NCBI GenBank assembly: GCA_001005265.1
Contig: CP011392.1
Location: 496,001-560,000, forward strand
Source of the DNA: Dehalogenimonas sp. WBC-2
GTDB taxonomy: Bacteria; Chloroflexota; Dehalococcoidia; Dehalococcoidales; Dehalococcoidaceae
Direction of reading: 5' to 3'
Length of the DNA stretch: 64,000 bases
Of the stretch, positions 1 through 64,000 are shown in pieces. The notes below the pieces were generated by a model. The model did not search any database. It was not told where the DNA came from and saw nothing but the letters and a program-made list of their open reading frames with translations. Within the stretch, counting starts at the first letter, position 1; each line of letters starts with the position of its first letter. A program made the position numbers and the translations under genes.

Positions 1-618
1 GAGTTTAAGATCAGTCTCAGGCGCGGTAATGTGTACTTCCCTACGGTCCTTGAGCCAATCAACAACTTTTTGAAGGCGAACGCTTTGTTTGGTCCAATAA
101 CCAATCGGGTCGGCAATATCCGGCATACAGGCGGAATAGACGAAATCCTCATACTCTTCAAGGCTCATTTCGGCGTCCTGAGCCATTGCCGGAGTTGGGA
201 AAGGAGCAATCACCCATTTGAGATCCCCCGAAGCTGAACGAGTCATCGAGGTTTTCATTAAATCCGTGCGAGCCCTGTCAAAAGCCACCATCTTTTCAGG
301 AGCAATAGTGGAGAGTTTTTTGGTGTTATCTTCAGCTAAGATGGCAAAACGGGCGTCGTAATTTTCAATGACATAACGCGTTGGTTGATGAACAAACTGG
401 AGTTGTTCCATAGAGCCGTGACGGAAGAGCAGATCATCGAAGTCGCCACGTGGCAGTACGATCGGGTGAGCCCCGGCATTTATTAGTTCAAGATAGATAG
501 CACGGGCGAGAGGGATACCCATGCTGGGGGTGTTAATTACCGCTTTATCACCGGGTTTGATGCGTGTGGAATACTTAACCAAGAGTTCGGCTAATTTTTG
601 AATTCTGATGTCTGCCAT
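1..618 (-). CDS. M29-family aminopeptidase (AmpS/PepS/aminopeptidase T type), C-terminus outside the window
   Basis: The reading frame is open from an ATG at 618 to the window edge, giving the first 206 residues. The start MADIRIQKLAELLVKYS, followed by an 'IKPGD..VIN' segment and 'PLARAIYLELINAGAHPIVL', is typical of the N-terminal domain of M29 metallopeptidases, which remove N-terminal amino acids from peptides in the cytoplasm. The GAGGAG at 625-630 is a good ribosome-binding site for this start. The metal-binding and catalytic residues lie in the unseen C-terminal half, so activity cannot be judged. Family assignment is by recognition of the N-terminal pattern. Confidence 0.85.
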   Translation of the reverse strand, partial: MADIRIQKLAELLVKYSTRIKPGDKAVINTPSMGIPLARAIYLELINAGAHPIVLPRGDFDDLLFRHGSMEQLQFVHQPTRYVIENYDARFAILAEDNTKKLSTIAPEKMVAFDRARTDLMKTSMTRSASGDLKWVIAPFPTPAMAQDAEMSLEEYEDFVYSACMPDIADPIGYWTKQSVRLQKVVDWLKDRREVHITAPETDLKL

Positions 619-803
619 AATAATCTCCTCAAAGCAAATAGTTAATATATTTTATCCTTCAAATGTTTTCGGGGCAAGGCACTCAATGACAAGTAATCCT
701 TGATGAATTGCCGGGTCTTATATAATATTACCGGTGGGCATCGTCCGATGACAGGAGTCTCATACGATGCTGAAAATTCCTGGTCATAGCTATGGGAGGT
801 AAT

Positions 804-1394
804 ATGTTATCCAAAGCGCGTCGGATTCTATCCATCGAACTCAGAATGGGCCAGTACCTGTTAAAATGGGCCTTTCAGCGTATTCATCACCAGGATAATG
901 AATACACCTATCATAAAAAGTCGGCTGCGATGGCGCTAACGTTCATTTTAATATTTGTTATTCCGCCTTCAATCCTGCTTCTGGGATTTATTTTGCCATG
1001 GCAGTGGTTAACATGGGTTTTAGGAGTTGCGGGGATATATGCGTTGTATTGGGTGGTAGGTTTGTATGCGTCAATGGTAGCTTTGCCACACAGATTCGAT
1101 ACGACGGCGCTGGTTATACATTACGGGGTTTTGGCTTGCGGTGAAATTCCATACACTATTATTGAGTCTTTAGCACTAAGCCAAGAAGGTCTTAATCAAA
1201 GTGGTGACGGATTAACCTTTGATGTTAATGAACCAATTGCTTATTTCAAGGTTGGGAGCATTACAACTATAAAGATTGAACTTAAAGAACCGGTTACTCT
1301 GCAATTATGGGGTAAGTCAACACAGGCTGTAAGTACTATTTTCATAAATGCTGACCGCCCTGACCAACTGGTAGAAAGGTTCAATGCCATTTAA
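804..1394 (+). CDS. Membrane protein of unknown function with two TM segments and a PH-like C-terminal region
   Basis: About 196 residues. I chose the ATG at 804 because GGGAGG (794-799) lies just upstream; the in-frame ATG at 792 has no ribosome-binding site. After a basic amphipathic N-terminus, two adjacent hydrophobic segments (roughly residues 45-100) form a hairpin, followed by about 90 mostly beta-prone residues. This layout resembles small bacterial PH-domain membrane proteins, but no defining motif is visible. It stands alone, divergent from the M29 peptidase gene. Function unknown. Confidence 0.7.
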   Translation: MLSKARRILSIELRMGQYLLKWAFQRIHHQDNEYTYHKKSAAMALTFILIFVIPPSILLLGFILPWQWLTWVLGVAGIYALYWVVGLYASMVALPHRFDTTALVIHYGVLACGEIPYTIIESLALSQEGLNQSGDGLTFDVNEPIAYFKVGSITTIKIELKEPVTLQLWGKSTQAVSTIFINADRPDQLVERFNAI

Positions 1395-1666
1395 CGACAA
1401 GCAAAGGCGCATAAGTTTAATGGTGCGGCAGTCTTGGCAGGCAGCGATGTGCTATTTTGATTTTGTAGTAGTCTGGCAATGCAAGAGAGTTCTGGTAAAA
1501 TTAATTAGGAAATCACCTGATAAGTGCAAAAACCCGAAAGACTTAGATTCTGCCTACTCTTATTGGATTTTATGCAGTGCCGTTTAAAAGATCAATTGCA
1601 TGCTGTTTGATAGCATGTTAATATCATCCTAAGACTTTTGTAATTAAAACTCCCACGCGAGGGCCT

Positions 1667-2230
1667 GTGGATATTTTTAACATAAACGACCAATTGTCGA
1701 TGGAAACTAAAGCTCTTAGTTCTAAGCGTATCAATGTCACGATTTTTACGATTGATGCTCAGTTCAACGGGTATATTGAATGCCAGCAACAACAACGTTT
1801 GCTTGATGTGCTTAATGCTATAACAGACAGGAATAACATATTAGGGGATGATTTCTTAGTCATCAATGATGTGGATGTATATTATCTCCAACCCAAGAAT
1901 TCAATTATTAGGCATCTTAGTGTCGGCTATATCCGGCGAAACAATATTGTCTTTGTCGGTGAAAACAAATGTGCTAACGATTGCAAGTTAGAGATGCCCT
2001 TTGGTATGAGAGAAAAGAAGGCTATTTCCGCTGAAGTCGAGTTTCCCCGTATGATATTACGAGGTTACTTATATGCTGAAACATGGCAGGATTTACCAGG
2101 TGCTATTAATCGTAAAGAACGTTTCCTTCCTCTGACAGACGTTCATCTCGATTCTCCATTGATCGATGGTGTTGATAAATTTGAATTCGTTGCAGTTAAT
2201 CGAGACCGTATTATTTGTATCGGATATTGA
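1667..2230 (+). CDS. Hypothetical protein with two tandem DUF6812-like units
   Basis: The frame opens at a GTG (1667); an ATG at 1700 is the alternative, and neither has a strong ribosome-binding site. The first half carries the pattern 'V.I.T....GYI....QRLLDVLN.......FLVINDVDVY' and the second half repeats it in weaker form: 'M.LRGYLY......LPGAIN....FLPLTDVHL', ending 'FVAVNRDRIICIG'. This resembles the DUF6812 pattern (a small beta-rich domain of unknown function), apparently duplicated. No signal peptide or membrane segment. It is a single-gene unit facing the ABC-F gene. Function unknown. Confidence 0.6.
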   Translation: MDIFNINDQLSMETKALSSKRINVTIFTIDAQFNGYIECQQQQRLLDVLNAITDRNNILGDDFLVINDVDVYYLQPKNSIIRHLSVGYIRRNNIVFVGENKCANDCKLEMPFGMREKKAISAEVEFPRMILRGYLYAETWQDLPGAINRKERFLPLTDVHLDSPLIDGVDKFEFVAVNRDRIICIGY

Positions 2231-2432
2231 CATTATAGATTCCCCAAATTAAACCGAAAAGAAATAAGATTATTAAACAATCCTTGTTTCAGCCCAAAAC
2301 TAAACAGTAGGTTGTTAGGTGATTACTCTCTTAGGGCCTGTATCTCGTGCCCTCTATGGATTACAGATTGGTAACATCCTGGTAGAATCAATTTGCCTAC
2401 CATGAGCAGAGTGACGATAAAAGATCATATAG

Positions 2433-4232
2433 TTACGATTGTGGTTCATTGTTTTGTTGTTCGAGTTCTTCCCATCTGGCGTACATCGCAACTAACAGGC
2501 CTTTTATTGTTTCGACACGTTCTTTCATTTTCGCTAACTCTGATTTACTTCGTTTATAAATCGCGGAGTCAGACATCTCACTGTATAGCTCATCGCATTC
2601 TGTTTCAAGTGCCTGGATGCTATGCGGGATGGACTCTAGTTCCTTTTTTTGCCGGAATCCGAATTTGATGTCCGGGCTCTTGTTTCGTAAGGTGGCCGGT
2701 TTCCCTGCGCTCGGTTTTACAAGTTCAATTTCAGGACGATATTGACGTAACCAATCGTCGTAACCCCCGACATACTCTTTGACGGAACCGTTTTTTTCAA
2801 AGACCAGAGTACTTGTTACTACATTGTTAATGAAAGCCCTGTCGTGGCTGACCATCAGGATTGTTCCGGTATAGTGCAACAAGTAGTCCTCAAGGATTTC
2901 CAGTGTTTCCAAATCCAAGTCATTGGTTGGCTCATCCAAGACTAGCAGATTAGACGGCCTTGTGAATAAACGGGCAAGTACGAGTCGGTTGCGTTCTCCA
3001 CCGGAAAGATGCGAAACGTAAGCCATCGCCTGATCGCGGGAAAACTCAAAGTCTTGCAGATATCCGAAGATGTTCCGAGTTTTGCCGTCGATGGTGACGG
3101 TATCATTGCCCTGAGAAACATTCTCCATGATTGTCTTATTGTTATCCAATTGTGCTCGCAACTGATCAGAATAGCTTATTTGAAGATTAGTCCCTAACTT
3201 GATGGTTCCTGAAGTTGGTTGAAGTTCGCTCAACAACAACCGTAGAAGAGTCGTCTTGCCGCTGCCGTTCGGGCCTAAGATCCCTACCCTGTCGCCCTTC
3301 ATAATGGTAGTGGAAAAATCAGTGATTACCGGCGTATCGTCGTAGTTGAAGGTAACGTTTTTAGCTTCAACTACCAAAGTACCGGAACGTTCAGCCTTCT
3401 GGCCTTCTAATCTTATAATTCCCATGGGTTGTTTTCGAGCCCGCCTTGTCGCCCGCATCTTTTCAAGAGCCCTCACCCTACCTTCATTTCGGGTACCACG
3501 GGCTCTAACGCCGGTTCGTATCCAGGCTTCTTCACTCTCTAATTTTTTATCGAATAACGCATTTCCGATTCCCTCGATCTCCCTGGCTGCGGCGCGCCGC
3601 TCCAGAAACGTCTGGTAGTCACACGACTGGTCAAAAAGGTTCCCTCGATCAATCTCCACAATTCGGGTGGCTATTCTCCGTAAAAAAGAGCGATCATGGG
3701 TGACGAAAACCACGGAACCCTGATGCTTCAGTAGAATATCCTCCAATCGTTTGATGGAATCAATATCCATGTGATTCGTAGGTTCGTCGAGCAAAAGAAC
3801 ATCAGGTTCACCAAAAAAGGCACCAGCCAAGAGTACCTGGCGTTTTAAACCTGCAGAAAGATCGTTGAAAGTTCTATCACCTTCCAATCCAAATTGTGAG
3901 ATTAACCTTCCAATTTTCTGCCGCTCCATATCAATTTCGAGCGAATCCGAGATCCGAGCCTCTCCTGCTTTGATGATGTCGAAAACAGAACCTGGAATAT
4001 CATCAGGGACGGTTTGGCCCAGATAAGCAAGTCGTATCCCTTTCTGGATAGCGATAGTCCCTGAATCTGAACGGATCAAGCCTGCTATTACCTTGAGTAA
4101 AGTTGACTTTCCAGAACCGTTACGTCCGACTAATGCTACTTTTTCTCCGCGCTCAATTGTCAGGTTAATTGATTCAAACAGTTTGGCTCCGCCGAAACTC
4201 AATGAAATATCTTGGGTATTAATGTATGCCAT
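2433..4232 (-). CDS. ABC-F family ATPase, Uup-like
   Basis: A 599-residue soluble protein with two nucleotide-binding domains and no membrane segments, the hallmark of ABC-F proteins, which act on ribosomes rather than in transport. The first domain has Walker A GRNGSGKST (about residue 36-44), a divergent signature 'LSAGLKRQ' and Walker B 'LLLDEPTNHMD'. The second has GPNGSGKTT (about 320), 'LSGGERNRLVLARL' and 'LVLDEPTNDLD'. A charged linker between domains and a C-terminal coiled coil (about 535-595) place it nearest Uup. The role is probably ribosome rescue or quality control; antibiotic protection cannot be excluded. Confidence 0.92.
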   Translation of the reverse strand: MAYINTQDISLSFGGAKLFESINLTIERGEKVALVGRNGSGKSTLLKVIAGLIRSDSGTIAIQKGIRLAYLGQTVPDDIPGSVFDIIKAGEARISDSLEIDMERQKIGRLISQFGLEGDRTFNDLSAGLKRQVLLAGAFFGEPDVLLLDEPTNHMDIDSIKRLEDILLKHQGSVVFVTHDRSFLRRIATRIVEIDRGNLFDQSCDYQTFLERRAAAREIEGIGNALFDKKLESEEAWIRTGVRARGTRNEGRVRALEKMRATRRARKQPMGIIRLEGQKAERSGTLVVEAKNVTFNYDDTPVITDFSTTIMKGDRVGILGPNGSGKTTLLRLLLSELQPTSGTIKLGTNLQISYSDQLRAQLDNNKTIMENVSQGNDTVTIDGKTRNIFGYLQDFEFSRDQAMAYVSHLSGGERNRLVLARLFTRPSNLLVLDEPTNDLDLETLEILEDYLLHYTGTILMVSHDRAFINNVVTSTLVFEKNGSVKEYVGGYDDWLRQYRPEIELVKPSAGKPATLRNKSPDIKFGFRQKKELESIPHSIQALETECDELYSEMSDSAIYKRSKSELAKMKERVETIKGLLVAMYARWEELEQQNNEPQS

Positions 4233-4303
4233 CTGACGGTATTTTCCTCGGGGTACTTCGCTGGAAAAATAGAAAGGGGAAATCTAGAAAGATGCTTTAA
4301 TAG

Positions 4304-4378
4304 TGGTGGCATCGGGTAGATTTGAACTACCGACCAAGGGCTTATGAGTCCCCTGCTCTGCCACTGAGCTACGATGCC
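4304..4378 (-). tRNA. tRNA with CAT anticodon (tRNA-Met or tRNA-Ile2)
   Basis: Read on the minus strand, this folds as a cloverleaf: 7-bp acceptor GGCATCG/CGATGCC, 4-bp D stem GCTC/GAGC, anticodon loop CTCATAA, and 5-bp T stem GGTAG/CTACC with loop TTCAAAT. A genomically encoded CCA occupies 4304-4306. The anticodon stem has one A.G mismatch next to the loop. CAT could be elongator Met or the lysidine-modified Ile2 species; the sequence alone does not decide, though Met is the default reading. Confidence 0.92.
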
Positions 4379-4434
4379 ATGGCATTGAACGCTAATTTTA
4401 TAATTAGCTCTGATCCCTTGTCAATCATGTGTCT

Positions 4435-4887
4435 TTAACTCCGGTTGTGTTTAAATACCGTCGAGTCTGACCGCAATCTAGACAGAAATACAGAAAAAGC
4501 CTCTTTACTTGATTCAGTGCCTTCAATTACGCCACCAAGGGTGGCTTTCAAGCCCCAGAACTGCCGCAATCCCTCCTGGCAATCTTGTTTTACCAAATCA
4601 GCGTTCCAATCTATACAAGAGACCGGTTTAAATGACTGGATGCGGCAGAAGAAGACCCTCTTGTCAGCCTGGCGTTCAAGGAAAACACACTGGCCGTCTT
4701 GATGCTTTAGCAATAGTGTTTTGACACCTGGCCATGATGGGTCAATGAATTGTTCATAAAAGCTATCCCAGGCAATACCCAATTTTCCAGCAATGAGGTG
4801 AGCCTCCACAAGAGGCATCTGTACCTGGTATTTGGAGCAACAAACACCACAACAAAAACATGTCACGGCGGAATTTTGCTGATTCAT
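4435..4887 (-). CDS. YkgJ-family cysteine cluster protein
   Basis: About 150 residues starting at MNQQ (4887); an upstream in-frame ATG at 4914 is possible. The N-terminal cluster C-F-C-C-G-V-C-C and later cysteines in 'FFCRIQSFKPVSCIDW' match the zinc/iron-chelating CxxxCxxCC (YkgJ) family, whose members are thought to bind a metal or Fe-S centre. No partner gene is adjacent: tRNA-Met lies downstream and the universal stress protein gene is divergent. Specific function unknown. Confidence 0.8.
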   Translation of the reverse strand: MNQQNSAVTCFCCGVCCSKYQVQMPLVEAHLIAGKLGIAWDSFYEQFIDPSWPGVKTLLLKHQDGQCVFLERQADKRVFFCRIQSFKPVSCIDWNADLVKQDCQEGLRQFWGLKATLGGVIEGTESSKEAFSVFLSRLRSDSTVFKHNRS

Positions 4888-5020
4888 GGCTACTTGCTTA
4901 GTTTCATAATTCAATATCGGTTAATTATAAGTCTTTTCAGATGCCGAACCAAGGCAGGTGATGCTATACTATGGAATCGGTTATCCAGTATAAAATCTTG
5001 AAAAAAGCGAGAGGATGACT

Positions 5021-5914
5021 ATGCCGCAGATCACACAGGTGGTAGTACCACTGGATGGTTCAGATGAGGCTGAAATAACATTACCCTACGCTTTCACCAT
5101 GACGCGCCTGTTTGGAGCCAACCTGCATTTGCTGTCAGTTGACGAGAGTGGCGCTGCTGATACCACTAATCTTTATCAGAGCTATCTAACACATCTAGAC
5201 ACCAGACTGAAAGAAAAATATCCAGATCAAATTGGGTCGTGGCAAACCTACCTGCAAAATGGCAAAGCCAACGAAGAGATTATACGATTCACACAGGAAA
5301 AAGAGGCAGATCTGGTCATTCTGGCGGCTCACGGCGCTTCGGGGCTTGGGGCTTCCCAAGTGGGGAAAACTGCCAGCAAAGTACTGTCAGGTACTGAAAA
5401 GCCGGTTTTACTAATTAAATCACCGCCGCCAGAGAAAGATTGTCTCATTCAACGGATACTGGTGCCATTGGACGGTTCAGGCATCGGGCAGGCGGCACTG
5501 GATCTGGTAGCTATCCTGGCGCCAGTGCTAAACGCTGAGGTGGTGCTGATGCAGGCCGTGGAACCGGTGAGGTATATGCCCAGTATTGACGGTCTGGGAG
5601 CCTATACTCTTCCTATTGATGATGCTGAAATTGAAGCTGAAGCGTCGGCGTTCCTCAATCACCGGGCAGAAGCACTGAGGGGGTTCGGCGTAACTACCAC
5701 CACAGTAGTTCAGACGGGGGCTGCGGTTGATCTGATTATAAATTATGCCAATGAGAACAATATTGACCTCATCGCCATGTCGACTCACGGTCTATCCGGT
5801 CTTACAAAATGGGTATTTGGCAGCGTGACTGAAAAGCTCATGCAGTATTCAACGACTCCGGTATTAGTGGTGAGGCCAAACCCACCCGATGCGGAACAGA
5901 ATAAGCCGGAATAA
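5021..5914 (+). CDS. Universal stress protein with two UspA domains
   Basis: Two UspA-type Rossmann-like domains in tandem (about residues 3-138 and 143-288). Each opens with 'VPLDGS' and ends in the nucleotide-binding region: 'HGASGLGASQVGKT..VL' in the first and 'STHGLSGLTKWVFGSVTEKL' in the second, followed by 'PVLLIK' and 'PVLVVR'. The ATG at 5021 is preferred over 5015 because GAGAGG sits directly before it at proper spacing. Double-domain Usp proteins are cytosolic stress factors that often bind ATP. Monocistronic. Confidence 0.92.
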   Translation: MPQITQVVVPLDGSDEAEITLPYAFTMTRLFGANLHLLSVDESGAADTTNLYQSYLTHLDTRLKEKYPDQIGSWQTYLQNGKANEEIIRFTQEKEADLVILAAHGASGLGASQVGKTASKVLSGTEKPVLLIKSPPPEKDCLIQRILVPLDGSGIGQAALDLVAILAPVLNAEVVLMQAVEPVRYMPSIDGLGAYTLPIDDAEIEAEASAFLNHRAEALRGFGVTTTTVVQTGAAVDLIINYANENNIDLIAMSTHGLSGLTKWVFGSVTEKLMQYSTTPVLVVRPNPPDAEQNKPE

Positions 5915-6156
5915 ACTGGGACTCCTTTTCTGTTCAGTCGGCGTTATTGATGTTAAGGCTATTCAGTTTTAAACTTCTATAGTAACTTCATGGCCAAGTG
6001 GTCGGTATCATTTATCTTGGTGTCTTATTCCCCGACCATTTTTAAGCCGTGCTTATAGATCAGATCAATGGACTTGCCGTGGTGGGTCATTTTGGATTTT
6101 TGGCAATACGTTTCTTCTCCCGACGCTCCTGATGGGTTTCAGATGATTTATCGTTA

Positions 6157-8169
6157 TTATCGGGCATGGGGTTTGATATCGGGTTGGACGAATTCACTTT
6201 TGAGCTCGATGATGCGGTCGCGCAGCAGGGCGGCACGTTCGAAGTCCATGATTTTGGCCGATTTCTTCATCTGGGTTTCCAGTTCACGGATCAGGCGAGC
6301 CAAGTTTTCTTTAGTCAATGGCATGGCCTTATAACTATCAGCGGCTTCTTCAGCGACACCGGCGGTGGCGACACGGACACGTTCAGTGATGTCTTTGATA
6401 GCCTTGCGGATGCCCTGGGGGGTGATGCCGTGCTCCAGATTATAGGCTAGCTGTATTTCCCGCCGGCGATTGATCTCGGTGATAGCGCGCTCCATTGAGC
6501 CGGTAATTGAGTCGGCATACATGATGACCCGGCCGTCAATATGCCGCGCTGCCCGTCCCATGGTCTGAATGAGGGCCCATTCGCTGCGGAGAAACCCTTC
6601 CTTATCGGCATCGAGGATGGCGACAAGAGAGACTTCTGGCAGGTCCAAACCTTCACGCAGCAAGTTGATGCCGACAATGACATCGTAAACTCCCAGACGT
6701 AAATCCCGCAGTATCTCCACCCGCTCGAAAGTTTCTACCTCGGAATGTAGATATTGTGTCTTAACTCCGGCCTCAGAGATATATTCGGACAATCTTTCAG
6801 CCAGTTTCTTGGTTAGTGTCGTCACCAGACAGCGCTCACCGCGTTCAACGCGAAGCTTGATCTGCTCCAAAAGGTCATCAATCTGTCCTTTAGTTGGTTT
6901 GACCTCGATCACCGGTTCCAGTAGTCCGGTTGGGCGCACCAATTGCTCAACGACCTGTTGTGAATGCTCTTTTTCATATGGTCCTGGTGTCGCCGAAACG
7001 TAGATGGCCTGATCCATGCGCTGGCGGAATTCGGAAAAATTCAGCGGCCGATTATCGAGAGCCGACGGCAGACGGAAGCCGTAATCGACCAGGGTTTCCT
7101 TGCGTGCCCGGTCACCGTTGTACATACCCCTTATCTGGGGCAAAGACATGTGAGATTCGTCGACGAAAAGGAGATAATCCTTGGGAAAATAATCGAGCAG
7201 AGTCCAGGGCGAAGACCCGGCCGGGCGTCCTGCCAGATGTCTGGAGTAATTCTCTACACCGCTGCAATAGCCAGCCTGCTCCAACATCTCCAGGTCATAA
7301 TTAGTGCGCTGTTCCAGCCGCGCCGCTTCCAGCAATTTGCCCTGGCTGGTGAGTTCAGCGGTGCGGGCGACCATCTCGTCATGGATGGCCTTGATGGCCG
7401 GGATCAGTTTTTCCGGCGAAGTGACAAAGTGCTTGGCAGGATAAATGTCCACCAGTTTGAGTTCTTCTAATATTTCTCCGGTGAGCGGGTCAACACGGAG
7501 CATGCGCTCGATCTCATCGCCGAAAAATTCCACCCGGATAGCCGTCTCTTCATAGGCAGGCTGAAGTTCCAAGGTATCGCCGCGAAGGCGGAACTTTGAG
7601 CGGGAGAAGCCGATATCATTGCGCTCATACTGCATGTCCACCAATTTACGGATAATGTCGTCGCGGCGGTAGTGGGCACCCTTCTCCAGATTGAGGACGA
7701 AGCGCATGTACTCTTCAGGCTCGCCCAGGCCGTAAATGCAGGACACTGAGGCGACGATGATAACATCACGCCGGGATAGGATCGAGCGGGTGGCGGCGTG
7801 ACGCAGTTTGTCTATCTCATCATTGATATCGGCATCCTTCTCGATGTACATATCCCGCGACGGTACGTAGGCCTCCGGCTGATAATAGTCGTAGTAACTG
7901 ACGAAGTACTCCACGGCGTTGTTTGGGAAGAACTCCCGGAACTCGGAGTAAAGCTGAGCGGCCAATGTCTTGTTATGGGAGATGATCAGCGCCGGGCGAC
8001 CGCAGCGGGCAATAATATTAGCCATGGTGAAGGTCTTGCCTGAACCGGTAACGCCGAGGAGCGTCTGATCCTTCAGCCCGTCGTTGAGGCCACGGGTCAG
8101 CTTCTCTACCGCCTGTGGTTGGTCACCCATCAAGCCAAAGTCCGAGACGAGATTAAATTCCGTCATCAT
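6157..8169 (-). CDS. uvrB: UvrABC system protein B (excinuclease subunit B)
   Basis: A 670-residue UvrB of normal length. It is the helicase-like damage verifier of nucleotide excision repair; it is loaded by UvrA and then recruits UvrC. Visible features are Walker A '[13 protein letters not shown]' near residue 40, the beta-hairpin region with '[12 protein letters not shown]' that inserts between DNA strands, the DEAD-box-like 'DESH', motif VI 'QTMGRAARH', and a C-terminal UVR domain (about 625-660, '[22 protein letters not shown]'). Starts at 8169 and 8166 are both possible (ATGATG). It stands alone, convergent with the Usp gene. Confidence 0.98.
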
Positions 8170-9087
8170 TTCAGTATAAAGGACAGGATGGTTTATTTCT
8201 AATAAGCCCCATCACTTGGGTGAAAAGTCCGGGCAGGAAATTGCAAAAAATTTCAATTCCCGAAACCCAACGGTGCAGGGAGGAATTGTTTTGACACAAA
8301 TACCCATTTTTTGGCACCTGGAGTTTTGATTCAAAGCAACAATTCAGTGTTTGGCCCCTAGTGTACAGTTTTCAGCCGGTAGTTGAGATTGACTCTTTCA
8401 TATCGGTTACTCCTTTTTTGATTTTCCAAGTTCGGGTGGGCGAGGCATGCCTCTACTTCTCGAACGATACTTTAGAGAAAGCCCCTTCGGCAATCTCCCT
8501 GATTTCCGCAATGTCCGACATTCGGAGGAAAACAACTCTTTTTTGCGATTGAAAATAGCGAGTTCAAGCGCTTATTTCCGGAAAAAGAGCTAATACAAAT
8601 ACACTTTAAAATATACTAAAATACAGAGAACAAATGATAGCACAGGGGTGGTGAAGGTGTCAATGGGGTTTTGGGACTTTTTGAGGATTTATTTAGGGTA
8701 GGGGAATTAGGGTTTGTCAGTGCGATTGAACAAATCACCAACATCAATGTTCTGCTGTAAATGTATCTATGTTCAAATTATGGGATATGCGTTTAGTATT
8801 ACATAAAAAACTATGGCTTAAACCCGCGAACTTATCGCCCGTCCTAGTCCTTCAAGCATACAGGTTTATGAACAATTCTGATCCCAAACCTCCGGGCTTT
8901 GCTGGTTTCGCCAGATTGAGTTAAGCCATCGGCAACAATATAGTATTCAGTTTCCTTTTCACCGATTAGTGAATTGTTATACCATCATCGACTGCTACGT
9001 TGGTCATCTCCCTAGGTCTCGTGGTTTCAGCATCAATAACCGCTATGTTCGTCATGAACGCTTTCTTGGGTACAAAGCATTTGAGAT
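8170..9087. other. Intergenic stretch with no intact gene
   Basis: About 900 bases between uvrB and the Fur-family gene. The left part (8282-8671) is a dispersed repeat described separately. The right part (about 8860-9070) shows, on the minus strand, broken frames: one reads '.EYYIVADGLTQSG.T.KA..FGIRIV' and, in another frame, 'TNIAVIDAETT'. These recall a BRCT-like segment and an exonuclease-like start, but the match is weak and stops intervene. No convincing coding frame, RNA gene or riboswitch was seen. Confidence 0.5.
8282..8671. repeat. Dispersed repeat, copy 1
   Basis: Three blocks here recur in the same order at 32002-32470. Block 1 (8282-8344) matches 32002-32064 over about 63 bases with three mismatches. 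Block 2 is 'aacaactcttttttgcgattgaaa' around 8531-8554 (matched near 32309). Block 3 is 'tagcacagggg..gtgtcaatggggtt' at 8638-8671 (matched at 32437-32470). The segments between blocks have diverged and differ in length. No ORF is conserved between the copies, so it looks like a non-coding, non-autonomous element. Confidence 0.75.
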
Positions 9088-9117
9088 TTGACAAGCCCTG
9101 TATCCATGTACTATCTT
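9088..9117 (+). promoter_or_regulatory. Probable promoter of the Fur-family/FmdE/importer operon
   Basis: TTGACA at 9088-9093 is a perfect -35 box. With an 18-base spacer, TATCTT at 9112-9117 is a plausible -10 box. Transcription would start near 9124, leaving a leader of under 20 bases and no recognisable ribosome-binding site before the ATG at 9141. The -10 box lies inside the palindrome at 9112-9141, as expected for an autorepressed promoter. Inferred by inspection only. Confidence 0.55.
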
Positions 9118-9141
9118 ATTGCAACTAGGTGCAATAAGATA
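9112..9141. promoter_or_regulatory. Perfect inverted repeat: likely operator for the adjacent Fur-family regulator
   Basis: TATCTTATTGCA (9112-9123), a 6-base spacer ACTAGG, and TGCAATAAGATA (9130-9141) form a perfect 12-bp inverted repeat. It covers the likely -10 box and transcription start and touches the A of the start codon. Fur-family dimers bind A/T-rich inverted repeats of this size, so this is a good candidate autoregulatory site. It does not match the classical E. coli Fur box, which may reflect a different metal specificity. Confidence 0.7.
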
Positions 9142-9557
9142 TGAGTTGTTTCACTGTTTTAAAGAAAAAGGGTCTCAGACTAACTGAACCACGGCGTGCG
9201 ATTCTAGATTATATCCACGACAGGGGAGACCATCTCACTGCTGAAGAAATCATTACCTATGTGCATATACAGCATCCAAGTGTGAATAAGTCGACCATCT
9301 ATCGCACATTAGAATTACTTGAGAAGAATGAGTGCATCTATAAGAGTGTGTCCACAACCGGAACAATCTACCATCACGCCGAGGAAGGTCATCACCATCA
9401 TCTGATTTGTAGAAAGTGTGGCATAACTCTGAGTTGCGAGGACGATATTTTCACAAAAATTGAGAAATCCCTACAAGATAAATACAATTTCCAGGTTAAT
9501 CTGGGGCATATTGTCATGAACGGTTTGTGCGGGAGTTGTAAGAATTCAACCGATTAG
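9141..9557 (+). CDS. Fur-family metal-dependent transcriptional regulator
   Basis: 138 residues, normal for the family. The N-terminal winged helix has 'GLRLTEPRRAILDYI' and the recognition helix region 'VNKSTIYRTLELLE'. The C-terminal half carries the regulatory metal ligands 'EEGHHHHLIC' (H84-H87) and two structural zinc pairs, C90/C93 (CRKC) and C130/C133 (CGSC). Subfamily (Fur, Zur, PerR, Mur) cannot be fixed from sequence. It is the first gene of a five-gene block with an FmdE protein and an importer, so it probably represses that block when metal is replete. The ATG at 9141 lacks a ribosome-binding site; translation may be near-leaderless. Confidence 0.92.
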   Translation: MSCFTVLKKKGLRLTEPRRAILDYIHDRGDHLTAEEIITYVHIQHPSVNKSTIYRTLELLEKNECIYKSVSTTGTIYHHAEEGHHHHLICRKCGITLSCEDDIFTKIEKSLQDKYNFQVNLGHIVMNGLCGSCKNSTD

Positions 9558-9583
9558 CCCAATATTTTTTTGCCAATTTATAA

Positions 9584-9618
9584 TGCAAACTGTTGCAATA
9601 GCAGTTATACGCAATAAG
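9584..9618. promoter_or_regulatory. Possible second regulator site before the FmdE gene
   Basis: TGCAA (9584-9588), ACTG and TTGCA (9593-9597) form a short inverted repeat. GCAATA then recurs at 9595-9600 and 9611-9616, the second time as GCAATAAG, the half-site core of the perfect palindrome at 9112-9141. Located between the regulator gene and its downstream gene, it may give the importer genes an additional control point. The evidence is only motif similarity. Confidence 0.3.
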
Positions 9619-9627
9619 GAGGGAAAT

Positions 9628-10155
9628 TTGGATCAAGCTTTGTGGGAAAAAGCAGTGGCATTTCACGGGCATGAATGCCCAGGTCTTGCAATCGGGTTTA
9701 GGGCATGTGAGGCTGGTATCGAAAAGATGGGAATCGGGTCATCAGATGATGAACAGATTGTTTGTGTTACAGAAAATGACGCATGCGGCGTGGATGCCGT
9801 CCAAGCCATCTTAAGCTGTACGCTCGGAAAGGGCAACCTAATTTATCGGGGTATCGGTAAACAGGCCTTTTCTTTTTATGACCGCATCAATGGAAAGAAA
9901 CTTCGAGTTTGTCTTAAACCCCACAATAGCAATGGGATGGACCGAACCCAATGGAAAGAATACCTTCTGAGAGCTCCTATTGATGAAATCTTCAGTTTCT
10001 CAGAACCTAAAATTGGGCTGCCCGAAAAGGCGAGATTATTTCAGACTTTAGTTTGTGAAATCTGTGGTGAAGGCGCCCCAGAGCATAAAATGAACTTTCA
10101 GGATGGGAAAACAGTCTGTATCGACTGTTTTAAGACCTATGACAGGGGCTGGTAA
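9628..10155 (+). CDS. FmdE-family protein with C-terminal zinc-finger
   Basis: Begins, in my reading, at a TTG (9628) because AAGGAGG (9616-9622) sits 5 bases upstream; an ATG at 9583 lacks such a site and adds 15 unconserved residues. From TTG the protein starts MDQALWEKAVAFHGHECPGL, which is where the FmdE domain usually begins. Key features are 'FHGHECPG', 'ENDACGVDAVQ..LSCTLGKGN', and a C-terminal 'CEICGE...C.DC' zinc ribbon. FmdE proteins were named from the molybdenum formylmethanofuran dehydrogenase operon of methanogens; their role elsewhere is unclear, but they often sit with metal or cofactor transport. Here it lies between a Fur-type regulator and a BtuFCD-like importer. Confidence 0.88.
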   Translation: MDQALWEKAVAFHGHECPGLAIGFRACEAGIEKMGIGSSDDEQIVCVTENDACGVDAVQAILSCTLGKGNLIYRGIGKQAFSFYDRINGKKLRVCLKPHNSNGMDRTQWKEYLLRAPIDEIFSFSEPKIGLPEKARLFQTLVCEICGEGAPEHKMNFQDGKTVCIDCFKTYDRGW

Positions 10156-10244
10156 CAAGAAGAAGGAATAAAGTCTGATTCACCTCATTATCCCTGTTCA
10201 TATATATGAAGATAATTGGGAACAAAAAGAAAGGAACTGTGGTA

Positions 10245-11351
10245 ATGAAAAGATTAGTATTACCAATTCTTATGCTTTCTATTGCAGTCTGTACATCTGC
10301 CGGTTGCGGGAACAATGATGTAACCAATCCCGCGTCCACCGGTGCCACAACAAGAACAATTACGGATAGTGTTGGACGGGTAGTAGAGATTCCTTCAACT
10401 GTAGAAAGAATTGTGCCTCTTGGGAATACACCGCGTATGATTACATATCTCGGTTTGGCAAAGAAGGTGGTGGGGTACAGCGGGGCGGATTTAAATCAGG
10501 TAACCCCTGTTACAGCTTATGCTTACGCCAGCAAAGAGATATGGGCAAACATACCTATCGTCGGTACTGATTCTGCCGGTGCGACAGATTATTATCCGGA
10601 AGAAATCATTGGTGTTCACCCTGATGTAATTTTATGCTCATATACTAAGGAACTGGCGGATGAAATCCAAACTAAAACCGGTACCCCTGTCGTTGTGGTG
10701 CCTATGGGTACTTTATTCGGAGATGATTATGAGCAGGCGTTTCGCCTCTTAGGTGATGTTTGCGGCGTAGCGAACAGAGCGGAGGAAGTGATTGCTTACA
10801 TAAACGATTGCTTAAGTGATCTGGAAACCATGGTATCTGGTGTCCAGGATACGGACAAGCCTACTGTTTTGGGTGCTGCCGCAACGTTCAAAGGCGCGCA
10901 TGGAATAGATGGTGTTTATACTAAATATGCTGTATTTGAAGCAATATCGGCAAACGATGTTACTGAAGGGCTCTCTGACAAAGCTAGTGTAGTGCTGATC
11001 GACAAAGAACAAATCATTGGGTGGAATCCCCAATATATTTTCTTTGACAGCGGTGGGGTAGGGCTTGTCAGCATAGATTATGCAAGAAATCCTGGGTTTT
11101 ATGCTCAACTCGTAGCTGTTCAGAATGGGAACCTTTATCAATATCCAAGTTCCACTTCCTATTATTCAAACGTTGAAATCCCGATTGTTAATAGCTACTA
11201 CGTGGCGAGTCTGCTTTATCCGGAACAGTTCAATGACATCGTCTTTGAAGAAAAGGCCAACGAGATATTCAAATTCTTCCTGGGCGTCGAAGATTATTTA
11301 AGTAATCTTAAAGCGGTAGGAGCCGGCTATGGTAAAGTGACTCTTGGATAA
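10245..11351 (+). CDS. ABC transporter substrate-binding lipoprotein, BtuF/FepB (TroA-like) type
   Basis: I place the start at ATG 10245, which gives a clean lipoprotein signal: basic start, hydrophobic core and lipobox 'SAGC' with the lipidated Cys near residue 21. The mature part begins 'RTITDSVGRVVEIPSTVERIVPLG', diagnostic of the periplasmic-binding fold used for siderophores, cobalamin, haem and also molybdate/tungstate (MolA). It is followed 5 bases later by its permease gene. The ligand cannot be read from sequence; the operon suggests a metal complex or metal oxyanion. Confidence 0.92.
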   Translation: MKRLVLPILMLSIAVCTSAGCGNNDVTNPASTGATTRTITDSVGRVVEIPSTVERIVPLGNTPRMITYLGLAKKVVGYSGADLNQVTPVTAYAYASKEIWANIPIVGTDSAGATDYYPEEIIGVHPDVILCSYTKELADEIQTKTGTPVVVVPMGTLFGDDYEQAFRLLGDVCGVANRAEEVIAYINDCLSDLETMVSGVQDTDKPTVLGAAATFKGAHGIDGVYTKYAVFEAISANDVTEGLSDKASVVLIDKEQIIGWNPQYIFFDSGGVGLVSIDYARNPGFYAQLVAVQNGNLYQYPSSTSYYSNVEIPIVNSYYVASLLYPEQFNDIVFEEKANEIFKFFLGVEDYLSNLKAVGAGYGKVTLG

Positions 11352-11356
11352 GATTA

Positions 11357-12436
11357 ATGCCAGATAACCTTATCGGGCAACTACAATTGTACAACGCCTT
11401 CATAAGACGTAAAAGGCTTGTGTTTATAATTGGTATTCTTGCAACTGCCGTCACAGCGCTTTTTGCTGTTGGCGCCGGCTCTCTTAGTATCCCTTTGTCT
11501 GAAGTAATCGGGACGCTTTTGGGCCAGGGGACAGAACTGTCCCAGACTGTAATTTTAAATATAAGACTGCCACGTGTAGCAGCGGCCATCCTAGTAGGTG
11601 CTGTCTTGGCAGTCTCCGGTGCTGTTATGCAATGTGTGTTGCGAAACCCGCTAGCATCACCATCGACACTTGGCGTATCTCATGGCGCCGCATTTGGCGC
11701 GGCGCTGGGCATTATAGTGTTTGGCGGCGGGGTCGTAAATTCTGACTCCGCCGCCACAGCGGTTTCAATCAATAATCCTTATATTGTAACTTTATGTGCT
11801 TTTGTATGTGGTTCACTGTCTACTATTGTTGTTATTGTCTTATCCCAGTTAAAGAGAGACCTTGGGCCCGCAGGACTCATATTGGCCGGCGTAGCCTTAA
11901 GCTCTCTATTTACCGGTGGCACTACTTTACTCCAATATTTTGCAGATGAAACCAAAATCAGCTCCGTTGTCTTCTGGACTTTTGGAAATATGGGCGCAGC
12001 AGGCTGGCCTGAGCTCTTGATTCTGGCAGGGGTATTTATCGCTGGGATGGTGTATTTTTTACTGAACCGTTGGAACTACAATGCGATGGTAAGCGGAGCG
12101 GATACAGCCAAAAGTCTTGGCGTTAATACAAGGTCTGTCATGCTGATAAGTATGTGTATTGGCACTTTGGCTGCGGCAGTTGCTGTCTCTTTCGTTGGTA
12201 TTATCAGTTTTGTTGGGCTTGTGGCGCCTCATATAATGCGCAGGTTTGTCGGCAACGACTATCGGTATCTAATACCGTGCTCTGCAGTTGCCGGAGCGCT
12301 GCTTCTTATCCTGGCCGACACATTTGGCAGGCTGGTTATTGCGCCAGTTATACTTCCGATTGGAGCGATCACGTCATTTCTAGGCGCACCCCTGTTCCTT
12401 TTCCTTCTATTCAGGGGGGTCAAGAGCAATGATTGA
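11357..12436 (+). CDS. FecCD/BtuC-family ABC importer permease
   Basis: 359 residues with about ten hydrophobic segments. Family motifs are 'RLPRVAAAILVGAVLAVSGA', 'NPLASPSTLGVSHGAA', and near the C-terminus 'FVGIISFVGLVAPHIMRR', which carries the coupling-helix region that contacts the ATPase. It forms the homodimeric channel of a type II importer with the flanking binding protein and ATPase. Its stop overlaps the ATPase start by 8 bases, indicating translational coupling. Confidence 0.95.
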   Translation: MPDNLIGQLQLYNAFIRRKRLVFIIGILATAVTALFAVGAGSLSIPLSEVIGTLLGQGTELSQTVILNIRLPRVAAAILVGAVLAVSGAVMQCVLRNPLASPSTLGVSHGAAFGAALGIIVFGGGVVNSDSAATAVSINNPYIVTLCAFVCGSLSTIVVIVLSQLKRDLGPAGLILAGVALSSLFTGGTTLLQYFADETKISSVVFWTFGNMGAAGWPELLILAGVFIAGMVYFLLNRWNYNAMVSGADTAKSLGVNTRSVMLISMCIGTLAAAVAVSFVGIISFVGLVAPHIMRRFVGNDYRYLIPCSAVAGALLLILADTFGRLVIAPVILPIGAITSFLGAPLFLFLLFRGVKSND

Positions 12437-13262
12437 GATAAATGATATTAGTTTCGCGTATAGCCGAAATTCAAGGAATATACTGGAGAATATAAGTTTT
12501 GATATACAAAAAAATCGATGTATTGCTATTTTAGGGAATAACGGAGCAGGTAAAAGTACATTACTTAAATGCATCGACCGCATTTGTCCCGCTCAGAAAG
12601 GGGTAGTGCTCGTTGAAAACGAAGACGTGTTTAAAATGAGCAATAATGTCATAGCACAGAATATTGCCTATGTGCCGCAAAATAATAGGGCGGTCAGCAT
12701 GACGGTGTTTGACATGATACTCCTTGGACGAAAACCGTATATCAAATGGGATGCGACATCAGAGGACAGGCAAATAGTGTGTGATTTAATGCACAAGATG
12801 AAATTGGATGATTTTGCACTGCGAAATGTATCGGAGCTTTCAGGTGGCGAAGTGCAAAAGGTAATGCTTGCAAGAGCGCTGGCACAGGAACCGAAGCTTT
12901 TAATGCTTGATGAACCCACAAGCAACCTTGACCCGCACAATCAGCATGAAGTGCTTCAAATAGTAAAAAATATCGCCCTGGAACACAATACATGCGTGGC
13001 TATCGTCATTCACGACCTCAACTTAGCTATTCGTTACTGTGACCGTTTCATATTCCTTAAGGATGCACGTGTCTTTTCTTACGGTGGTTTGGAAACAATG
13101 ACTCCTGAGAACATCGAGACAGTTTATGGGATACGCGTTCATATTATCGAATATATGGGGATACCAGTTATTGTTCCCTTTCCTGATGAGAAAGTTACGC
13201 GGAATGACATTGTGGAAAATAATCAGGAACCGGTAAATGGGATCTGCGGCAATCTTTCCTGA
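12429..13262 (+). CDS. ABC importer ATPase, FepC/BtuD type
   Basis: 277 residues with Walker A 'GNNGAGKST', Q-loop 'VPQNN', signature 'LSGGEVQKVMLARAL', Walker B 'LLMLDEPTSNLD' and H-loop 'VIHDLN'. It powers the importer encoded just upstream. The C-terminal 55 residues after the H-loop are duplicated as a fragment at 16503-16693, so this gene once had a close relative nearby. It is the last gene of the operon. Confidence 0.95.
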   Translation: MIEINDISFAYSRNSRNILENISFDIQKNRCIAILGNNGAGKSTLLKCIDRICPAQKGVVLVENEDVFKMSNNVIAQNIAYVPQNNRAVSMTVFDMILLGRKPYIKWDATSEDRQIVCDLMHKMKLDDFALRNVSELSGGEVQKVMLARALAQEPKLLMLDEPTSNLDPHNQHEVLQIVKNIALEHNTCVAIVIHDLNLAIRYCDRFIFLKDARVFSYGGLETMTPENIETVYGIRVHIIEYMGIPVIVPFPDEKVTRNDIVENNQEPVNGICGNLS

Positions 13263-13375
13263 ACTACATCACGTAAACTTATAGCGTTCTTTGGTGTATA
13301 ACCCTGCCAATGGTGTTTAGGAAGGCAAACATCCTCGGGTCTTTCCAGCCATGCTGACCAATCGGGTGCAAGCTC

Positions 13376-13432
13376 TTATATCTCGGCTTCTTGGAGCTTG
13401 TTGATGATCTGTTCGGTGTGATTTCCTAGCAT
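13376..13432 (-). pseudogene. Relic of an IS3-family transposase OrfA start
   Basis: An ATG at 13432 on the minus strand opens a frame reading M-L-G-N-H-T-E-Q-I-I-N-K-L-Q-E-A-E-I before a stop at 13378. The core 'TEQIINKLQEAEI' closely matches the N-terminus of IS3-family OrfA proteins (typically T-x-E-Q-I-I-x-K-L-R-E-A-E). Nothing further of orfA or orfB can be recognised, so it is a decayed scrap. It lies between the importer operon and the kinase gene, next to a perfect hairpin. Confidence 0.5.
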
Positions 13433-13482
13433 CTGATTCCCCCTTTCGTATTTTCCTGTCTATCATGCAACTGGACTAAATA

Positions 13483-13516
13483 CCAGTAAGCTCCGTTTCC
13501 AAACGGAGCTTACTGG
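13483..13516. terminator. Perfect 16-bp hairpin, possible terminator or element end
   Basis: CCAGTAAGCTCCGTTT (13483-13498), 2-base loop CC, AAACGGAGCTTACTGG (13501-13516): a perfect 16-bp inverted repeat with no spare bases. It follows the importer ATPase gene by 220 bases and is trailed only by TTTAAC, so a factor-independent terminator is possible but not textbook. Given the IS3 scrap next to it, it may be part of a decayed mobile element. Confidence 0.45.
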
Positions 13517-13696
13517 TTTAACAAGGCGATTTGGGAGTATTGCCTACTGTATCAATGGTCGAAACTCAATAATTAGTTTTACGAATAAAAATGGTTCATC
13601 CACAAGACACATCGTAGGTCAAATATCGGGATGTCTGCCCTTTCATGCTTGCGTTTGTGATGATTTACACCTAAGTGATTCAGGTGCTCACTAATC

Positions 13697-16333
13697 CTAT
13701 TTTTTCAATAATTGATCCGTCACTTCTTCCAGCGTTTGACGATTGAACGGCTTGGAAATGATCGGAACATTTTGAGTGGACATGTATTTCTTTAACGGCA
13801 AATCTGAAGTATCGCCCGTAATAAAGACAATATGCTCTGCTTGTTTTGGCCATCGCGTTAAGATTTCCTTGTGTAATTCCATACCGCTTACGCCAGGCAT
13901 GCGTATATCAAGAAAGATTAGATCAAAGGATGTTTCTTCCATTAGCTTCAAAGCTTGTTCTGGGTTGTTAGCTTCATCAACTACATGCCCCTGAATACTT
14001 AATATAGATTTAATTAAAGCACTGACAGTGGCTTCATCATCAACCACCAGTATGCGGGCATTGGTTACAACCTTCCGATCGATTTTGATCACTTTTTTGG
14101 TTACTTGTGGTGTTTTCGTTTTATTATCTTCCAATTGGGTAATGGGTAGTGTGATTGTGAAGGTAGTACCAATACCAAGCATGCTGTTAACTTCTATGGT
14201 GCCTTGGTGCTCCAGGATGATGGAACGTGACAGGCCCAGACCCAATCCGGTACCTTCACCGGGGGCCTTGGTAGAAAAGAAAGGCTGGAATATTTTGGCT
14301 TTGACTTCATCAGTCATGCCGAGGCCGTCGTCCTTGAAATTCAGAATAATGTGTTTATCAGTCTGATAACTAGATATCGTCAATTTGCCTTTGTCGTGAG
14401 TCGTCTTCATGATATATTCGGCATTGATGATGAGGTTCAAAAACACCTGTTGCAATTGGCCTGGATCAGCATATATCCATGGTAGATCAGGATCGTAGTT
14501 CTTCACAATCTCAATATTGGCCGTTTTGAGGACATAGCCTCGCATTTCAAGCGTGTTATCAATCAGTTCGTTGACACTGACACTAGACTTCATAGGTTTC
14601 GCCTGGCGGGCGAAAGTGAGCAAGCGTTTGATAATATCTTTAACTCTGACGCTGCCGTCATTGATGATTCTGAGATTTTCCATCACATCTGCGGACAGAT
14701 CTTTTCTTTCCATAAGAAGTTCAGAGAAGCCGATAACCCCCGTAAGAGGATTGTTGATCTCATGGGCGATGCCAGCTGCCATTTCACCCACTACCGTAAG
14801 GCGGTTGGATATTTCGGATTTGTCGCGAAGGATGATGTTTTCGGCCTCGGTGGTCTTACGATCAGTGATATCCCGGATATTGCATTGGATCACCTTAGAA
14901 TGATCCACCTCATACATGTTGCTGACAAATTCAACTTCTAAGCGCTTTCCATAAGCGGTTTTGAGAGGAATGTCTTCATTTCGGACATATCCTTTTTCTT
15001 TAAGTTCTTCAAATTTTTCTTTGTTGTCGATAAAGTCTTCCATGAATTCCAGTTCCCAAATTGTCTTACCCAATAACTGGACATATGTGAACCCCAGCAT
15101 CTTCACAAGGAATGGGTTCACATCAACCACAGCGCCAGTATCTGCGTCTAATATCAATATCCCATCTTGAGCTGCTTCAAAAAGGCGGCGATAACGTTTT
15201 TCAGAATTGGCCCAATCGGTCTCGGCTCGTTTCATTTTTGTAATATCGTGCGAATATATTCGGATCGTCTTAAGAGAATCAATATATTGGAAAGTCTGCT
15301 CATAGAAGTGACCATTGATTCTAATTTCACGAACCTGGCTATTTTTCTTCAAAATAAGTTCTGTGGTGATCTTTGGCCATTCAGATAAGCAGGGATGCAT
15401 TGTTCCAAGAGACACTAAATCCGGGAATATAATTTGGCTAGCCGGATTAGAATAGTTGATATTACCGGCCAAAGTGATTTCAATCACCGGATTTGGGCTA
15501 AGTTCAGGAAAAGCTGCAAGATATTCGATCCTTGCCGATGATATTTTTAAGTTGGTGATATCAGTGAAGAACCCTAGCATGGCGGGGCCGTCGGATAAAT
15601 CAACTCTTGAGACTTGAGTTTGGCACGGGAAGGAAGAACCATCCTTCCTCAATCCTTGATATTCGTATTGGGGATCGACGGGCAAGCCTTGTTCCTGATC
15701 AGTAGTTCTTTGAATTACTTCATCCCGGAATTGTGGGACGATTTGATCCAAGTGGCTTGTCCCATATACTTCTTCACGTTTTTCAAAACCAAACATGTCT
15801 AAATATACGCGATTAGCGTAGATTGTTTTACCATGTCTGCTTACTGCGATCCCAATAGGCACATTTTCGGCGAGTTGAGAAAACCTGGTTTCGCTTTCCT
15901 TAAGCCTTGATTGGGCTTCTTTGTGTTCTTTAAGGATGCGGAAGTTCAATTTAATCAACTTCCGATATTCGGTTTCACAAGGACTGCCGATTAGTTCCAT
16001 ATCAAGCACATCGCCTCGGGTGGTTATCAAAGGCAATTCTTGGTGGATGACAAACTCTTTTTGTTTTAGCTCGACCAATTTGTTCCTGTCAGAGAATACT
16101 TTTTGAAGAAATTTAAATTCCCAAACAGGTTTATTTACCAGGTCTTGTCGAGGGTAGCCAAGCGTCTCAGTGAAAAACGGATTTACATCAATCACATGCC
16201 CAGTTTCAGCATCGATTATTAGAATGCCATCTGTGGTGGTTTCAAACAGGTGACGGAAGTCACCTTCTCTAGTTGCTAAATCTTCTTTGGTTAGCGATGG
16301 AGTAGGATTTTTATAGCCGTTTAATTTATCCAT
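13697..16333 (-). CDS. Soluble PAS-domain sensor histidine kinase with C-terminal receiver domain
   Basis: 878 residues, no signal peptide or membrane segment, so a cytosolic sensor. The N-terminal half holds four PAS-like units; the first (about 25-125) and fourth (about 385-490) are close paralogues ('DGILIIDAETGHVIDVNPF' and 'DGILILDADTGAVVDVNPF'). The kinase core has H-box 'GIAHEINNPLTG' (phosphorylated His near 524), N-box 'FLNLIINAEYIM', G1 'DDGLGM' and G2 'GTGLGLGLS'. A receiver domain follows ('ILVVDDEATV', phospho-acceptor Asp in 'FLDIRMPG' near 806). No DNA-binding partner is adjacent. The gene lies between two copies of an ABC ATPase 3' end. Confidence 0.93.
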   Translation of the reverse strand: MDKLNGYKNPTPSLTKEDLATREGDFRHLFETTTDGILIIDAETGHVIDVNPFFTETLGYPRQDLVNKPVWEFKFLQKVFSDRNKLVELKQKEFVIHQELPLITTRGDVLDMELIGSPCETEYRKLIKLNFRILKEHKEAQSRLKESETRFSQLAENVPIGIAVSRHGKTIYANRVYLDMFGFEKREEVYGTSHLDQIVPQFRDEVIQRTTDQEQGLPVDPQYEYQGLRKDGSSFPCQTQVSRVDLSDGPAMLGFFTDITNLKISSARIEYLAAFPELSPNPVIEITLAGNINYSNPASQIIFPDLVSLGTMHPCLSEWPKITTELILKKNSQVREIRINGHFYEQTFQYIDSLKTIRIYSHDITKMKRAETDWANSEKRYRRLFEAAQDGILILDADTGAVVDVNPFLVKMLGFTYVQLLGKTIWELEFMEDFIDNKEKFEELKEKGYVRNEDIPLKTAYGKRLEVEFVSNMYEVDHSKVIQCNIRDITDRKTTEAENIILRDKSEISNRLTVVGEMAAGIAHEINNPLTGVIGFSELLMERKDLSADVMENLRIINDGSVRVKDIIKRLLTFARQAKPMKSSVSVNELIDNTLEMRGYVLKTANIEIVKNYDPDLPWIYADPGQLQQVFLNLIINAEYIMKTTHDKGKLTISSYQTDKHIILNFKDDGLGMTDEVKAKIFQPFFSTKAPGEGTGLGLGLSRSIILEHQGTIEVNSMLGIGTTFTITLPITQLEDNKTKTPQVTKKVIKIDRKVVTNARILVVDDEATVSALIKSILSIQGHVVDEANNPEQALKLMEETSFDLIFLDIRMPGVSGMELHKEILTRWPKQAEHIVFITGDTSDLPLKKYMSTQNVPIISKPFNRQTLEEVTDQLLKK

Positions 16334-16502
16334 TTTGTCCCAAAATTAACAAGGCACCAACGAAATATATGTTGATGCCTCAGGCGTCGGATTTAGGTGT
16401 TTTCTTAATTTCGTCCTTAAACCAATATGAGCCTTTTTGTTCCTTGTGTCAATAGGTCGTTAACAATAGTGACCTGCCCCTCTACGTGATATCATTTGCT
16501 AA

Positions 16503-16693
16503 ATCGTTACAGTGACCGTTTCATATTCCTTAAGGATGCACGTGTCTTTTCTTACGGTGGTTTGGAAACAATGACTCCTGAGAACATCGAGACAGTTTAT
16601 GAGATACGCGTTCATATTATCGAATATATGGGAATTCCGGTCATCGTTCCCTTTCCAGACAATCCATTTGCGCTTAATTCAGTTAAGAACTGA
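16503..16693 (+). pseudogene. 3' fragment of a second FepC/BtuD-type ATPase gene
   Basis: The frame reads 'RYSDRFIFLKDARVFSYGG' and onward through 'EYMGIPVIVPFPD' before stopping at 16693; it matches the last third of the ATPase gene at about 13035-13190. Over the first 130 bases the two copies are almost identical. The next 30 bases differ at about seven positions, nearly all silent. Walker motifs and everything upstream are missing. It is therefore the tail of a paralogous ATPase gene whose front was lost, not a functional gene. Confidence 0.8.
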
Positions 16694-16853
16694 ATTATAA
16701 TCAATCCGCATATCGTTGACACCGTTATTCCAATATGTTACGATATATCGGTATTAATGAACTTTGACTATTCACGTTGTGTTTGTGCCATAAAACTTAT
16801 AGGGCAAATAGGCGAAAAGTCAACGGAACTTGAACTCAAGAAGGCAGGGTACG

Positions 16854-17153
16854 ATGCAACTATTAGATTCCAACAAGGCTAGCAAGCATTCGATGGGGGA
16901 ATTTAGACCTGTAATAGACTGTTCTAAATGCGAAGGTGACGGCGACTGCGTTAAGGCTTGCCCCAACAGTGTATTTGAAATTAGCCCTCTGACATCTGAG
17001 GAAAAACACAAGCTGCCTCTTTTTTCACGCCTCAAGGTTGTGGCGCATGGGGGCAAGCAGGCCAAGGTTATACATCCTGAGTCTTGTGAAGGCTGCGGTG
17101 ATTGTGTTAGCGCTTGCCACGAGAAGGCAATCAAACTGAGACGGGTAAATTAA
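16854..17153 (+). CDS. Two-cluster 4Fe-4S ferredoxin
   Basis: About 99 residues from ATG 16854, preceded by AAGGCAGGG; an upstream TTG at 16830 is less likely. The first cluster motif is 'CSKCEGDGDCVKACP' with five residues between the second and third Cys instead of the usual two; the second is 'CEGCGDCVSACH'. Between them lies a 40-residue insert. It probably carries electrons in the cytoplasm between low-potential enzymes. It is convergent with the flavoprotein gene at 17165-18634, which is a candidate partner. Confidence 0.88.
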   Translation: MQLLDSNKASKHSMGEFRPVIDCSKCEGDGDCVKACPNSVFEISPLTSEEKHKLPLFSRLKVVAHGGKQAKVIHPESCEGCGDCVSACHEKAIKLRRVN

Positions 17154-17164
17154 TCTTAGCCGTT

Positions 17165-18634
17165 TTATAGTTTGGATTTCACTGCTGCCATGTTGTTGCG
17201 GAAGCCGGGCATAATCTTCAATCCGAGCCGGATGAATGGATTTGAGGACATCCAGTCAAGGTATGCCATGTCTCCTATGCGTTTGATGATGCCTTCGGCG
17301 TAGGTGGGATAGGCGTGTGGCACGAAATGCAGACGATGTATTGGTTTGCCGAAGACCTTCACTACCTGGGCTTCATGTGCCAGTTCTTCTGCCCTGTCGC
17401 CAAGGATCTGTATGCCGACTAATTTGAAATTTTTGGTGCAGATAAATTTAGCCAGACCGAAGTCATTCTGTTCCATTTTGGCGCGTCTGATGGATTTATA
17501 GTCATAGCGGTAAATACGGATATTGTTACCGTATTTTGCACGGGCTTCTTCCTCAGTAAGCCCAGCATGAGCCAAGGGCGGTTCTGTGAAGGTTACCCAG
17601 ATGAGATGTTTATAGTCTGCCTTTTGTTTCAACAGCGGTATCACGGCATTATTGGCAGCAACCAGGGCTTGATATTCTGAGGTGGCGGCCATCTGGTAGA
17701 TACCGGTGACATCGCCGCAGGCATAGATGTTGTCGGCAGAGGTTTTTTGTCTTTGATTAACGGTAATCCCTTTGCCGGTATATTTTACGCCAGCCTTGTC
17801 CAAATTCAGGCCCTCAATGTTGGGTTGGCGACCGATGGTCAATAGTACCGCTTCAGCTTCCAGAATACTTGAAGCACCTGCTTTGTTTTGGACTTCCAGT
17901 TGGGTCATTGCTCCCGCTTTTTTAAGTTTGAGGCTTTTATGACCGGTTAATATTTTGATACCACGCTCAGTCAAATGACCGGACAACATGGTAACCAATT
18001 CCCCATCCTCCCGCGTTAAAATGGTATCTGCCAGTTCAACGACGGTGACTTCTAACCCTAAAAGATTGAATGCGGAGGCAAACTCAAGTCCGGCCGGACC
18101 GCCACCGATGATGATAATGGATGCCGGCATCTTATCAAGGTTGAATACAGTCTGGTTGTTGAGATATGGAGCATCTCTGTAGCCGTTGATTTCAATTTCC
18201 GCCGGACGTCCGCCGGTGGCAATGATGAATTTGCCACCTGAAATGGAATGTCCATCCAGGCGCACTCTATGGTTATCCAAAAACTCAGGTGAGCCGAATT
18301 TTATATCTATGCCCATCTCCTGAAAACTCTCAACGGTATCAAGTTTGCTTACATCGTCAATGACTCTAGTGACGTAACGAAAAACTTTGTCGGTGCCGAT
18401 ATGACCGGGGCTAAAGCCAAGACCAAATTTCTCAGTGGAAACCAAGGTGTCCCTTACAATACCGGCGCGGATGAGTGCCTTGGTGGGCATACAGGTATGC
18501 AGGTTGCAACTACCACCGAGGCGATCCTTTTCAATCAGAAGCACCCGTTTACCGATACCTGTGGCCATACCGGCGGCGGCGAAACCAGCAACTCCACCCC
18601 CGATGACTATGACATCATAATTGTATTTTGGCAT
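17165..18634 (-). CDS. FAD-dependent pyridine nucleotide-disulfide oxidoreductase (dihydrolipoamide dehydrogenase/mercuric reductase-like)
   Basis: 489 residues from ATG 18634. Layout: FAD site 'DVIVIGGGVAGFAAA' (about 7-21), redox disulfide 'GGSCNLHTCMPTKAL' (C43, C48), NAD(P) site 'IIIIGGGPAGLEFA', second FAD motif 'IYACGDVTG', and a C-terminal dimerisation domain with 'HAYPTYAE', replacing the usual HPTxxE. The active Cys pair and His/Glu are present, so it should be a functional disulfide reductase. No 2-oxo-acid dehydrogenase genes are nearby, so true lipoamide dehydrogenase function is doubtful; substrate unknown. Confidence 0.9.
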   Translation of the reverse strand: MPKYNYDVIVIGGGVAGFAAAGMATGIGKRVLLIEKDRLGGSCNLHTCMPTKALIRAGIVRDTLVSTEKFGLGFSPGHIGTDKVFRYVTRVIDDVSKLDTVESFQEMGIDIKFGSPEFLDNHRVRLDGHSISGGKFIIATGGRPAEIEINGYRDAPYLNNQTVFNLDKMPASIIIIGGGPAGLEFASAFNLLGLEVTVVELADTILTREDGELVTMLSGHLTERGIKILTGHKSLKLKKAGAMTQLEVQNKAGASSILEAEAVLLTIGRQPNIEGLNLDKAGVKYTGKGITVNQRQKTSADNIYACGDVTGIYQMAATSEYQALVAANNAVIPLLKQKADYKHLIWVTFTEPPLAHAGLTEEEARAKYGNNIRIYRYDYKSIRRAKMEQNDFGLAKFICTKNFKLVGIQILGDRAEELAHEAQVVKVFGKPIHRLHFVPHAYPTYAEGIIKRIGDMAYLDWMSSNPFIRLGLKIMPGFRNNMAAVKSKL

Positions 18635-18726
18635 AAACACACCGCACTTTCCGTTTGAAATAGGATATCAAATTTTAATATTTACCCAAAATCAGTAATC
18701 CTATGGATTGCTTGTCCAACTCAGTA

Positions 18727-19380
18727 TCAGTGTACCTTATATACAGATCGATTGCTTTCTAATAGCACCGGCAAACGCCAGGCAGCGAAAACAATCCAGG
18801 CAAGATTAATTCCAGCTAAAAGACGCTCGTTTAAACCAACCAGTTTTACATCATTAAATGGTAATACCTGCCATGCGATAACAAGACTAATTGAAGCCAT
18901 GATTACGGAGTAATTTATGATGGTTGTTGATTGAGGCTGTTTTGCAATAGCCCAGGCTACCAGCAAACAGGCCATGGGGAATAGGATTGAGATAGTAATA
19001 ACAGTAGTGACATGGATACTGCGGGCCAGAGTGGCGACAGTCCCGGCTGGATCGGTCTGAAAAACCATGATGATTATGGAGCCTAAACTGATGACAGCGA
19101 ACATTATCCCTGCCAGGCGTAGCCGGAAGCTGGTTTTAGTGAGGGCAGCGGAGAGGATGAGCCCGGCTATCAGAGCCTGCATCAACGCTGAGGTTCCCAT
19201 AGCGGCAGTTTCCAGCCAGCCCCACGGATAATAAACCATGCTGCTGATTGATTGCTGCATCGGGTTGTAGCCGGGATTATGATTGATCGCTATCAGGTCA
19301 CAGATAACCACGGCAGCAGTTCCGGCGATGGAGGCGACCGGCGTGATTGACGACAGGAATTTGAAGCTGGTAATGCGCAA
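18727..19380 (-). CDS. DUF998 family integral membrane protein
   Basis: 217 residues with about six hydrophobic segments. Residues 30-60 ('NPGYNPMQQSISSMVYYPWGWLE') match the N-terminal signature of DUF998 proteins. The frame opens at a TTG (19380), since no ATG or GTG is available near the first membrane segment. TATAAT-like bases lie just upstream, so the message may have a very short leader. Function unknown; monocistronic. Confidence 0.75.
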   Translation of the reverse strand: MRITSFKFLSSITPVASIAGTAAVVICDLIAINHNPGYNPMQQSISSMVYYPWGWLETAAMGTSALMQALIAGLILSAALTKTSFRLRLAGIMFAVISLGSIIIMVFQTDPAGTVATLARSIHVTTVITISILFPMACLLVAWAIAKQPQSTTIINYSVIMASISLVIAWQVLPFNDVKLVGLNERLLAGINLAWIVFAAWRLPVLLESNRSVYKVH

Positions 19381-19541
19381 TATGTACTCAATTATATATT
19401 ATAAGGAGTAAAACGGCTGTGAGGAATCAGGTGTTGTAGAGTAAACACAGCATTCTCCCTGTTTATTGTGGCCGCGAGCAAACAAAGCGAAATATCTGCC
19501 ACGGAAGCCCCCGACAGAATTCAATTATTAATTAATGATGA

Positions 19542-20708
19542 TCAAAAGATGTAAAAAAGAGCATTAGTCGGTCGTAATGTCAACTGCACGGTGACAGTAA
19601 TTTGTGATGCCCCGCGGTCGACTGCCAATGTCAGGGAGTCCCCCGCTTCCAAACGCCATAAGATGCGTAGCAGGTCGATAGAAAGTCCAATCGTTTCACC
19701 GTTAGCGCTGGTAATTATATCACCGACCCTTAGACCGGCGGCGATTGCAGGCGAGCCAGGAGCGAGATCAGTGATTTCCGCACCGAGCAACTGGGTGGCA
19801 AACGTCTCTCCATTCACAGGTTTTTCGTAATCCCATATATCAACACCAAGATACGGATGACGGCCCTGATGGTAGGTAACCAGATTGTTGTAGACAGGTT
19901 CGGCAGTGGCTGAATTGATGGCATAATTAATACCGGCAGCCTCTCCCAAACTATTGATACCGATAACTTCACCGTCAAGATTGATGAGTGGTCCGCCGCT
20001 ATTGCCGTTGGTGATGAAAACGTCGAATTGGATGAGGTCTGGATACCAATAATCATTGTCAACCCAATAGCTAAGGAGATTGCTAACAATACCCAGAGTT
20101 ACGGTGCTGCCATAATCAGCAGGGGAATAACCCAGAGGATTGCCCAGGGCGATAATGGTGTCACCGAGTTGTAGATTTGTTGTATCTCCAAATTGTGCCG
20201 CCGTTAGATTATGGGCGTTTATTTTAATCACAGCCAGGTCCATGAGATCGTCCTCCCAAATATTGACGACATCATAAATCCGCCGGTCCTGGGTGATGAC
20301 GAGAGCGTCTGTGGCACCGGCAACAACGTGACGATTAGTCAGGATATAGCCTTCGGTATCCATGATGACGCCTGAACCTGAGGCAACCCCGGAGGAAGAA
20401 TAGGTCTCGATATACACCAAAGACGGTAAAACTTTTGAAATGGCCTTTTGGACGACGGTTTGTTGGTCAACCAGCTCAGCGATCTGTTGATTAACAGTAT
20501 TAAGTTTACCATCGGCAGTGCCTAGTTGGTTTTGTAATCCACTGATGGTGTTTTGAGAAGTTGACAGCTGACTGGACAGGCTGTTGATCTCCTGTTGGGC
20601 ATCCTTCAGATCCGCGCTAGTTTGGAAAGCCATGAAGCCACTTACCCCGCTGAATGCCAGCAAGGCGACTAAAGCGACAATAACGAATTTGCGGAAACCT
20701 GAATCCAT
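19542..20708 (-). CDS. S1C-family (HtrA/DegP-like) serine protease with PDZ domain
   Basis: 388 residues. A single N-terminal membrane anchor (about 8-28) and a coiled coil (about 30-75) precede a trypsin-like domain with His in 'LTNRHVVAG', Asp in 'DLMDLAVIKI' and Ser in 'TNGNSGGPLI', so the triad is intact. A PDZ domain follows (about 290-375, 'LAPGSPAIAAGLRVGDIITSANGE' region). Such proteins degrade misfolded proteins outside the membrane. GGAGG seven bases before ATG 20708 supports the start. It is divergent from lepB. Confidence 0.95.
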   Translation of the reverse strand: MDSGFRKFVIVALVALLAFSGVSGFMAFQTSADLKDAQQEINSLSSQLSTSQNTISGLQNQLGTADGKLNTVNQQIAELVDQQTVVQKAISKVLPSLVYIETYSSSGVASGSGVIMDTEGYILTNRHVVAGATDALVITQDRRIYDVVNIWEDDLMDLAVIKINAHNLTAAQFGDTTNLQLGDTIIALGNPLGYSPADYGSTVTLGIVSNLLSYWVDNDYWYPDLIQFDVFITNGNSGGPLINLDGEVIGINSLGEAAGINYAINSATAEPVYNNLVTYHQGRHPYLGVDIWDYEKPVNGETFATQLLGAEITDLAPGSPAIAAGLRVGDIITSANGETIGLSIDLLRILWRLEAGDSLTLAVDRGASQITVTVQLTLRPTNALFYIF

Positions 20709-20963
20709 AATGACGCCTCCATATGCCAGATTGACACTTTTAACAAGTGCGGGATTGACTGGGCAGACACGATTATTCTAGGCTTGCCTACATGTTGTGT
20801 CAATACCTTTTTGTGGGACCATAAAATATCAAACTAACCGACTGGGAGGCGGGTTGACCCTTAAACTTCATAATACCCCGCTCGTCCCGGTTTCACCGGT
20901 ATAAGCAAGACTCTCTGCATGCTCCTGGCAATGCGCTCTCTTCCACCATGACATTTGTAGTTG

Positions 20964-20991
20964 TTGACGGCATACTAGTGGCTGTTATAAT
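20964..20991 (+). promoter_or_regulatory. Sigma-70-type promoter for lepB-pyrE
   Basis: TTGACG (20964-20969), a 16-base spacer, and a perfect TATAAT (20986-20991). The start of transcription would be near 20998, immediately followed by the ribosome-binding sequences before lepB. It likely drives lepB, pyrE and the following nuclease-like gene as one unit. Confidence 0.65.
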
Positions 20992-21011
20992 AGGGAGGTT
21001 CAGGAGAAATG

Positions 21012-21605
21012 ATGGAAAAATTGAAAGCCGCACTCATAGAATTGGCTTATGTCCTGTTAGGGGCAGTGGCTATTTTTCTGGTTTTTCAGCTTACGCTGCA
21101 AAACTCAATAGTTGATGGCACCAGCATGGAGCCTAATCTGGTGGATGCCGACCGGTTGCTGGTGAGTAAGGTGAGCTATATCTTCAGTGAGCCGCAACGC
21201 GGCGATATTATTGTCTTTCCCTCACCTTATGAAGATGGCCGCGAGTTTATCAAGCGGATCATCGGTATGCCGGGAGAAACCGTTGAGATTATTAACGGTG
21301 TTATTTACATAAATGGTGAAAAACTGGAAGAGCCGTATATCGTTAACCACGATAATCGCACTATGGCTACAATCACAGTTCCGGAAGGTGAATACTTTGT
21401 ACGGGGTGACAACCGGCCGGTCAGCCTGGATTCCACTCAGGGTTGGACGGTCAGCCGTGATGAGATTGATGGCAAGGCCTGGTTTGTATTCTGGCCGTTC
21501 GATAGTTTTGGCGGGGCGCCAAATTACAAATTTCAGATTACTGCTGTGGGCATTCTGATATTGCCGTTAATCATGCCGCGACGTTTGAAGGGCAACGGCC
21601 ATTAA
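21012..21605 (+). CDS. lepB: Signal peptidase I
   Basis: 197 residues with one N-terminal membrane anchor (about 10-30). The catalytic Ser is in 'GTSMEPNL' (S38) and the general-base Lys in 'EFIKRIIGMPGE' (K81). Box E is 'GDNRPVSLDST', close to the family GDNR..S.DSR. It cleaves signal peptides of exported proteins at the outer face of the membrane. AGGAG precedes two consecutive ATG codons (21009, 21012); the second has better spacing. It is followed directly by pyrE. Confidence 0.96.
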   Translation: MEKLKAALIELAYVLLGAVAIFLVFQLTLQNSIVDGTSMEPNLVDADRLLVSKVSYIFSEPQRGDIIVFPSPYEDGREFIKRIIGMPGETVEIINGVIYINGEKLEEPYIVNHDNRTMATITVPEGEYFVRGDNRPVSLDSTQGWTVSRDEIDGKAWFVFWPFDSFGGAPNYKFQITAVGILILPLIMPRRLKGNGH

Positions 21606-21624
21606 CGGTGTCGAATCGTTATTC

Positions 21625-22164
21625 GTGGAAGCGGGGGCGGTGCTTAAAGGGCATTTTCTGCTAACTTCCGGCTTACATTCTCCTGTTTATTGGGAGAAAT
21701 TCCGGGTAATTGAAAATCCGGTAGCGGCGGTGCCCCTGTGTGCCATGATTGCGCAAGAGTATAAAGGAAAAGGCGTGGAACTGGTGGTAGGGCCGACGAC
21801 AGGCGGCATTATCCTGGCTTTTGAAGTGGCGCGTCAGATGGGATTGCCAGCGGCCTTTGCTGAAAAGACAGCCTCCGGTCAACGGGAGTTCCGGCGCGGT
21901 TTCAAGATCAAACCTGGTGAGCGTATCCTGGTTGTTGATGACGTGTTAACCACTGGCAAAAGTGTTCGCGAGGTCATCGAGGCAGTAAAAAAGCATAATG
22001 GTGAGATCATCGGCTTTGGCGTATTGGTGGACCGCTCGGAAAATGATTTAGGCTTTGGGGCACCGCTTTTCAGTTGCTTGCGCGCTGTTACCCCGGCCTA
22101 TAAAGCCGAAGACTGTCCTTTATGCCGGGCGGGAGAACCGCTAACCAAGCCCGGGAGCAGTTGA
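21625..22164 (+). CDS. pyrE: Orotate phosphoribosyltransferase
   Basis: Transfers orotate onto PRPP in pyrimidine synthesis. The PRPP site 'ILVVDDVLTTGKS' and the N-terminal 'GHFLLTSGLHS' are clear; a C-terminal 'CPLC' is present. From the GTG at 21625 the protein is 179 residues but lacks the first helix usual in this family. Reading upstream in frame from ATT 21601 gives MNGVESLFVEAGAVL, which matches that helix, and GAAGGG lies 8 bases before the ATT. The true start may therefore be ATT at 21601, overlapping the lepB stop. Function is secure; the start is not. Confidence 0.92.
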   Translation: MEAGAVLKGHFLLTSGLHSPVYWEKFRVIENPVAAVPLCAMIAQEYKGKGVELVVGPTTGGIILAFEVARQMGLPAAFAEKTASGQREFRRGFKIKPGERILVVDDVLTTGKSVREVIEAVKKHNGEIIGFGVLVDRSENDLGFGAPLFSCLRAVTPAYKAEDCPLCRAGEPLTKPGSS

Positions 22165-22165
22165 T

Positions 22166-22633
22166 TTGGATACGGTTCTCATTATAGTGGTGGCGGCGCT
22201 GGGGGCATTTCTGCTGGTTAGCGTCAATTATTATTTCATCAAATGGCGCTTTGAGGCGCGTTTCCGGGAGTGGCAGACGCAGGAACAGGCACATTGGCGG
22301 GTTGAGATAGATAGAGCCTCCAAACAGGCAGTAACCCAGAGCCGGGCGGTGTTGGGAGGCAAGTTCACCGAGCAGATGGCACCTTATCTACCGGAGTTTA
22401 AGTATGATCCGACCGAAGCCCGTTTTATCGGCAGCCCCATTGACCTTGTCGTTTTCCCGGGCTTGGCGACCGGAGATCCTCGGGAGATTATAATCATGGA
22501 AGTCAAGAGCGGACAGAATTGCCAATTAACGCCAGCCCAAAAAAAGATCAGGGAACTTGTTGAGGACGGCATGGTGCGTTGGGAGCTCATCGAGCGGCGA
22601 TGCCCGGTAGATGATGACACAACGTCAGAATAA
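22166..22633 (+). CDS. Membrane-anchored protein related to archaeal Holliday junction resolvase (Endonuc_Holl, PF10107-like)
   Basis: 155 residues from a TTG start (22166) with GGGAG about 9 bases upstream. An N-terminal membrane segment (about 4-24) is followed by a helical stretch and a nuclease-like core: 'FIGSPIDLVVFPGL', then 'IIIMEVKSG' and 'LTPAQKKIRELV'. The D...E-x-K spacing is that of restriction-endonuclease-fold enzymes. It begins just after the pyrE stop, so it is probably cotranscribed. Substrate and role are unknown. Confidence 0.75.
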   Translation: MDTVLIIVVAALGAFLLVSVNYYFIKWRFEARFREWQTQEQAHWRVEIDRASKQAVTQSRAVLGGKFTEQMAPYLPEFKYDPTEARFIGSPIDLVVFPGLATGDPREIIIMEVKSGQNCQLTPAQKKIRELVEDGMVRWELIERRCPVDDDTTSE

Positions 22634-22642
22634 TCACCGTTG

Positions 22643-23152
22643 ATGACCTATCCGCTGGACATTCGGCCCCTGGCTGAATCTGAACTGCCGCAACTGACCC
22701 GCTTGATTCAAGATACTATCAAGCATTCCTACGGAGAGTGCTATCCACCGGGGGTTGTCCGGCTTTTCACCAACTACCACTCGACAGATAAGATTCTCAA
22801 GGATGTGACCACCAGAACCGTTCTGGTCGGCTGGCTGGATAGTATTCCTGTGGCTACCGGCAGTCTCATCGGCGATTATGTCTCCCGTGTCTTTGTGCAT
22901 CGCACATATCAGGCGCGGAGCTACGGTAAAATGATGGCTGAAGAGATAGAAAAACTGGCGGCGGTACGGGATATCAAATGTCTGGAATTGACGCGGCTAT
23001 CGGTTCGCGCCTTTTTTGGCAGACCTGTGGTTATCATGTCGGGTCTCATCAACTGGAACTGGTCGAAGATGAAACCCTGGAATAATATAAAATGTTCAAA
23101 AGGCTTTGACTATCCATCTGTGATCCTTTCTTTTCAGTTTCATAATATATAG
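22643..23152 (+). CDS. GNAT-family acetyltransferase, probably frameshifted near its C-terminus
   Basis: The first 120 residues look like a GNAT domain: N-terminal 'DIRPLAESELPQLTRLI', then 'SRVFVHRTYQARSYGKMMAEEIE', the acetyl-CoA-binding strand-helix. After 'LTRLSVRAFF' the open frame loses family character. Adding one T to the six-T run at 23012-23017 switches the frame to '.FFWQTCGYHVGSHQLEL' ending at 23085, which is the expected GNAT C-terminus (aromatic, GY/GF, then a strand). So it is either a frameshift mutation or a homopolymer sequencing error. Substrate unknown. Confidence 0.75.
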   Translation: MTYPLDIRPLAESELPQLTRLIQDTIKHSYGECYPPGVVRLFTNYHSTDKILKDVTTRTVLVGWLDSIPVATGSLIGDYVSRVFVHRTYQARSYGKMMAEEIEKLAAVRDIKCLELTRLSVRAFFGRPVVIMSGLINWNWSKMKPWNNIKCSKGFDYPSVILSFQFHNI

Positions 23153-23241
23153 ATTTATTTTGACTTGAACCAGAACTGTGTTACTTTGGAATGAGAGCAT
23201 CTAAGTGATGTATGGGAAAAAAACCCAGAAAGAGGTTCGAA

Positions 23242-24219
23242 ATGGGAAAAATCAAAAGGATACTTAACCGCTCGGTAATGATTTGCGTCATTGCCATCGT
23301 AGCCATCGTGTTGCCGTTCGGCTGTTCCTCCGGTGATGAGTCAACTACGCCAACGACAGGCAACGGCGAGGTTTATTTTACGATATCGGATGCTTCAACT
23401 GACCTGCAATCGGTGACCAAGTATGAGGTGACCATTGATAAAGTAGAAGCGCATGTGGAAGGCGGCAGTTGGACGGTAATATCTACCGAGTCCAAAACCT
23501 ATGACCTGATTCAGTTGAAAAATCAAAATCAGATCATGCTGGTCGCGTCATCCAGCATCAAGGCCGCCAATTACGACCGGGTGCGTTGCAATGTAGCCAA
23601 GGCGACAATTACCGACAATACCGGGGTGCATCAGGCGACATTGGTAAAGAACACCTGTGAGTTCGACAGCCGGTTTGAGATTAAATCTGACACCAAGGCC
23701 AGCGTCAATCTTGATTTCTTAGCCGATAAATGCCTGTATCTTACGACCGATGGCAAATATGTCATGGCAACTTCAATCCGTTGTGAAACCCGTAACAGCG
23801 CCCAGATTCAGGTCTCATCTAACAACGAGGTTCAGATTTCCGGTGGCCAAACACAGACCAATGCCCACTACGGCATGGGTATGGACGGGATGATGAAAAG
23901 CGGCTTTGAACTGGCGGCCGATGCCGCCCTCAAAATTGAAGGCAGCGCCGTTGTAGTTATCACTGGTCAGGCAATGTTCTATGGTACGGTAAGTTCAGTC
24001 AATATAGGCAGCCAGACCTTGACCTGCGCCCGTGCGGGTGGTAGTGCCATGACCTTGAATTTTGCTTCCAGCACTCAACTGCTAATTAATGGCACGCTCT
24101 CCCTGTTAGGTCTGGTAGACGTTTCCGGGCAGACAGGCAAACCATGTTGGGTTGTGTACGATACAACCACTAATACCTGCATTAAGGCTTTCATAGGTAC
24201 CGGATTTACGGCTAGTTAG
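23242..24219 (+). CDS. DUF4382 domain-containing lipoprotein
   Basis: About 325 residues from ATG 23242 (AGAGG upstream). Signal peptide with lipobox-like 'PFGC' is followed by a Thr-rich linker and 'GEVYFTISDAS....V..YEVTIDKVEAH', the start of the DUF4382 beta-sandwich domain (about 40-190). The C-terminal part (about 240-325) is a second, less conserved beta-rich region ('YGTVSSVNIGSQTL.C'). It is presumably anchored on the outer face of the membrane; function unknown. A decayed copy of its 3' end is found at 29993-30084. Confidence 0.85.
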   Translation: MGKIKRILNRSVMICVIAIVAIVLPFGCSSGDESTTPTTGNGEVYFTISDASTDLQSVTKYEVTIDKVEAHVEGGSWTVISTESKTYDLIQLKNQNQIMLVASSSIKAANYDRVRCNVAKATITDNTGVHQATLVKNTCEFDSRFEIKSDTKASVNLDFLADKCLYLTTDGKYVMATSIRCETRNSAQIQVSSNNEVQISGGQTQTNAHYGMGMDGMMKSGFELAADAALKIEGSAVVVITGQAMFYGTVSSVNIGSQTLTCARAGGSAMTLNFASSTQLLINGTLSLLGLVDVSGQTGKPCWVVYDTTTNTCIKAFIGTGFTAS

Positions 24220-24241
24220 ATAGTCGGGATAATAGATGGTA

Positions 24242-24277
24242 TGGCCGCGGTGGTAAAGTCCAACTGCCGTCGGACAA
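24242..24277 (+). repeat. 36-base copy of part of the DNRLRE-protein gene
   Basis: Bases 24242-24277 are identical to 27092-27128 in the same orientation except for one missing C. The longer copy lies inside the coding region of the DNRLRE-domain protein (the 'SDGSWDFTTA' segment). The short copy sits just after the DUF4382 stop and encodes nothing. It marks a past rearrangement linking this spot with the surface-protein operon. Confidence 0.8.
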
Positions 24278-24349
24278 CCCTCTTCAACGGAAAATGGCAT
24301 TGACGCTGTTGGTATAAGCGTACTGCACATGGACGTGACCGTTCATTCT

Positions 24350-24387
24350 ACCCATACCTCGGTACTAGATGGTACCGAGGTATGGGT
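24350..24387. terminator. Perfect 16-bp hairpin downstream of the DUF4382 gene
   Basis: ACCCATACCTCGGTAC (24350-24365), 6-base loop TAGATG, GTACCGAGGTATGGGT (24372-24387). It is placed 130 bases after the DUF4382 stop. There is no T-run, so termination in the plus direction would be atypical; a role in message stability or a repeat end is equally possible. The remaining sequence to 24696 shows no gene. Confidence 0.45.
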
Positions 24388-24696
24388 GTATACGTAGTGG
24401 AATCGGTTCCATCAACCGTAGTCCAAGGCAAAGTATCGTGCTGACGGGCATTCCAAGTGCACTATTTTGGCGGTTACAGGAAATACCACACCCTCAATCA
24501 TTTCATTATCCCTCACCATACACCATTCCGACCTGAAATATCACCGGTCAGGAAAGCATACGGTCATCGCTTAGTTCCGGGTGCGCTGCGCTAAATTAAG
24601 TACTCAATTAACATAAAACAAGTATAAGTACCAATTACAATGCCGTTAAGACTATGAAAGAATGAAGTTGGAGTCACAACAAGAAGGAGCATCAAA

Positions 24697-24882
24697 ATGG
24701 AAAAGAACGAAGTAAACGGGAAGATCAAGCAAGCGAAGGGCAAGGTTGAGGAGGAGATTGGCAAAATGAAAGGTGACAAACCGATGCAAATGCGGGGAAA
24801 AAGCGAACAAATAGTTGGCAAAGCCCAGGAGACCATCGGTAAAGTCCAGGGAAATGCCAATAAAGCTATCAAGAAGTTATAG
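24697..24882 (+). CDS. CsbD-family stress protein
   Basis: 61 residues, highly charged and helical, with the family pattern 'VNGKIKQAKGKVEEEIGKMKGD' repeated as 'MRGKSEQIVGKAQETIGK'. GAAGGAG lies ahead of the ATG. CsbD proteins are small cytosolic general-stress proteins of unknown mechanism. It is followed 39 bases later by a DUF1059 gene, and both probably share a transcript ending at the hairpin at 25206-25237. Confidence 0.9.
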   Translation: MEKNEVNGKIKQAKGKVEEEIGKMKGDKPMQMRGKSEQIVGKAQETIGKVQGNANKAIKKL

Positions 24883-24921
24883 TAAACAGAATAATGGTGT
24901 ATTTAAGAAAGGCAGGATAGA

Positions 24922-25146
24922 ATGGCTTCATTTAAATGTAGTGATATTGGCATGAAGTGCGGTTTTGAAGTGAAAGACGATAACGAAAAAGAGTTATTGC
25001 ATCTAATCGGCCATCATGCGGAAGAAACACACGGCATGAAAACTATTCCAGCTGATACCATGGAGAAGATTAATAAAGCTATTAAACCACCGGTTAAAGA
25101 CATGCCATCAGTATCCCACACACACGAAAAACACGATCACCACTAG
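24922..25146 (+). CDS. DUF1059 domain-containing small protein
   Basis: 74 residues beginning 'FKCSDIGMKCGFEVKDDNE' and 'IGHHAEETHGMKTIP', the two signatures of DUF1059, with conserved Cys and His residues that could bind a metal. A His-rich tail (HTHEKHDHH) adds to that impression. Paired with the CsbD gene, so likely stress-related. Function unknown. Confidence 0.88.
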   Translation: MASFKCSDIGMKCGFEVKDDNEKELLHLIGHHAEETHGMKTIPADTMEKINKAIKPPVKDMPSVSHTHEKHDHH

Positions 25147-25205
25147 AAAATAGGGTCAAAAGACAAGTGACCAGGCCAGACTGATGGCCTTACATGTTCA
25201 AAAGA

Positions 25206-25237
25206 GAAGCGCCTGATTAGAAATGACCAGGCGCTTC
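25206..25237 (+). terminator. Hairpin terminator after CsbD/DUF1059
   Basis: GAAGCGCCTG (25206-25215), 12-base loop, CAGGCGCTTC (25228-25237): a perfect 10-bp GC-rich stem followed by ATTACAT. The weak T-run means it is not a strong intrinsic terminator. Its position between two converging transcription units suits a terminator for either side. Confidence 0.55.
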
Positions 25238-25320
25238 ATTACATCATCGCCGATAGACACAACTGGTCTGCGTTTATATTCAAGCCAGTAGTGGCGGCGG
25301 GTTATTGAGGAACTAATCCA

Positions 25321-26634
25321 TCACCCCTGATCCTCTTCATCCTCATGACGCCGTCTTTTTAGCAGGAATAAAATGAAGAAACCGGCCACTGCTACCGCGG
25401 CGATTATGCCGCCAATCAGCGGCCAATTGACTTCATCCGCTGGCGGCGGTACAGGCAGGTCGGTGACGGTAAAACTGCTGTTGAGACTAGCCACTGTCAC
25501 GGTATATACACCGGAAATGTTCTTGATTACGCTGAAAGACGCCTCCTGGTTGCGGCCGGGGTCAACAGTTACTTCCCGGCTGTCGGCCACCACACCGTCG
25601 ATATTGAGTATGACGTTGTAACTGCCGGTTTGGCCGCCGCTGTTGGTCACGACGACAATGACAGTGACCGCATTGCCGACATAGATATGTGTCGGGGTGA
25701 CGGTCAAACCGGTGACCGTCAGCACCGCCGGGGATTCCGGCGGCAACGGTTCATAGCCGATAACGGCCAAGGACATGAAGCGCCGCGGCCGGACGGTGAT
25801 AGTGTTGTTCTGGCTGTCAACCACCGATTCCAGTTCCACCCACAGGCCGGTTTGGTCGTCATAGTAGGCGATGACCAGTGACTCTTCATCGAAACCGGGC
25901 GGCAGGTCCGCCGGGTTGTAGTGCAAGGTGAGTATCAGCGGCGGATCGAAAGTAGCGCCGTGCGGTTCAAAGTCATATACAGGACCGATCAGCTCCGCCT
26001 GCGGCGGCGGTGGCGGCGGTTCCGGTAACGGCACGATGGAAATCAGCGTCAGCGGCTGCCCGTCGCCGGTCAGGCCGGTAGTGTCCTCGGGAATGGTCAG
26101 GCCAGCCAGACCGTCTTCAGAGGTGACGACCACCGGCCCGGTGAAACGGCCACCAGCGGTGACCATGCCGCTGACATCGGCGGTACCCGGCGGTAACGGC
26201 GTGGTCGGCGGCGGCGGTTCTTCCGGCGGCAGTGCCGGGGTGACGAAGGTGTAATCCAAGGAAACGGCGATGGATTCGCCGTCGCCGGTAAAGACGGACC
26301 TGACCCGGAAATGGTAGGTGGTGCCGGGGGCCAGCCCGGTCAGGCTGACGCTGTGACTCAGGACAAGACTGGTATCAACCGTTGTCTGACGGGTGTAATC
26401 GGCGGTATCAGCATGGGCCGCCGTACCGTAAAATACCTGCGAAGTAGCGGCGGCATTGGTCTGCCAGGAAATGACGGCGCCGGAGTAGCCGATATTGGAA
26501 ACGGCGACACCGGTGATCAGCAGCGGTTCGGTGCTGGCTTCCTGTCCGGCAGCATAAGCCGGCAGGGCCGGAGCCAGGAGCAATATCATCAGAGTCAGGG
26601 CCAGGAGGAGACGGCCGAATCTGTTATTGTTCAT
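25321..26634 (-). CDS. Secreted, membrane-anchored fibronectin-III/CARDB-like surface protein
   Basis: 437 residues. Signal peptide (cleavage after 'AYA'), one fibronectin type III domain (about 38-135, 'ISWQTNAAATSQVFYGT...GLAPGTTYHFRVRS'), Pro-rich linkers, a middle beta domain, a CARDB-like domain (about 310-395, 'VTNSGGQTGSYNVILNIDGVV'), and a C-terminal membrane helix with the basic stop 'LLKRRRHEDEEDQG'. It is therefore anchored at the C-terminus with most of the chain outside. Its start overlaps the stop of the preceding gene (ATGA), making it the last gene of a four-gene operon. Confidence 0.85.
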   Translation of the reverse strand: MNNNRFGRLLLALTLMILLLAPALPAYAAGQEASTEPLLITGVAVSNIGYSGAVISWQTNAAATSQVFYGTAAHADTADYTRQTTVDTSLVLSHSVSLTGLAPGTTYHFRVRSVFTGDGESIAVSLDYTFVTPALPPEEPPPPTTPLPPGTADVSGMVTAGGRFTGPVVVTSEDGLAGLTIPEDTTGLTGDGQPLTLISIVPLPEPPPPPPQAELIGPVYDFEPHGATFDPPLILTLHYNPADLPPGFDEESLVIAYYDDQTGLWVELESVVDSQNNTITVRPRRFMSLAVIGYEPLPPESPAVLTVTGLTVTPTHIYVGNAVTVIVVVTNSGGQTGSYNVILNIDGVVADSREVTVDPGRNQEASFSVIKNISGVYTVTVASLNSSFTVTDLPVPPPADEVNWPLIGGIIAAVAVAGFFILFLLKRRRHEDEEDQG

Positions 26635-28136
26635 GGCGTTTCACCGAGGATAGTAATCGTCGAGGTGCCCGACTTGAGGGCCACGCTGCTCAAGGTGATG
26701 GTGAGATAGAGGTCCTTCTGAGCGGCTGCCCCATCCGTTGCCTTGCCGATGGTCACGCCGGTGCTCTGATTTGAACCGAAAGTGACGCTACCGGTAACCG
26801 CAGCGGCATCGGCGCAGGCCGCTCCCTGGTCGTTGACGAGAAAATACTCAGCGGTGACGATGCCGTTGCTGAATTCCGTAATGTTATACCAGACGATATA
26901 GGCGATATCAGCCGTATTGACCAGAGTTACGACCGGTTTGGCGGTCCCGGCATCACCGAACAGTTGCGTCTGGCTGTGGTCGTTGGCCGGGTTGGTCACA
27001 GCGGTGCCCGGGGAGGCGGCGGGAAAAGTGATATCGGCGACCGCAAGCAAATAGGTCTGGTCCCGGACCTCAATGGAGGCCGAGCCGGTGGTGGCCGCGG
27101 TGGTAAAGTCCCAACTGCCGTCGGACAAGCCGCTCCAATTGGCGCCGTCGTAGACCCTGACCCGCCAGAAATACTGAGTACCTCCCGAGAGGGTAATGCC
27201 TACGCTGTAGGTGATATCGCCGCCGCTGTCCCAGGGGCCACCGGTACTATAATCGGTGACGTCAATCAGCGGTGAGGTAAAGTCCGAATTATTGTCCAAC
27301 TGGATATCGAATTGAGTAGCACTATCAGATTCAGGGTCGGAGTAGTTGAAGACCAGGTCGGGGCTGGTACTGACACCTGAGGCACCGTCAGCCGGGGCGA
27401 TCAGGGTGGGAATATCCGGGGGCTGGTTGACAGGGGCATAGGTTACTTCCAGTTTAGGCCAGAAGTCGCTGTCGGCTGATTCACGGCTGTTGAAGTAGAT
27501 ATACTGCGCCGATACCAATGTTTCATCAGAATCCTTGATAAGGAAATGGGCGTCTATACTGTTGTCGTAGGCGTACTGGACCTGGGCGGTAACCGTCCAT
27601 TCCATCCAGACATCTTGGCCTGCCGGCACGTTGGTGGTGACGCCATCATCAGTAGTGTAATCTCCACCGGGCGAAGCCCATGCTAAAGAACCATCCTGCC
27701 GGGAATTCCATGAAGCCGAACCGGTCTCTACAGCGCCATCGGCGGTACCCTCCACCCAGTCGGTTGAGGTAACCCGGTAGGCCCCGTAGATTCTTCCCAG
27801 AAGAGTGATGTTTGTATTGATATACAACCTCAGGGTGGCACTGCTGATGACCTGACCGGCAGGCAGGCTGTCAACAGCGAATTTGAGTAGTATTCTCTGG
27901 TTATCGTCAATCAGACTCTGAACCCGCAGGTCAACTGCGCCGCCGTAGTTATTATTGTCCATAGCAGTTCCTAATACTAACTGCCGTATGTAAGTATCGC
28001 CGGTAGTATCCAGGGTAACGTCAGCCGCCGCAACCGGCCGCGGCAAAGAGGCGAAAGATACGACAGAAGCCGCCGCCAACAGCACCAGCGCCAGCCAGAC
28101 ATGCAGGGTTTTACGCCATTTTCCGTATCTTGTCAT
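26631..28136 (-). CDS. Secreted DNRLRE-domain protein with fibronectin-like and GETP C-terminal domains
   Basis: 501 residues. Signal peptide, then a DNRLRE-type beta-sandwich (about 38-230: 'DTYIRQL', 'NYGGAVDLRVQSL', 'RILLKFAVDSLP'), a fibronectin-like unit with 'ISSATLRL'-style and 'GTQYFWRVRVYDG' signatures (about 235-345), and a C-terminal domain ending 'STITILGETP'. That last domain is homologous to the whole mature part of the protein at 28872-29423. No membrane anchor or LPxTG motif is seen. CGGAG precedes the ATG; the stop overlaps the next start. Confidence 0.85.
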   Translation of the reverse strand: MTRYGKWRKTLHVWLALVLLAAASVVSFASLPRPVAAADVTLDTTGDTYIRQLVLGTAMDNNNYGGAVDLRVQSLIDDNQRILLKFAVDSLPAGQVISSATLRLYINTNITLLGRIYGAYRVTSTDWVEGTADGAVETGSASWNSRQDGSLAWASPGGDYTTDDGVTTNVPAGQDVWMEWTVTAQVQYAYDNSIDAHFLIKDSDETLVSAQYIYFNSRESADSDFWPKLEVTYAPVNQPPDIPTLIAPADGASGVSTSPDLVFNYSDPESDSATQFDIQLDNNSDFTSPLIDVTDYSTGGPWDSGGDITYSVGITLSGGTQYFWRVRVYDGANWSGLSDGSWDFTTAATTGSASIEVRDQTYLLAVADITFPAASPGTAVTNPANDHSQTQLFGDAGTAKPVVTLVNTADIAYIVWYNITEFSNGIVTAEYFLVNDQGAACADAAAVTGSVTFGSNQSTGVTIGKATDGAAAQKDLYLTITLSSVALKSGTSTITILGETP

Positions 28137-28166
28137 GACTTTACTCCGCGTTTCGTTACTTCCTGT

Positions 28167-28805
28167 TCAACGGCTGCTGCCAGCGCCTCTCAGTTTCAGA
28201 ATCACACCCAGCAGAACAAGGATGACCAGCGCCAGGACGATGACCAGCAGGTTGTCGCTGAAAAAATTGGATGACGATCCCGGCTGGTCCTGATCCGGCG
28301 GCAATGTTGCCGCGGCGTCCTCCAGGACAACGACCGAGACCGGAATAAGCAGACCGGAATAAACATTGCCGCCGCTAGGGGTGTCCTTGAATACCACGTA
28401 GCTGCGGCGCTCAGCGGAATGACCGCTCTGCCCGGCAGTGGCGGCAGTGGCACCCCACAGACCGGGAGCGGCATCAGCGGGGATGTTGACACGGATATTG
28501 AAGGTAATGCTTTGATCTTTGGTAATAACGTATTCCTCAGGCTCAAAGGTGATCCAGGAGGTGATATCCATGCGCGCATCATCGCCGTCTGTCTGTTTGT
28601 AATATGCGTACCAAAAGCCATCCCGCGTCTCAGCTTCGTTACCTTGCAAGGTTACCGCCACCGTCAAGCTCTCACCGGCATGACCCTCCAGATTGCACAG
28701 CGCAACATGGTCAACCCCGGTGGCCGCCGCCGGTGACGGAAAACTGAAAAGCCACCCGGCCAACAGCGAAACAACCGCCAGCGTGTTCACAAACCATTTA
28801 AGCAT
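28167..28805 (-). CDS. Membrane-anchored secreted protein with a single Ig-like domain
   Basis: 212 residues. Signal peptide ('PAAATG'), a beta-rich ectodomain (about 32-170) containing 'SWITFEPEEYVITKDQSITF' and 'VNIPADAAPGLWGA', a linker and a C-terminal membrane helix (about 182-203) with basic tail. The ectodomain wording resembles the DUF916/NEW3-type Ig-like domains of surface proteins, including those coding with WxL proteins in Firmicutes; this is similarity of pattern only. GGAGG four bases before the ATG fixes the start. Confidence 0.8.
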   Translation of the reverse strand: MLKWFVNTLAVVSLLAGWLFSFPSPAAATGVDHVALCNLEGHAGESLTVAVTLQGNEAETRDGFWYAYYKQTDGDDARMDITSWITFEPEEYVITKDQSITFNIRVNIPADAAPGLWGATAATAGQSGHSAERRSYVVFKDTPSGGNVYSGLLIPVSVVVLEDAAATLPPDQDQPGSSSNFFSDNLLVIVLALVILVLLGVILKLRGAGSSR

Positions 28806-28871
28806 CTATCCTCCGGGGTGGGGAGAAGAATATTGCCCGGCGGCTCCCCACCCCACCGACCGTCTTTACTA

Positions 28872-29423
28872 TTACGGGGTTTCACCCAATACGCTGAGTG
28901 TCGAGGTGCCACTAATTGAAGTGACAGCACCTAAGACCACCTGTAAGTAGAGGTCTCCATATGCACCATTGGCAATTGTTAAACCAGTTACAACTGGTGA
29001 ACCAGTCGAGAGTGTTTCCTCGACTGCAGCAACAGTTGTCGTCCCTCCTGCTATCAGCTCATAATTCTCAGACGACACAATACCGTTAGTCCAACTCGTG
29101 ATCTCCAGCGTAACAGCAAGGGCACCACCGGTTTCATTCTTAATGCGTACCACCGGTTCACTGGCAGACACATCAAGCACCTGTGGATCACTACTGGTAT
29201 CAACATTATTATACGGCGCAGATACGGTAGCACCGGGCGCCCCTGCGGGGAAGGTGATGGTGATTATTGCTGCGTCAGTCGCTTTGGCTACAACCAGCAG
29301 ACTGGTAGAAGCAGTGGTTGTAGCTTCCTGACCGGAGGTGTTATCGGCCACTACGGCGGTAGGTAATGTCATGGCCAGGGTCAGTGCCATAACAGTTGCC
29401 AGAACCAAGATCTTATTTTTCAT
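28872..29423 (-). CDS. Small secreted protein made of the GETP domain
   Basis: About 183 residues from ATG 29423, which has AAGGAGAGG upstream. Signal peptide, then one domain with 'ITITFPAGAPGATVSAP', 'VVRIKNETGGALAVTLEITSW', 'GIVSSENYELI' and the terminus 'STLSVLGETP'. The DNRLRE protein (26631-28136) ends with the same domain. The N-terminal hydrophobic core and conserved C-terminus suggest an assembled surface subunit or a matched pair, but this is inference. First gene of the operon. Confidence 0.82.
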   Translation of the reverse strand: MKNKILVLATVMALTLAMTLPTAVVADNTSGQEATTTASTSLLVVAKATDAAIITITFPAGAPGATVSAPYNNVDTSSDPQVLDVSASEPVVRIKNETGGALAVTLEITSWTNGIVSSENYELIAGGTTTVAAVEETLSTGSPVVTGLTIANGAYGDLYLQVVLGAVTSISGTSTLSVLGETP

Positions 29424-29992
29424 TTTCCTCTCCTTATTATTGGTCATGGTTATTTCCAGGCCGTATCTTTTTCTGTTTGTGTGTCGATATTCTCCTCCTT
29501 TGTCCTTAACTCAGATAGCACCTATTGCCAGGAATTCACCAGGCGAATAAGAAGTCCGGGAGATAGCGAAGCGTTTAGCAGGAGACAAGTATGCCGGGAA
29601 GCAGTACACACGGCAGGCACTAATTGGTATCGGGAATCAGGAGAGTTCAGGGCCAGGTCAATGCCGTCTGCGGCATGGTGGAGGATGGAGGGGGCGCGGA
29701 GTACCGGGTAACCATATCGGGAACCAGCCTTCATCATGGAGGTCCCCGCCAGTTCAATATTTTAGATACAGTCTTCATAATGCCCTCAGACTGATCTCAA
29801 GTGAAGTTTTAATACTTCCTCAAGATAGTACGTCTGTCTTAGTATGAATGTCAATACCCTTCTTAAAATTATTTTGACAGTTATTTATTGAGCCCTGGCT
29901 GTCTCAAACCCTTCATCCAACGATTGTGAATTTAAACAACACTATGATATATGATGACCTCTTACCAGATTCTTACCAGAATTTATCCAATT

Positions 29993-30084
29993 GGGCAGGA
30001 CAGGCAACCATTCCGGGTTGTATGCGGTATAAACGCTAATACCTGCGTTAAACTGTAATCAGCGGCGGGTTTACGGCCGGTTAG
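29993..30084 (+). pseudogene. Decayed copy of the DUF4382 gene 3' end
   Basis: Bases 29993-30084 align with the last 93 bases of the DUF4382 gene (24127-24219): shared blocks include 'gacaggcaa', 'gggttgt', 'ctaatacctgc', 'tta' and 'tttacggc..gttag', with scattered substitutions and small gaps. No frame is left. It sits just downstream of mutL, on the far side of the surface operon from the intact gene. The rest of 29424-29992 shows no gene. Confidence 0.7.
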
Positions 30085-30110
30085 GGGACGAGAGAATCAG
30101 TGAAGGTTTC

Positions 30111-31790
30111 TCAAGTGCGTTTGAAATGCCGCTCCAGGGCTGAGGTCTCCAGTTTCATCAAGGTGGGACGGCCATGAGGACAGGTGTTGGGCACCTCGGC
30201 TTTTTCCAGGTCAAGCAGCAGCGCCCGGACCTCTTCAGGCGACAGATTCTTGCCGGCTCTTATGGCGGAGTGGCAGGCGATGAGTTCTGCCAGCTTTTCT
30301 TCACCCTGATCCCTGGATTCCGGCGCATTCAGAAACTCGCGCAGTGCCGTCAGCCAATCATGACCGGATAGAGCCGATGGTACTGCCCGTACCAGGTAAC
30401 TGCGGCCGCCGAAGGCTTCAACAATAAAACCGAACTGTGCAAGAAGTCCCGCTAGCACCTTGAGGCTGGCCGCTTCAACGGGACTGAGTTCAATGGTCTG
30501 CGGTTGGAGCAGAGACTGTGAAGACGGATTCTGCCTGGCCCGGGCAGCCAGTGTCTTTTCATACATAATGCGCTCATGGGCGGCGTGCTGATCTATAATA
30601 TATAAACCGTCAGGGCCTTCAGCCAGGATATAGCAACCAGCTACCTGTCCCAAGGGACGCAGCGCCGGTAATGCCTGAGCGGGCGTAGCGGCGGTGGCGG
30701 CGTGCGATGCAGGACGACGGTCAAATAAACTGCCGGCGGAAAGTTCCGATTGGCGATAAGCGGTTGGGTGATAGGCGGCAGAAGATTCGGAGATGACCGG
30801 CACCGGTGCTTCACCGATAAGCGAGGAACGGACAGACTGGCGCACAAAGTTAAAAATATGGCCGTCGTCACGGAACTTGATCTCAGTCTTGGCCGGATGG
30901 ATGTTAATGTCGATGTCTGACGGCGGCAGTGAGAGGTTGATAACGGCTACCGGGTAACGCCCGACGGTGAGCAGACCGTGATAGGCCTCCTCGACGGCGC
31001 GAGACAGCATCGGGCTTCTGACCCAGCGGCGGTTGACAAAGAAATATAATCCGCTGCGGTTGGCGCGGCTCATATCCGGGGGTGAGACCAGGCCGGTGAT
31101 GGAAAAAGAACCGGCTGCCGCTTCAATGCTGATCATTCTGACAGCGATGTTCTGGTCTAGTATTTCGGCGCAGGTGTCACGCAGTTGGCCGCTGCCCGAG
31201 GTTTTGAGCGACGGGCGGTCATCAATGACAAGCTCAAAACGTACCTCCGGGTAAGCCAGAGCGTAGTTAGTGACAATATTGACTATATGACTGGTTTCGG
31301 TAGCGCCGGACTTGAGGAATTTCAGGCGCGCCGGTACCGCTTTGAACAGGTGAGACACGCTGATGGTGGTGCCGTGAGCGCGGGCAAGCGGTCTTTGAGA
31401 ACTTTTACCGTCGTGCTGGGTGAATGAATAGCCCGATGAGGCACCATCAACGGCGGTGATAACCTCAACGTCAGCGACGGCGGCGATGCTGCATAAGGCC
31501 TCGCCGCGGAAACCCAGACTGAGAATGGTGTCCAGGTCATCGAAGGAACTTATCTTGGAGGTGGCATGGCGGGTGAAGGCCAGCGATAACTCCGCCGCAG
31601 CGATGCCGCAACCGTCGTCGCTCACCCGGATAAGCCCGGTACCGCCGTCCCGGATATCAATGGCGATGTGGCGGGCACCGGCATCAATGGAATTTTCCAG
31701 CAGTTCTTTGACCACCGAAGCCGGGCGTTCCACCACCTCACCGGCGGCGATGCGGGCGACGGTGCGGGCATCTAGTATGTGAATGGGCAT
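30111..31790 (-). CDS. mutL: DNA mismatch repair protein MutL
   Basis: About 559 residues from ATG 31790. GHKL ATPase N-terminus: 'IAAGEVVERPASVVKELLENSIDAGA', 'DDGCGI', 'RHATSKI', 'GFRGEAL'. The C-terminal dimer domain carries the endonuclease motif 'DQHAAHERIMYE', 'ACHSAIRAG' and 'CPHGRPT', so this is the nicking type of MutL found in bacteria without MutH. A short linker (about 330-375) makes it smaller than the roughly 600-residue norm. mutS is not in the window; the gene stands alone. Confidence 0.97.
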   Translation of the reverse strand: MPIHILDARTVARIAAGEVVERPASVVKELLENSIDAGARHIAIDIRDGGTGLIRVSDDGCGIAAAELSLAFTRHATSKISSFDDLDTILSLGFRGEALCSIAAVADVEVITAVDGASSGYSFTQHDGKSSQRPLARAHGTTISVSHLFKAVPARLKFLKSGATETSHIVNIVTNYALAYPEVRFELVIDDRPSLKTSGSGQLRDTCAEILDQNIAVRMISIEAAAGSFSITGLVSPPDMSRANRSGLYFFVNRRWVRSPMLSRAVEEAYHGLLTVGRYPVAVINLSLPPSDIDINIHPAKTEIKFRDDGHIFNFVRQSVRSSLIGEAPVPVISESSAAYHPTAYRQSELSAGSLFDRRPASHAATAATPAQALPALRPLGQVAGCYILAEGPDGLYIIDQHAAHERIMYEKTLAARARQNPSSQSLLQPQTIELSPVEAASLKVLAGLLAQFGFIVEAFGGRSYLVRAVPSALSGHDWLTALREFLNAPESRDQGEEKLAELIACHSAIRAGKNLSPEEVRALLLDLEKAEVPNTCPHGRPTLMKLETSALERHFKRT

Positions 31791-32001
31791 AGGTTGATTG
31801 TACACGAGGCGAGGGTGGGAATTCTACAGGTGGATTGTAAGTTTCCAATTGAAAAATAGTAAAAAAATTTCAAATCCCCAATCCTAAAAGTCGAACAGGC
31901 GCATTTTGTTGAATACGCTGGTGGAAATATCATGCTTAGTGCCCGGGTTATCTTCATGGGTGTATCATCGAAAGGGAATTTCCAGACCCAAAAATCTGCG
32001 G

Positions 32002-32470
32002 GGAATTGAATTGACACAAATACCCGTTTTTTGGCACCTGGAGTTTTGATTCAAAGCAACAATTGGGTTGGCAGTTCTCAAGTGAGATTGCACCCTCGAT
32101 TAAAGCTCTGGTATAAACACCCCCGGATGATGTGCGGGTTAAACCACGACCACTGTGGAACCGAGATTGCTTCGCCGTAGGCTCGCAATGACTGGGGTGT
32201 AGCCTTTCAGTTGATGCAGAATATAGATTATTCATAGGACAATACCTTCCAATATCCGGCCTCCGGCGCCAGGGTAGAGGTTGTTCCTCCGAAAGTGAAA
32301 ATTACGGAAACAACCTCTTTTTTGCGATTGAAAGCGGCTAAAACAACCGGTTGTTTGCCGTAAATAACCTCAATAAACCCGAAAACAACCGATGACAAAT
32401 ACGCTTTATAACTACCAGAACAAGATGGAACATATGTTAGCACAGGGTTGGCGGGGTGTCAATGGGGTTT
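32002..32470. repeat. Dispersed repeat, copy 2
   Basis: Same three ordered blocks as 8282-8671: 63-base block at 32002-32064, 'aacaacctcttttttgcgattgaaa' near 32309, and 'tagcacaggg....gtgtcaatggggttt' at 32437-32470. Copy 2 is about 80 bases longer through its divergent middle, which here carries several 'aacaacc' units. The same orientation is kept relative to the window. Confidence 0.75.
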
Positions 32471-32484
32471 ACCTCACCCCCTAG

Positions 32485-32510
32485 CCCCCTCTCCGTCAAC
32501 GGAGAGGGGG
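32485..32510. repeat. 11-bp perfect hairpin in repeat region
   Basis: CCCCCTCTCCG (32485-32495), loop TCAA, CGGAGAGGGGG (32500-32510). It lies in 'cacccctagcc' context typical of short palindromic intergenic repeats. No T-run follows, so I do not call it a terminator. Confidence 0.6.
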
Positions 32511-32578
32511 GACAGGTGTCCCCAATGGTGAATTAAAGAGGAAGACACTTCGATTTTTGACGGACAGGGCTGGGGATA

Positions 32579-32599
32579 GGGCCGATCTCAGATCGGCCC
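32579..32599. repeat. Perfect 10-bp palindrome with one central base
   Basis: GGGCCGATCT (32579-32588), C, AGATCGGCCC (32590-32599). This is a self-complementary unit of the kind seen in dispersed palindromic repeats. No gene is linked to it. Confidence 0.6.
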
Positions 32600-32694
32600 C
32601 TACGAGAGACAGGGGGGCAGAATACCGCGATTGCTTCGCTGCGGCTCGCAATGACGGGGGGAGGGGTGTGAATAAGGATGACTCTTCGGTAAAC

Positions 32695-32762
32695 TCCCCG
32701 AGTACTAACTCGGGACAGGCGGGACAGGCCCTTCGACAGGCTCCCCGAGTACAAACTCGGGA
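32695..32762. repeat. Two 22-base direct repeats, each a small hairpin
   Basis: Units at 32695-32716 and 32741-32762 differ at a single base. Each contains CCCGAGT and ACTCGGG as inverted arms. The 24 bases between them contain a 'gggacaggc' doublet. They end about 50 bases before the histidine kinase stop codon and may act as its downstream hairpin. Confidence 0.65.
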
Positions 32763-32815
32763 TAAACAGGGCGAACGTATTGTTAACGGATCATTCGACT
32801 TTGGTTGGGGGTGAT

Positions 32816-34162
32816 TTACGAGTGATTCAGCGGTAAAAGGACTTTAAAGGTGGTGCCTTTGCCCAACATGCTTTCAGCCTCCACCCGGCCATGGTAGATG
32901 GCCGCGGTGCCTCTGACGATGGAAAGACCAAGCCCCGTGCCGTCAAGGCTGCGGTCAATGCGGTAGAATCGCTCGAAAATCTCCGGCAGGTGGTTTGGGG
33001 CGATGCCGATGCCATTGTCGGTCACGGTCAGGACGATTTCAGTACCATCGGCTTTGAGTGAGACATCAACCGTACCGCCGTCCGGGGTGTATTTGACGGC
33101 GTTGGACAGCAGGTTATCAAACATACGCTCAAACTGCTCCGGCTCGCCGTAGATGGCGACACCGGGCTGGATGTCCGGGGTAAGTTTTATCCCTTTGGCA
33201 GCAGCCGGGGTGTGCCACATATCCACAACATCTGCCAGCAATGCTGAGAGATTAATGGTAGCGCTTTTCAACGGCCGGGGTCCGGCGTCCAGGCTGGCCA
33301 GAGTCATCAGATCATCAACGATTGACTGCATTTTATAGGTACGTCCGATGATGTTTTCTAGTGATTGGCGGTATTCCTCCGGCGTCCTCTTCCTCATCAA
33401 TGCTACCTCGGCTGATGATCTGATTCCGGTCAGCGGTGAGGTCAGATCATGTGAGGCGTTGGCGGTGAAGCGGTATTGGCGGTCAATGAAGCCGTGGATG
33501 CGGTCGAAGAGCGCATTGAGCGTACCGGAAAGCTTGCCCAGTTCATCCTTGTGTTTGACGGGTATCCGGTCTTCCAGTCTGGCCGGGTCTATCTTTTGGG
33601 CGGTGTCGGTGATGGCCCTCACCTGTCTAAATGAACTGTGGGTCAGGAAGAAACCGGTACCGGCGGCGATTATCAGGGCGAAGGGGATCGTGGTATAAAG
33701 AACGTTCTGGTATTGGTCAAGAGTACTTATAATGTAGCCCGCGTCGCGGGCTACTACCAGCAACTTGACGGGGTTTGATGTGTCATACGGTCCGATGACC
33801 ATGCGCAGTTGTCCGCTCGTGCTTTCTTTGAAATGGAGGAATGTTACTGGTCCTGTGGACATTAACGTTGATTGGACTTGATCGTTCAAGGATTGATTGC
33901 CTGTCAGCGTCCCGCTTTCGGTGTCATAGATAAAAAGTGAACTTGGGATGCTGTCTTCCAGGTCAACTAGTACGGCGGCAATGTCATCACCGTGGTGAAG
34001 TTTGATGGAGGTTTTCACTCTTTCATAATCCGCCATAATCGAATCATCCAGATTATGAAACAAGCCGGAGAACAGCAGTGCCCAGGAAACCCACCCGGTT
34101 GTTGCCAGTATTACCACCATCACTGCAGAATAAATCAGCGTCAGTTTTAACTTAACACTCAC
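32816..34162 (-). CDS. Membrane sensor histidine kinase of a two-component pair
   Basis: About 448 residues from GTG 34162, which overlaps the response-regulator stop by 4 bases (an ATG at 34183 would overlap more). Two membrane segments (about 7-27 and 155-175) flank an extracytoplasmic sensor domain; then HAMP, H-box 'ASHDLTSPLTGIRSSAEVA', N-box 'FDNLLSNAVKYTPDGG', G1 'DNGIGI' and G2 'GTGLGLSIV'. The H-box has SHDLTSPL where SHELRTPL is usual. It pairs with the regulator at 34159-34827. The signal is unknown; the divergent secreted-protein island is a likely target. Confidence 0.93.
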   Translation of the reverse strand: MSVKLKLTLIYSAVMVVILATTGWVSWALLFSGLFHNLDDSIMADYERVKTSIKLHHGDDIAAVLVDLEDSIPSSLFIYDTESGTLTGNQSLNDQVQSTLMSTGPVTFLHFKESTSGQLRMVIGPYDTSNPVKLLVVARDAGYIISTLDQYQNVLYTTIPFALIIAAGTGFFLTHSSFRQVRAITDTAQKIDPARLEDRIPVKHKDELGKLSGTLNALFDRIHGFIDRQYRFTANASHDLTSPLTGIRSSAEVALMRKRTPEEYRQSLENIIGRTYKMQSIVDDLMTLASLDAGPRPLKSATINLSALLADVVDMWHTPAAAKGIKLTPDIQPGVAIYGEPEQFERMFDNLLSNAVKYTPDGGTVDVSLKADGTEIVLTVTDNGIGIAPNHLPEIFERFYRIDRSLDGTGLGLSIVRGTAAIYHGRVEAESMLGKGTTFKVLLPLNHS

Positions 34163-34827
34163 CGGTTCAACCTGTAACCGCAACCCCTTACCGTCTGGAT
34201 GGGGCCTGTTTGGGAGTCCCAGCCCAGTTTTTGCCGCAACTTTGTAATGTGGCTGTCTACCACGTTGGAATTGCAGTCATGCTCCGCGCCCCAAATATGG
34301 TCTTCTATCGTTGACCGGGTGAGGAGGGTGTTTGGGTTGGTGATAAATAATTCCAGTATCCGGTACTCGGCGGCGGTCAATTTGACAGCAATATTGCCGC
34401 GTTTAATCTCATGCGCTACTGTATCGACTGTGATGCCTGAGATGGTGATAACCGGTGAGCGGTTCCCCAGTTGCCGCCGGTGGAGCGCCTGGATGCGGGC
34501 GAATAGTTCCTTATACTCAAAGGGCTTGCACAAATAATCATCAGCCCCCGAGTTAAGACCCTCTACCTTATCTTCAAGACCCCTTCTGCTGGTTAGCATG
34601 AGAATAGGGGTATTTACGCCCACGGCCCTTAAGCTGCGGCAGACCTCTATGCCGCTTTTATCCGGTAACATTAAGTCAAGGATAACCAGGTCAAAGTCAG
34701 AATACCGGGCTGCGTGTTCTCCGTCAGCGCCGTTAAAAACGCATTCGGTCACATGGCCGTTTTCAGTCAGCGCCTGCCTCATGTCCTGGCAAAGCTGTTG
34801 ATCATCTTCTATAACCAGGATTTTCAT
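34159..34827 (-). CDS. OmpR/PhoB-family response regulator
   Basis: 222 residues. The receiver domain has 'KILVIEDDQQL', phospho-acceptor Asp in 'LVILDLMLPDKSG' (about residue 51), 'MLTSR' and 'CKPFEYKELFARI'. The winged-helix output domain carries 'LTAAEYRILELF' and 'VDSHITKLRQKLG...IQTVRGCGYRL'. All phosphotransfer residues are present. It is transcribed ahead of, and coupled to, its kinase, and is divergent from the secreted-protein gene at 34933. Confidence 0.95.
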   Translation of the reverse strand: MKILVIEDDQQLCQDMRQALTENGHVTECVFNGADGEHAARYSDFDLVILDLMLPDKSGIEVCRSLRAVGVNTPILMLTSRRGLEDKVEGLNSGADDYLCKPFEYKELFARIQALHRRQLGNRSPVITISGITVDTVAHEIKRGNIAVKLTAAEYRILELFITNPNTLLTRSTIEDHIWGAEHDCNSNVVDSHITKLRQKLGWDSQTGPIQTVRGCGYRLNR

Positions 34828-34932
34828 AGTACTAATTAACCATGACTAAAATATTGCTAAAACGGGCTTTTCTTCATCAAACGGTCATCTTCATGTGCTA
34901 CTCTGCTTTATATGACCCAAGGAGGCAACAAG

Positions 34933-35607
34933 ATGAAAAGGGAGCTACTTTCAAGTTTATGCATCATGCTGCTGCTGGCTTTCTCTGGAACCGCTGTTTT
35001 CTCCGCCACCGAACTTCCTGAAAACTACACCTTTGACCAACCGGCTGTCAATGGTACTAATGACCGGCTACTCAAACCGTCGGAAATAGAAGTTTTGTAT
35101 CCTATGTCTCCGGAAGCTGAGGCGGCCATAGTTCACGTTGTCCCGCCATGCCCGGTCATCATCGACGGCATCCGGTATGAGGCCGACGAGATCAATCTCT
35201 TCAATGGACAGCGTCTACGGTTCACCGTGGATAAGGCAGGCGCACTATACGCTTTCACCACCGCGAAAGGACTGGAAGTGTTTGCTGAAGCTGTATACGG
35301 CGAGATGATCTTTAGTATGGCAGGCGGTTATGGCACTGACGCGACAGGATTGAGCTATTCTGTCTTTTTTGTGGACATGTGGTACATGGGAACAAAAATC
35401 CCCGTTTACCCAGGCACGCAACTACCATCTCTTGACGCACAAGATAACACCATCTCTTCCGCCCAGATCTGCGACCAGGCAGGCGTTTATATTTATGAAT
35501 ACGCCAATTACGGTGGGTCCTACTTCTACATGCCACCGGGTTCTACCTGGACTATGCTCACCTTCCAGGGCTGGAATGACCGGGTTTCCTCTATTTGGGC
35601 GTTGTAG
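34933..35607 (+). CDS. Secreted protein with 'PENYT' N-terminal domain and beta/gamma-crystallin-like C-terminus
   Basis: 224 residues from ATG 34933, with AAGGAGG seven bases upstream. Signal peptide (about 1-24), then a domain beginning 'ELPENYTFD' with 'YPMSPEAEAAIVHV' and 'NLFNGQRLRF' (about 25-115) that recurs in the protein at 37358-37996. The last 45 residues ('VYIYEYANYGGSYFYMPPGS', 'GWNDRVSSIWAL') have the Greek-key pattern of beta/gamma crystallins and I36-type inhibitors. Function unknown. Confidence 0.75.
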   Translation: MKRELLSSLCIMLLLAFSGTAVFSATELPENYTFDQPAVNGTNDRLLKPSEIEVLYPMSPEAEAAIVHVVPPCPVIIDGIRYEADEINLFNGQRLRFTVDKAGALYAFTTAKGLEVFAEAVYGEMIFSMAGGYGTDATGLSYSVFFVDMWYMGTKIPVYPGTQLPSLDAQDNTISSAQICDQAGVYIYEYANYGGSYFYMPPGSTWTMLTFQGWNDRVSSIWAL

Positions 35608-35724
35608 TGGAGTGACTAGACCGTGACCCTAGTGGCACGATCGAAGGAGGTGCAGCGATGAATGTATGAAAAGGGTTCCATGCGGCAGCCAATAGGTCTA
35701 AAATAGATGAAAGGAAAACTTAAA

Positions 35725-36800
35725 ATGTCATTCAAAAAACGGTTTCTAATGGTTTTCTGCTCTATGGCGCTCCTTGCTGGGATGCTGGGGGGCGGCGGGG
35801 TGGCGGCGGAGGACGGATTGAAGTACCCCAGCGAGGTTAATGGTATGCAAGTAGTATTCGTGAAAACTGCTGAGAATACACCATGGCTCAGGGCAGGCGA
35901 AACGGTATTAGTGCTTCTTGATTCCGCCAGCGCTACACCCGGAGAAGCGGCGGCTAAGTTAAATTCCTATTCCGAAAAAGATCTTCTGCCAAAGGAATGG
36001 ACTATTGAAGTATATGGGGGACCTGGAGTTACCAAAGAAAGTATGTTGAAAAACCGACAAGATACATTGGAATCATACGATAGAACTGAACCTATAATCT
36101 TAGGCCCTGCTCCCACTTTGGAAGAGAGGGCTCCCACTGGTCTGCGTCAGGCTGAATATCATGCAGCTATTGCCGGTGTCATGGACTGGGATGATGGTAT
36201 TGAAGTACTGGGAGCGAATTGGTATGCACCGACAGTCGGTTCTTACCAGACTCAATATAGCGCGATGGTAGTAAATGGTTGGACTAACACTGATGCATTT
36301 GTACAGGCGGGACAACTATTCGCTACAAATGGTTCAGGCTATAACGTATGGACGACCAGTGATGAATATCACGAGGTACGGTACTGGGATGCCTTCCCCT
36401 ATCGAGTGGGGCATAGCTATAGGTTCGAAGTTTGGAAAAATCCTGTAAGTGATGGATATTATTTAACGGCATACAATTGGTACACTCTTGAATGGGCTTT
36501 AACACAAGTGGCTTCTATTACCGGAACTCACTTCGTGCAAACACCCAACCTAGCGTCTGGTTCGAAAATGCCAATCCTAACGACGATTGGTATGAAGGCT
36601 TTTCTTCAACTATAACAGCCTTCAATGCTCAAGATCTTATACAACCAAACACGTTTACAGAGTGGAGTTACGGTACCAATTTCAATCATGATGCATATGG
36701 TATCGGATATCCACCAGGTAATGTGATCAGTGGAACACTACTCAATTATGGTACTGCGACCTTCACTCTCTCGCAAATCCTCTTGGCAGAGTACTACTAA
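35725..36800 (+). pseudogene. Secreted protein gene interrupted by a frameshift
   Basis: Frame 1 runs from ATG 35725 to a stop at 36615: signal peptide, then an N-terminal domain and 'EYHAAIAGVMDWDDGIEVLGAN' onward, a beta-rich region. At 36544-36546 (CCC) the protein sense shifts to another frame: 'QPSVWFENANPNDDWYEGF' on to 'SQILLAEYY', stopping at 36800. Adding one C joins both into a single chain of about 358 residues. So the gene carries a one-base deletion or a sequencing error. The C-terminal half resembles secreted plant-neprosin-like beta domains, but only loosely. Confidence 0.7.
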
Positions 36801-36804
36801 GGCA

Positions 36805-36836
36805 ATAGTGAGGAGGATGCTATCCCTCCTCACTAT
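36805..36836 (+). terminator. Perfect 12-bp hairpin after the frameshifted gene
   Basis: ATAGTGAGGAGG (36805-36816), 8-base loop, CCTCCTCACTAT (36825-36836), starting 4 bases after the stop at 36800. Position fits a terminator for the upstream gene, although no T-run follows. Confidence 0.55.
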
Positions 36837-36867
36837 CATTCCAAGCATGTGAAATGATGGAGGGAAA

Positions 36868-37305
36868 ATGCGTTCAAAGATGATTGTTCTAGCCATCCTG
36901 ATTTTAGTTCTTACGACCCCGGGTTGTATTCCTGACACGACAGAGTCATCTACCTCGACAACTGTGGAAACGATAAGCAGCGAAGCGGCTATCAATATAG
37001 CTTACTCCACTATACCCGAAAGCGTGGCCGCCAAAGGCAGCTTCGATAGAGTCACATTGGACACGACCGAGGGCATATGGCGACTGCGGTTTGCATTACG
37101 CGAACAGGGCTCCGTAACTTTCGAGGAACTTGGCTGGGAAGCCGGACCCGATGTGGTGCTGGAAAACGTCGGACTTCTTCCTGATGGAGAGATATGGATA
37201 TTAGTTATACATATCGATGCCTATTCGGGTGAAGTCCTGTATAGATTGGCTAGTGATAATGTTCCGTGGTCTGGACCGATCACTACTACCACCGGCAGTT
37301 CTTGA
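36868..37305 (+). CDS. Lipoprotein with a PepSY-like domain
   Basis: 145 residues; GGAGGGAAA leads the ATG. Signal with lipobox-like 'TPGC', Thr/Ser-rich spacer, then a domain beginning 'SSEAAINIAYSTIPESV' with 'GIWRLRFAL' and 'LVIHIDAYSGEVLYRLASDN'. The helix-strand order and 'DAYSGE' turn recall PepSY domains. The same domain opens the protein at 38686-39969. Function unknown. Confidence 0.7.
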   Translation: MRSKMIVLAILILVLTTPGCIPDTTESSTSTTVETISSEAAINIAYSTIPESVAAKGSFDRVTLDTTEGIWRLRFALREQGSVTFEELGWEAGPDVVLENVGLLPDGEIWILVIHIDAYSGEVLYRLASDNVPWSGPITTTTGSS

Positions 37306-37357
37306 AGATAATGAAAAACGTTATATCAATGAGCATCAGCAGATTGAATAAAATAAA

Positions 37358-37996
37358 TTGGAAATTCATGTTACAAATTCCAGCATCGTTACCGCCGCCG
37401 CTTACCCAGAAAACTACACCCATGACCTGTCAGGTGTCAATAGTACCGGAGTCAGGCCGCTCAGGCCATCGGAGGTAGAGGCCATGTACCCAATGTCCGC
37501 GGAGGCCGAAGCGGCCATAGTACACGTTATACCCATGGTGCCGGTCAATGTAGACGGTACCTGGTATAAAGCCGAAGAAATCACCCTGTTCAACGGACAG
37601 CGGCTTCATTTTACTGAAGATAAAGGCGGTTCCTTATTTGCATTTACCGATGCCAAATCCATGGATAATGGTAATTATTATGTCCTTGGGACTCAAGGCA
37701 GTAAAGAAGCATTAGCTTTGTCGTTTCATGTCCGGGCATATGCAGCCAATGCTGATAGTAGTTACCATCCATCTCTAGGTTATTACGTAATTGGTACTTC
37801 ACATGTAGATTTCCCTCCATATTTTGGGTGGAGTGAAGATGCCGCACATGGAGCCGCAATACAAGCTGCTGAAACTCTAGGTTGGGATGGAATTTATGAA
37901 GATTCTTGGTGGATGTTCAATCAAGAAGAATACCGATGGGTCGGAGTAAATTTTATCCAAAACGATGGGTTGGCTGATTTCGTATATGTACCCTAA
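37358..37996 (+). CDS. Paralogue of the 'PENYT' secreted protein, signal peptide apparently lost
   Basis: 212 residues opening at a TTG. From 'AYPENYTHD' to 'LFNGQRLHFTEDKGG' it is homologous to residues 25-110 of the protein at 34933-35607; the C-terminal 110 residues are different ('GWSEDAAHGAAIQAAETLGWD', 'WWMFNQEEYRWVGV'). Before the domain there is only 'NSSIVTAAA', which looks like the tail of a signal peptide without its hydrophobic core. A second frame starting at ATG 37314 does not supply one. The gene may be 5'-damaged. Confidence 0.6.
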   Translation: MEIHVTNSSIVTAAAYPENYTHDLSGVNSTGVRPLRPSEVEAMYPMSAEAEAAIVHVIPMVPVNVDGTWYKAEEITLFNGQRLHFTEDKGGSLFAFTDAKSMDNGNYYVLGTQGSKEALALSFHVRAYAANADSSYHPSLGYYVIGTSHVDFPPYFGWSEDAAHGAAIQAAETLGWDGIYEDSWWMFNQEEYRWVGVNFIQNDGLADFVYVP

Positions 37997-38037
37997 CTGA
38001 GCATCGTTAAAGTAATGACTTAGAACCAGCAACAAAA

Positions 38038-38068
38038 TATGCGGATGGCATATAATGCCATCCGCATA
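38038..38068. terminator. 14-bp hairpin downstream of the PENYT paralogue
   Basis: TATGCGGATGGCAT (38038-38051), loop ATA, ATGCCATCCGCATA (38055-38068). Long, perfect stem about 40 bases after the stop at 37996. Probable transcription terminator or message end, without a clear T-run. Confidence 0.55.
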
Positions 38069-38132
38069 CATAAATAGGTAACAACAGCATAAAAAATAAA
38101 TATATGGAAACTTATTCCTATGGATTAATCAA

Positions 38133-38615
38133 GTGAAAAGATCGAATCATTTAATGCTTGTAGTTCTCGCGGGACTTTTAGTTCTCAGCATAGCATGGAT
38201 TTACCACAATATTTACTCAGTCGGATCTTTTTCAGTGCTTTTAATTTGGTATCTCTTTTCATTGGCAGATCAATCTTCACTTAACAAATTTGTCAGACTA
38301 TCACCTTATACACTTACCGGCCTTATTTTGTCCGGATTAGCTCTGCTCTATTATTTGGAGACCGGACTTGAAGGTGTGTTGTTCCTGTTATTTTTGGGAT
38401 TTACTGGGATAGCATTTTTGAGTTATGCAGTTTTTCAAATTCATAGAGCCCTGTTGCCTTTGTTCGTCGGAATCATGTGGCTGAGTCTTATGTACTGGGT
38501 ATTAGCTGGAGACTGGGCCGATAATACGCTTTTCTCGATATTAGCTATGGGTATTCCGTGTATTATTTTGATAGTGTATGCAATCCATCTGTTGAGGAAA
38601 GCTCCAAAGCAGTAG
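38133..38615 (+). CDS. Small integral membrane protein of unknown function
   Basis: 160 residues from a GTG, almost entirely hydrophobic with about five membrane segments and short basic loops ('KRSN', 'RKAPKQ' at the end). No catalytic or family motif was recognised. It stands between two lipoprotein genes of the island. The start is uncertain because no ribosome-binding site is visible. Confidence 0.6.
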   Translation: MKRSNHLMLVVLAGLLVLSIAWIYHNIYSVGSFSVLLIWYLFSLADQSSLNKFVRLSPYTLTGLILSGLALLYYLETGLEGVLFLLFLGFTGIAFLSYAVFQIHRALLPLFVGIMWLSLMYWVLAGDWADNTLFSILAMGIPCIILIVYAIHLLRKAPKQ

Positions 38616-38685
38616 CTATGTTCATCTCCCGTTCATGTTGGGGTGGTATAATTTACCAAGAGAATTGAATTATTGAGATATTGTC

Positions 38686-39969
38686 ATGAAATGGGTCCGG
38701 AAAAGAGGGATAGTGACTAACAAGAAGCCCCGAAAAGTATCGTTTATTTTACTGGTTGCATTGTTGTGTGTCACGAACGCTTGCACCGTAACCACTCCCA
38801 CACCTTCCCCTATCAAACAGCCTATTTCCGAGGCTCAGGCCTTGGCGGTTGCAAACTTGGCAATGCCTGCTTCGGTCTTAGCTAACGCAGGATTTGTCGC
38901 CCCTTCGATAGATCACGGAACCTACTGGGTAATTAGAGTGAACCTGAGGTCTCCGGTTACCAAAGCCGACCTCCTCTGGCCGGATGGGCCAGAGGTTACC
39001 TTTGAGAATCACGGATTGCTGCCCAAAGACACTTTCCAGATTTTACTTATCAATGTCGACAGGCAAACATCACAGATTATCTCGAAATTAGCCTCAGATT
39101 CTGTTTTTCTGGGTCCCCCCTCAGGTACCCTATCGCCGGAACTAAATACCGCGCCTTTTGAGCTAGTTTCACTTATTGCCGTTGCGCCAGAGATTCCTGC
39201 AGGCCCTGTCCTTTCTTTAACCCTTAAAAACGTATCCGGCGAAACTGTCACCTACCTGAATGCCAAGATTGAACAGCCTGGGGTCGGCTTGCCTTCACCT
39301 TGGATTTTTGATTTTACCGCTATCTCTTATCCCGTTTTGCCAGATCAAGTTATATGCGTGAAGACGATCCTAATAGGCGGCTCGTGGAAAATTGGTATTC
39401 CGTACTATCCACTGACGATTGCGGGTTGCACTCAGTCCGGCGCTTTCTTCTATACCACCATACCGTTTGTGCCCATTCATTTTGGGGACATGTTGGATCC
39501 GGACGACCTGATTGGGACCCCCGGTGGCTGGGCTTATCGGGCTAATATCACTCAGCAAGGCGTGGTGAATTTATGGCCGCCGGTGCAGACTGTTAATGCC
39601 AACATCGGCACTTCTGCGAATCCAGTTGCGGTCAACTATCGGAACCTGATCGAGACTCAAGCGGGCACCACCCGGAATATCATCTTTACAGTGGTATTAC
39701 CTAACGTATCCTCGTCTCAGCCGGGTAATCCTATTGAGGCGGCTATTTCAGCGAACGACACGCCGCAAGGGATATTGGTTGTCCAGGATCCCGGACCAGG
39801 TTGGCATGACGGTGACCCGCAGCGGCGGGTTGAGGAAATCGTTTACGTTCAGATTGCCGATACCGTGAAACCCGGAACCTATACGTTCTCGTTTACGGTG
39901 AGTATCGCCGGTGTCCAGCAAGGGACACTGCCTTGCACAGTTCAGGTCTTTACCGGAGCCACATCTTGA
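38686..39969 (+). CDS. Lipoprotein with PepSY-like domain and large beta-rich C-terminus
   Basis: 427 residues. A signal anchor with 'VTNAC' lipobox-like site is followed by the PepSY-like domain ('SEAQALAVANLAMPASVL', 'GTYWVIRVNLR', 'LINVDRQTSQIISKLASDS'; about 48-140), homologous to the lipoprotein at 36868-37305. The remainder is beta-rich and looks like stacked Ig-like domains, ending 'GTYTFSFTVSIAGVQQGTLPC'. Probably extracytoplasmic. Function unknown. Confidence 0.72.
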   Translation: MKWVRKRGIVTNKKPRKVSFILLVALLCVTNACTVTTPTPSPIKQPISEAQALAVANLAMPASVLANAGFVAPSIDHGTYWVIRVNLRSPVTKADLLWPDGPEVTFENHGLLPKDTFQILLINVDRQTSQIISKLASDSVFLGPPSGTLSPELNTAPFELVSLIAVAPEIPAGPVLSLTLKNVSGETVTYLNAKIEQPGVGLPSPWIFDFTAISYPVLPDQVICVKTILIGGSWKIGIPYYPLTIAGCTQSGAFFYTTIPFVPIHFGDMLDPDDLIGTPGGWAYRANITQQGVVNLWPPVQTVNANIGTSANPVAVNYRNLIETQAGTTRNIIFTVVLPNVSSSQPGNPIEAAISANDTPQGILVVQDPGPGWHDGDPQRRVEEIVYVQIADTVKPGTYTFSFTVSIAGVQQGTLPCTVQVFTGATS

Positions 39970-39997
39970 CGAATTTTCGGGTAGTCTGACGGAGGAG

Positions 39998-40765
39998 ATG
40001 AACTTTAATAGAATGCTGGAAAACCGTATTAGACCTTCTCTTGCTCCGGAAGTCATCGGCGGAATATTTGGACTGGCCGTTGCGTTGGGACTCGGCGGCC
40101 TGCGTGTATTTAATACGTTCTTCGGCGATTCCGGACCGTTCAATCCGCTGCGTTTCAATGAAGAGGCTCCGGGCAACCTTATTTTCATCCTCCTTTTAGC
40201 CACACCATACCTTGCAGCGCTTTTTTCAATAAAGATACCGGCAGGAACGCGGTGGATGGTACTCCTGCCTGCAGTGATTATTGCCCTTCCGGCGATTTTC
40301 ATCAGTTTTTCCTTTATAGGTTTTTTGTTCATCCCCGCTATAGGCTTCTTGTTAACTGCTGCCGGGCGGTCGTTGAATAAAAACAGTGTTTCGGGAGCCG
40401 GAAAAGTCCTGGGAGTGGTGATGGCCGTTGCCATCATTGCCACGGTTGTCACCTCTGGAGTATCTTTGTTACGCGATAACGACGATGCCCGGGGTTGGAA
40501 ATACATAACCTTTGCCGACGGGCATACCGAATGGGAAAGTGTGCCACAAACCCAGGGCCAACTGAGTATAGGATTCCAGGCACCTCAGGGAGGTACCTCC
40601 GGCGGGAGCACTACCTCTGATATCATCACCGTCACCGAAGCTGCGGCGGCTGGGGGGCTGTTACTCCTGGCCTGGATCGAGGCAGTTGGCCTCAGTCTAT
40701 ACGCTGCAAGACGCTGGCCTGACGAGACATCACCCTCCTCGACTGTATTGATTGAGGTATTGTAA
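39998..40765 (+). CDS. Multi-pass membrane protein of unknown function
   Basis: About 255 residues from ATG 39998, which follows GGAGGAG; the longer frame from 39911 would overlap the preceding gene. About five membrane segments, with a soluble stretch near 165-210 containing 'ITFADGHTEWESVPQT' and a Gly/Ser/Thr linker. Its stop and the next start overlap (TAATG), so it is coupled to the ABC-2-like permease gene and may form a complex with it. Confidence 0.65.
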   Translation: MNFNRMLENRIRPSLAPEVIGGIFGLAVALGLGGLRVFNTFFGDSGPFNPLRFNEEAPGNLIFILLLATPYLAALFSIKIPAGTRWMVLLPAVIIALPAIFISFSFIGFLFIPAIGFLLTAAGRSLNKNSVSGAGKVLGVVMAVAIIATVVTSGVSLLRDNDDARGWKYITFADGHTEWESVPQTQGQLSIGFQAPQGGTSGGSTTSDIITVTEAAAAGGLLLLAWIEAVGLSLYAARRWPDETSPSSTVLIEVL

Positions 40766-41832
40766 TGAGTACAACACACCTTGTAGGGTATGAGATAAAA
40801 AGGCTATTCATACATAGATTCCCATATATATTTGTCCTTGTTATGTGGTTGCTCTTGGCTCTTTGGTTAGGTTGGATACCGGAGCAAACTGAGGATTATG
40901 CTCCGGCTTTAAGGAGAATACAACAGGATAACTCTCTGGCCTTGCGTCTTGCCGATGAAGGGTATGACTTTGAACAATTTGAACTGCATGACCCTGGCTT
41001 CAGTTACCCAGCCGGGTATCTACTGCGGGACCAAAACGGCAACTTGATCCCGGAGAACATCACTTACATCAAGAATTATATCAACAATCATTATGAGGCG
41101 CGTGAGATTGCCCTGACAGCACCATACGGGCCATTTTCGGCCGAGACAATAATATCGGAAATCCAGTGGCGTTCAACCGGCCCTTTCCTGATAATCTGGG
41201 CCATCCTTGCGGTGCTGACCTTTGCCGTTGATTTCCGCGACGGGCGTTATGGCGAATTGCTCTCAAAAGGGGTGCGCCGATCACAGATTCTGGCCTCCAA
41301 GGTCATCCTGGCGGCGGTGGCGGCGGTGGGGTTTGCAGGGGCAATGACCTTGATTATGACGCATTTCGGCCTTGGCGCGTTCGCAAACATGACAGGGTTC
41401 GTTGTACCTTCGCTCGGTGCCATGCTAAATACCTCTTTTGTGTTAAATATCTTCTGGCTGAGTGCCTGGATGTTCTTCACTTATTTTCTACTCGGCGGAC
41501 TGGCATCATTAATCGCCTTCAGTGTCACTAACTCATACAACTGGGCTATGGCCATCACCGTGGCGGTACTGGGTATTGCCGTTGGGACGACCCAAGGACT
41601 TACCCCATGTAATACCGCCGACTATGGTTTGTTTGCAGGTTCGGCGCCAGTTACGCTGGGTTTTAATTTCAATAGCCTGCATCAATTCTTCTGGCTGCAT
41701 ATGGAAAACTACGAATGTTACCGCACGCCTGTGGCGGCGGCGGTGATCGCCGCGTTATTCACCGTTCTGATTTATATGGGTGCGAGGTTGATATTTATGC
41801 GGGGGCGTTTGGCAATGGAGAATGATCGGTGA
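40765..41832 (+). CDS. ABC-2-type permease-like membrane protein
   Basis: 355 residues. One N-terminal membrane segment (about 18-38), a long extracytoplasmic loop (about 40-125), then five C-terminal segments, the layout of ABC-2 transporter permeases. 'VDFRDGRYGELLSKGVRRSQIL' matches the inter-helix pattern common there. No ATPase gene accompanies it in the window, so its energy partner, if any, is elsewhere. A stunted ORF overlaps its end. Confidence 0.75.
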   Translation: MSTTHLVGYEIKRLFIHRFPYIFVLVMWLLLALWLGWIPEQTEDYAPALRRIQQDNSLALRLADEGYDFEQFELHDPGFSYPAGYLLRDQNGNLIPENITYIKNYINNHYEAREIALTAPYGPFSAETIISEIQWRSTGPFLIIWAILAVLTFAVDFRDGRYGELLSKGVRRSQILASKVILAAVAAVGFAGAMTLIMTHFGLGAFANMTGFVVPSLGAMLNTSFVLNIFWLSAWMFFTYFLLGGLASLIAFSVTNSYNWAMAITVAVLGIAVGTTQGLTPCNTADYGLFAGSAPVTLGFNFNSLHQFFWLHMENYECYRTPVAAAVIAALFTVLIYMGARLIFMRGRLAMENDR

Positions 41833-41873
41833 ATAGATACAACCTCATCGTTTTATCACTGGTAGTTTTGTAG
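41829..41873 (+). pseudogene. Stunted ORF overlapping the permease stop
   Basis: GTG at 41829 overlaps the permease TGA by 4 bases and encodes 14 residues (MNRYNLIVLSLVVL) before a stop. Inserting one T in the four-T run at 41866-41869 would extend it through 'VATLVAVVNIHNG' to a stop at 41912, a short membrane-spanning peptide. It looks like the start of a former third gene of the unit. Confidence 0.4.
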
Positions 41874-42012
41874 CCACCCTGGTTGCCGTGGTCAACATCC
41901 ACAATGGATAGAAAAAGCTGCGGTGTGCCAGTAACGGGTTTTGAGGGGTGGACAGTGGCTGAAAATACGGGGCGGGTCAGGCATGACTGGCACCTATATA
42001 TCGCGGACTGAT

Positions 42013-42042
42013 TTGACAACGTAACACCGTTTGCGGTATTTT
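42013..42042 (+). promoter_or_regulatory. Probable promoter of the trp operon
   Basis: TTGACA (42013-42018), 18-base spacer, TATTTT (42037-42042). Transcription would begin near 42049, just ahead of the T-box leader. No trp repressor operator is apparent. Confidence 0.55.
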
Positions 42043-42048
42043 TAATCC

Positions 42049-42357
42049 AGTTTAAAAATTTAACAGCGTTGATCCAGACGAGTAGGTAGCTGGCGGACTT
42101 CAGAGAGCCGGGCAAGGTGTGAGCCGGTAGTTGCGCAGATACTGAATGGACTGGGGAGCTTCAGACCGAAAGCCGGAAGGCGAATAGGCTCTGACGGAAA
42201 GGGCGCCGTTAGCTGGCCCAGGGTATCGCCGTACCGTTGAGTACGAGCCGTATCCGGCAATGAGATGGTTTCTAGCTATCGCTTTTGATAAAGAAACCGA
42301 ACCAGGGTGGCACCGCGAGATTTAAGGCTCTCGCCCCTAGTGGGCGGGGGCTTTTTT
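42049..42357 (+). promoter_or_regulatory. T-box leader (tryptophan, UGG specifier) with terminator, upstream of trpE
   Basis: The leader has the T-box core AGGGTGGCACCGCG at 42304-42317, followed by a terminator stem GCTCTCGCCC/GGGCGGGGGC (42327-42336 and 42342-42351) and a T6 run. Upstream, stem I contains 'GAATGGAC', placing a UGG (Trp) specifier at 42147-42149. In the antiterminator bulge the UGGC pairs with the NCCA end of a tRNA whose discriminator is G, as in bacterial tRNA-Trp. Uncharged tRNA-Trp should thus allow read-through into trpE. Confidence 0.93.
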
Positions 42358-42380
42358 ATTTGGTCGCGGGAGTAAACATA

Positions 42381-43817
42381 ATGTACACACCAACCCTGGA
42401 GATGATTAAAGACTTTCAAGGTCAAGGCAATCTGGCGGCAGTCAGCCGTGAATTGATGGCCGACCTGGAAACACCGGTTTCAGCCTTCCTGAAGATACAA
42501 CGCGGCGGGCTGTCATTTCTTTTGGAAAGCGTTGAGGGCGGGCAGCGCATGGCGCGGTACAGCTTTATCGGCACTGAACCGCGGCGGGTTATTACCGCTG
42601 ATGCCACATCGCAAACCGATCCTCTGGTGGCTATTGAAAACGAACTGGCAAACCGCCGTATTGTGCCCCAGCCGGGGTTGCCGCGGTTCTGCGGCGGGGC
42701 GGTGGGTTATCTGTCTTATGAAGTTGCCGGACGGTTTGAGAAACTGCCCGCGCCGGATGCCGACTCGCTGGGTCTGCCTGAAGCCATGTTCATGCTGGCC
42801 GATACCTTTCTGGTGTTTGACCATGTAGCCCACCGGATTAAGGTCATCTCGCTGATGCCGCTGGATGGCGACCTGGAACAAGCCTATGCCGAGGCCACAG
42901 GCCGGATAGATGAACTTTGCCGAAGGTTGAGCGAACCTCTTAAATTAAAAATACCGCACAAGCAGGGGTGTTCCACAAGCTCTGATTTTACCTCCAGCGT
43001 CACCAAGGAATCCTTTGAAGCAAGCGTCGCCAGCATTAAAGAAGACATAACCGCCGGTGAAGCTATCCAGGTTGTGCTGTCGCAGCGGCTTTCCCGGGCG
43101 ACCCACGCTGATCCCTTTGATATTTACCGCGCACTGCGGAGTATCAACCCATCGCCATATATGTATTATATGAATCTGGGTTCATTTCAGATCATCGGCG
43201 CGTCACCGGAAATACTGGTGCGGGTGGAGGATGGGGAGATCGTCACCCGGCCGCTGGCAGGGACAAGGTGGCGCGGTGCCACCGCGGAAGAAGATGCCGC
43301 CCTGGCAGTAGAGCTTAAGGCTGACCCCAAGGAATGCGCTGAACACATCATGCTGGTTGACCTGGGGCGGAACGATGTGGGGCGGGTGGCGGAGCCGGGG
43401 TCAGTGGAAATTTCAGATTTAATGAACGTGGAGCGCTACTCTCATGTGATGCATATGGTAAGCCACATCAAAGGAAAACTGAAGAAAGGGTTATCAGTGT
43501 TTGATGCGTTGAGGGCGACCTTCCCCGCCGGAACGGTAACCGGTGCGCCCAAGGTGCGGGCGATGCAGATTATTGCCGGGCATGAGCCGGAAAAACGGGG
43601 GCCTTACGCCGGGGCGGTGGGTTATTTCAGCTACAGCGGCAATATGGATATGGCAATTGCTATCCGTACCATGGTCACCAGCGGCGGGTACGCTTATGTT
43701 CAGGCTGGCGCGGGCATTGTTTATGACAGCCAGCCCGAGGCGGAGTACTACGAGACATTGAATAAAGCCCAGGCGTTGTTTAAGGCGGTCAGCCAGGCCG
43801 AAGCGGGCGGGAACTAG
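42381..43817 (+). CDS. trpE: Anthranilate synthase component I
   Basis: 478 residues from ATG 42381, with CGGGAG upstream; longer frames run into the T-box. It makes anthranilate from chorismate with TrpG. 'SFLLESVEGG' with 'RYSFIG' is the tryptophan feedback site. The chorismate-binding C-terminal half has 'GASPEILVR', 'RPLAGTRWRG', 'EHIMLVDLGRND' and 'TFPAGTVTGAPKVRAM'. It is the first gene of the T-box-controlled operon. Confidence 0.98.
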   Translation: MYTPTLEMIKDFQGQGNLAAVSRELMADLETPVSAFLKIQRGGLSFLLESVEGGQRMARYSFIGTEPRRVITADATSQTDPLVAIENELANRRIVPQPGLPRFCGGAVGYLSYEVAGRFEKLPAPDADSLGLPEAMFMLADTFLVFDHVAHRIKVISLMPLDGDLEQAYAEATGRIDELCRRLSEPLKLKIPHKQGCSTSSDFTSSVTKESFEASVASIKEDITAGEAIQVVLSQRLSRATHADPFDIYRALRSINPSPYMYYMNLGSFQIIGASPEILVRVEDGEIVTRPLAGTRWRGATAEEDAALAVELKADPKECAEHIMLVDLGRNDVGRVAEPGSVEISDLMNVERYSHVMHMVSHIKGKLKKGLSVFDALRATFPAGTVTGAPKVRAMQIIAGHEPEKRGPYAGAVGYFSYSGNMDMAIAIRTMVTSGGYAYVQAGAGIVYDSQPEAEYYETLNKAQALFKAVSQAEAGGN

Positions 43818-43826
43818 CGAGGCGAT

Positions 43827-44399
43827 ATGATATTACTGATAGACAATTATGATTCTTTTACCTATAACCTGTACCAGTGTTTGTGTGAACTGGGAGCTGA
43901 GGTTGTGGTCAGGCGTAATGACGAAATAGATATTGACGGAATTGAAAAACTTGCGCCTGAGAAAATCGTCATCTCACCTGGCCCATCGACGCCGGAACGG
44001 GCAGGGATATCCAATGAAGTCATCCGGCACTTTGGGTCAAGATTGCCGGTGCTGGGGGTTTGCCTGGGGCACCAGTGCCTGGGACAGGTGTATGGCGCTG
44101 AGGTGGTGCGCGCCAAATCAGTGATGCATGGCAAGGCGTCGGCGATTGAACACATCGGAAAAGGCGTTTTCAAGGGTTTGCCTTCCCCGTTTTCGGCTAT
44201 CCGCTACCATTCCCTGGCGATACAGCGCTCAACGCTGCCCGCCTGCCTGGAGATAACCGCCTGGACAGATGACGGCGAAATCATGGGACTGCGGCATAAA
44301 GAATACCAGGTCCAGGGGGTGCAGTTTCACCCCGAATCCTTCATGTCGGAGTATGGCAAAGAGATACTCAGTAACTTTCTAAACGGAGGCGGGCAATGA
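43827..44399 (+). CDS. trpG: Anthranilate synthase component II (glutamine amidotransferase)
   Basis: 190 residues, class I amidotransferase supplying ammonia to TrpE. Starts '[13 protein letters not shown]'; nucleophile Cys in 'VLGVCLGHQ', and His/Glu in 'GVQFHPES', all present. It is separate from trpD, not fused, and its stop overlaps the trpD start (ATGA). Confidence 0.97.
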
Positions 44400-45427
44400 T
44401 CAGAGAAGCTATTCAAATGCTGGTGTGCGGGCAGTCAATGACCGCCGATGAGGCGGCAACGGTGATGGCCGAGATCATGGAAGGACAAGCGACAGCGGCC
44501 CAGTTTGGGGCCTTTGTGACCGCACTTAGATGCAAAGGTGAGACGGTGGCGGAGATGGTGGGATTGGCAAAAACGATGCGGGCCAAGGCCTTGCCGGTAG
44601 TGGCCACAGGGACTGTGGTTGATACCTGCGGCACTGGAGGGGATGGGGCAGGCACTTTTAACATCTCCACCGCCGCGGCTATTGTGACCGCTGCCTGCGG
44701 CGTTAAAGTAGCCAAGCATGGCAACCGCGCCATGTCATCTAATTGCGGCTCAGCAGATGTGTTGGAGGCGCTGGGAGTCAGGATCGGTTTATCGCCCCTG
44801 GAAGCGGCGGACTGCCTGGAACAGGTGGGAGTGACCTTTATGTTTGCACCGGTGTTTCATCCGGCGATGAAGTATGCCGGGCTGCCGCGGCGGGAGATAG
44901 GCATCCGTACCGTGTTTAATTTGCTGGGGCCGCTATGTAACCCGGCCGGGGCTTCGGCGCAGGTGGTCGGCGTGCCGCAGCGGGAACTGGTGGTCAAGAT
45001 GGCTACGGTGCTGCGTGAATTGGGCAGTCATCATGCCATTGTGGCTCATGGCGCTGATGGCCTGGATGAGATAACAGTTACCGGTGCAACCCATATCTGC
45101 GAATTTAAGCAGGGAGAAATAAAGACTTATGATATCATTCCTGAGGACTATGGTTTGTCCCGCTGTGCCATGGCTGATATCAAAGGCGGCGATGCTTACT
45201 GGAACGCGGCGGCGATGCTGCGGGTGCTTCAAGGCGAGAATAGTGCGATGAGAGATGCGGTGGTGCTCAATACCGCGGCGGCGCTGATGGTGGCCGACCG
45301 GGTGGTATCGCTTGCTGAGGGTGTCGTTGAGGCCGCCAAAGCCATTGATAACGGCAGGGCGATAGCCATACTGGAGAAACTGGTGGAAGTCAGTCAACTG
45401 TTGGAGGCCGGGCGTGTTACTGGATGA
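44396..45427 (+). CDS. trpD: Anthranilate phosphoribosyltransferase
   Basis: 343 residues. It joins anthranilate to PRPP. The PRPP-binding '[20 protein letters not shown]' and '[21 protein letters not shown]' and the anthranilate/metal motif 'HGADGLDEI' are intact. It overlaps trpG by 4 bases and trpC by 14 bases. Confidence 0.97.
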
Positions 45428-46193
45428 CATTTTGAAGGCGACACAGGTGTCCGTAAAAGAGCGCCAGAAAATAATGCCGCTTGATGATGTGATTGCCGCC
45501 ATTGATGCCGTGCCACCACCTGTAGATTTTGCCCGGGCTATCAGCGGCCAGAGGATGAGTGTCATCGCTGAGGTTAAAAAGGCATCACCATCCCGGGGGG
45601 TGATCAAAGTGAATTTTGATCCGGTAAGTATAGCCCGTGCCTATGTCCGCGGCGGCGCGGCAGCGATATCGGTCTTAACCGAAGAGCATTATTTTCAAGG
45701 GAGTATTGATTATTTAAGGGCGGTCTCAGCCGACCTGGGCGGTAAACGGCCTCCGATATTGCGCAAAGATTTTATTTTTGAACCTTATCAGATATATGAA
45801 GCACGGGTGTATGGTGCCGATGCGGTGCTATTGATTGTGTCCATACTTACGCCGACCTACCTGGCGTCACTATTGGATATTACCCATGATTTGGGTATGA
45901 TGGCGCTGGTTGAAGCGCATGACGAGGAAGAGGTAATGACGGCGGTTAACAGCGGCGCTCAAGTCATTGGTATTAACAATCGTGACCTTAAAACCTTTGC
46001 GGTTGACATAAAGACAACAGCCAGGCTGAGGCCGCTTATTCCAAGGGATAGAACGGTGGTCAGCGAAAGCGGTATTTGCTGCCGGAGTGATCTTGAATAC
46101 CTGTCCGGTATCGGGGTTCAGGCAGCGCTCATAGGAGAAGCGTTAGTGACGGCGGATGACATTGAACAACGATTAAGGGAGGTGTTGGCATGA
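45414..46193 (+). CDS. trpC: Indole-3-glycerol phosphate synthase
   Basis: 259 residues from a GTG (45414) with GGAGG upstream inside trpD. TIM barrel with 'SVIAEVKKASPSRGVI' (catalytic Lys), 'ILRKDFIFEPYQIYEAR', 'VIGINNRDLKTF' and 'VSESGI'. It ring-closes CdRP to indole-3-glycerol phosphate. Monofunctional, with trpF as a separate overlapping gene. Confidence 0.97.
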   Translation: MLLDDILKATQVSVKERQKIMPLDDVIAAIDAVPPPVDFARAISGQRMSVIAEVKKASPSRGVIKVNFDPVSIARAYVRGGAAAISVLTEEHYFQGSIDYLRAVSADLGGKRPPILRKDFIFEPYQIYEARVYGADAVLLIVSILTPTYLASLLDITHDLGMMALVEAHDEEEVMTAVNSGAQVIGINNRDLKTFAVDIKTTARLRPLIPRDRTVVSESGICCRSDLEYLSGIGVQAALIGEALVTADDIEQRLREVLA

Positions 46194-46855
46194 CCCGGAT
46201 AAAAATATGCGGTATCACCGATGTGGAGACAGCAGATCTGTGCCGCAGGTTAGGGGCTGATTTTATCGGCCTGGTGTTTGCTGACAGCCGCCGTCAGGTG
46301 ACACCGGAAAAAGCGATGGAGATGACCTACAATTTACTTGCGCTACCCAAACGGCCTAAGTTGGCGGGTGTTTTTGTCAACGCACCGGCCTATGAGGTTA
46401 ACCGTATTGCGGATTACTGCCGCTTGGACCGGGTGCAGCTTTCCGGCGATGAGGATGAGGATTATTGCCGCCTTATTGAACACCCGCTAATCCGGATGAC
46501 CCATATCAGCAATGAGACATCGGTGGATGAGATCCAAAGCCGCATGGTGGTGTCACAACCACACAGCATTCAGTTGCTTGATGTTAAATCCAGTGACAGC
46601 TATGGCGGCAGTGGTAAAAGCTTTGATTGGAAGATACTGGCTGATCTGAATCCGGCGCTACCGGTGATGGTGGCCGGTGGTTTAAGTCCGGAAAATGTGG
46701 GGGAACTTATCATGCGCTACCGGCCATGGGGGGTGGATGTTTCCAGCGGTGTTGAAACACACGGTCATAAAGACCCGGTGAAAATTATGGCCTTTATCAG
46801 AGCGGTAAAAGAGGCTGATGCCAAGTTGAAAGGGGTTCAAGATGCTGCCAGATAA
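46190..46855 (+). CDS. trpF: Phosphoribosylanthranilate isomerase
   Basis: 221 residues. TIM barrel with catalytic Cys in 'KICGITDVE', 'DFIGLVF..SRRQV', 'LAGVFVNAP', '[12 protein letters not shown]' and 'GVDVSSGVE'. It isomerises PRA to CdRP. It overlaps trpC by 4 bases and trpB by 14 bases. Confidence 0.97.
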
Positions 46856-48026
46856 CCGGGGCTATTTTGGGCAATATGGCGGGCGTTATGTGCCGGAGAC
46901 AATCATGCCAGCCCTTTTGGGCCTGACCCGCGGTTATGATGAGGTCAAGGCTGATGCATTATTCCATGAAGAGCTGGATAGGCTGCTGGCGCACTACGCC
47001 GGGCGGCCAACGCCGGTCTATTTTGCCGCCAATCTGACGCGACGGTGCGCCGGGGCCAGGATTTATCTGAAAAGAGAAGATCTGGCACATACCGGTTCAC
47101 ATAAAATTAACAATGCTTTAGGTCAGGGACTGCTGGCCAGACGTATGGGTAAGCAACGGATCATCGCCGAGACCGGTGCCGGGCAGCACGGCGTAGCCAC
47201 TGCGGCGGTGTGCGCCATGCTGGGGCTTAAAGGCGTGGTCTATATGGGTGAGGAAGATGTCAAACGCCAGGCACTCAACGTTTTTAGGATGAAACTCATG
47301 GGTACCGAAGTGCGGCCGGTAACTTCGGGGTCAAAAACACTCAAAGACGCCATCAATGAAGCGATGCGGGACTGGGTAAGCCATCCTGATGACAGCTATT
47401 ATCTTATCGGTTCTGTCGTTGGGCCGCACCCGTATCCGGTCATGGTGCGTGATTTCCAATCAGTCATCGGGCAGGAGTCGCGGGCGCAAATGCTTGATGA
47501 CCAGGGCAAACTGCCGGATTATGTGGTGGCCTGCGTTGGCGGCGGCTCAAACGCCATGGGCATGTTCTATCCGTTTATTAATGATACCTTGGTGAAACTT
47601 GTCGGTATAGAGGCAGGCGGCCACGGCCTTGCCTCCGGCGAACATGCCGCGCCGCTTTCGGCGGGGCGGCCAGGGGTGCTTCATGGCGCGATGTCTTATT
47701 TGATGCAGGATAAATACGGCCAGGTGACCGAAACACATAGCATTTCTGCCGGCTTAGATTATCCCGGCGTCGGGCCGGAGCATAGTTATCTTAAGGACAG
47801 CCATCGTGTAGAGTATTCGGCGGTAACCGACACTGAAGCTCTAGAGGCCTTCCGTCTGCTATCGGAAACCGAAGGTATCATGCCGGCCATGGAATCAGCC
47901 CACGCTGTAGCCGGAGCGGTAAAACTGGCGTCGTCGCTCAATGCTGATAAAACTGTACTCATCTGTCTGTCAGGACGGGGCGACAAAGATATGGATATTG
48001 TGATGAACGCACTGGAGGTTAAGTAG
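46842..48026 (+). CDS. trpB: Tryptophan synthase beta chain
   Basis: 394 residues, TrpB1 type. PLP Lys in '[13 protein letters not shown]', '[11 protein letters not shown]', phosphate-binding '[10 protein letters not shown]' and 'LSGRGDKD' at the end. It condenses indole with serine, receiving indole through a tunnel from TrpA. Its stop overlaps the trpA GTG start (TAGTG). Confidence 0.98.
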
Positions 48027-48811
48027 TGGGCAACCTTACGCGCAAGTTTATAGCTGGAAAGAAAGTGTTGATCGGTTATGTCACCGTGGGCTATCCCGAC
48101 ATTGAAACGACATTGAAGGCCGTGCCGCTATTGGAAAGCGCCGGATGCGATATTGTGGAACTGGGTATTCCATTTTCTGATCCTATCGGTGACGGACCGG
48201 TTATTCAGGCAGCCAGTTACCAGGCTCTACTGAACGGGGTAACAACCCAAACCTGCCTTGATGTTGCCAGACAGCTTCGGTGCAAGGTTAAGCTGCCGCT
48301 GGTTTTTATGGGCTACTACAACCCGATTTTGAGTTATGGCATTGACGCTTTTTGCCGCGACAGCGCTGAGGCCGGAATTAACGGCCTCATTGTGCCGGAT
48401 CTACCGCCTGATGAGTCTGAGGTACTCGATGCTGCCGCTACAGATAACGGGTTGGATCTGGTGCATCTGTTGGCGCCTACCAGTACAGACGAGCGTATTG
48501 AATTGGTGGCGCAAAAATCCCGGGGATTTATCTACCTGGTATCGGTGACAGGGGTCACCGGCACCCGTGAAGGAGTACCAGACTACCTGCCGGGATTTGT
48601 CGAAAAAGTCAGGCAGCGGGCATTGCAACCACTGGCCATCGGTTTTGGGGTCTCCTCGGTATCCCAGGCGGTGTCCATGGCAGGACTTGCTGACGGCGTA
48701 ATAATCGGCAGCAAGTTGCTTAAACTCATTGAGGAAGACCGGTCGCTGGGCAAACTGAAGACCTTTGTCACTGAAGTGAGGCAAACACTTGATGACCAGC
48801 TTTTCCCTTGA
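48026..48811 (+). CDS. trpA: Tryptophan synthase alpha chain
   Basis: 261 residues from GTG 48026. TIM barrel with catalytic Glu in '[19 protein letters not shown]' and Asp in '[11 protein letters not shown]', plus 'GVTGTREG' loop and 'GFGVSS'. It cleaves indole-3-glycerol phosphate. It is the last gene of the operon; no clear terminator follows. Confidence 0.97.
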
Positions 48812-48905
48812 TGGTAAAACACCAATGGAAACAACGGAGTAGGGAGCCGGATGCTATTTGGGGCACTGGAAAAGATGCAACAGACTGGAACGCTAACGCT
48901 TGGTG

Positions 48906-49145
48906 TTATTCTATAGGGATAACCTCACCGCATTTAGGACACTTAATGGTTGTCCGGTAGTATGCCTGATACTCTGCAACAATACCGTTTTGTGGAAATA
49001 CGGCATACCGGACGCCTATATGCCCTTTGGCTAAAGCTATAGCTTTAGCTTGTGCTTGTTCAAAGTTTCCCAGGAATTCCAGGCGGGTGACGGTTTTAGG
49101 AGAGTATTTGGTTTCAACTATCTCGTATTCGCGCTCGTCAGTCAT
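48906..49145 (-). CDS. Small hypothetical protein with a C-terminal zinc-ribbon half
   Basis: 79 residues beginning MTDEREYEIVETKYSPKTV and ending 'TIKCPKCGEVIPIE', a CxxC knuckle. Soluble, with no other motif. Coding is supported by composition and by being the only plausible frame here; function unknown. It is convergent with trpA. Confidence 0.55.
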   Translation of the reverse strand: MTDEREYEIVETKYSPKTVTRLEFLGNFEQAQAKAIALAKGHIGVRYAVFPQNGIVAEYQAYYRTTIKCPKCGEVIPIE

Positions 49146-49399
49146 CAGTGTTGCCTCCAGCTAATACTTGCAATCTAATATCTTCAATGATTATAAGACA
49201 AAAAGGTAGTAAAAGAAATACCCGGATATTTTAAGTTGATGGAGCCACTCGGGGGTGGCGGTCAGGCATATGGTTTAACAACTCCAATTACCGATGAATA
49301 TTAGTGGTCATAATGGCTTGGTTTTTCAAGAGTGTCGGATTTGATATAGTATGAATCGAATCTGTTCAATAAACCCTTGAACAATAGCAGGAGAACTGA

Positions 49400-49933
49400 A
49401 TGCCTATTATAGATATGCATACCGGCAGGCAGTCATTTGATTTTGATTGTGGCCCTAAATCCCTGCAATTAGTACTTGCCTACTATGGTGTTGAATTGAG
49501 GGAAGACCAGCTTCTTTTACGGCTTGGAAGCAATCATCTCGGAACCAGAATTTCGGACATGACAGCATTGGCCGAATCATTCGGGTTTGTTGTTGAAGCT
49601 CATTCGGGGGTTTCTTTGGCCGAGGTTAAGAAGTACGTTGACGAGTTGCGACCGGTTATCGTATTGGTGCAGGCGTGGGCGGATAAATATATGTCGCAGG
49701 AGGACTGGCGACAGACTAACGAACACGGACACTATGTGGTGGTTATCGGTTACCGTGAACACACGGTACTATTTGAAGATCCGGCGACGTTTGGCAATAC
49801 CTGGCTTACCGAACGCGAGTTTCTGTCACGATGGCACGATGTGGACCCGGTTTCAGGTGAGAGACTGGAACATTTTGCGATGGTGCTTAAAGGGAAAATG
49901 CCGGCGCCGATAGTTGCACGGCATATGGACTAA
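49400..49933 (+). CDS. C39-like cysteine peptidase family protein
   Basis: 177 residues. The catalytic set of papain-like C39 peptidases is visible: Gln and Cys in 'RQSFDFDCGPKSLQ', His in 'EHGHYVVVIGY' and Asp in 'LFEDPATFGN'. C39 domains usually cleave double-glycine leaders of exported peptides, but here there is no ABC transporter, membrane segment or precursor peptide nearby, so it is a free-standing enzyme. AGGAG lies about 7 bases before ATG 49400. Substrate unknown. Confidence 0.82.
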   Translation: MPIIDMHTGRQSFDFDCGPKSLQLVLAYYGVELREDQLLLRLGSNHLGTRISDMTALAESFGFVVEAHSGVSLAEVKKYVDELRPVIVLVQAWADKYMSQEDWRQTNEHGHYVVVIGYREHTVLFEDPATFGNTWLTEREFLSRWHDVDPVSGERLEHFAMVLKGKMPAPIVARHMD

Positions 49934-49971
49934 CAATTTAACATACATTTTTGATGTTACGGTTGGACGGG

Positions 49972-50361
49972 CTATTTCTCAAGATAAGTTCTTAGTTTGT
50001 CCCAATAGTATGCATGCCAACCATTGGCTATTGACTCAGCAAACTCATCCGGCACCTTCTCTTGAGTGAAATGCAGAGTTGTGGTGCCTCTCTTCTCCTG
50101 AAACTCAATACTCACTTCTGAATATAGACCTTCCGGCCAGTCGGAGGTGCGCCAAAGTTCAACAATGCTTTTATATGGCGCTATTTTCAGAAAAGAGCCG
50201 GTGATATAGCCGTCATAGGCACTGAAGTGACCGCCGACGCTTGAGTCAATAGATGCCTTCTCTCCGGTGAAGTCACTGTGGCGGTCAGAATCCATCAGCG
50301 TGTCATACACCCGGCGCAACGGCACTTCAAACACCGCAAGCTGGACGATTGTTTTAGTCAA
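49972..50361 (-). CDS. SRPBCC/AHSA1-family protein
   Basis: About 130 residues from a TTG (50361) preceded by AAGG; the longer frame to 50457 would run into the cyclophilin gene. Pattern 'VFEVPLRRVYDTLMDSDRHSDFTGEKASID', 'GGHFSAYDGYITG' and 'VELWRTSDWPEG' matches activator-of-Hsp90-homologue (AHSA1) START-fold proteins, with a hydrophobic ligand pocket. It lies downstream of two cyclophilin genes. Ligand unknown. Confidence 0.85.
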   Translation of the reverse strand: MTKTIVQLAVFEVPLRRVYDTLMDSDRHSDFTGEKASIDSSVGGHFSAYDGYITGSFLKIAPYKSIVELWRTSDWPEGLYSEVSIEFQEKRGTTTLHFTQEKVPDEFAESIANGWHAYYWDKLRTYLEK

Positions 50362-50392
50362 ATCATGGCCTTGTTGTCCGCGTTGTTTGCCG

Positions 50393-50944
50393 TTATTTTT
50401 CGGAAATTTTGATGCCTTTAATAACCGGAGGTTCAACCGGACGCGATACCTCACCATGAGGGGCGCGGGTTACCTGGACGGAGGCGATCTTCTGTACGAT
50501 ATCCATGCCATCAACTATGCGCCCGAACTGGGTGTAATTAGGGGCTCCGTCGAGGCAAGTGGCGTCAGCACCGGTGCAGATGAAGAACTGACTGCCGTTG
50601 GTGTTGGGCCCGGCATTTGCCATGGCTACCATACCTACCTCATAGGAGTGTTTGGCCGGTAGTTCATCGGCAAAACGGTAACCCGGCCCGCCTGAGCCGG
50701 TACCGGTAGGATCACCGGTTTGAGCCATAAAAGTCTTGATGATACGGTGGAAAATAACACCGTTATAAAAGCCTTCTTGGGCCAGGAAGATAAAATTATT
50801 GACCGTTTTGGGACTCTCAGCTGATAACAGCTCAATGGTGAAATCCCCCAGGCTGGTTTCCATGACAGCCTGGTATTTTTTAGCCGGGTCGATTTTCATT
50901 TCCGGTGGAGTGGTCCAGCGTTTGGGTGCTTGATTTGAGCTCAT
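50393..50944 (-). CDS. Cytoplasmic cyclophilin-type peptidyl-prolyl isomerase
   Basis: 183 residues. Cyclophilin core with 'SPKTVNNFIFLAQEGFYNGVIFHRIIKTFMAQ' (active Arg in FHRI), 'GTGSGGPGYRFADE', 'MANAGPNTNGSQFFIC' and 'YTQFGRIVDGMDIV'. No signal peptide. It catalyses prolyl cis-trans isomerisation in protein folding. It is a close paralogue of the lipoprotein version just upstream on the same strand. Confidence 0.95.
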   Translation of the reverse strand: MSSNQAPKRWTTPPEMKIDPAKKYQAVMETSLGDFTIELLSAESPKTVNNFIFLAQEGFYNGVIFHRIIKTFMAQTGDPTGTGSGGPGYRFADELPAKHSYEVGMVAMANAGPNTNGSQFFICTGADATCLDGAPNYTQFGRIVDGMDIVQKIASVQVTRAPHGEVSRPVEPPVIKGIKISEK

Positions 50945-51001
50945 TGTTAAGCCTTTCGTTTTATTGATTTGTGGTTCATCGTGCTTGTATTAGCCGGTGG
51001 C

Positions 51002-51571
51002 TTATGAAGTGGTAATGGTGACACTTATCATGTACGGCGGGTCTACCGGCTTGGACAGGTTACCGTCACTGCCGAGTACCACCGGCACGGCGGCAATTTG
51101 CAGCACCACGTCCATACCTTCAACAATCTTGCCAAATTGGGTGTAGGCAGGGTTGCTGTCGAGATATTGGACAGCCAGCGGGCCGGAACAAATAAAGAAC
51201 TGGCTACCGTTGGTATTAGGGCCGGAGTTGGCCATAGCCACGATACCAGGTTGATAAGAGCGTTTGACCGGCAGTTCATCGTCAAATTTGTATCCTGGCC
51301 CACCGAAACCGGTGCCCAAAGGGTCGCCGGTTTGAATCATGAAGTCCTTGATAATACGATGGAAAATGATATCATCGTAAAAACCTTGTTCAGCCAGTTT
51401 GATGAAATTTTCGACTGTCTTTGGACTGTCTTTAGTGAATAACTCGATTTTGAAACTGCCCAAGTTTGTTTCAATGACGGCGTATTTTTGCTCCGGACTG
51501 GCAGCGCAACCGCTAACAGCCAGGATGGCTATAACCGGTAGAATCAGAAAGATTGACCTTAATAATTTCAT
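51002..51571 (-). CDS. Lipoprotein cyclophilin-type peptidyl-prolyl isomerase
   Basis: 189 residues. Signal peptide with lipobox 'AVSGCAAS' (Cys near 22), then a cyclophilin domain with 'YDDIIFHRIIKDFMIQ', 'GTGFGGPGYKFDDE' and 'MANSGPNTNGSQFFIC'. It should act outside the membrane, complementing the cytoplasmic copy encoded next to it. The two arose by tandem duplication. Confidence 0.94.
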   Translation of the reverse strand: MKLLRSIFLILPVIAILAVSGCAASPEQKYAVIETNLGSFKIELFTKDSPKTVENFIKLAEQGFYDDIIFHRIIKDFMIQTGDPLGTGFGGPGYKFDDELPVKRSYQPGIVAMANSGPNTNGSQFFICSGPLAVQYLDSNPAYTQFGKIVEGMDVVLQIAAVPVVLGSDGNLSKPVDPPYMISVTITTS

Positions 51572-51706
51572 CTTGCCTCAACTAACAACAAAATTGGCTT
51601 CAATAATACGCGAAACACGGTCACTTTGCCAAATCAGGCGCTACCGTCAGGTATCGCGGTGGTATATAATCAATCACAGCGGTCTGCCGCACTATACGGA
51701 GGGGCA

Positions 51707-51934
51707 ATGAAGAACGACAAGCCAATTTCCAGCGTTTCAATCAATTATAAGGATGGCACCAAGGAATATCTTGATGTTTACGCCGTAGTGGGGCTTTCCG
51801 GTGATACCTGGTACAGCGCCCTCATGTCGCCAGCGGAAGAGGACGATAAAGTAACCCTGAATAATTTATTAGTTGACTTGTCTGACACCATGCTGAAAGA
51901 CATTGCTCAGGATGAGGCAAGAAACAAAAAGTAG
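51707..51934 (+). CDS. Small hypothetical protein
   Basis: 75 residues from ATG 51707, with GGAGGGG upstream; the longer frame from 51626 has no start signal. Sequence 'SSVSINYKDGTKEYLDVYAVVG' looks like a small beta-rich domain followed by an acidic helix. No family recognised. Divergent from the lipoprotein cyclophilin gene. Confidence 0.6.
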   Translation: MKNDKPISSVSINYKDGTKEYLDVYAVVGLSGDTWYSALMSPAEEDDKVTLNNLLVDLSDTMLKDIAQDEARNKK

Positions 51935-51963
51935 GCCGTACCGTTGCGTTAAATGGAGCTTCC

Positions 51964-52215
51964 TCATTTGGCAGCGATTTTGTTTTCCAGTTGGGCATTG
52001 GACGGTTCTACCATGATTGAGCCGTCCGGGAAGACAATGGTAGGTACGCTCCGGTTGCCTTTATTGATCTTTTCAACATAGGTGACAGCGGCGGTGTCTT
52101 GAGCTAGGTCTATCCATTTAAAATTGATACCATGGCTTTCAAAGACACGTTTGGCGCGGAGGCAATCAGGGCACCAGGCAGTGCCGTACACTGTAATTAT
52201 TTCCGGATTTGTCAT
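51964..52215 (-). CDS. Glutaredoxin-like (NrdH/mycoredoxin-type) thiol protein
   Basis: 83 residues. Thioredoxin fold with redox pair 'WCPDC' near residue 14-18, 'RSVPTIVFPDGSIMVEPSN' containing the cis-Pro. CPDC active sites are common in mycoredoxin-like proteins. It probably reduces disulfides in the cytoplasm; its reductase could be the flavoprotein at 17165 or a thioredoxin reductase elsewhere. Confidence 0.88.
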   Translation of the reverse strand: MTNPEIITVYGTAWCPDCLRAKRVFESHGINFKWIDLAQDTAAVTYVEKINKGNRSVPTIVFPDGSIMVEPSNAQLENKIAAK

Positions 52216-52277
52216 TTTGGGTCTCCTATAATTTTATTGTATATCTCATTGTTACACAGATATTGTAACTACTCGAA

Positions 52278-52532
52278 TTAGAATCTGAAGTGAACGAAGA
52301 TGCGTCCGAAATTCTTGTCGTCTTTTTCCAACCGATGATATAACTGTTTAATCTCAGGCTGGCTGAGGAACCGAAGTACGCGTTTTTTTAATTGGCCGGA
52401 ACCTTTGCCCGGTATAATCTCCACCAGGGCAATCTTTTTGGTAACAGCGCTGTCAATGATGCGGCGTAGTTCAGCATCAATAGATGCGCCCTTGTTAAAT
52501 ATATCGTGCAAATCCAGTGTCAGTTTTGCCAA
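52278..52532 (-). CDS. Stand-alone Smr domain protein
   Basis: 84 residues, essentially one Smr domain: 'LTLDLHDIFNKGASIDAELRRII' and 'ALVEIIPGKGSGQLKKRVLRFL'. The family motifs LDLHG and (I/V)xGKGxG are nearly kept (Asp replaces Gly in the first). Smr domains bind or nick nucleic acid in MutS2-like and ribosome-rescue proteins. Alone here, not fused. Confidence 0.85.
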   Translation of the reverse strand: MAKLTLDLHDIFNKGASIDAELRRIIDSAVTKKIALVEIIPGKGSGQLKKRVLRFLSQPEIKQLYHRLEKDDKNFGRIFVHFRF

Positions 52533-52714
52533 ATTATTACTCCAAAGATTGAAAAAGTGGACATATCAGTAGCAGACCACGAGTCTGATTTTCAAACTTA
52601 TCTGAATTATATGATAATCAAATTTCACATAAGTTGCCAATTCAAGTCATCCTTTTTGGCTCTGTATATTTTGTATGATTATAATTAAGCAAGTAAAATG
52701 AAGTACCCCATAAA

Positions 52715-54109
52715 TTAAGCGGGTCTCTGTTCTGAAGCCATTCGATACGTTATCCTGAACGCTGTTCCTTTGCCTAGTTCGCTTTCAACATGAATCTCTC
52801 CGTCCGCTGCTGTGACAATGCTTTTGGTAATTGACAACCCCAGACCGAAACTTTGCTCAGAACTAGGGAGTTCGTTGGATTTGTAGAACCGGTCAAACGC
52901 GTGCGCCTGCTGGTCCTTAGTCATTCCCTTCCCAGTGTCACGTACCGTGATCTCGACACCCGAATCGGCCTTCACTGCACGTAAGTCGACCGTCCCACCT
53001 TCCGACGTGTACTTGAAGGCGTTATCGAGCAGGTTGGAAAGTACCCGCATATGAAGTTTGGCACTTCCTTTAATTATAAGGTCGGGTTGTATGCTGTATG
53101 TGAAGGTGATACCTTTGTCTTCGAACAGATCTTTGAAGGATTCGGCCGTCTCTAAAACAACTGGCGACAGATCAAGCACCCCGCTATCCGCCCCCAATCT
53201 TCCCTCGTCAGCACGGGCAAGGAATAGCAGATCATTGACCAGGTCTTCAAGTGTGCTTACGCGATTCAGGATGAAGCTGAGGAGTTGTTGATATTCTTCG
53301 GAACTCCTCTCGGCACTCATGGCCTTGGTCACCGAAGTCTTCAAAGAAGCCAACGGGGTTCTAAGTTCATGTGCGGCATCAGATACAAACTGCTTTTGTG
53401 TGACGAACGCAGCTTCAAGCCGGTCGGCCATGCTGTTGAATGATGCTGCCAAGCTTCCGATTTCGTCGTTTGACTTGGTATGAACCCTTTGACTTAAATC
53501 CGAACCTGTCATTCGTTGCGCGGTTTTGGCGACTACTTTGAGGGGTAATGTGATCTTTCTTGATATGACCTCTCCAATGAGGATGGAAAAAGCAAGAATA
53601 AAGGGCAGCAACAACATTGAGTTAAAATATATATCTCCAACCTGCAAGATGCTTGCCCAACTATGTACATCGAGTGTGGCGACAATTACAATATCGTTTC
53701 GGTCTGGGACGGATATGGAGAATACCGCCTTATCGCCACTGGGATGGGATATGACTGTACCTGGGAAATCTATCGCATATAGACGCACAGTTTGGTTTGT
53801 GTCATTGTTCGTGACGTCTAACCAATTGTCAGTTGGACCTCTACTGGAGGATCCAGTAGACCACCGAGAGAATTCCGAGAGAACCTGTTTCAACGTAATT
53901 TGTTTTATATTCGGTTTGTCGTTTATTGTTTCAGGATTAGCTTCGCCCAAATACCCGATACCCACTTCCATCGTTGCACGGGCGCTCCTAAACGCTGTTT
54001 GCTGATTATAAAATCCCGCTAAGGCAAATGAGCCAGCCACGAAGATAACAATAGAAATAATATATATTAGCGAGAGTTTTGACCTAAGGCTGGTGGTTTT
54101 CGATGGCAT
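52715..54109 (-). CDS. Membrane sensor histidine kinase, second two-component pair
   Basis: 464 residues. Two membrane segments (about 11-33 and 160-182) enclose a sensor domain; HAMP, H-box 'AAHELRTPLASLKTSV', N-box 'LSNLLDNAFKYTSEGG', G1 'DTGKGM' and G2 'FGLGLSITKSIV' follow. It overlaps the regulator gene by 26 bases, a normal pairing. Input unknown; the phosphate-related cluster starts 2 kb away, but the sequence gives no proof of linkage. Confidence 0.95.
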   Translation of the reverse strand: MPSKTTSLRSKLSLIYIISIVIFVAGSFALAGFYNQQTAFRSARATMEVGIGYLGEANPETINDKPNIKQITLKQVLSEFSRWSTGSSSRGPTDNWLDVTNNDTNQTVRLYAIDFPGTVISHPSGDKAVFSISVPDRNDIVIVATLDVHSWASILQVGDIYFNSMLLLPFILAFSILIGEVISRKITLPLKVVAKTAQRMTGSDLSQRVHTKSNDEIGSLAASFNSMADRLEAAFVTQKQFVSDAAHELRTPLASLKTSVTKAMSAERSSEEYQQLLSFILNRVSTLEDLVNDLLFLARADEGRLGADSGVLDLSPVVLETAESFKDLFEDKGITFTYSIQPDLIIKGSAKLHMRVLSNLLDNAFKYTSEGGTVDLRAVKADSGVEITVRDTGKGMTKDQQAHAFDRFYKSNELPSSEQSFGLGLSITKSIVTAADGEIHVESELGKGTAFRITYRMASEQRPA

Positions 54110-54761
54110 AACCCAACCCCTTTATTGTCCTGATGACTGATTCCTTTTCATCAGGATTAAGTTTTTTCCTAATGCGACCGATAAGTACGTCAATTACGTT
54201 GGAAAAAGAGCCGTGTTCGCAGTCCCAGACATGTTCCTGGAGCATTTCCCGCGTTACAACACCCCCTTGATTGAATGCCAAGAATTCAAGAACAGCATAT
54301 TCTTTTGAGGTGAGTGAGATCTCGACCCCGCGGTAACGTACGGCTTTGTTTATTGTGTTCACTCCAAGTTCGCCAATTACGATCTCAGGCGAGCGGTGGT
54401 TCTGGAATCTCCTGATCAACGCCCGCACCCTGGCCTGTAACTCAGGGTAACTGAATGGCTTCACCAGGTAGTCATCTGCCCCGCAGTCGAGTCCCCGTAC
54501 CCGGTCATCTTCACAGTACCGGGCGGTCAGCATCAGAATGGAGGTTTCTCTACCGGCATGCCGGATAGCCTTGCAGACAGAAAACCCATCCAACTTGGGG
54601 AGCATTATATCGAGGATGATTAGGTCGTAAGAATAGGCCAATGCCATTTCGGAGCCGATGGCTCCGTCACCGGCCCAATCAACGGCATACCCATTCTCCT
54701 CCAATCCGGTTTTAACCGGCCAGACTAGGTTTTCATCGTCTTCAACCAAGAGTATCCGCAT
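54084..54761 (-). CDS. OmpR/PhoB-family response regulator
   Basis: 225 residues. Receiver with 'RILLVEDDENLV', phospho-acceptor Asp in 'LIILDIMLPKLDG' and 'MLTAR', 'VKPFSYPELQARV'. Winged-helix output with 'LTSKEYAVLEFLAFN' and 'VIDVLIGRIRKKL...IRTIKGLGYAI'. Complete. Transcribed ahead of its kinase. Confidence 0.96.
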   Translation of the reverse strand: MRILLVEDDENLVWPVKTGLEENGYAVDWAGDGAIGSEMALAYSYDLIILDIMLPKLDGFSVCKAIRHAGRETSILMLTARYCEDDRVRGLDCGADDYLVKPFSYPELQARVRALIRRFQNHRSPEIVIGELGVNTINKAVRYRGVEISLTSKEYAVLEFLAFNQGGVVTREMLQEHVWDCEHGSFSNVIDVLIGRIRKKLNPDEKESVIRTIKGLGYAIENHQP

Positions 54762-54930
54762 GCCCCGATATTATCATGTCCGCAGTAAAAGGCAATCAAA
54801 TTCATTTTGTGTTCATGTTGATTGGCGAAACGGCCGACGGGCGATGCCGATGAACAGTGTCTTTTATTGTCTCCGTTTAACATTACTGTGGTATCATGAT
54901 AGGGGAATTAGTTCTGTCTTTTGAACAGTA

Positions 54931-55006
54931 TGGTGGGTGGCAGTGTTCTCGAACCACTGACATCTGCGAAGTCAACGCAGTGCTCTAACCAACTCAGCTA
55001 ACCTCC
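54931..55006 (-). tRNA. Atypical tRNA-Val(GAC)-like sequence, possibly a pseudo-tRNA
   Basis: 76 bases including an encoded CCA (54931-54933). Anticodon stem CTGCG/CGCAG is perfect and the loop TTGACTT gives GAC (Val), but base 37 is T rather than a purine. Three of seven acceptor pairs mismatch (GGAGGTT against GCCACCC), the D stem has three good pairs of four, and the last T-stem pair is G.A. The right-hand acceptor strand would fit a 5' end like GGGTGGT. So the 5' end seems altered; it may still be expressed or may be a degenerate tRNA. Confidence 0.6.
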
Positions 55007-55100
55007 ATGAAAAGGCTTAAGATTTTAGTTGAAGTACCACATGAATTAAGTGGGCTGTGCTGGTTGTTTTCCACCTCAATTCGTGTATTGTGCAGAATAT

Positions 55101-56420
55101 ATGACAAGTGATTTGACTAATCCAAGCACTGTTTTGCACCCTCGCTTTTTTGGGAGTTCGGGGATTCGTAGTCTGGCTGATCAGAATTTGGTTGAATTAG
55201 CGGGGAAGATTGGTTTTATTGTAGGTGAACGATATCGTAACATCGTAGTTGGTGGCGATACGCGCATTTCCACAAATACCATTAAACAGGCGTTGTTCAA
55301 TGGTATTCAAGCGTCCGGCAGTATTTGCCAGGATGCCGGACTAATTCCGACCCCCACACTGGCTTATGCAGCCAGACATTTTGATGCCGGGATCATGATA
55401 ACGGCTTCTCACAATCCTCCACAATACAATGGCTTGAAATTCTGGCACTCTGATGGGGCAGCCTTTGATGACCGGGAGGAAAGAGAAATAGAATTCATGG
55501 TCTCATCGTTTGATGAGCCATCATTTAAAAGAACTGGTGTCCCTCAGCAGTACCACAACGCGGTCAATGAGCATATTGATCGTATCCTGAACGGTTTCTC
55601 GGGTAGTCTGGAGAATCTCAGGGTTGTTATTGATTGCGGCGGAGGCGCTGGATCCGTAATTACGCCGCGCCTATTGTATAAAATGGGAATAAAACCAGTC
55701 CAATTATATTGTGAACCGAGCGGGGTTTTCCCGCGTCCCAGTGAGCCTACCGATGCCAATCTCACCGCTTTAAAGCAAAAAGTGATTGAGACAAAAGCGC
55801 GGGTTGGATTATCACATGACGGTGACGCTGATAGATTGGTTGTTGTGACCGAGAGCGGTGATGTTGTTTCTGGTGATAAACTTCTTATCATTCTGGCCCA
55901 ACATATGATGGTTAAAAAAATAGTGACTACGGTGGATGCTTCAATGGTTATCGAAGAATCCGGACTTACGGTTCATCGGACTCGGGTCGGCGACAGCGCC
56001 GTATCGGCAGAGCTTAAAAAGACTCAAGGTGAATTTGGTGGAGAGCCATGCGGCGCCTGGATATTCCCCAAGCTTTCTTATTGCCCTGATGGTATTAATG
56101 CTGCGGCAATAATTGCCGTGATAGCTGGTGGGGGGCAGAGTCTGTCGAAGTTGGCTGCCGAAATTCCTTCCTACCCGATTATTCGCGGCAGTGTTAAGTA
56201 TGATCCAACCAAGGATATGGCTAGTATAGAGAACAGTCTGATGGCATTTGACCCGATCGGCATAGACAGAACTGACGGTATAAAGCTTAAGCTGAATAGC
56301 GGCTGGTTGCTGGTTAGGCCTTCAGGAACTGAGCCGCTTATGAGACTAACCGTTGAGGCGCAGGGTGAACATACTGCAAAAAATATCTACGAAAAAGCGA
56401 TGGCTTTAATAGTCAAATAG
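55101..56420 (+). CDS. Phosphohexomutase (phosphoglucosamine mutase/phosphomannomutase family)
   Basis: About 439 residues from ATG 55101. All four alpha-D-phosphohexomutase signatures are present: phosphoserine loop 'TASHNPPQYNG', metal loop 'DGDADRL', sugar loop 'GEFGGEPCG' and phosphate loop 'RPSGTEPLMR'. The order and 'FGSSGIR' start resemble archaeal-type GlmM/PMM enzymes. It probably supplies a sugar-1-phosphate for cell-envelope or glycan synthesis; exact substrate is not decidable. Confidence 0.92.
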   Translation: MTSDLTNPSTVLHPRFFGSSGIRSLADQNLVELAGKIGFIVGERYRNIVVGGDTRISTNTIKQALFNGIQASGSICQDAGLIPTPTLAYAARHFDAGIMITASHNPPQYNGLKFWHSDGAAFDDREEREIEFMVSSFDEPSFKRTGVPQQYHNAVNEHIDRILNGFSGSLENLRVVIDCGGGAGSVITPRLLYKMGIKPVQLYCEPSGVFPRPSEPTDANLTALKQKVIETKARVGLSHDGDADRLVVVTESGDVVSGDKLLIILAQHMMVKKIVTTVDASMVIEESGLTVHRTRVGDSAVSAELKKTQGEFGGEPCGAWIFPKLSYCPDGINAAAIIAVIAGGGQSLSKLAAEIPSYPIIRGSVKYDPTKDMASIENSLMAFDPIGIDRTDGIKLKLNSGWLLVRPSGTEPLMRLTVEAQGEHTAKNIYEKAMALIVK

Positions 56421-56821
56421 TGTAGTCAAACAAATAGACTTGCCGAGGTCATTAAAAGAGCAGATAGATTGGGTCTGTCTTTTTGAAGGTCATGGTTGGT
56501 GCTAGCAGTCAATATGCAGAACCGTCAGTCTGGTCTTTAGTCTCCTTCCTGGCCATATATTCGGTTGAAGGGACTGGAACCATCCGTCTGAGGGTAACAC
56601 AATCAGCCCTGAATATTGGGGTAAATTAAACCCTGCGACACTTTCTAATCAGTGTTTTAAATTATATTTTAAGGTAGTTCCGGCACGGATAAGCTACTGG
56701 GGTTAGTTTCTTGATGTCCTCGGATAAGATTCCATTTAAGTTTGCCGCGCCCATTCACTGCTATATGAAACGCTTGAGTGTGCTTACTTAATGGGGTACA
56801 GTATATATATCAGATTCCAAG
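56421..56821. other. Intergenic region without a gene
   Basis: About 400 bases between the phosphohexomutase gene and the direct repeats ahead of ppk. No ORF, RNA gene or clear terminator hairpin was found. A/T content rises toward the ppk promoter. Confidence 0.5.
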
Positions 56822-56865
56822 TTTTAACATATTGTTAAAGTGGTTTTAACCAAGTTTTAACATAA
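56822..56865 (+). promoter_or_regulatory. Four 11-bp direct repeats resembling a Pho box, upstream of ppk
   Basis: TTTTAACATAT, TGTTAAAGTGG, TTTTAACCAAG and TTTTAACATAA occupy 56822-56832, 56833-56843, 56844-56854 and 56855-56865 with no gaps. Units of 11 bp with a 7-base core are how PhoB/PhoP-family regulators bind. A -10-like TATACT follows at 56872-56877, right-spaced for an activator-dependent promoter lacking a -35 box. Transcription would start about 20 bases before the ATG at 56906. A phosphate-starvation control of ppk is the natural reading. Confidence 0.65.
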
Positions 56866-56905
56866 TATACTTATACTGATGAAGTTAAGCGATATAAAGG
56901 ATTTC

Positions 56906-59104
56906 ATGTCAGAGACTGTTAAAACCGAGAAAATAGATTTAGATTCCCCCGCTCTGTTTGTCAATCGTGAGTTATCATGGCTACAATTCAATCGCCGCGT
57001 ACTTGAGGAAGCTCAAGATGAAACCACTCCCATTCTCGAAAGATTGAAGTTCGCCTCGATCTTTACCTCAAACCTAGATGAATTTTTTATGGTTCGCGTC
57101 GGCACGCTTTTTCGCGCCCTCGAAGCCGATCTTAACGAACGAGATGCCAGCGGCAGAACCATACGTCAGCAGCTTGATGAGATTGCGGCAGGTGTAAGCA
57201 ATTTAGTGGCTGAACAGTATGACTGCCTTCAGAATAAAATATTTCCAGCTCTACGTGAGGCCGGAATCTCCATACATAAACTTGATGACTTGAACGAACA
57301 AGAAAACGAAATCCTTGATAAATATTTCATCGACCAAGTCTTCCCGATCCTAACACCACTCGCCATCGATGCCGGACATCCGTTTCCGTTCTTAAGTAAC
57401 CTGCGGCTTAATCTGATGATCGTCTTCAAAGAGATTGCCATTGCTAACGCTCCTCAGCCACATGCCTTCGTCGAAGTACCCTCCGTCTTGCCCAGGTTGA
57501 CACCCGTTAGACTCAACTCTCAAGGATTTCATTTTGTATTGCTGGAAGATCTGATACGCAAGCATATCAAGATATTATTTCCAGGTATGGAAATAAAGAA
57601 TACAGTTGCCATGCAGGTAACCAGAAACTATGACTATGATTTCACGGATATTGAGGTCCTAGATCTATTGAAATCGGTCGAAACCGAGCTTAAGAACAGA
57701 TCGCATAAAGTTGCTGTACGTTTAGAAATAGAACCGGGAGCGCCGAAGAAGACCTTGAAAATGCTCGAAGAACAACTCGGGCTAGAAAGCGGATTCATTT
57801 ACGAGATACCGGGACCAATCAATGTTAGGGACCTTCTGCCGATTCGTGAATTGCCCATAAACCCAAACTATAAGGAAATACCGTTTAATCCCAGGATCCC
57901 GAAACCATTTACGACCGACAGAGATATATTTTCGATCATTCGGGACGAAGACATATTGCTGCATCACCCCTATGATTCCTTCGCTGTAGTTATGGACTTT
58001 CTGAATACTGCTGCCGATGATCCGGATGTTCTGGCGATTAAGCAGACATTATACCGAATCGGGAACGATTCACCAGTGGTCAGTGCCCTATGCCGGGCCG
58101 CCGAAAATGGTAAACAGGTAACGGCAGTGGTCGAACTGAAAGCTCGCTTTGATGAGGAGTACAATATTGACTGGACTCGTCAAATGGAGCGTTCAGGTGT
58201 CAATGTAGTGTTCGGTTTTGTGCGCTGGAAGGTGCACTGTAAAGCCACTCTGGTTGTGAGGAGAGAAGGACGCACACTTAAACGTTACGTCCATCTGTCT
58301 TCTGGTAATTACAATACTTTTACTGCCCGGTTATATACCGATGTTGGTTTACTTACCTCAAATCCCGATTTTGGCCATGATGTTTCATCCCTGTTCAACG
58401 TCCTAACCGGTTTTAACTCGTGGGTTAGCGGAGAAATTTTCGCCGTAGATATCCTGAAAGCTATGTTTAAAAAATTCATGCTGTCTCCGGTAACATGTAG
58501 AGACACTATTCTTCATCTCATTGAGAGAGAAACCAAGAAGTCTACACAGAAGGATCCCGGGCATATCATTTTCAAGCTAAACTCACTGGTCGATACCGCC
58601 ATTATCACTAAGCTTTATGAAGCTTCTCAAGCCGGTGTCCAGATTGATCTTATAATCCGGGGTATCTGTTGCCTTCGGCCTGGAATCCCCGGTTTAAGTG
58701 ATAACATCCGCGTCATCAGCATCCTGGATCGTTTTTTGGAACATTCCCGCATCATGTTTTTTCTGAATAGTGGTAATCCGGAGATTTACTCCGGCAGCCC
58801 AGATTTCATGCCCCGGAATTTTGACAGCCGGGTTGAAATTATATACCCCATAGAAAACCCAGCTCTGAAAAACCGTATTTTGAATGAAATATTAGTCACA
58901 TATATGAATGATAACGTCAAAGCTCGTCTTATGCAGCCCGACGGCACCTATCTCAGAGTTAAACCCGGTGATAATCAGGCTCCATTGCGCAGTCAAAGCG
59001 TGCTGATTGCCATCGCTAGGAGCGGCGGCATCAAGTCCCGACCTTATGAAGAGATGGTTAAACAGGTGGGTTCACGGAAAGTGTCGAAGAAGGGGAAGAC
59101 TTAG
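56906..59104 (+). CDS. ppk: Polyphosphate kinase 1
   Basis: 732 residues from ATG 56906, where AAAGGA is well spaced; an ATG at 56879 falls in the promoter region. Ppk1 polymerises ATP gamma-phosphates into polyphosphate and acts at the membrane periphery. N-domain 'FVNRELSWLQFNRRVLEEA'; catalytic His in 'VHCKATLVV' and second His in 'EHSRIMFFLNSG'; 'IRDEDILLHHPYDSF' and 'LSSGNYN' are also typical. First gene of a four-gene overlapping run. Confidence 0.97.
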   Translation: MSETVKTEKIDLDSPALFVNRELSWLQFNRRVLEEAQDETTPILERLKFASIFTSNLDEFFMVRVGTLFRALEADLNERDASGRTIRQQLDEIAAGVSNLVAEQYDCLQNKIFPALREAGISIHKLDDLNEQENEILDKYFIDQVFPILTPLAIDAGHPFPFLSNLRLNLMIVFKEIAIANAPQPHAFVEVPSVLPRLTPVRLNSQGFHFVLLEDLIRKHIKILFPGMEIKNTVAMQVTRNYDYDFTDIEVLDLLKSVETELKNRSHKVAVRLEIEPGAPKKTLKMLEEQLGLESGFIYEIPGPINVRDLLPIRELPINPNYKEIPFNPRIPKPFTTDRDIFSIIRDEDILLHHPYDSFAVVMDFLNTAADDPDVLAIKQTLYRIGNDSPVVSALCRAAENGKQVTAVVELKARFDEEYNIDWTRQMERSGVNVVFGFVRWKVHCKATLVVRREGRTLKRYVHLSSGNYNTFTARLYTDVGLLTSNPDFGHDVSSLFNVLTGFNSWVSGEIFAVDILKAMFKKFMLSPVTCRDTILHLIERETKKSTQKDPGHIIFKLNSLVDTAIITKLYEASQAGVQIDLIIRGICCLRPGIPGLSDNIRVISILDRFLEHSRIMFFLNSGNPEIYSGSPDFMPRNFDSRVEIIYPIENPALKNRILNEILVTYMNDNVKARLMQPDGTYLRVKPGDNQAPLRSQSVLIAIARSGGIKSRPYEEMVKQVGSRKVSKKGKT

Positions 59105-59110
59105 AACGCA

Positions 59111-59710
59111 ATGCCTCAAGCTGTCGCCTATAATAAGACCATGAATGCGGTGGAGGAGATATCTAAAACCTATGATGTCGACCCTGAGCACACTCAAAAG
59201 GTAGTCCAACTGGCTTTGGCTATATTTGATGAATTAGTGCCTCTCCACCATTACGGAGCACCCGAACGCCATCTCCTGGCGATGGCCAGCCGGATGCACG
59301 ATATTGGATGGTCTAAAACAGTTTTTCAAGGCCATCATAAGATTAGCGCCGATATGATTATGAAACTTGAAATCCCAGGGTTGAGTGATAAAGACAGAAT
59401 TATTTGTTCACTTATCGCCCGATACCACACCAAAGCCCTTCCCAACCCATCTCGTCACCGTAAATTCGCTTCACTCAATGCAAAAAACCGATCTCTCGTC
59501 GAGTGGTTAGCAGGGATGCTCCGAATCGCGGATGCGTTGGATAGCAGCCATACGGGTATCGTTAAAAACCTTAACATCATAATCAGCGATAAATCCTTAA
59601 GCTTTCAGTTAGAAACCGAGGTTGATTGTTGGGATGAAGTCAGACGCGCTCGAATTAAGCAGGATCTCTTAGTCACAAAAACCGGCAAGGTGATAATGTA
59701 TCAATGTTGA
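59111..59710 (+). CDS. HD-domain protein related to the exopolyphosphatase (Ppx/GppA) C-terminal domain
   Basis: 199 residues. 'DPEHTQKVVQLALAIFDEL' and 'LLAMASRMHDIGW' carry the HD metal ligands, followed by 'HHKISADMI' and 'ARYHTKALP'. This matches the HD-like third domain of long Ppx proteins, here as a separate gene without the ASKHA catalytic domain. Being next to ppk, it probably acts in polyphosphate or (p)ppGpp turnover. Overlaps the next gene by 7 bases. Confidence 0.85.
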   Translation: MPQAVAYNKTMNAVEEISKTYDVDPEHTQKVVQLALAIFDELVPLHHYGAPERHLLAMASRMHDIGWSKTVFQGHHKISADMIMKLEIPGLSDKDRIICSLIARYHTKALPNPSRHRKFASLNAKNRSLVEWLAGMLRIADALDSSHTGIVKNLNIIISDKSLSFQLETEVDCWDEVRRARIKQDLLVTKTGKVIMYQC

Positions 59711-60435
59711 TCGCTTTTATTTCTGATATCCACGGCAATCTTCCGGCATTGAGAGCAGCTTTTACAGATGCCAGGCGCAAGGGAGCCGACAGAATAGTTT
59801 GTGCCGGAGATATTGTCGGATATGGCCCTTTCCCCAACGAGGTCTGTGATTTTCTCAAGGATAATGCCATCGAGTCAATAAGCGGAAATTATGACTGTAA
59901 AGTCCTCGACGTAATCTCCAATGGTGAGAAGTCAATTTCGAAAATATCAAAGAAAAAACGTGAATTGGTCAACTGGACAGCCAGTGAGCTAAACAAACCC
60001 AGTCGGCGGTATCTATCGTCTTTAACTAATCGTCTTGAATTTACGCTGCCGAACGGTAAAAAAGTTTTGGTGGTACACGGAAGTCCGTTGTCTGAAGACG
60101 ATGACATCCTGCCAAGCATCACGGCTCCGGCATTGAAATCTAAATGCGGCGACACCGACGTCAACATCCTGGTATCTGGCCACACACACATCCCGTTTAT
60201 AAAAAGACTGGCTGGTATACTTGTGGTAAATTGCGGATCAGTGGGATTGCCGGTTGACGGTGATCCCAGGCCCTCATATGGGCTGGTTTCTAGCGAGGAA
60301 GGTCATGTTCACGGTCAAATCGTCCGCTTTGAATACGATGTAAATGAGACGATCTCTGCAGTTAAAAAAACTTCACTGCCCAAGGGAATCCAACAAGATT
60401 TTGCTCAAGGATCAAAAAGGAGATACTTGCAATGA
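59704..60435 (+). CDS. Calcineurin-like metallophosphoesterase
   Basis: 243 residues. Metal ligands in 'FISDIHGNLPAL', 'CAGDIVGYGPFPNE', 'ISGNYD', 'VVHGSP' and 'LVSGHTHIPF', as in YfcE-like/ApaH-related phosphodiesterases. It is coupled to the HD gene upstream and overlaps the following ORF. Substrate unknown; in this cluster polyphosphate, a nucleotide or a small phosphodiester are all possible. Confidence 0.9.
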   Translation: MLIAFISDIHGNLPALRAAFTDARRKGADRIVCAGDIVGYGPFPNEVCDFLKDNAIESISGNYDCKVLDVISNGEKSISKISKKKRELVNWTASELNKPSRRYLSSLTNRLEFTLPNGKKVLVVHGSPLSEDDDILPSITAPALKSKCGDTDVNILVSGHTHIPFIKRLAGILVVNCGSVGLPVDGDPRPSYGLVSSEEGHVHGQIVRFEYDVNETISAVKKTSLPKGIQQDFAQGSKRRYLQ

Positions 60436-60632
60436 ATGAAGCCCCAAAATGGATTGAAGTTGAATTGAAACTAATCCTGCCAAACAGTAAAACCGAATCG
60501 GCGGTAGTCGACCATCTGAAACATGGATGGTCATTAAATTTTCCAGACATGATATCCTCATTCATTTTCGATACCTTGAATCTTTTCGATAAATTTCAAG
60601 CTCTGTTAAAAATGACCGTAACCAACTGGTGA
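60432..60632 (+). CDS. Short ORF resembling the start of a CYTH (triphosphate tunnel) protein, truncated
   Basis: 66 residues starting with a 4-base overlap (ATGA) on the phosphoesterase gene. 'WIEVELKLILPNSKTESAVVDHL' resembles the first strand and helix of CYTH domains, which bind inorganic tri- and polyphosphate and are often fused to CHAD domains near ppk. CYTH proteins need about 180 residues, so this is at most a remnant. Its end overlaps the nifN 3' end on the other strand by 27 bases, marking the probable break. Confidence 0.45.
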   Translation: MNEAPKWIEVELKLILPNSKTESAVVDHLKHGWSLNFPDMISSFIFDTLNLFDKFQALLKMTVTNW

Positions 60633-61970
60633 ATCATCCTGTAATTTTCTTAATAGTTCGTTAACAATCTGATCAAATAGGTGCTGTGCTCCACGGTAGC
60701 CTACATGTAGAATCCGTTGCCCCCCGGTGCGGTCCAGAACCGGAAAACCGACCCGAATAAGAGGTATTCCTAGCCTCTGTGACGTCCCGTAGCCGCCGCT
60801 GTTCCCGACCAAAAAATCAGCCCCTGAGGTTGTGGCTGCCGCGGTGATTTCACTAAAATCTGCACCCTCTAAAATGGTGGGTTGGTCGATACCTGCCGGA
60901 ATAGAATTGCGAATGGCTGCCTGAAATCCGTTTCCCTTTCCACCAGAGGCACATACCACCGGGAAAACACCTATTTCAGCAAGAAATGAAGTCAATCCGA
61001 TGACAAGGCCTTCCTCGCCATAGATCACAGCTTTTTTGCCGAACAAATATTTATGTGCATCAACATAGGAATCAATAAGGCGACCTCTTTCGGCGACATA
61101 TTTTGGTGGTATCTTCCGCCCTGATAAATCTGAAAGGATGTTGAAAAGTACATCTGTCTTTCCAATTCCGATCGGTGCGCCGACGATTATTTCAGGAACG
61201 CCAAAACGCGTTTCCAGGAGCGCTCCGCCGTCCATTTGCTTGGAAAGGGTTGAGCTTAATACCAAAGTAGCTGCCGCTCTTCCCATACTTGCAATACTAG
61301 AAATAGGAGTGCCTCCACGCGGAATCGGTTCATATGTTGACGCCGCGGGGGCATCCAGCGTGTCAGAGTAATCAGGGAGCATCGTATACACCAGTCCGAA
61401 GTCCTCAAGGATTTCCTTAAGATACCGGATATCTGCCGGTGATAATATGCCAGGCATTATATTTACCGCCCTACCAAAACCAGGGTAGGGCTCAATCGCC
61501 AGTCGGTCTATTATTGAATGCACGGCAGAATGGAAGCCTGAATCGTGCGTTCCGGCATAGCTAGGAGTGGCAACAGGGACTAGAGCCGGATGAAAGTCCC
61601 CGGTGAGTTGGCTTTCAAATTCTGGTACGAGCCTTTCCAGGTCATCCCCGATGGTTTCGGTGAGGCATGACGAAGCCACTCCGATGAATTGCGGATTATA
61701 CTGACTGATGACATTACTGAGCGCTTTAAACAGGTTGTCCTTGCCACCAAAAATAGCGCTTCCCTCACTGAAGCTTGATGACGCCACATCTACAGGTTCA
61801 CGGAAGTGACCTATTAAATATCTTCGGATATACGTAGCACATCCCTGGGATCCATGTATCAGCGGAATCGCGGCTTCGATCCCCCGGAATGCCAGACAGG
61901 CTCCCAATGGGGCGCAAGCCTTGCAGGCGTTTTGGGTGGCCGTGGGGGTAAGTTTTGTCAGGAGTTTCAT
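60606..61970 (-). CDS. nifN: Nitrogenase FeMo-cofactor biosynthesis protein NifN
   Basis: 454 residues. NifN half of the NifEN scaffold on which the nitrogenase cofactor is finished. N-terminal 'CKACAPLGACLAFRGIEAAIPL', 'HGSQGCATYIRRY', 'HFREPVDVASSSFSEG' and 'ASSCLTETIGDD' are diagnostic of NifN rather than NifK. It overlaps the nifE stop by 4 bases, so the pair is coupled. No nifB domain is fused at its end. Confidence 0.95.
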   Translation of the reverse strand: MKLLTKLTPTATQNACKACAPLGACLAFRGIEAAIPLIHGSQGCATYIRRYLIGHFREPVDVASSSFSEGSAIFGGKDNLFKALSNVISQYNPQFIGVASSCLTETIGDDLERLVPEFESQLTGDFHPALVPVATPSYAGTHDSGFHSAVHSIIDRLAIEPYPGFGRAVNIMPGILSPADIRYLKEILEDFGLVYTMLPDYSDTLDAPAASTYEPIPRGGTPISSIASMGRAAATLVLSSTLSKQMDGGALLETRFGVPEIIVGAPIGIGKTDVLFNILSDLSGRKIPPKYVAERGRLIDSYVDAHKYLFGKKAVIYGEEGLVIGLTSFLAEIGVFPVVCASGGKGNGFQAAIRNSIPAGIDQPTILEGADFSEITAAATTSGADFLVGNSGGYGTSQRLGIPLIRVGFPVLDRTGGQRILHVGYRGAQHLFDQIVNELLRKLQDDSPVGYGHF

Positions 61971-63325
61971 GATGGGTTACCGCTATCTTCACAATTATCT
62001 CGGGGTACGAATTTCCATATCGGACTCATTATGGTAGCGTGGATTTCACGCGCAAAGTTCCTCATACCGATGAAGCCCGCAAGGGCTTCCTTACGTTCGT
62101 GATTGTGATCACAGAAACCAAGTCCCAGTTTATATGCGAGGGCGCGTTCTTTAACTCCGCCGATAAAAACATCACATCTTTGCTCTTTCAAGAATGAGCA
62201 AAGCTCCAGCGGATTGGCATCATCAACAATGATTGTACCAGGGTCGCAGATTTCCCTGAGCTGTTCATAATCTTCAGGGTTTCCTGTCTGGGTGCCCACT
62301 AGAACGGTACCCATTCCAAGGGTACGTAAAGCTCGGACAAGTGAAAAGGCTTTGAAGGCTCCTCCGACGTATATGGCAGCTTTTTTGCCTTCAAGATCGC
62401 GGGCATAACGTCTGATTTCCGGCATGATTGCCTGTGTTTCCTGGCGGACTAATTCTTTGGTTCTTGCCAACATAGAGTCATCCCCGAAAAACCTGGCGAC
62501 GTCATAAAGCGCTGCGGCCGTATCTTCAATCCCGAAATAAGACACCCTTATAAATGGAATGTTATATTTTTCTTTAAGGCTGCGGGCCAAGTGGGTCATG
62601 GACCCGGAACATTGGACTACGTTCAATGTTGCCCCGTGCATCTTCTGGATATCATTCACACGCCCGTCTCCAGTGACCGTGGCTACAACATTCACTCCCA
62701 TGCGCTGATAATAGTCCCGGATAACCCAAGTTTCCCCGGCGATGTTAAAGTCTCCCAAGATATTTATTGATTTCGCTGAGATGGTGTCTGTGTTAGCCGT
62801 CCCGGCCAAACTTAATAAGGCGTCACATGCGATCTTATAGCCATCCTTTTTTGTGCCGGCAAATCCCGGCGCCTCCACGGGTAGTACTGGTATGTCTTTC
62901 TCGGCAGCGACCTTTTTACATATTGATACCACGTCATCACCGATAAGTCCCACGATACAAGTAGAATATACGAAGGCGGCTTTTGGCTTATAGGCGTCAA
63001 TCAATTCTATTAAAGAATGGTAGAGCTTCTGCTCAGCGCCATACACTACATCCATTTCATTTAGATCAGTGGAGAAGCTCATCCGATGTAATTCCGGTCC
63101 TGAAGATAGGGCGCCCCTGATATCCCACGTGTAAGTAGCGCAGCCGATTGGCCCATGGACCAGGTGCAGGGCATCGGCGACCGGATAGAGCACCACTCTC
63201 GAACCACAGAACACACAAGCCCTCTGGCTGACCGATCCCGCAACGCTCGCCTTTTCGCAGGTAATGCTCCCTGGTTCATCTCCCTTACGATGTATCTGGT
63301 TCCGGCGATCTTTAAGGATTTCCAT
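61967..63325 (-). CDS. nifE: Nitrogenase FeMo-cofactor biosynthesis protein NifE
   Basis: 452 residues. NifE half of the NifEN scaffold. 'SQRACVFCGSRVVLYP', 'HLVHGPIGCATYTWDIRGA', 'DVVYGAEQKLYH', 'YSTCIVGLIGDDV' and 'PVEAPGFAGTKKDGY' are typical NifE; cluster-ligand Cys residues are in place. It starts 9 bases after the nifK stop, so it is in the nif operon. Confidence 0.95.
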   Translation of the reverse strand: MEILKDRRNQIHRKGDEPGSITCEKASVAGSVSQRACVFCGSRVVLYPVADALHLVHGPIGCATYTWDIRGALSSGPELHRMSFSTDLNEMDVVYGAEQKLYHSLIELIDAYKPKAAFVYSTCIVGLIGDDVVSICKKVAAEKDIPVLPVEAPGFAGTKKDGYKIACDALLSLAGTANTDTISAKSINILGDFNIAGETWVIRDYYQRMGVNVVATVTGDGRVNDIQKMHGATLNVVQCSGSMTHLARSLKEKYNIPFIRVSYFGIEDTAAALYDVARFFGDDSMLARTKELVRQETQAIMPEIRRYARDLEGKKAAIYVGGAFKAFSLVRALRTLGMGTVLVGTQTGNPEDYEQLREICDPGTIIVDDANPLELCSFLKEQRCDVFIGGVKERALAYKLGLGFCDHNHERKEALAGFIGMRNFAREIHATIMSPIWKFVPRDNCEDSGNPS

Positions 63326-63333
63326 TATTTTGC

Positions 63334-64000
63334 CTACATTACCAGTTCGAAGGACTCTTCTTTAGAGTCCCGATCCTGTCTATCCATGAACGCCGATAAA
63401 ATCTTTTCCAAGAGGCGCAGCGCCCCCTTATAACCGACAGAAGGGAAGTAGGTGTGTCCTATCCGATCCATAATCGGGAATCCGAATCTAATAAGAGGAA
63501 TATCTTCATCACGGGCGATATACTTGCCATACGTATTGCCGATCAGCAGGTCGACCGGATCATTTTTTATCCATTGGTGGAGCAGGAACATATCAGCGCA
63601 CTGACCATTCTTGATATTAATATCAGGGACGACATCTTTGGTTATCGATCTGATGCGTTCTTCGAACCCCTTGTAGGGGGTTCCCGTTACGATGTGAGTA
63701 GGCCTCATATCGATACTGATGAGGAATTCGGTCAAAGAGATAAGTTGATCAGGGTCGCCAAATAAAGCGACTTTTTTACCGTACAGGTACTGCTGCATGT
63801 CGGTGATGACATCCACCAGTTGTCCCCGTTCTTCATTAATCGATCCCGGGACTTCGACACATGCTAATTTGCTTATCATGTCAATGAATCGGTCGGTGGC
63901 CTCCAATCCGATGGGAAGATCCAGTGTATGGCAAGGAACCTGACATTTAGCCGTAAGAGCCTCACCAGCAGCTTTTGAGGCGACTTCACCGAGTGCAATG
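63334..64000 (-). CDS. nifK: Nitrogenase molybdenum-iron protein beta chain, C-terminal part
   Basis: The frame is open from the window's right edge to the stop at 63334, giving the last 221 residues or so. It begins 'IALGEVASKAAGEALTAKCQVPCHTLDLPIG..ATDRFIDMIS', a hallmark stretch of NifK, and ends with 'DEDIPLIRFGFPIMDRIGHTYFPSVGYKGALRL'. Beta subunit of MoFe protein, carrying P-cluster ligands in its unseen N-terminal half. nifH and nifD, if present, lie beyond the window. Confidence 0.93.
   Translation of the reverse strand, partial: IALGEVASKAAGEALTAKCQVPCHTLDLPIGLEATDRFIDMISKLACVEVPGSINEERGQLVDVITDMQQYLYGKKVALFGDPDQLISLTEFLISIDMRPTHIVTGTPYKGFEERIRSITKDVVPDINIKNGQCADMFLLHQWIKNDPVDLLIGNTYGKYIARDEDIPLIRFGFPIMDRIGHTYFPSVGYKGALRLLEKILSAFMDRQDRDSKEESFELVM

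Follow-up and report, generated by a model that had tools for sequence, protein, structure and literature searches.

Whether four tightly packed genes in Dehalogenimonas sp. WBC-2 encode a cell-surface assembly yet to be described is a question raised by an earlier, sequence-only reading of the window, the 64,000-nucleotide stretch analysed here from a 1.73 Mb genome held in a single contig. That reading had proposed a secreted four-gene cassette, and four open reading frames are indeed present in the proposed order on the minus strand (29447–25321; Table 1), with N-terminal hydrophobic leaders in all four products. The spacings from gene 1 to gene 4 are 66 bp, 30 bp, and an overlap of 4 bp, and a consensus scan places a terminator-like hairpin about 84 bp past gene 4; an Rfam search of the cassette region gave no match. 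The longest open reading frame for gene 1 begins at 29447, and there is an ATG at 29423 with AGGAGAGG just upstream; because this is a strong ribosome-binding sequence, the start is very likely 29423 and not 29447. The products of genes 2 and 4 had been described as C-terminally anchored, which agrees with the strong hydrophobic helices near their ends (KD values of 3.31 and 2.75, respectively). Their proposed Ig-like ectodomains are apparent in gene 4, which scores above the Pfam cut-offs for fn3 (31.2 bits) and Pur_ac_phosph_N (45.5 bits) and narrowly below that for CARDB, and can be recognized in gene 2 only remotely (see below). The large gene 3 product scores well above cut-off against both NF033679 (DNRLRE; 74.7 bits, cut-off 34) and PF24517 (CBM96; 57.9 bits, cut-off 26).

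Table 1. Positions of the cassette genes, their parts and flanking features, in window coordinates unless a contig handle (L078, L079, L081, L083) is given.
Feature	Position	Strand	Basis
Gene 1, small GETP protein: signal peptide followed by a QEATT segment and a single GETP domain	28872..29423	-	ORF, ribosome-binding site, orthologs 53–57% identical
Gene 1 GETP domain	28875..29324	-	alignments
Gene 1 mature N-terminal QEATT segment (QEAST variant)	29316..29330	-	motif scan
Gene 2, exported Ig-like domain and C-terminal membrane helix, probable remote WxLIP PGBD (DUF916) relative	28167..28805	-	
Gene 2 C-terminal helix	about 28197–28253	-	hydropathy
Gene 3, large GETP protein: CBM96/DNRLRE, fn3-like middle, C-terminal GETP	26631..28136	-	
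Gene 3 CBM96/DNRLRE part	about 27441–28019	-	profile matches
Gene 3 GETP domain, large-type clade	26634..27098	-	alignment, tree
Gene 4, exported fn3/CARDB protein, C-terminal membrane helix, QEAST mature N-terminus	25321..26634	-	
Gene 4 C-terminal membrane helix	about 25363–25419	-	hydropathy
Gene 4 QEAST motif, mature N-terminus	26530..26544	-	motif scan
Terminator-like hairpin, 12 pairs, T-rich tail, closing the gene cluster	25206..25237	-	consensus scan only
Promoter-like site TTGACA-18-TACTAT upstream of gene 1	29825..29854	-	consensus match only, weak
Insertion: cassette with DUF4382, CsbD and DUF1059 genes	23153..30110	.	two congeners lack it between GNAT and mutL
Dockerin protein and two cohesin-like membrane proteins	L078:12242-16042, L079:475-3879, L081:8790-12566, L083:8173-11261		beside large GETP gene

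The small gene 1 protein had been described as consisting only of the domain that ends the large DNRLRE protein, and alignment of the two bears this out, with a common domain of about 150 residues (38% identity over 158 aa, E=7e-20). Both proteins finish in LGETP as claimed, and these are the only two places in the window where this ending occurs, with none expected from shuffles. We refer to the domain as GETP. Searches of Pfam, NCBIfam, PHROGs and PDB sequences place it in no family, and the profile search that the earlier reading had recommended returned no known pilin, S-layer or TasA family, including no match to TasA/camelysin or pilin profiles in Pfam, NCBIfam or PDB sequences; as judged by sequence comparison, GETP is a previously unclassified domain. 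Two AlphaFold2 models have pLDDT values of 42 and 55, and the better of these, built from eight sequences, is itself weak (pTM 0.54); searches of PDB and viral folds with the models had no match at E≤0.001. VIA-align of the pLDDT 55 model gave rows for FimH, Csu, Pyrobaculum bundling-pilus and Sulfolobus thread subunits at Z 6–6.7, among unrelated folds and under a highest Z of 7.0, which is at the level of noise. We dropped these pilin rows as evidence, since the poorer model gave other folds with equal or higher scores (Z up to 7.7), and because the models are too weak and their VIA-align rows differ, no fold is claimed for GETP.

Relatives of the domain are few. A C-terminal DNA pattern ([ST]T-hydrophobic-[ST]-hydrophobic-LGETP-stop) run over a collection of 85,000 genomes gave six matches, five of which are clear GETP domains from four genomes: a Nomurabacteria, a Falkowbacteria (two contigs), a Patescibacteria group bacterium and an unclassified bacterium. 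The sixth, in an Elusimicrobia (L069), is a chance match. This pattern alone worked; when the two GETP domains of the window were back-translated and scanned as profiles, no relative emerged from the 85,000 genomes, nor from plasmids, phages or viral contigs. Searches through 333 genomes from the Patescibacteria side, 111 belonging to one order and 10 to a second recovered GETP in the query genomes alone. Nor was it found in seven congeners, 33 further relatives, or even samples of 400 genomes from the phylum and 393 from the class (roughly 750 others); weak profile matches in one other member of the class (L006, L007) we judged from their sequence, rather than by a profile test, to be MreC-like. 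Gene 2 was not found in 20 relatives, and relatives of gene 2 or GETP are absent from the viral contigs. The GETP family is thus rare.

Each of the four Patescibacteria-type genomes encodes exactly two GETP domains, one within a protein of about 200 residues and the other closing a large protein. In a tree of the five small-type and five large-type domains these form two clades with 100/100 support, and one window copy falls in each; identity to the window copy is 53–57% within the small type, 50–56% within the large type, and 34–47% across types. The duplication is therefore older than the split of the lineages, and the pair has moved together as a unit. Since both window copies fall outside the rest, the recent donor is not among these four genomes. 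Gene order is likewise shared. In the window, and in all three other loci where the contig continues, gene 2 directly follows the small gene with gaps of 20–66 bp, and the Patescibacterial gene 2 proteins are 43–49% identical to that of the window. The large gene comes after gene 2, sometimes with an intervening gene; one example is a beta-lactamase-family gene (PF13354; L078:7178-8143) in genome G758, and a second is a small exported protein in G759 (L079:6247-6831), which has QEATT right after its leader. The neighbourhood check suggested by the earlier reading thus shows that distant genomes keep the small gene, gene 2 and the large gene in an unchanged order, although the sequence of gene 4 is not conserved. 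Because these three genes recur in order in ultra-small Patescibacteria, they point to an undescribed surface assembly moving between distant bacteria. The earlier suggestion of such an assembly thus gains support from the co-occurrence of the three genes and from a domain that matches no known family. The three-gene set is apparently mobile between distant bacteria, which implies neither a direction nor a date of transfer.

The position following the large gene is filled differently. In all four Patescibacteria-type genomes the large gene is adjoined by that of an exported dockerin-type protein, for which the Pfam dockerin match is above cut-off in two and below it in two, and beyond this are cohesin-like membrane proteins whose cohesin matches are below cut-off. 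In the window this position is occupied by gene 4. Compared over its full length, gene 4 does not directly resemble the dockerin protein of Falkowbacteria, and its kinship with the Patescibacterial proteins is limited to the leader and the motif that follows it (28 aa, E=0.001), such that it is conserved in position and mature N-terminus and not in sequence. The motif lies just past the leader in gene 1 (QEATT), gene 4 (QEAST), all four Patescibacterial small proteins (QEAST, QQAST or QSAST) and four dockerin-type proteins (QEAST or QEART), and it is missing from this position in the large proteins and in gene 2. Eleven of its 13 occurrences in 572 kb fall inside cassettes, a count that is descriptive because the expression was composed after the sequences had been seen. 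The segment is neither strongly hydrophobic nor alternating. Possession of the common motif ties gene 4 to the system despite its otherwise different sequence.

The sequence-only reading had likened the cassette to WxL-type surface systems without clear homology, and this comparison holds unequally for its parts. The best Pfam match of gene 2 is PF06030 (DUF916/PGBD), at 15.2 bits and under the cut-off of 27.3. An hhalign comparison of the gene 2 family with 20 Chloroflexota WxLIP proteins, taken from WxL cassettes found in the present analysis, gave 90.5% over 78 columns, with shuffled and reversed nulls at 0.1–0.3%, whereas GETP compared with 24 Chloroflexota WxL-type C-terminal sequences gave 0.1%, the same as shuffled nulls. 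PF13731 (WxL) matches nowhere in the genome and none of the GETP members, and Trp-x-Leu motifs are found in none of the ten GETP domains. We therefore set aside GETP as a WxL relative. Gene 2 is probably a remote relative of the first domain (DUF916) of WxL-interacting proteins, a closer relationship than had been noted, while the displayed domain is not detectably related to WxL. The organization is nonetheless that of the WxL clusters of Lactobacillales and Bacillales (where WxLIP is DUF916-DUF3324-TM), in that a small domain-only protein and a large protein with binding domains followed by the same C-terminal domain sit beside an Ig-type protein that has a helix at its C-terminus; GETP takes the place of WxL. 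The cassette differs in that gene 2 has one Ig-sized domain followed by the helix, with no DUF3324/HBD match in Pfam, and in having an extra, QEAST-tagged fourth gene. AlphaFold2 predicts that a hairpin strand of WxLIP is inserted into WxL (PMC10599100), a precedent for the donor-strand linkage considered below.

We note separately that Chloroflexota genomes hold WxL-type cassettes of their own, with a small WxL, a WxLIP and often a large WxL protein (L029-L048; e.g. L033:1444-3408, L035:7178-10828 and L048:9606-17111). PF06030 is above cut-off in 14 of 400 Chloroflexota genomes and PF13731 in several neighbours, in contrast to the description of WxL proteins as almost entirely from Lactobacillales and Bacillales. 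Our literature searches turned up no report of a WxL-type system for Patescibacteria, nor anything relevant about WxL in Chloroflexota. A weak GETP match beside one Chloroflexota WxLIP gene (L035) falls on an unrelated protein.

These comparisons raise the possibility of a WxL-style platform, in which GETP would attach non-covalently to the cell wall or S-layer and anchor the binding part of the large protein, with no polymer being formed. The logic of small, anchored and large genes is the same as in WxL clusters (PMC10599100), and gene 2 is related to the proposed peptidoglycan-binding DUF916 domain. However, GETP has no detectable kinship with WxL, and Dehalogenimonas and Dehalococcoides are reported to be without peptidoglycan (PMC10284905), such that the host of the cassette, unlike those of WxL clusters, probably lacks it and a peptidoglycan-binding role is doubtful here. 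We consider such a platform unlikely, if deserving of serious thought.

The reading we prefer, with about an even chance of being correct, is that the cassette encodes a cell-surface assembly of small and large GETP proteins with the gene 2 product as a holder and that of gene 4 as a base, most likely linked by donor strands. The small protein would be the abundant displayed subunit, and the large protein would use the same platform to present a part that binds carbohydrates or surfaces. Gene 2, tethered in the membrane, would hold or fold GETP domains at the cell surface, as is thought for WxLIP with WxL, and gene 4, through its QEAST segment and membrane helix, would tie the assembly to the cell. 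The step of which we are least certain is the linkage itself: the small protein and gene 4 would each insert a free N-terminal segment into the next GETP domain by donor-strand complementation; gene 4 would then be a donor-only base and the large protein, because it lacks the N-terminal segment, an acceptor-only tip. FimH-type tips are a donor-strand parallel for such a tip protein. It is the distribution of the motif, the sole basis for this step, that suggests donor-strand linkage, and it parallels the TasA/TapA pattern, in which TapA and TasA are almost the same over their first five residues and TapA donates its strand (PMC10151520); archaeal threads are a further parallel (PMC9715654). 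Donor-strand filaments as a group (TasA/TapA, archaeal bundling pili and threads, chaperone-usher pili) resemble the cassette in having a secreted subunit whose N-terminal segment is free, an accessory protein that carries the same segment, and an adhesin with a binding part and a C-terminal subunit-like domain without it. The cassette differs in having no sequence kinship to them and no usher, its fold is not established, and gene 2 would act as a membrane-tethered holder. A fuller version, of an undescribed, horizontally mobile donor-strand filament in Patescibacteria and one probable dehalogenating member of the Chloroflexota, with a polymer of small GETP proteins, a carbohydrate-binding large GETP tip, a QEAST membrane base and a DUF916-type holder, perhaps mediating cell-to-cell contact, is speculative and we regard it as unlikely to hold.

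What is new is the unclassified GETP domain in a rare, conserved, predicted surface system; the plan of small and large proteins plus an anchored partner is already known from WxL. This suggests that the WxL logic, with short and long copies of a display domain and a DUF916-type anchored partner, is a general plan that can be filled by different domains. How the surfaces of Patescibacteria make contact with their hosts is poorly understood; since the cassette is common to Patescibacteria and a distant bacterium, it offers a concrete and testable surface system for both.

The genes beyond the large protein bring in a different proposal, a substrate-capture scaffold akin to a minimal cellulosome, in which GETP and gene 2 would form the base, and CBM96 together with dockerin and cohesin would catch polysaccharide or other cells. 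CBM96 is present in gene 3, and Patescibacterial cassettes continue into dockerin and cohesin-like membrane proteins as in cohesin-dockerin surface complexes, but the window cassette has neither domain in Pfam searches, and no hydrolase or other catalytic subunit was identified among the scanned cassettes. We think it improbable. Still less likely is that GETP is a C-terminal sorting tag for an export or attachment enzyme, as in T9SS or PEP-CTERM systems, with the small protein a tag-only product. GETP does lie at the extreme C-terminus of every carrier, with a conserved end; however, the final residues vary among relatives (LGES, LGEAE, LGEAL), the conserved unit is 150 residues rather than a short tag, no hydrophobic or basic tail follows it, and a genome has just two carriers, a small and a large one, whereas sorting tags are borne by many proteins.

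The cassette lies within a larger insertion. In two congeners (G004, G005) the GNAT and mutL genes are 2 bp apart and in the window they are separated by 7 kb, so the cassette is most simply a lineage-specific insertion; in the remaining five congeners mutL has different neighbours. That unrelated surface genes were grouped by chance in this genomic island, alongside its other small genes, is scarcely credible given that distant genomes share the order of the three genes and that the small and large clades run in parallel.

On the opposite strand of the same insertion (23212–25146) are genes for a DUF4382 lipoprotein-like, a CsbD-like and a DUF1059 protein. Beside it, the GNAT-like gene (22640–23152) has a C-terminal end unlike that of its relatives; the gene gives no Pfam match at 1e-5 and may have undergone a frameshift or truncation. 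The end of the DUF4382 gene (24127–24185) is repeated at 29993–30051 (73%), between gene 1 and mutL, such that the cassette is bracketed by related fragments. A near-identical pair of about 46 bp is also present, at 24242–24287 after the DUF4382 gene and at 27092–27138 in the fn3 end of gene 3, and the former is probably what remains of a degraded second copy.
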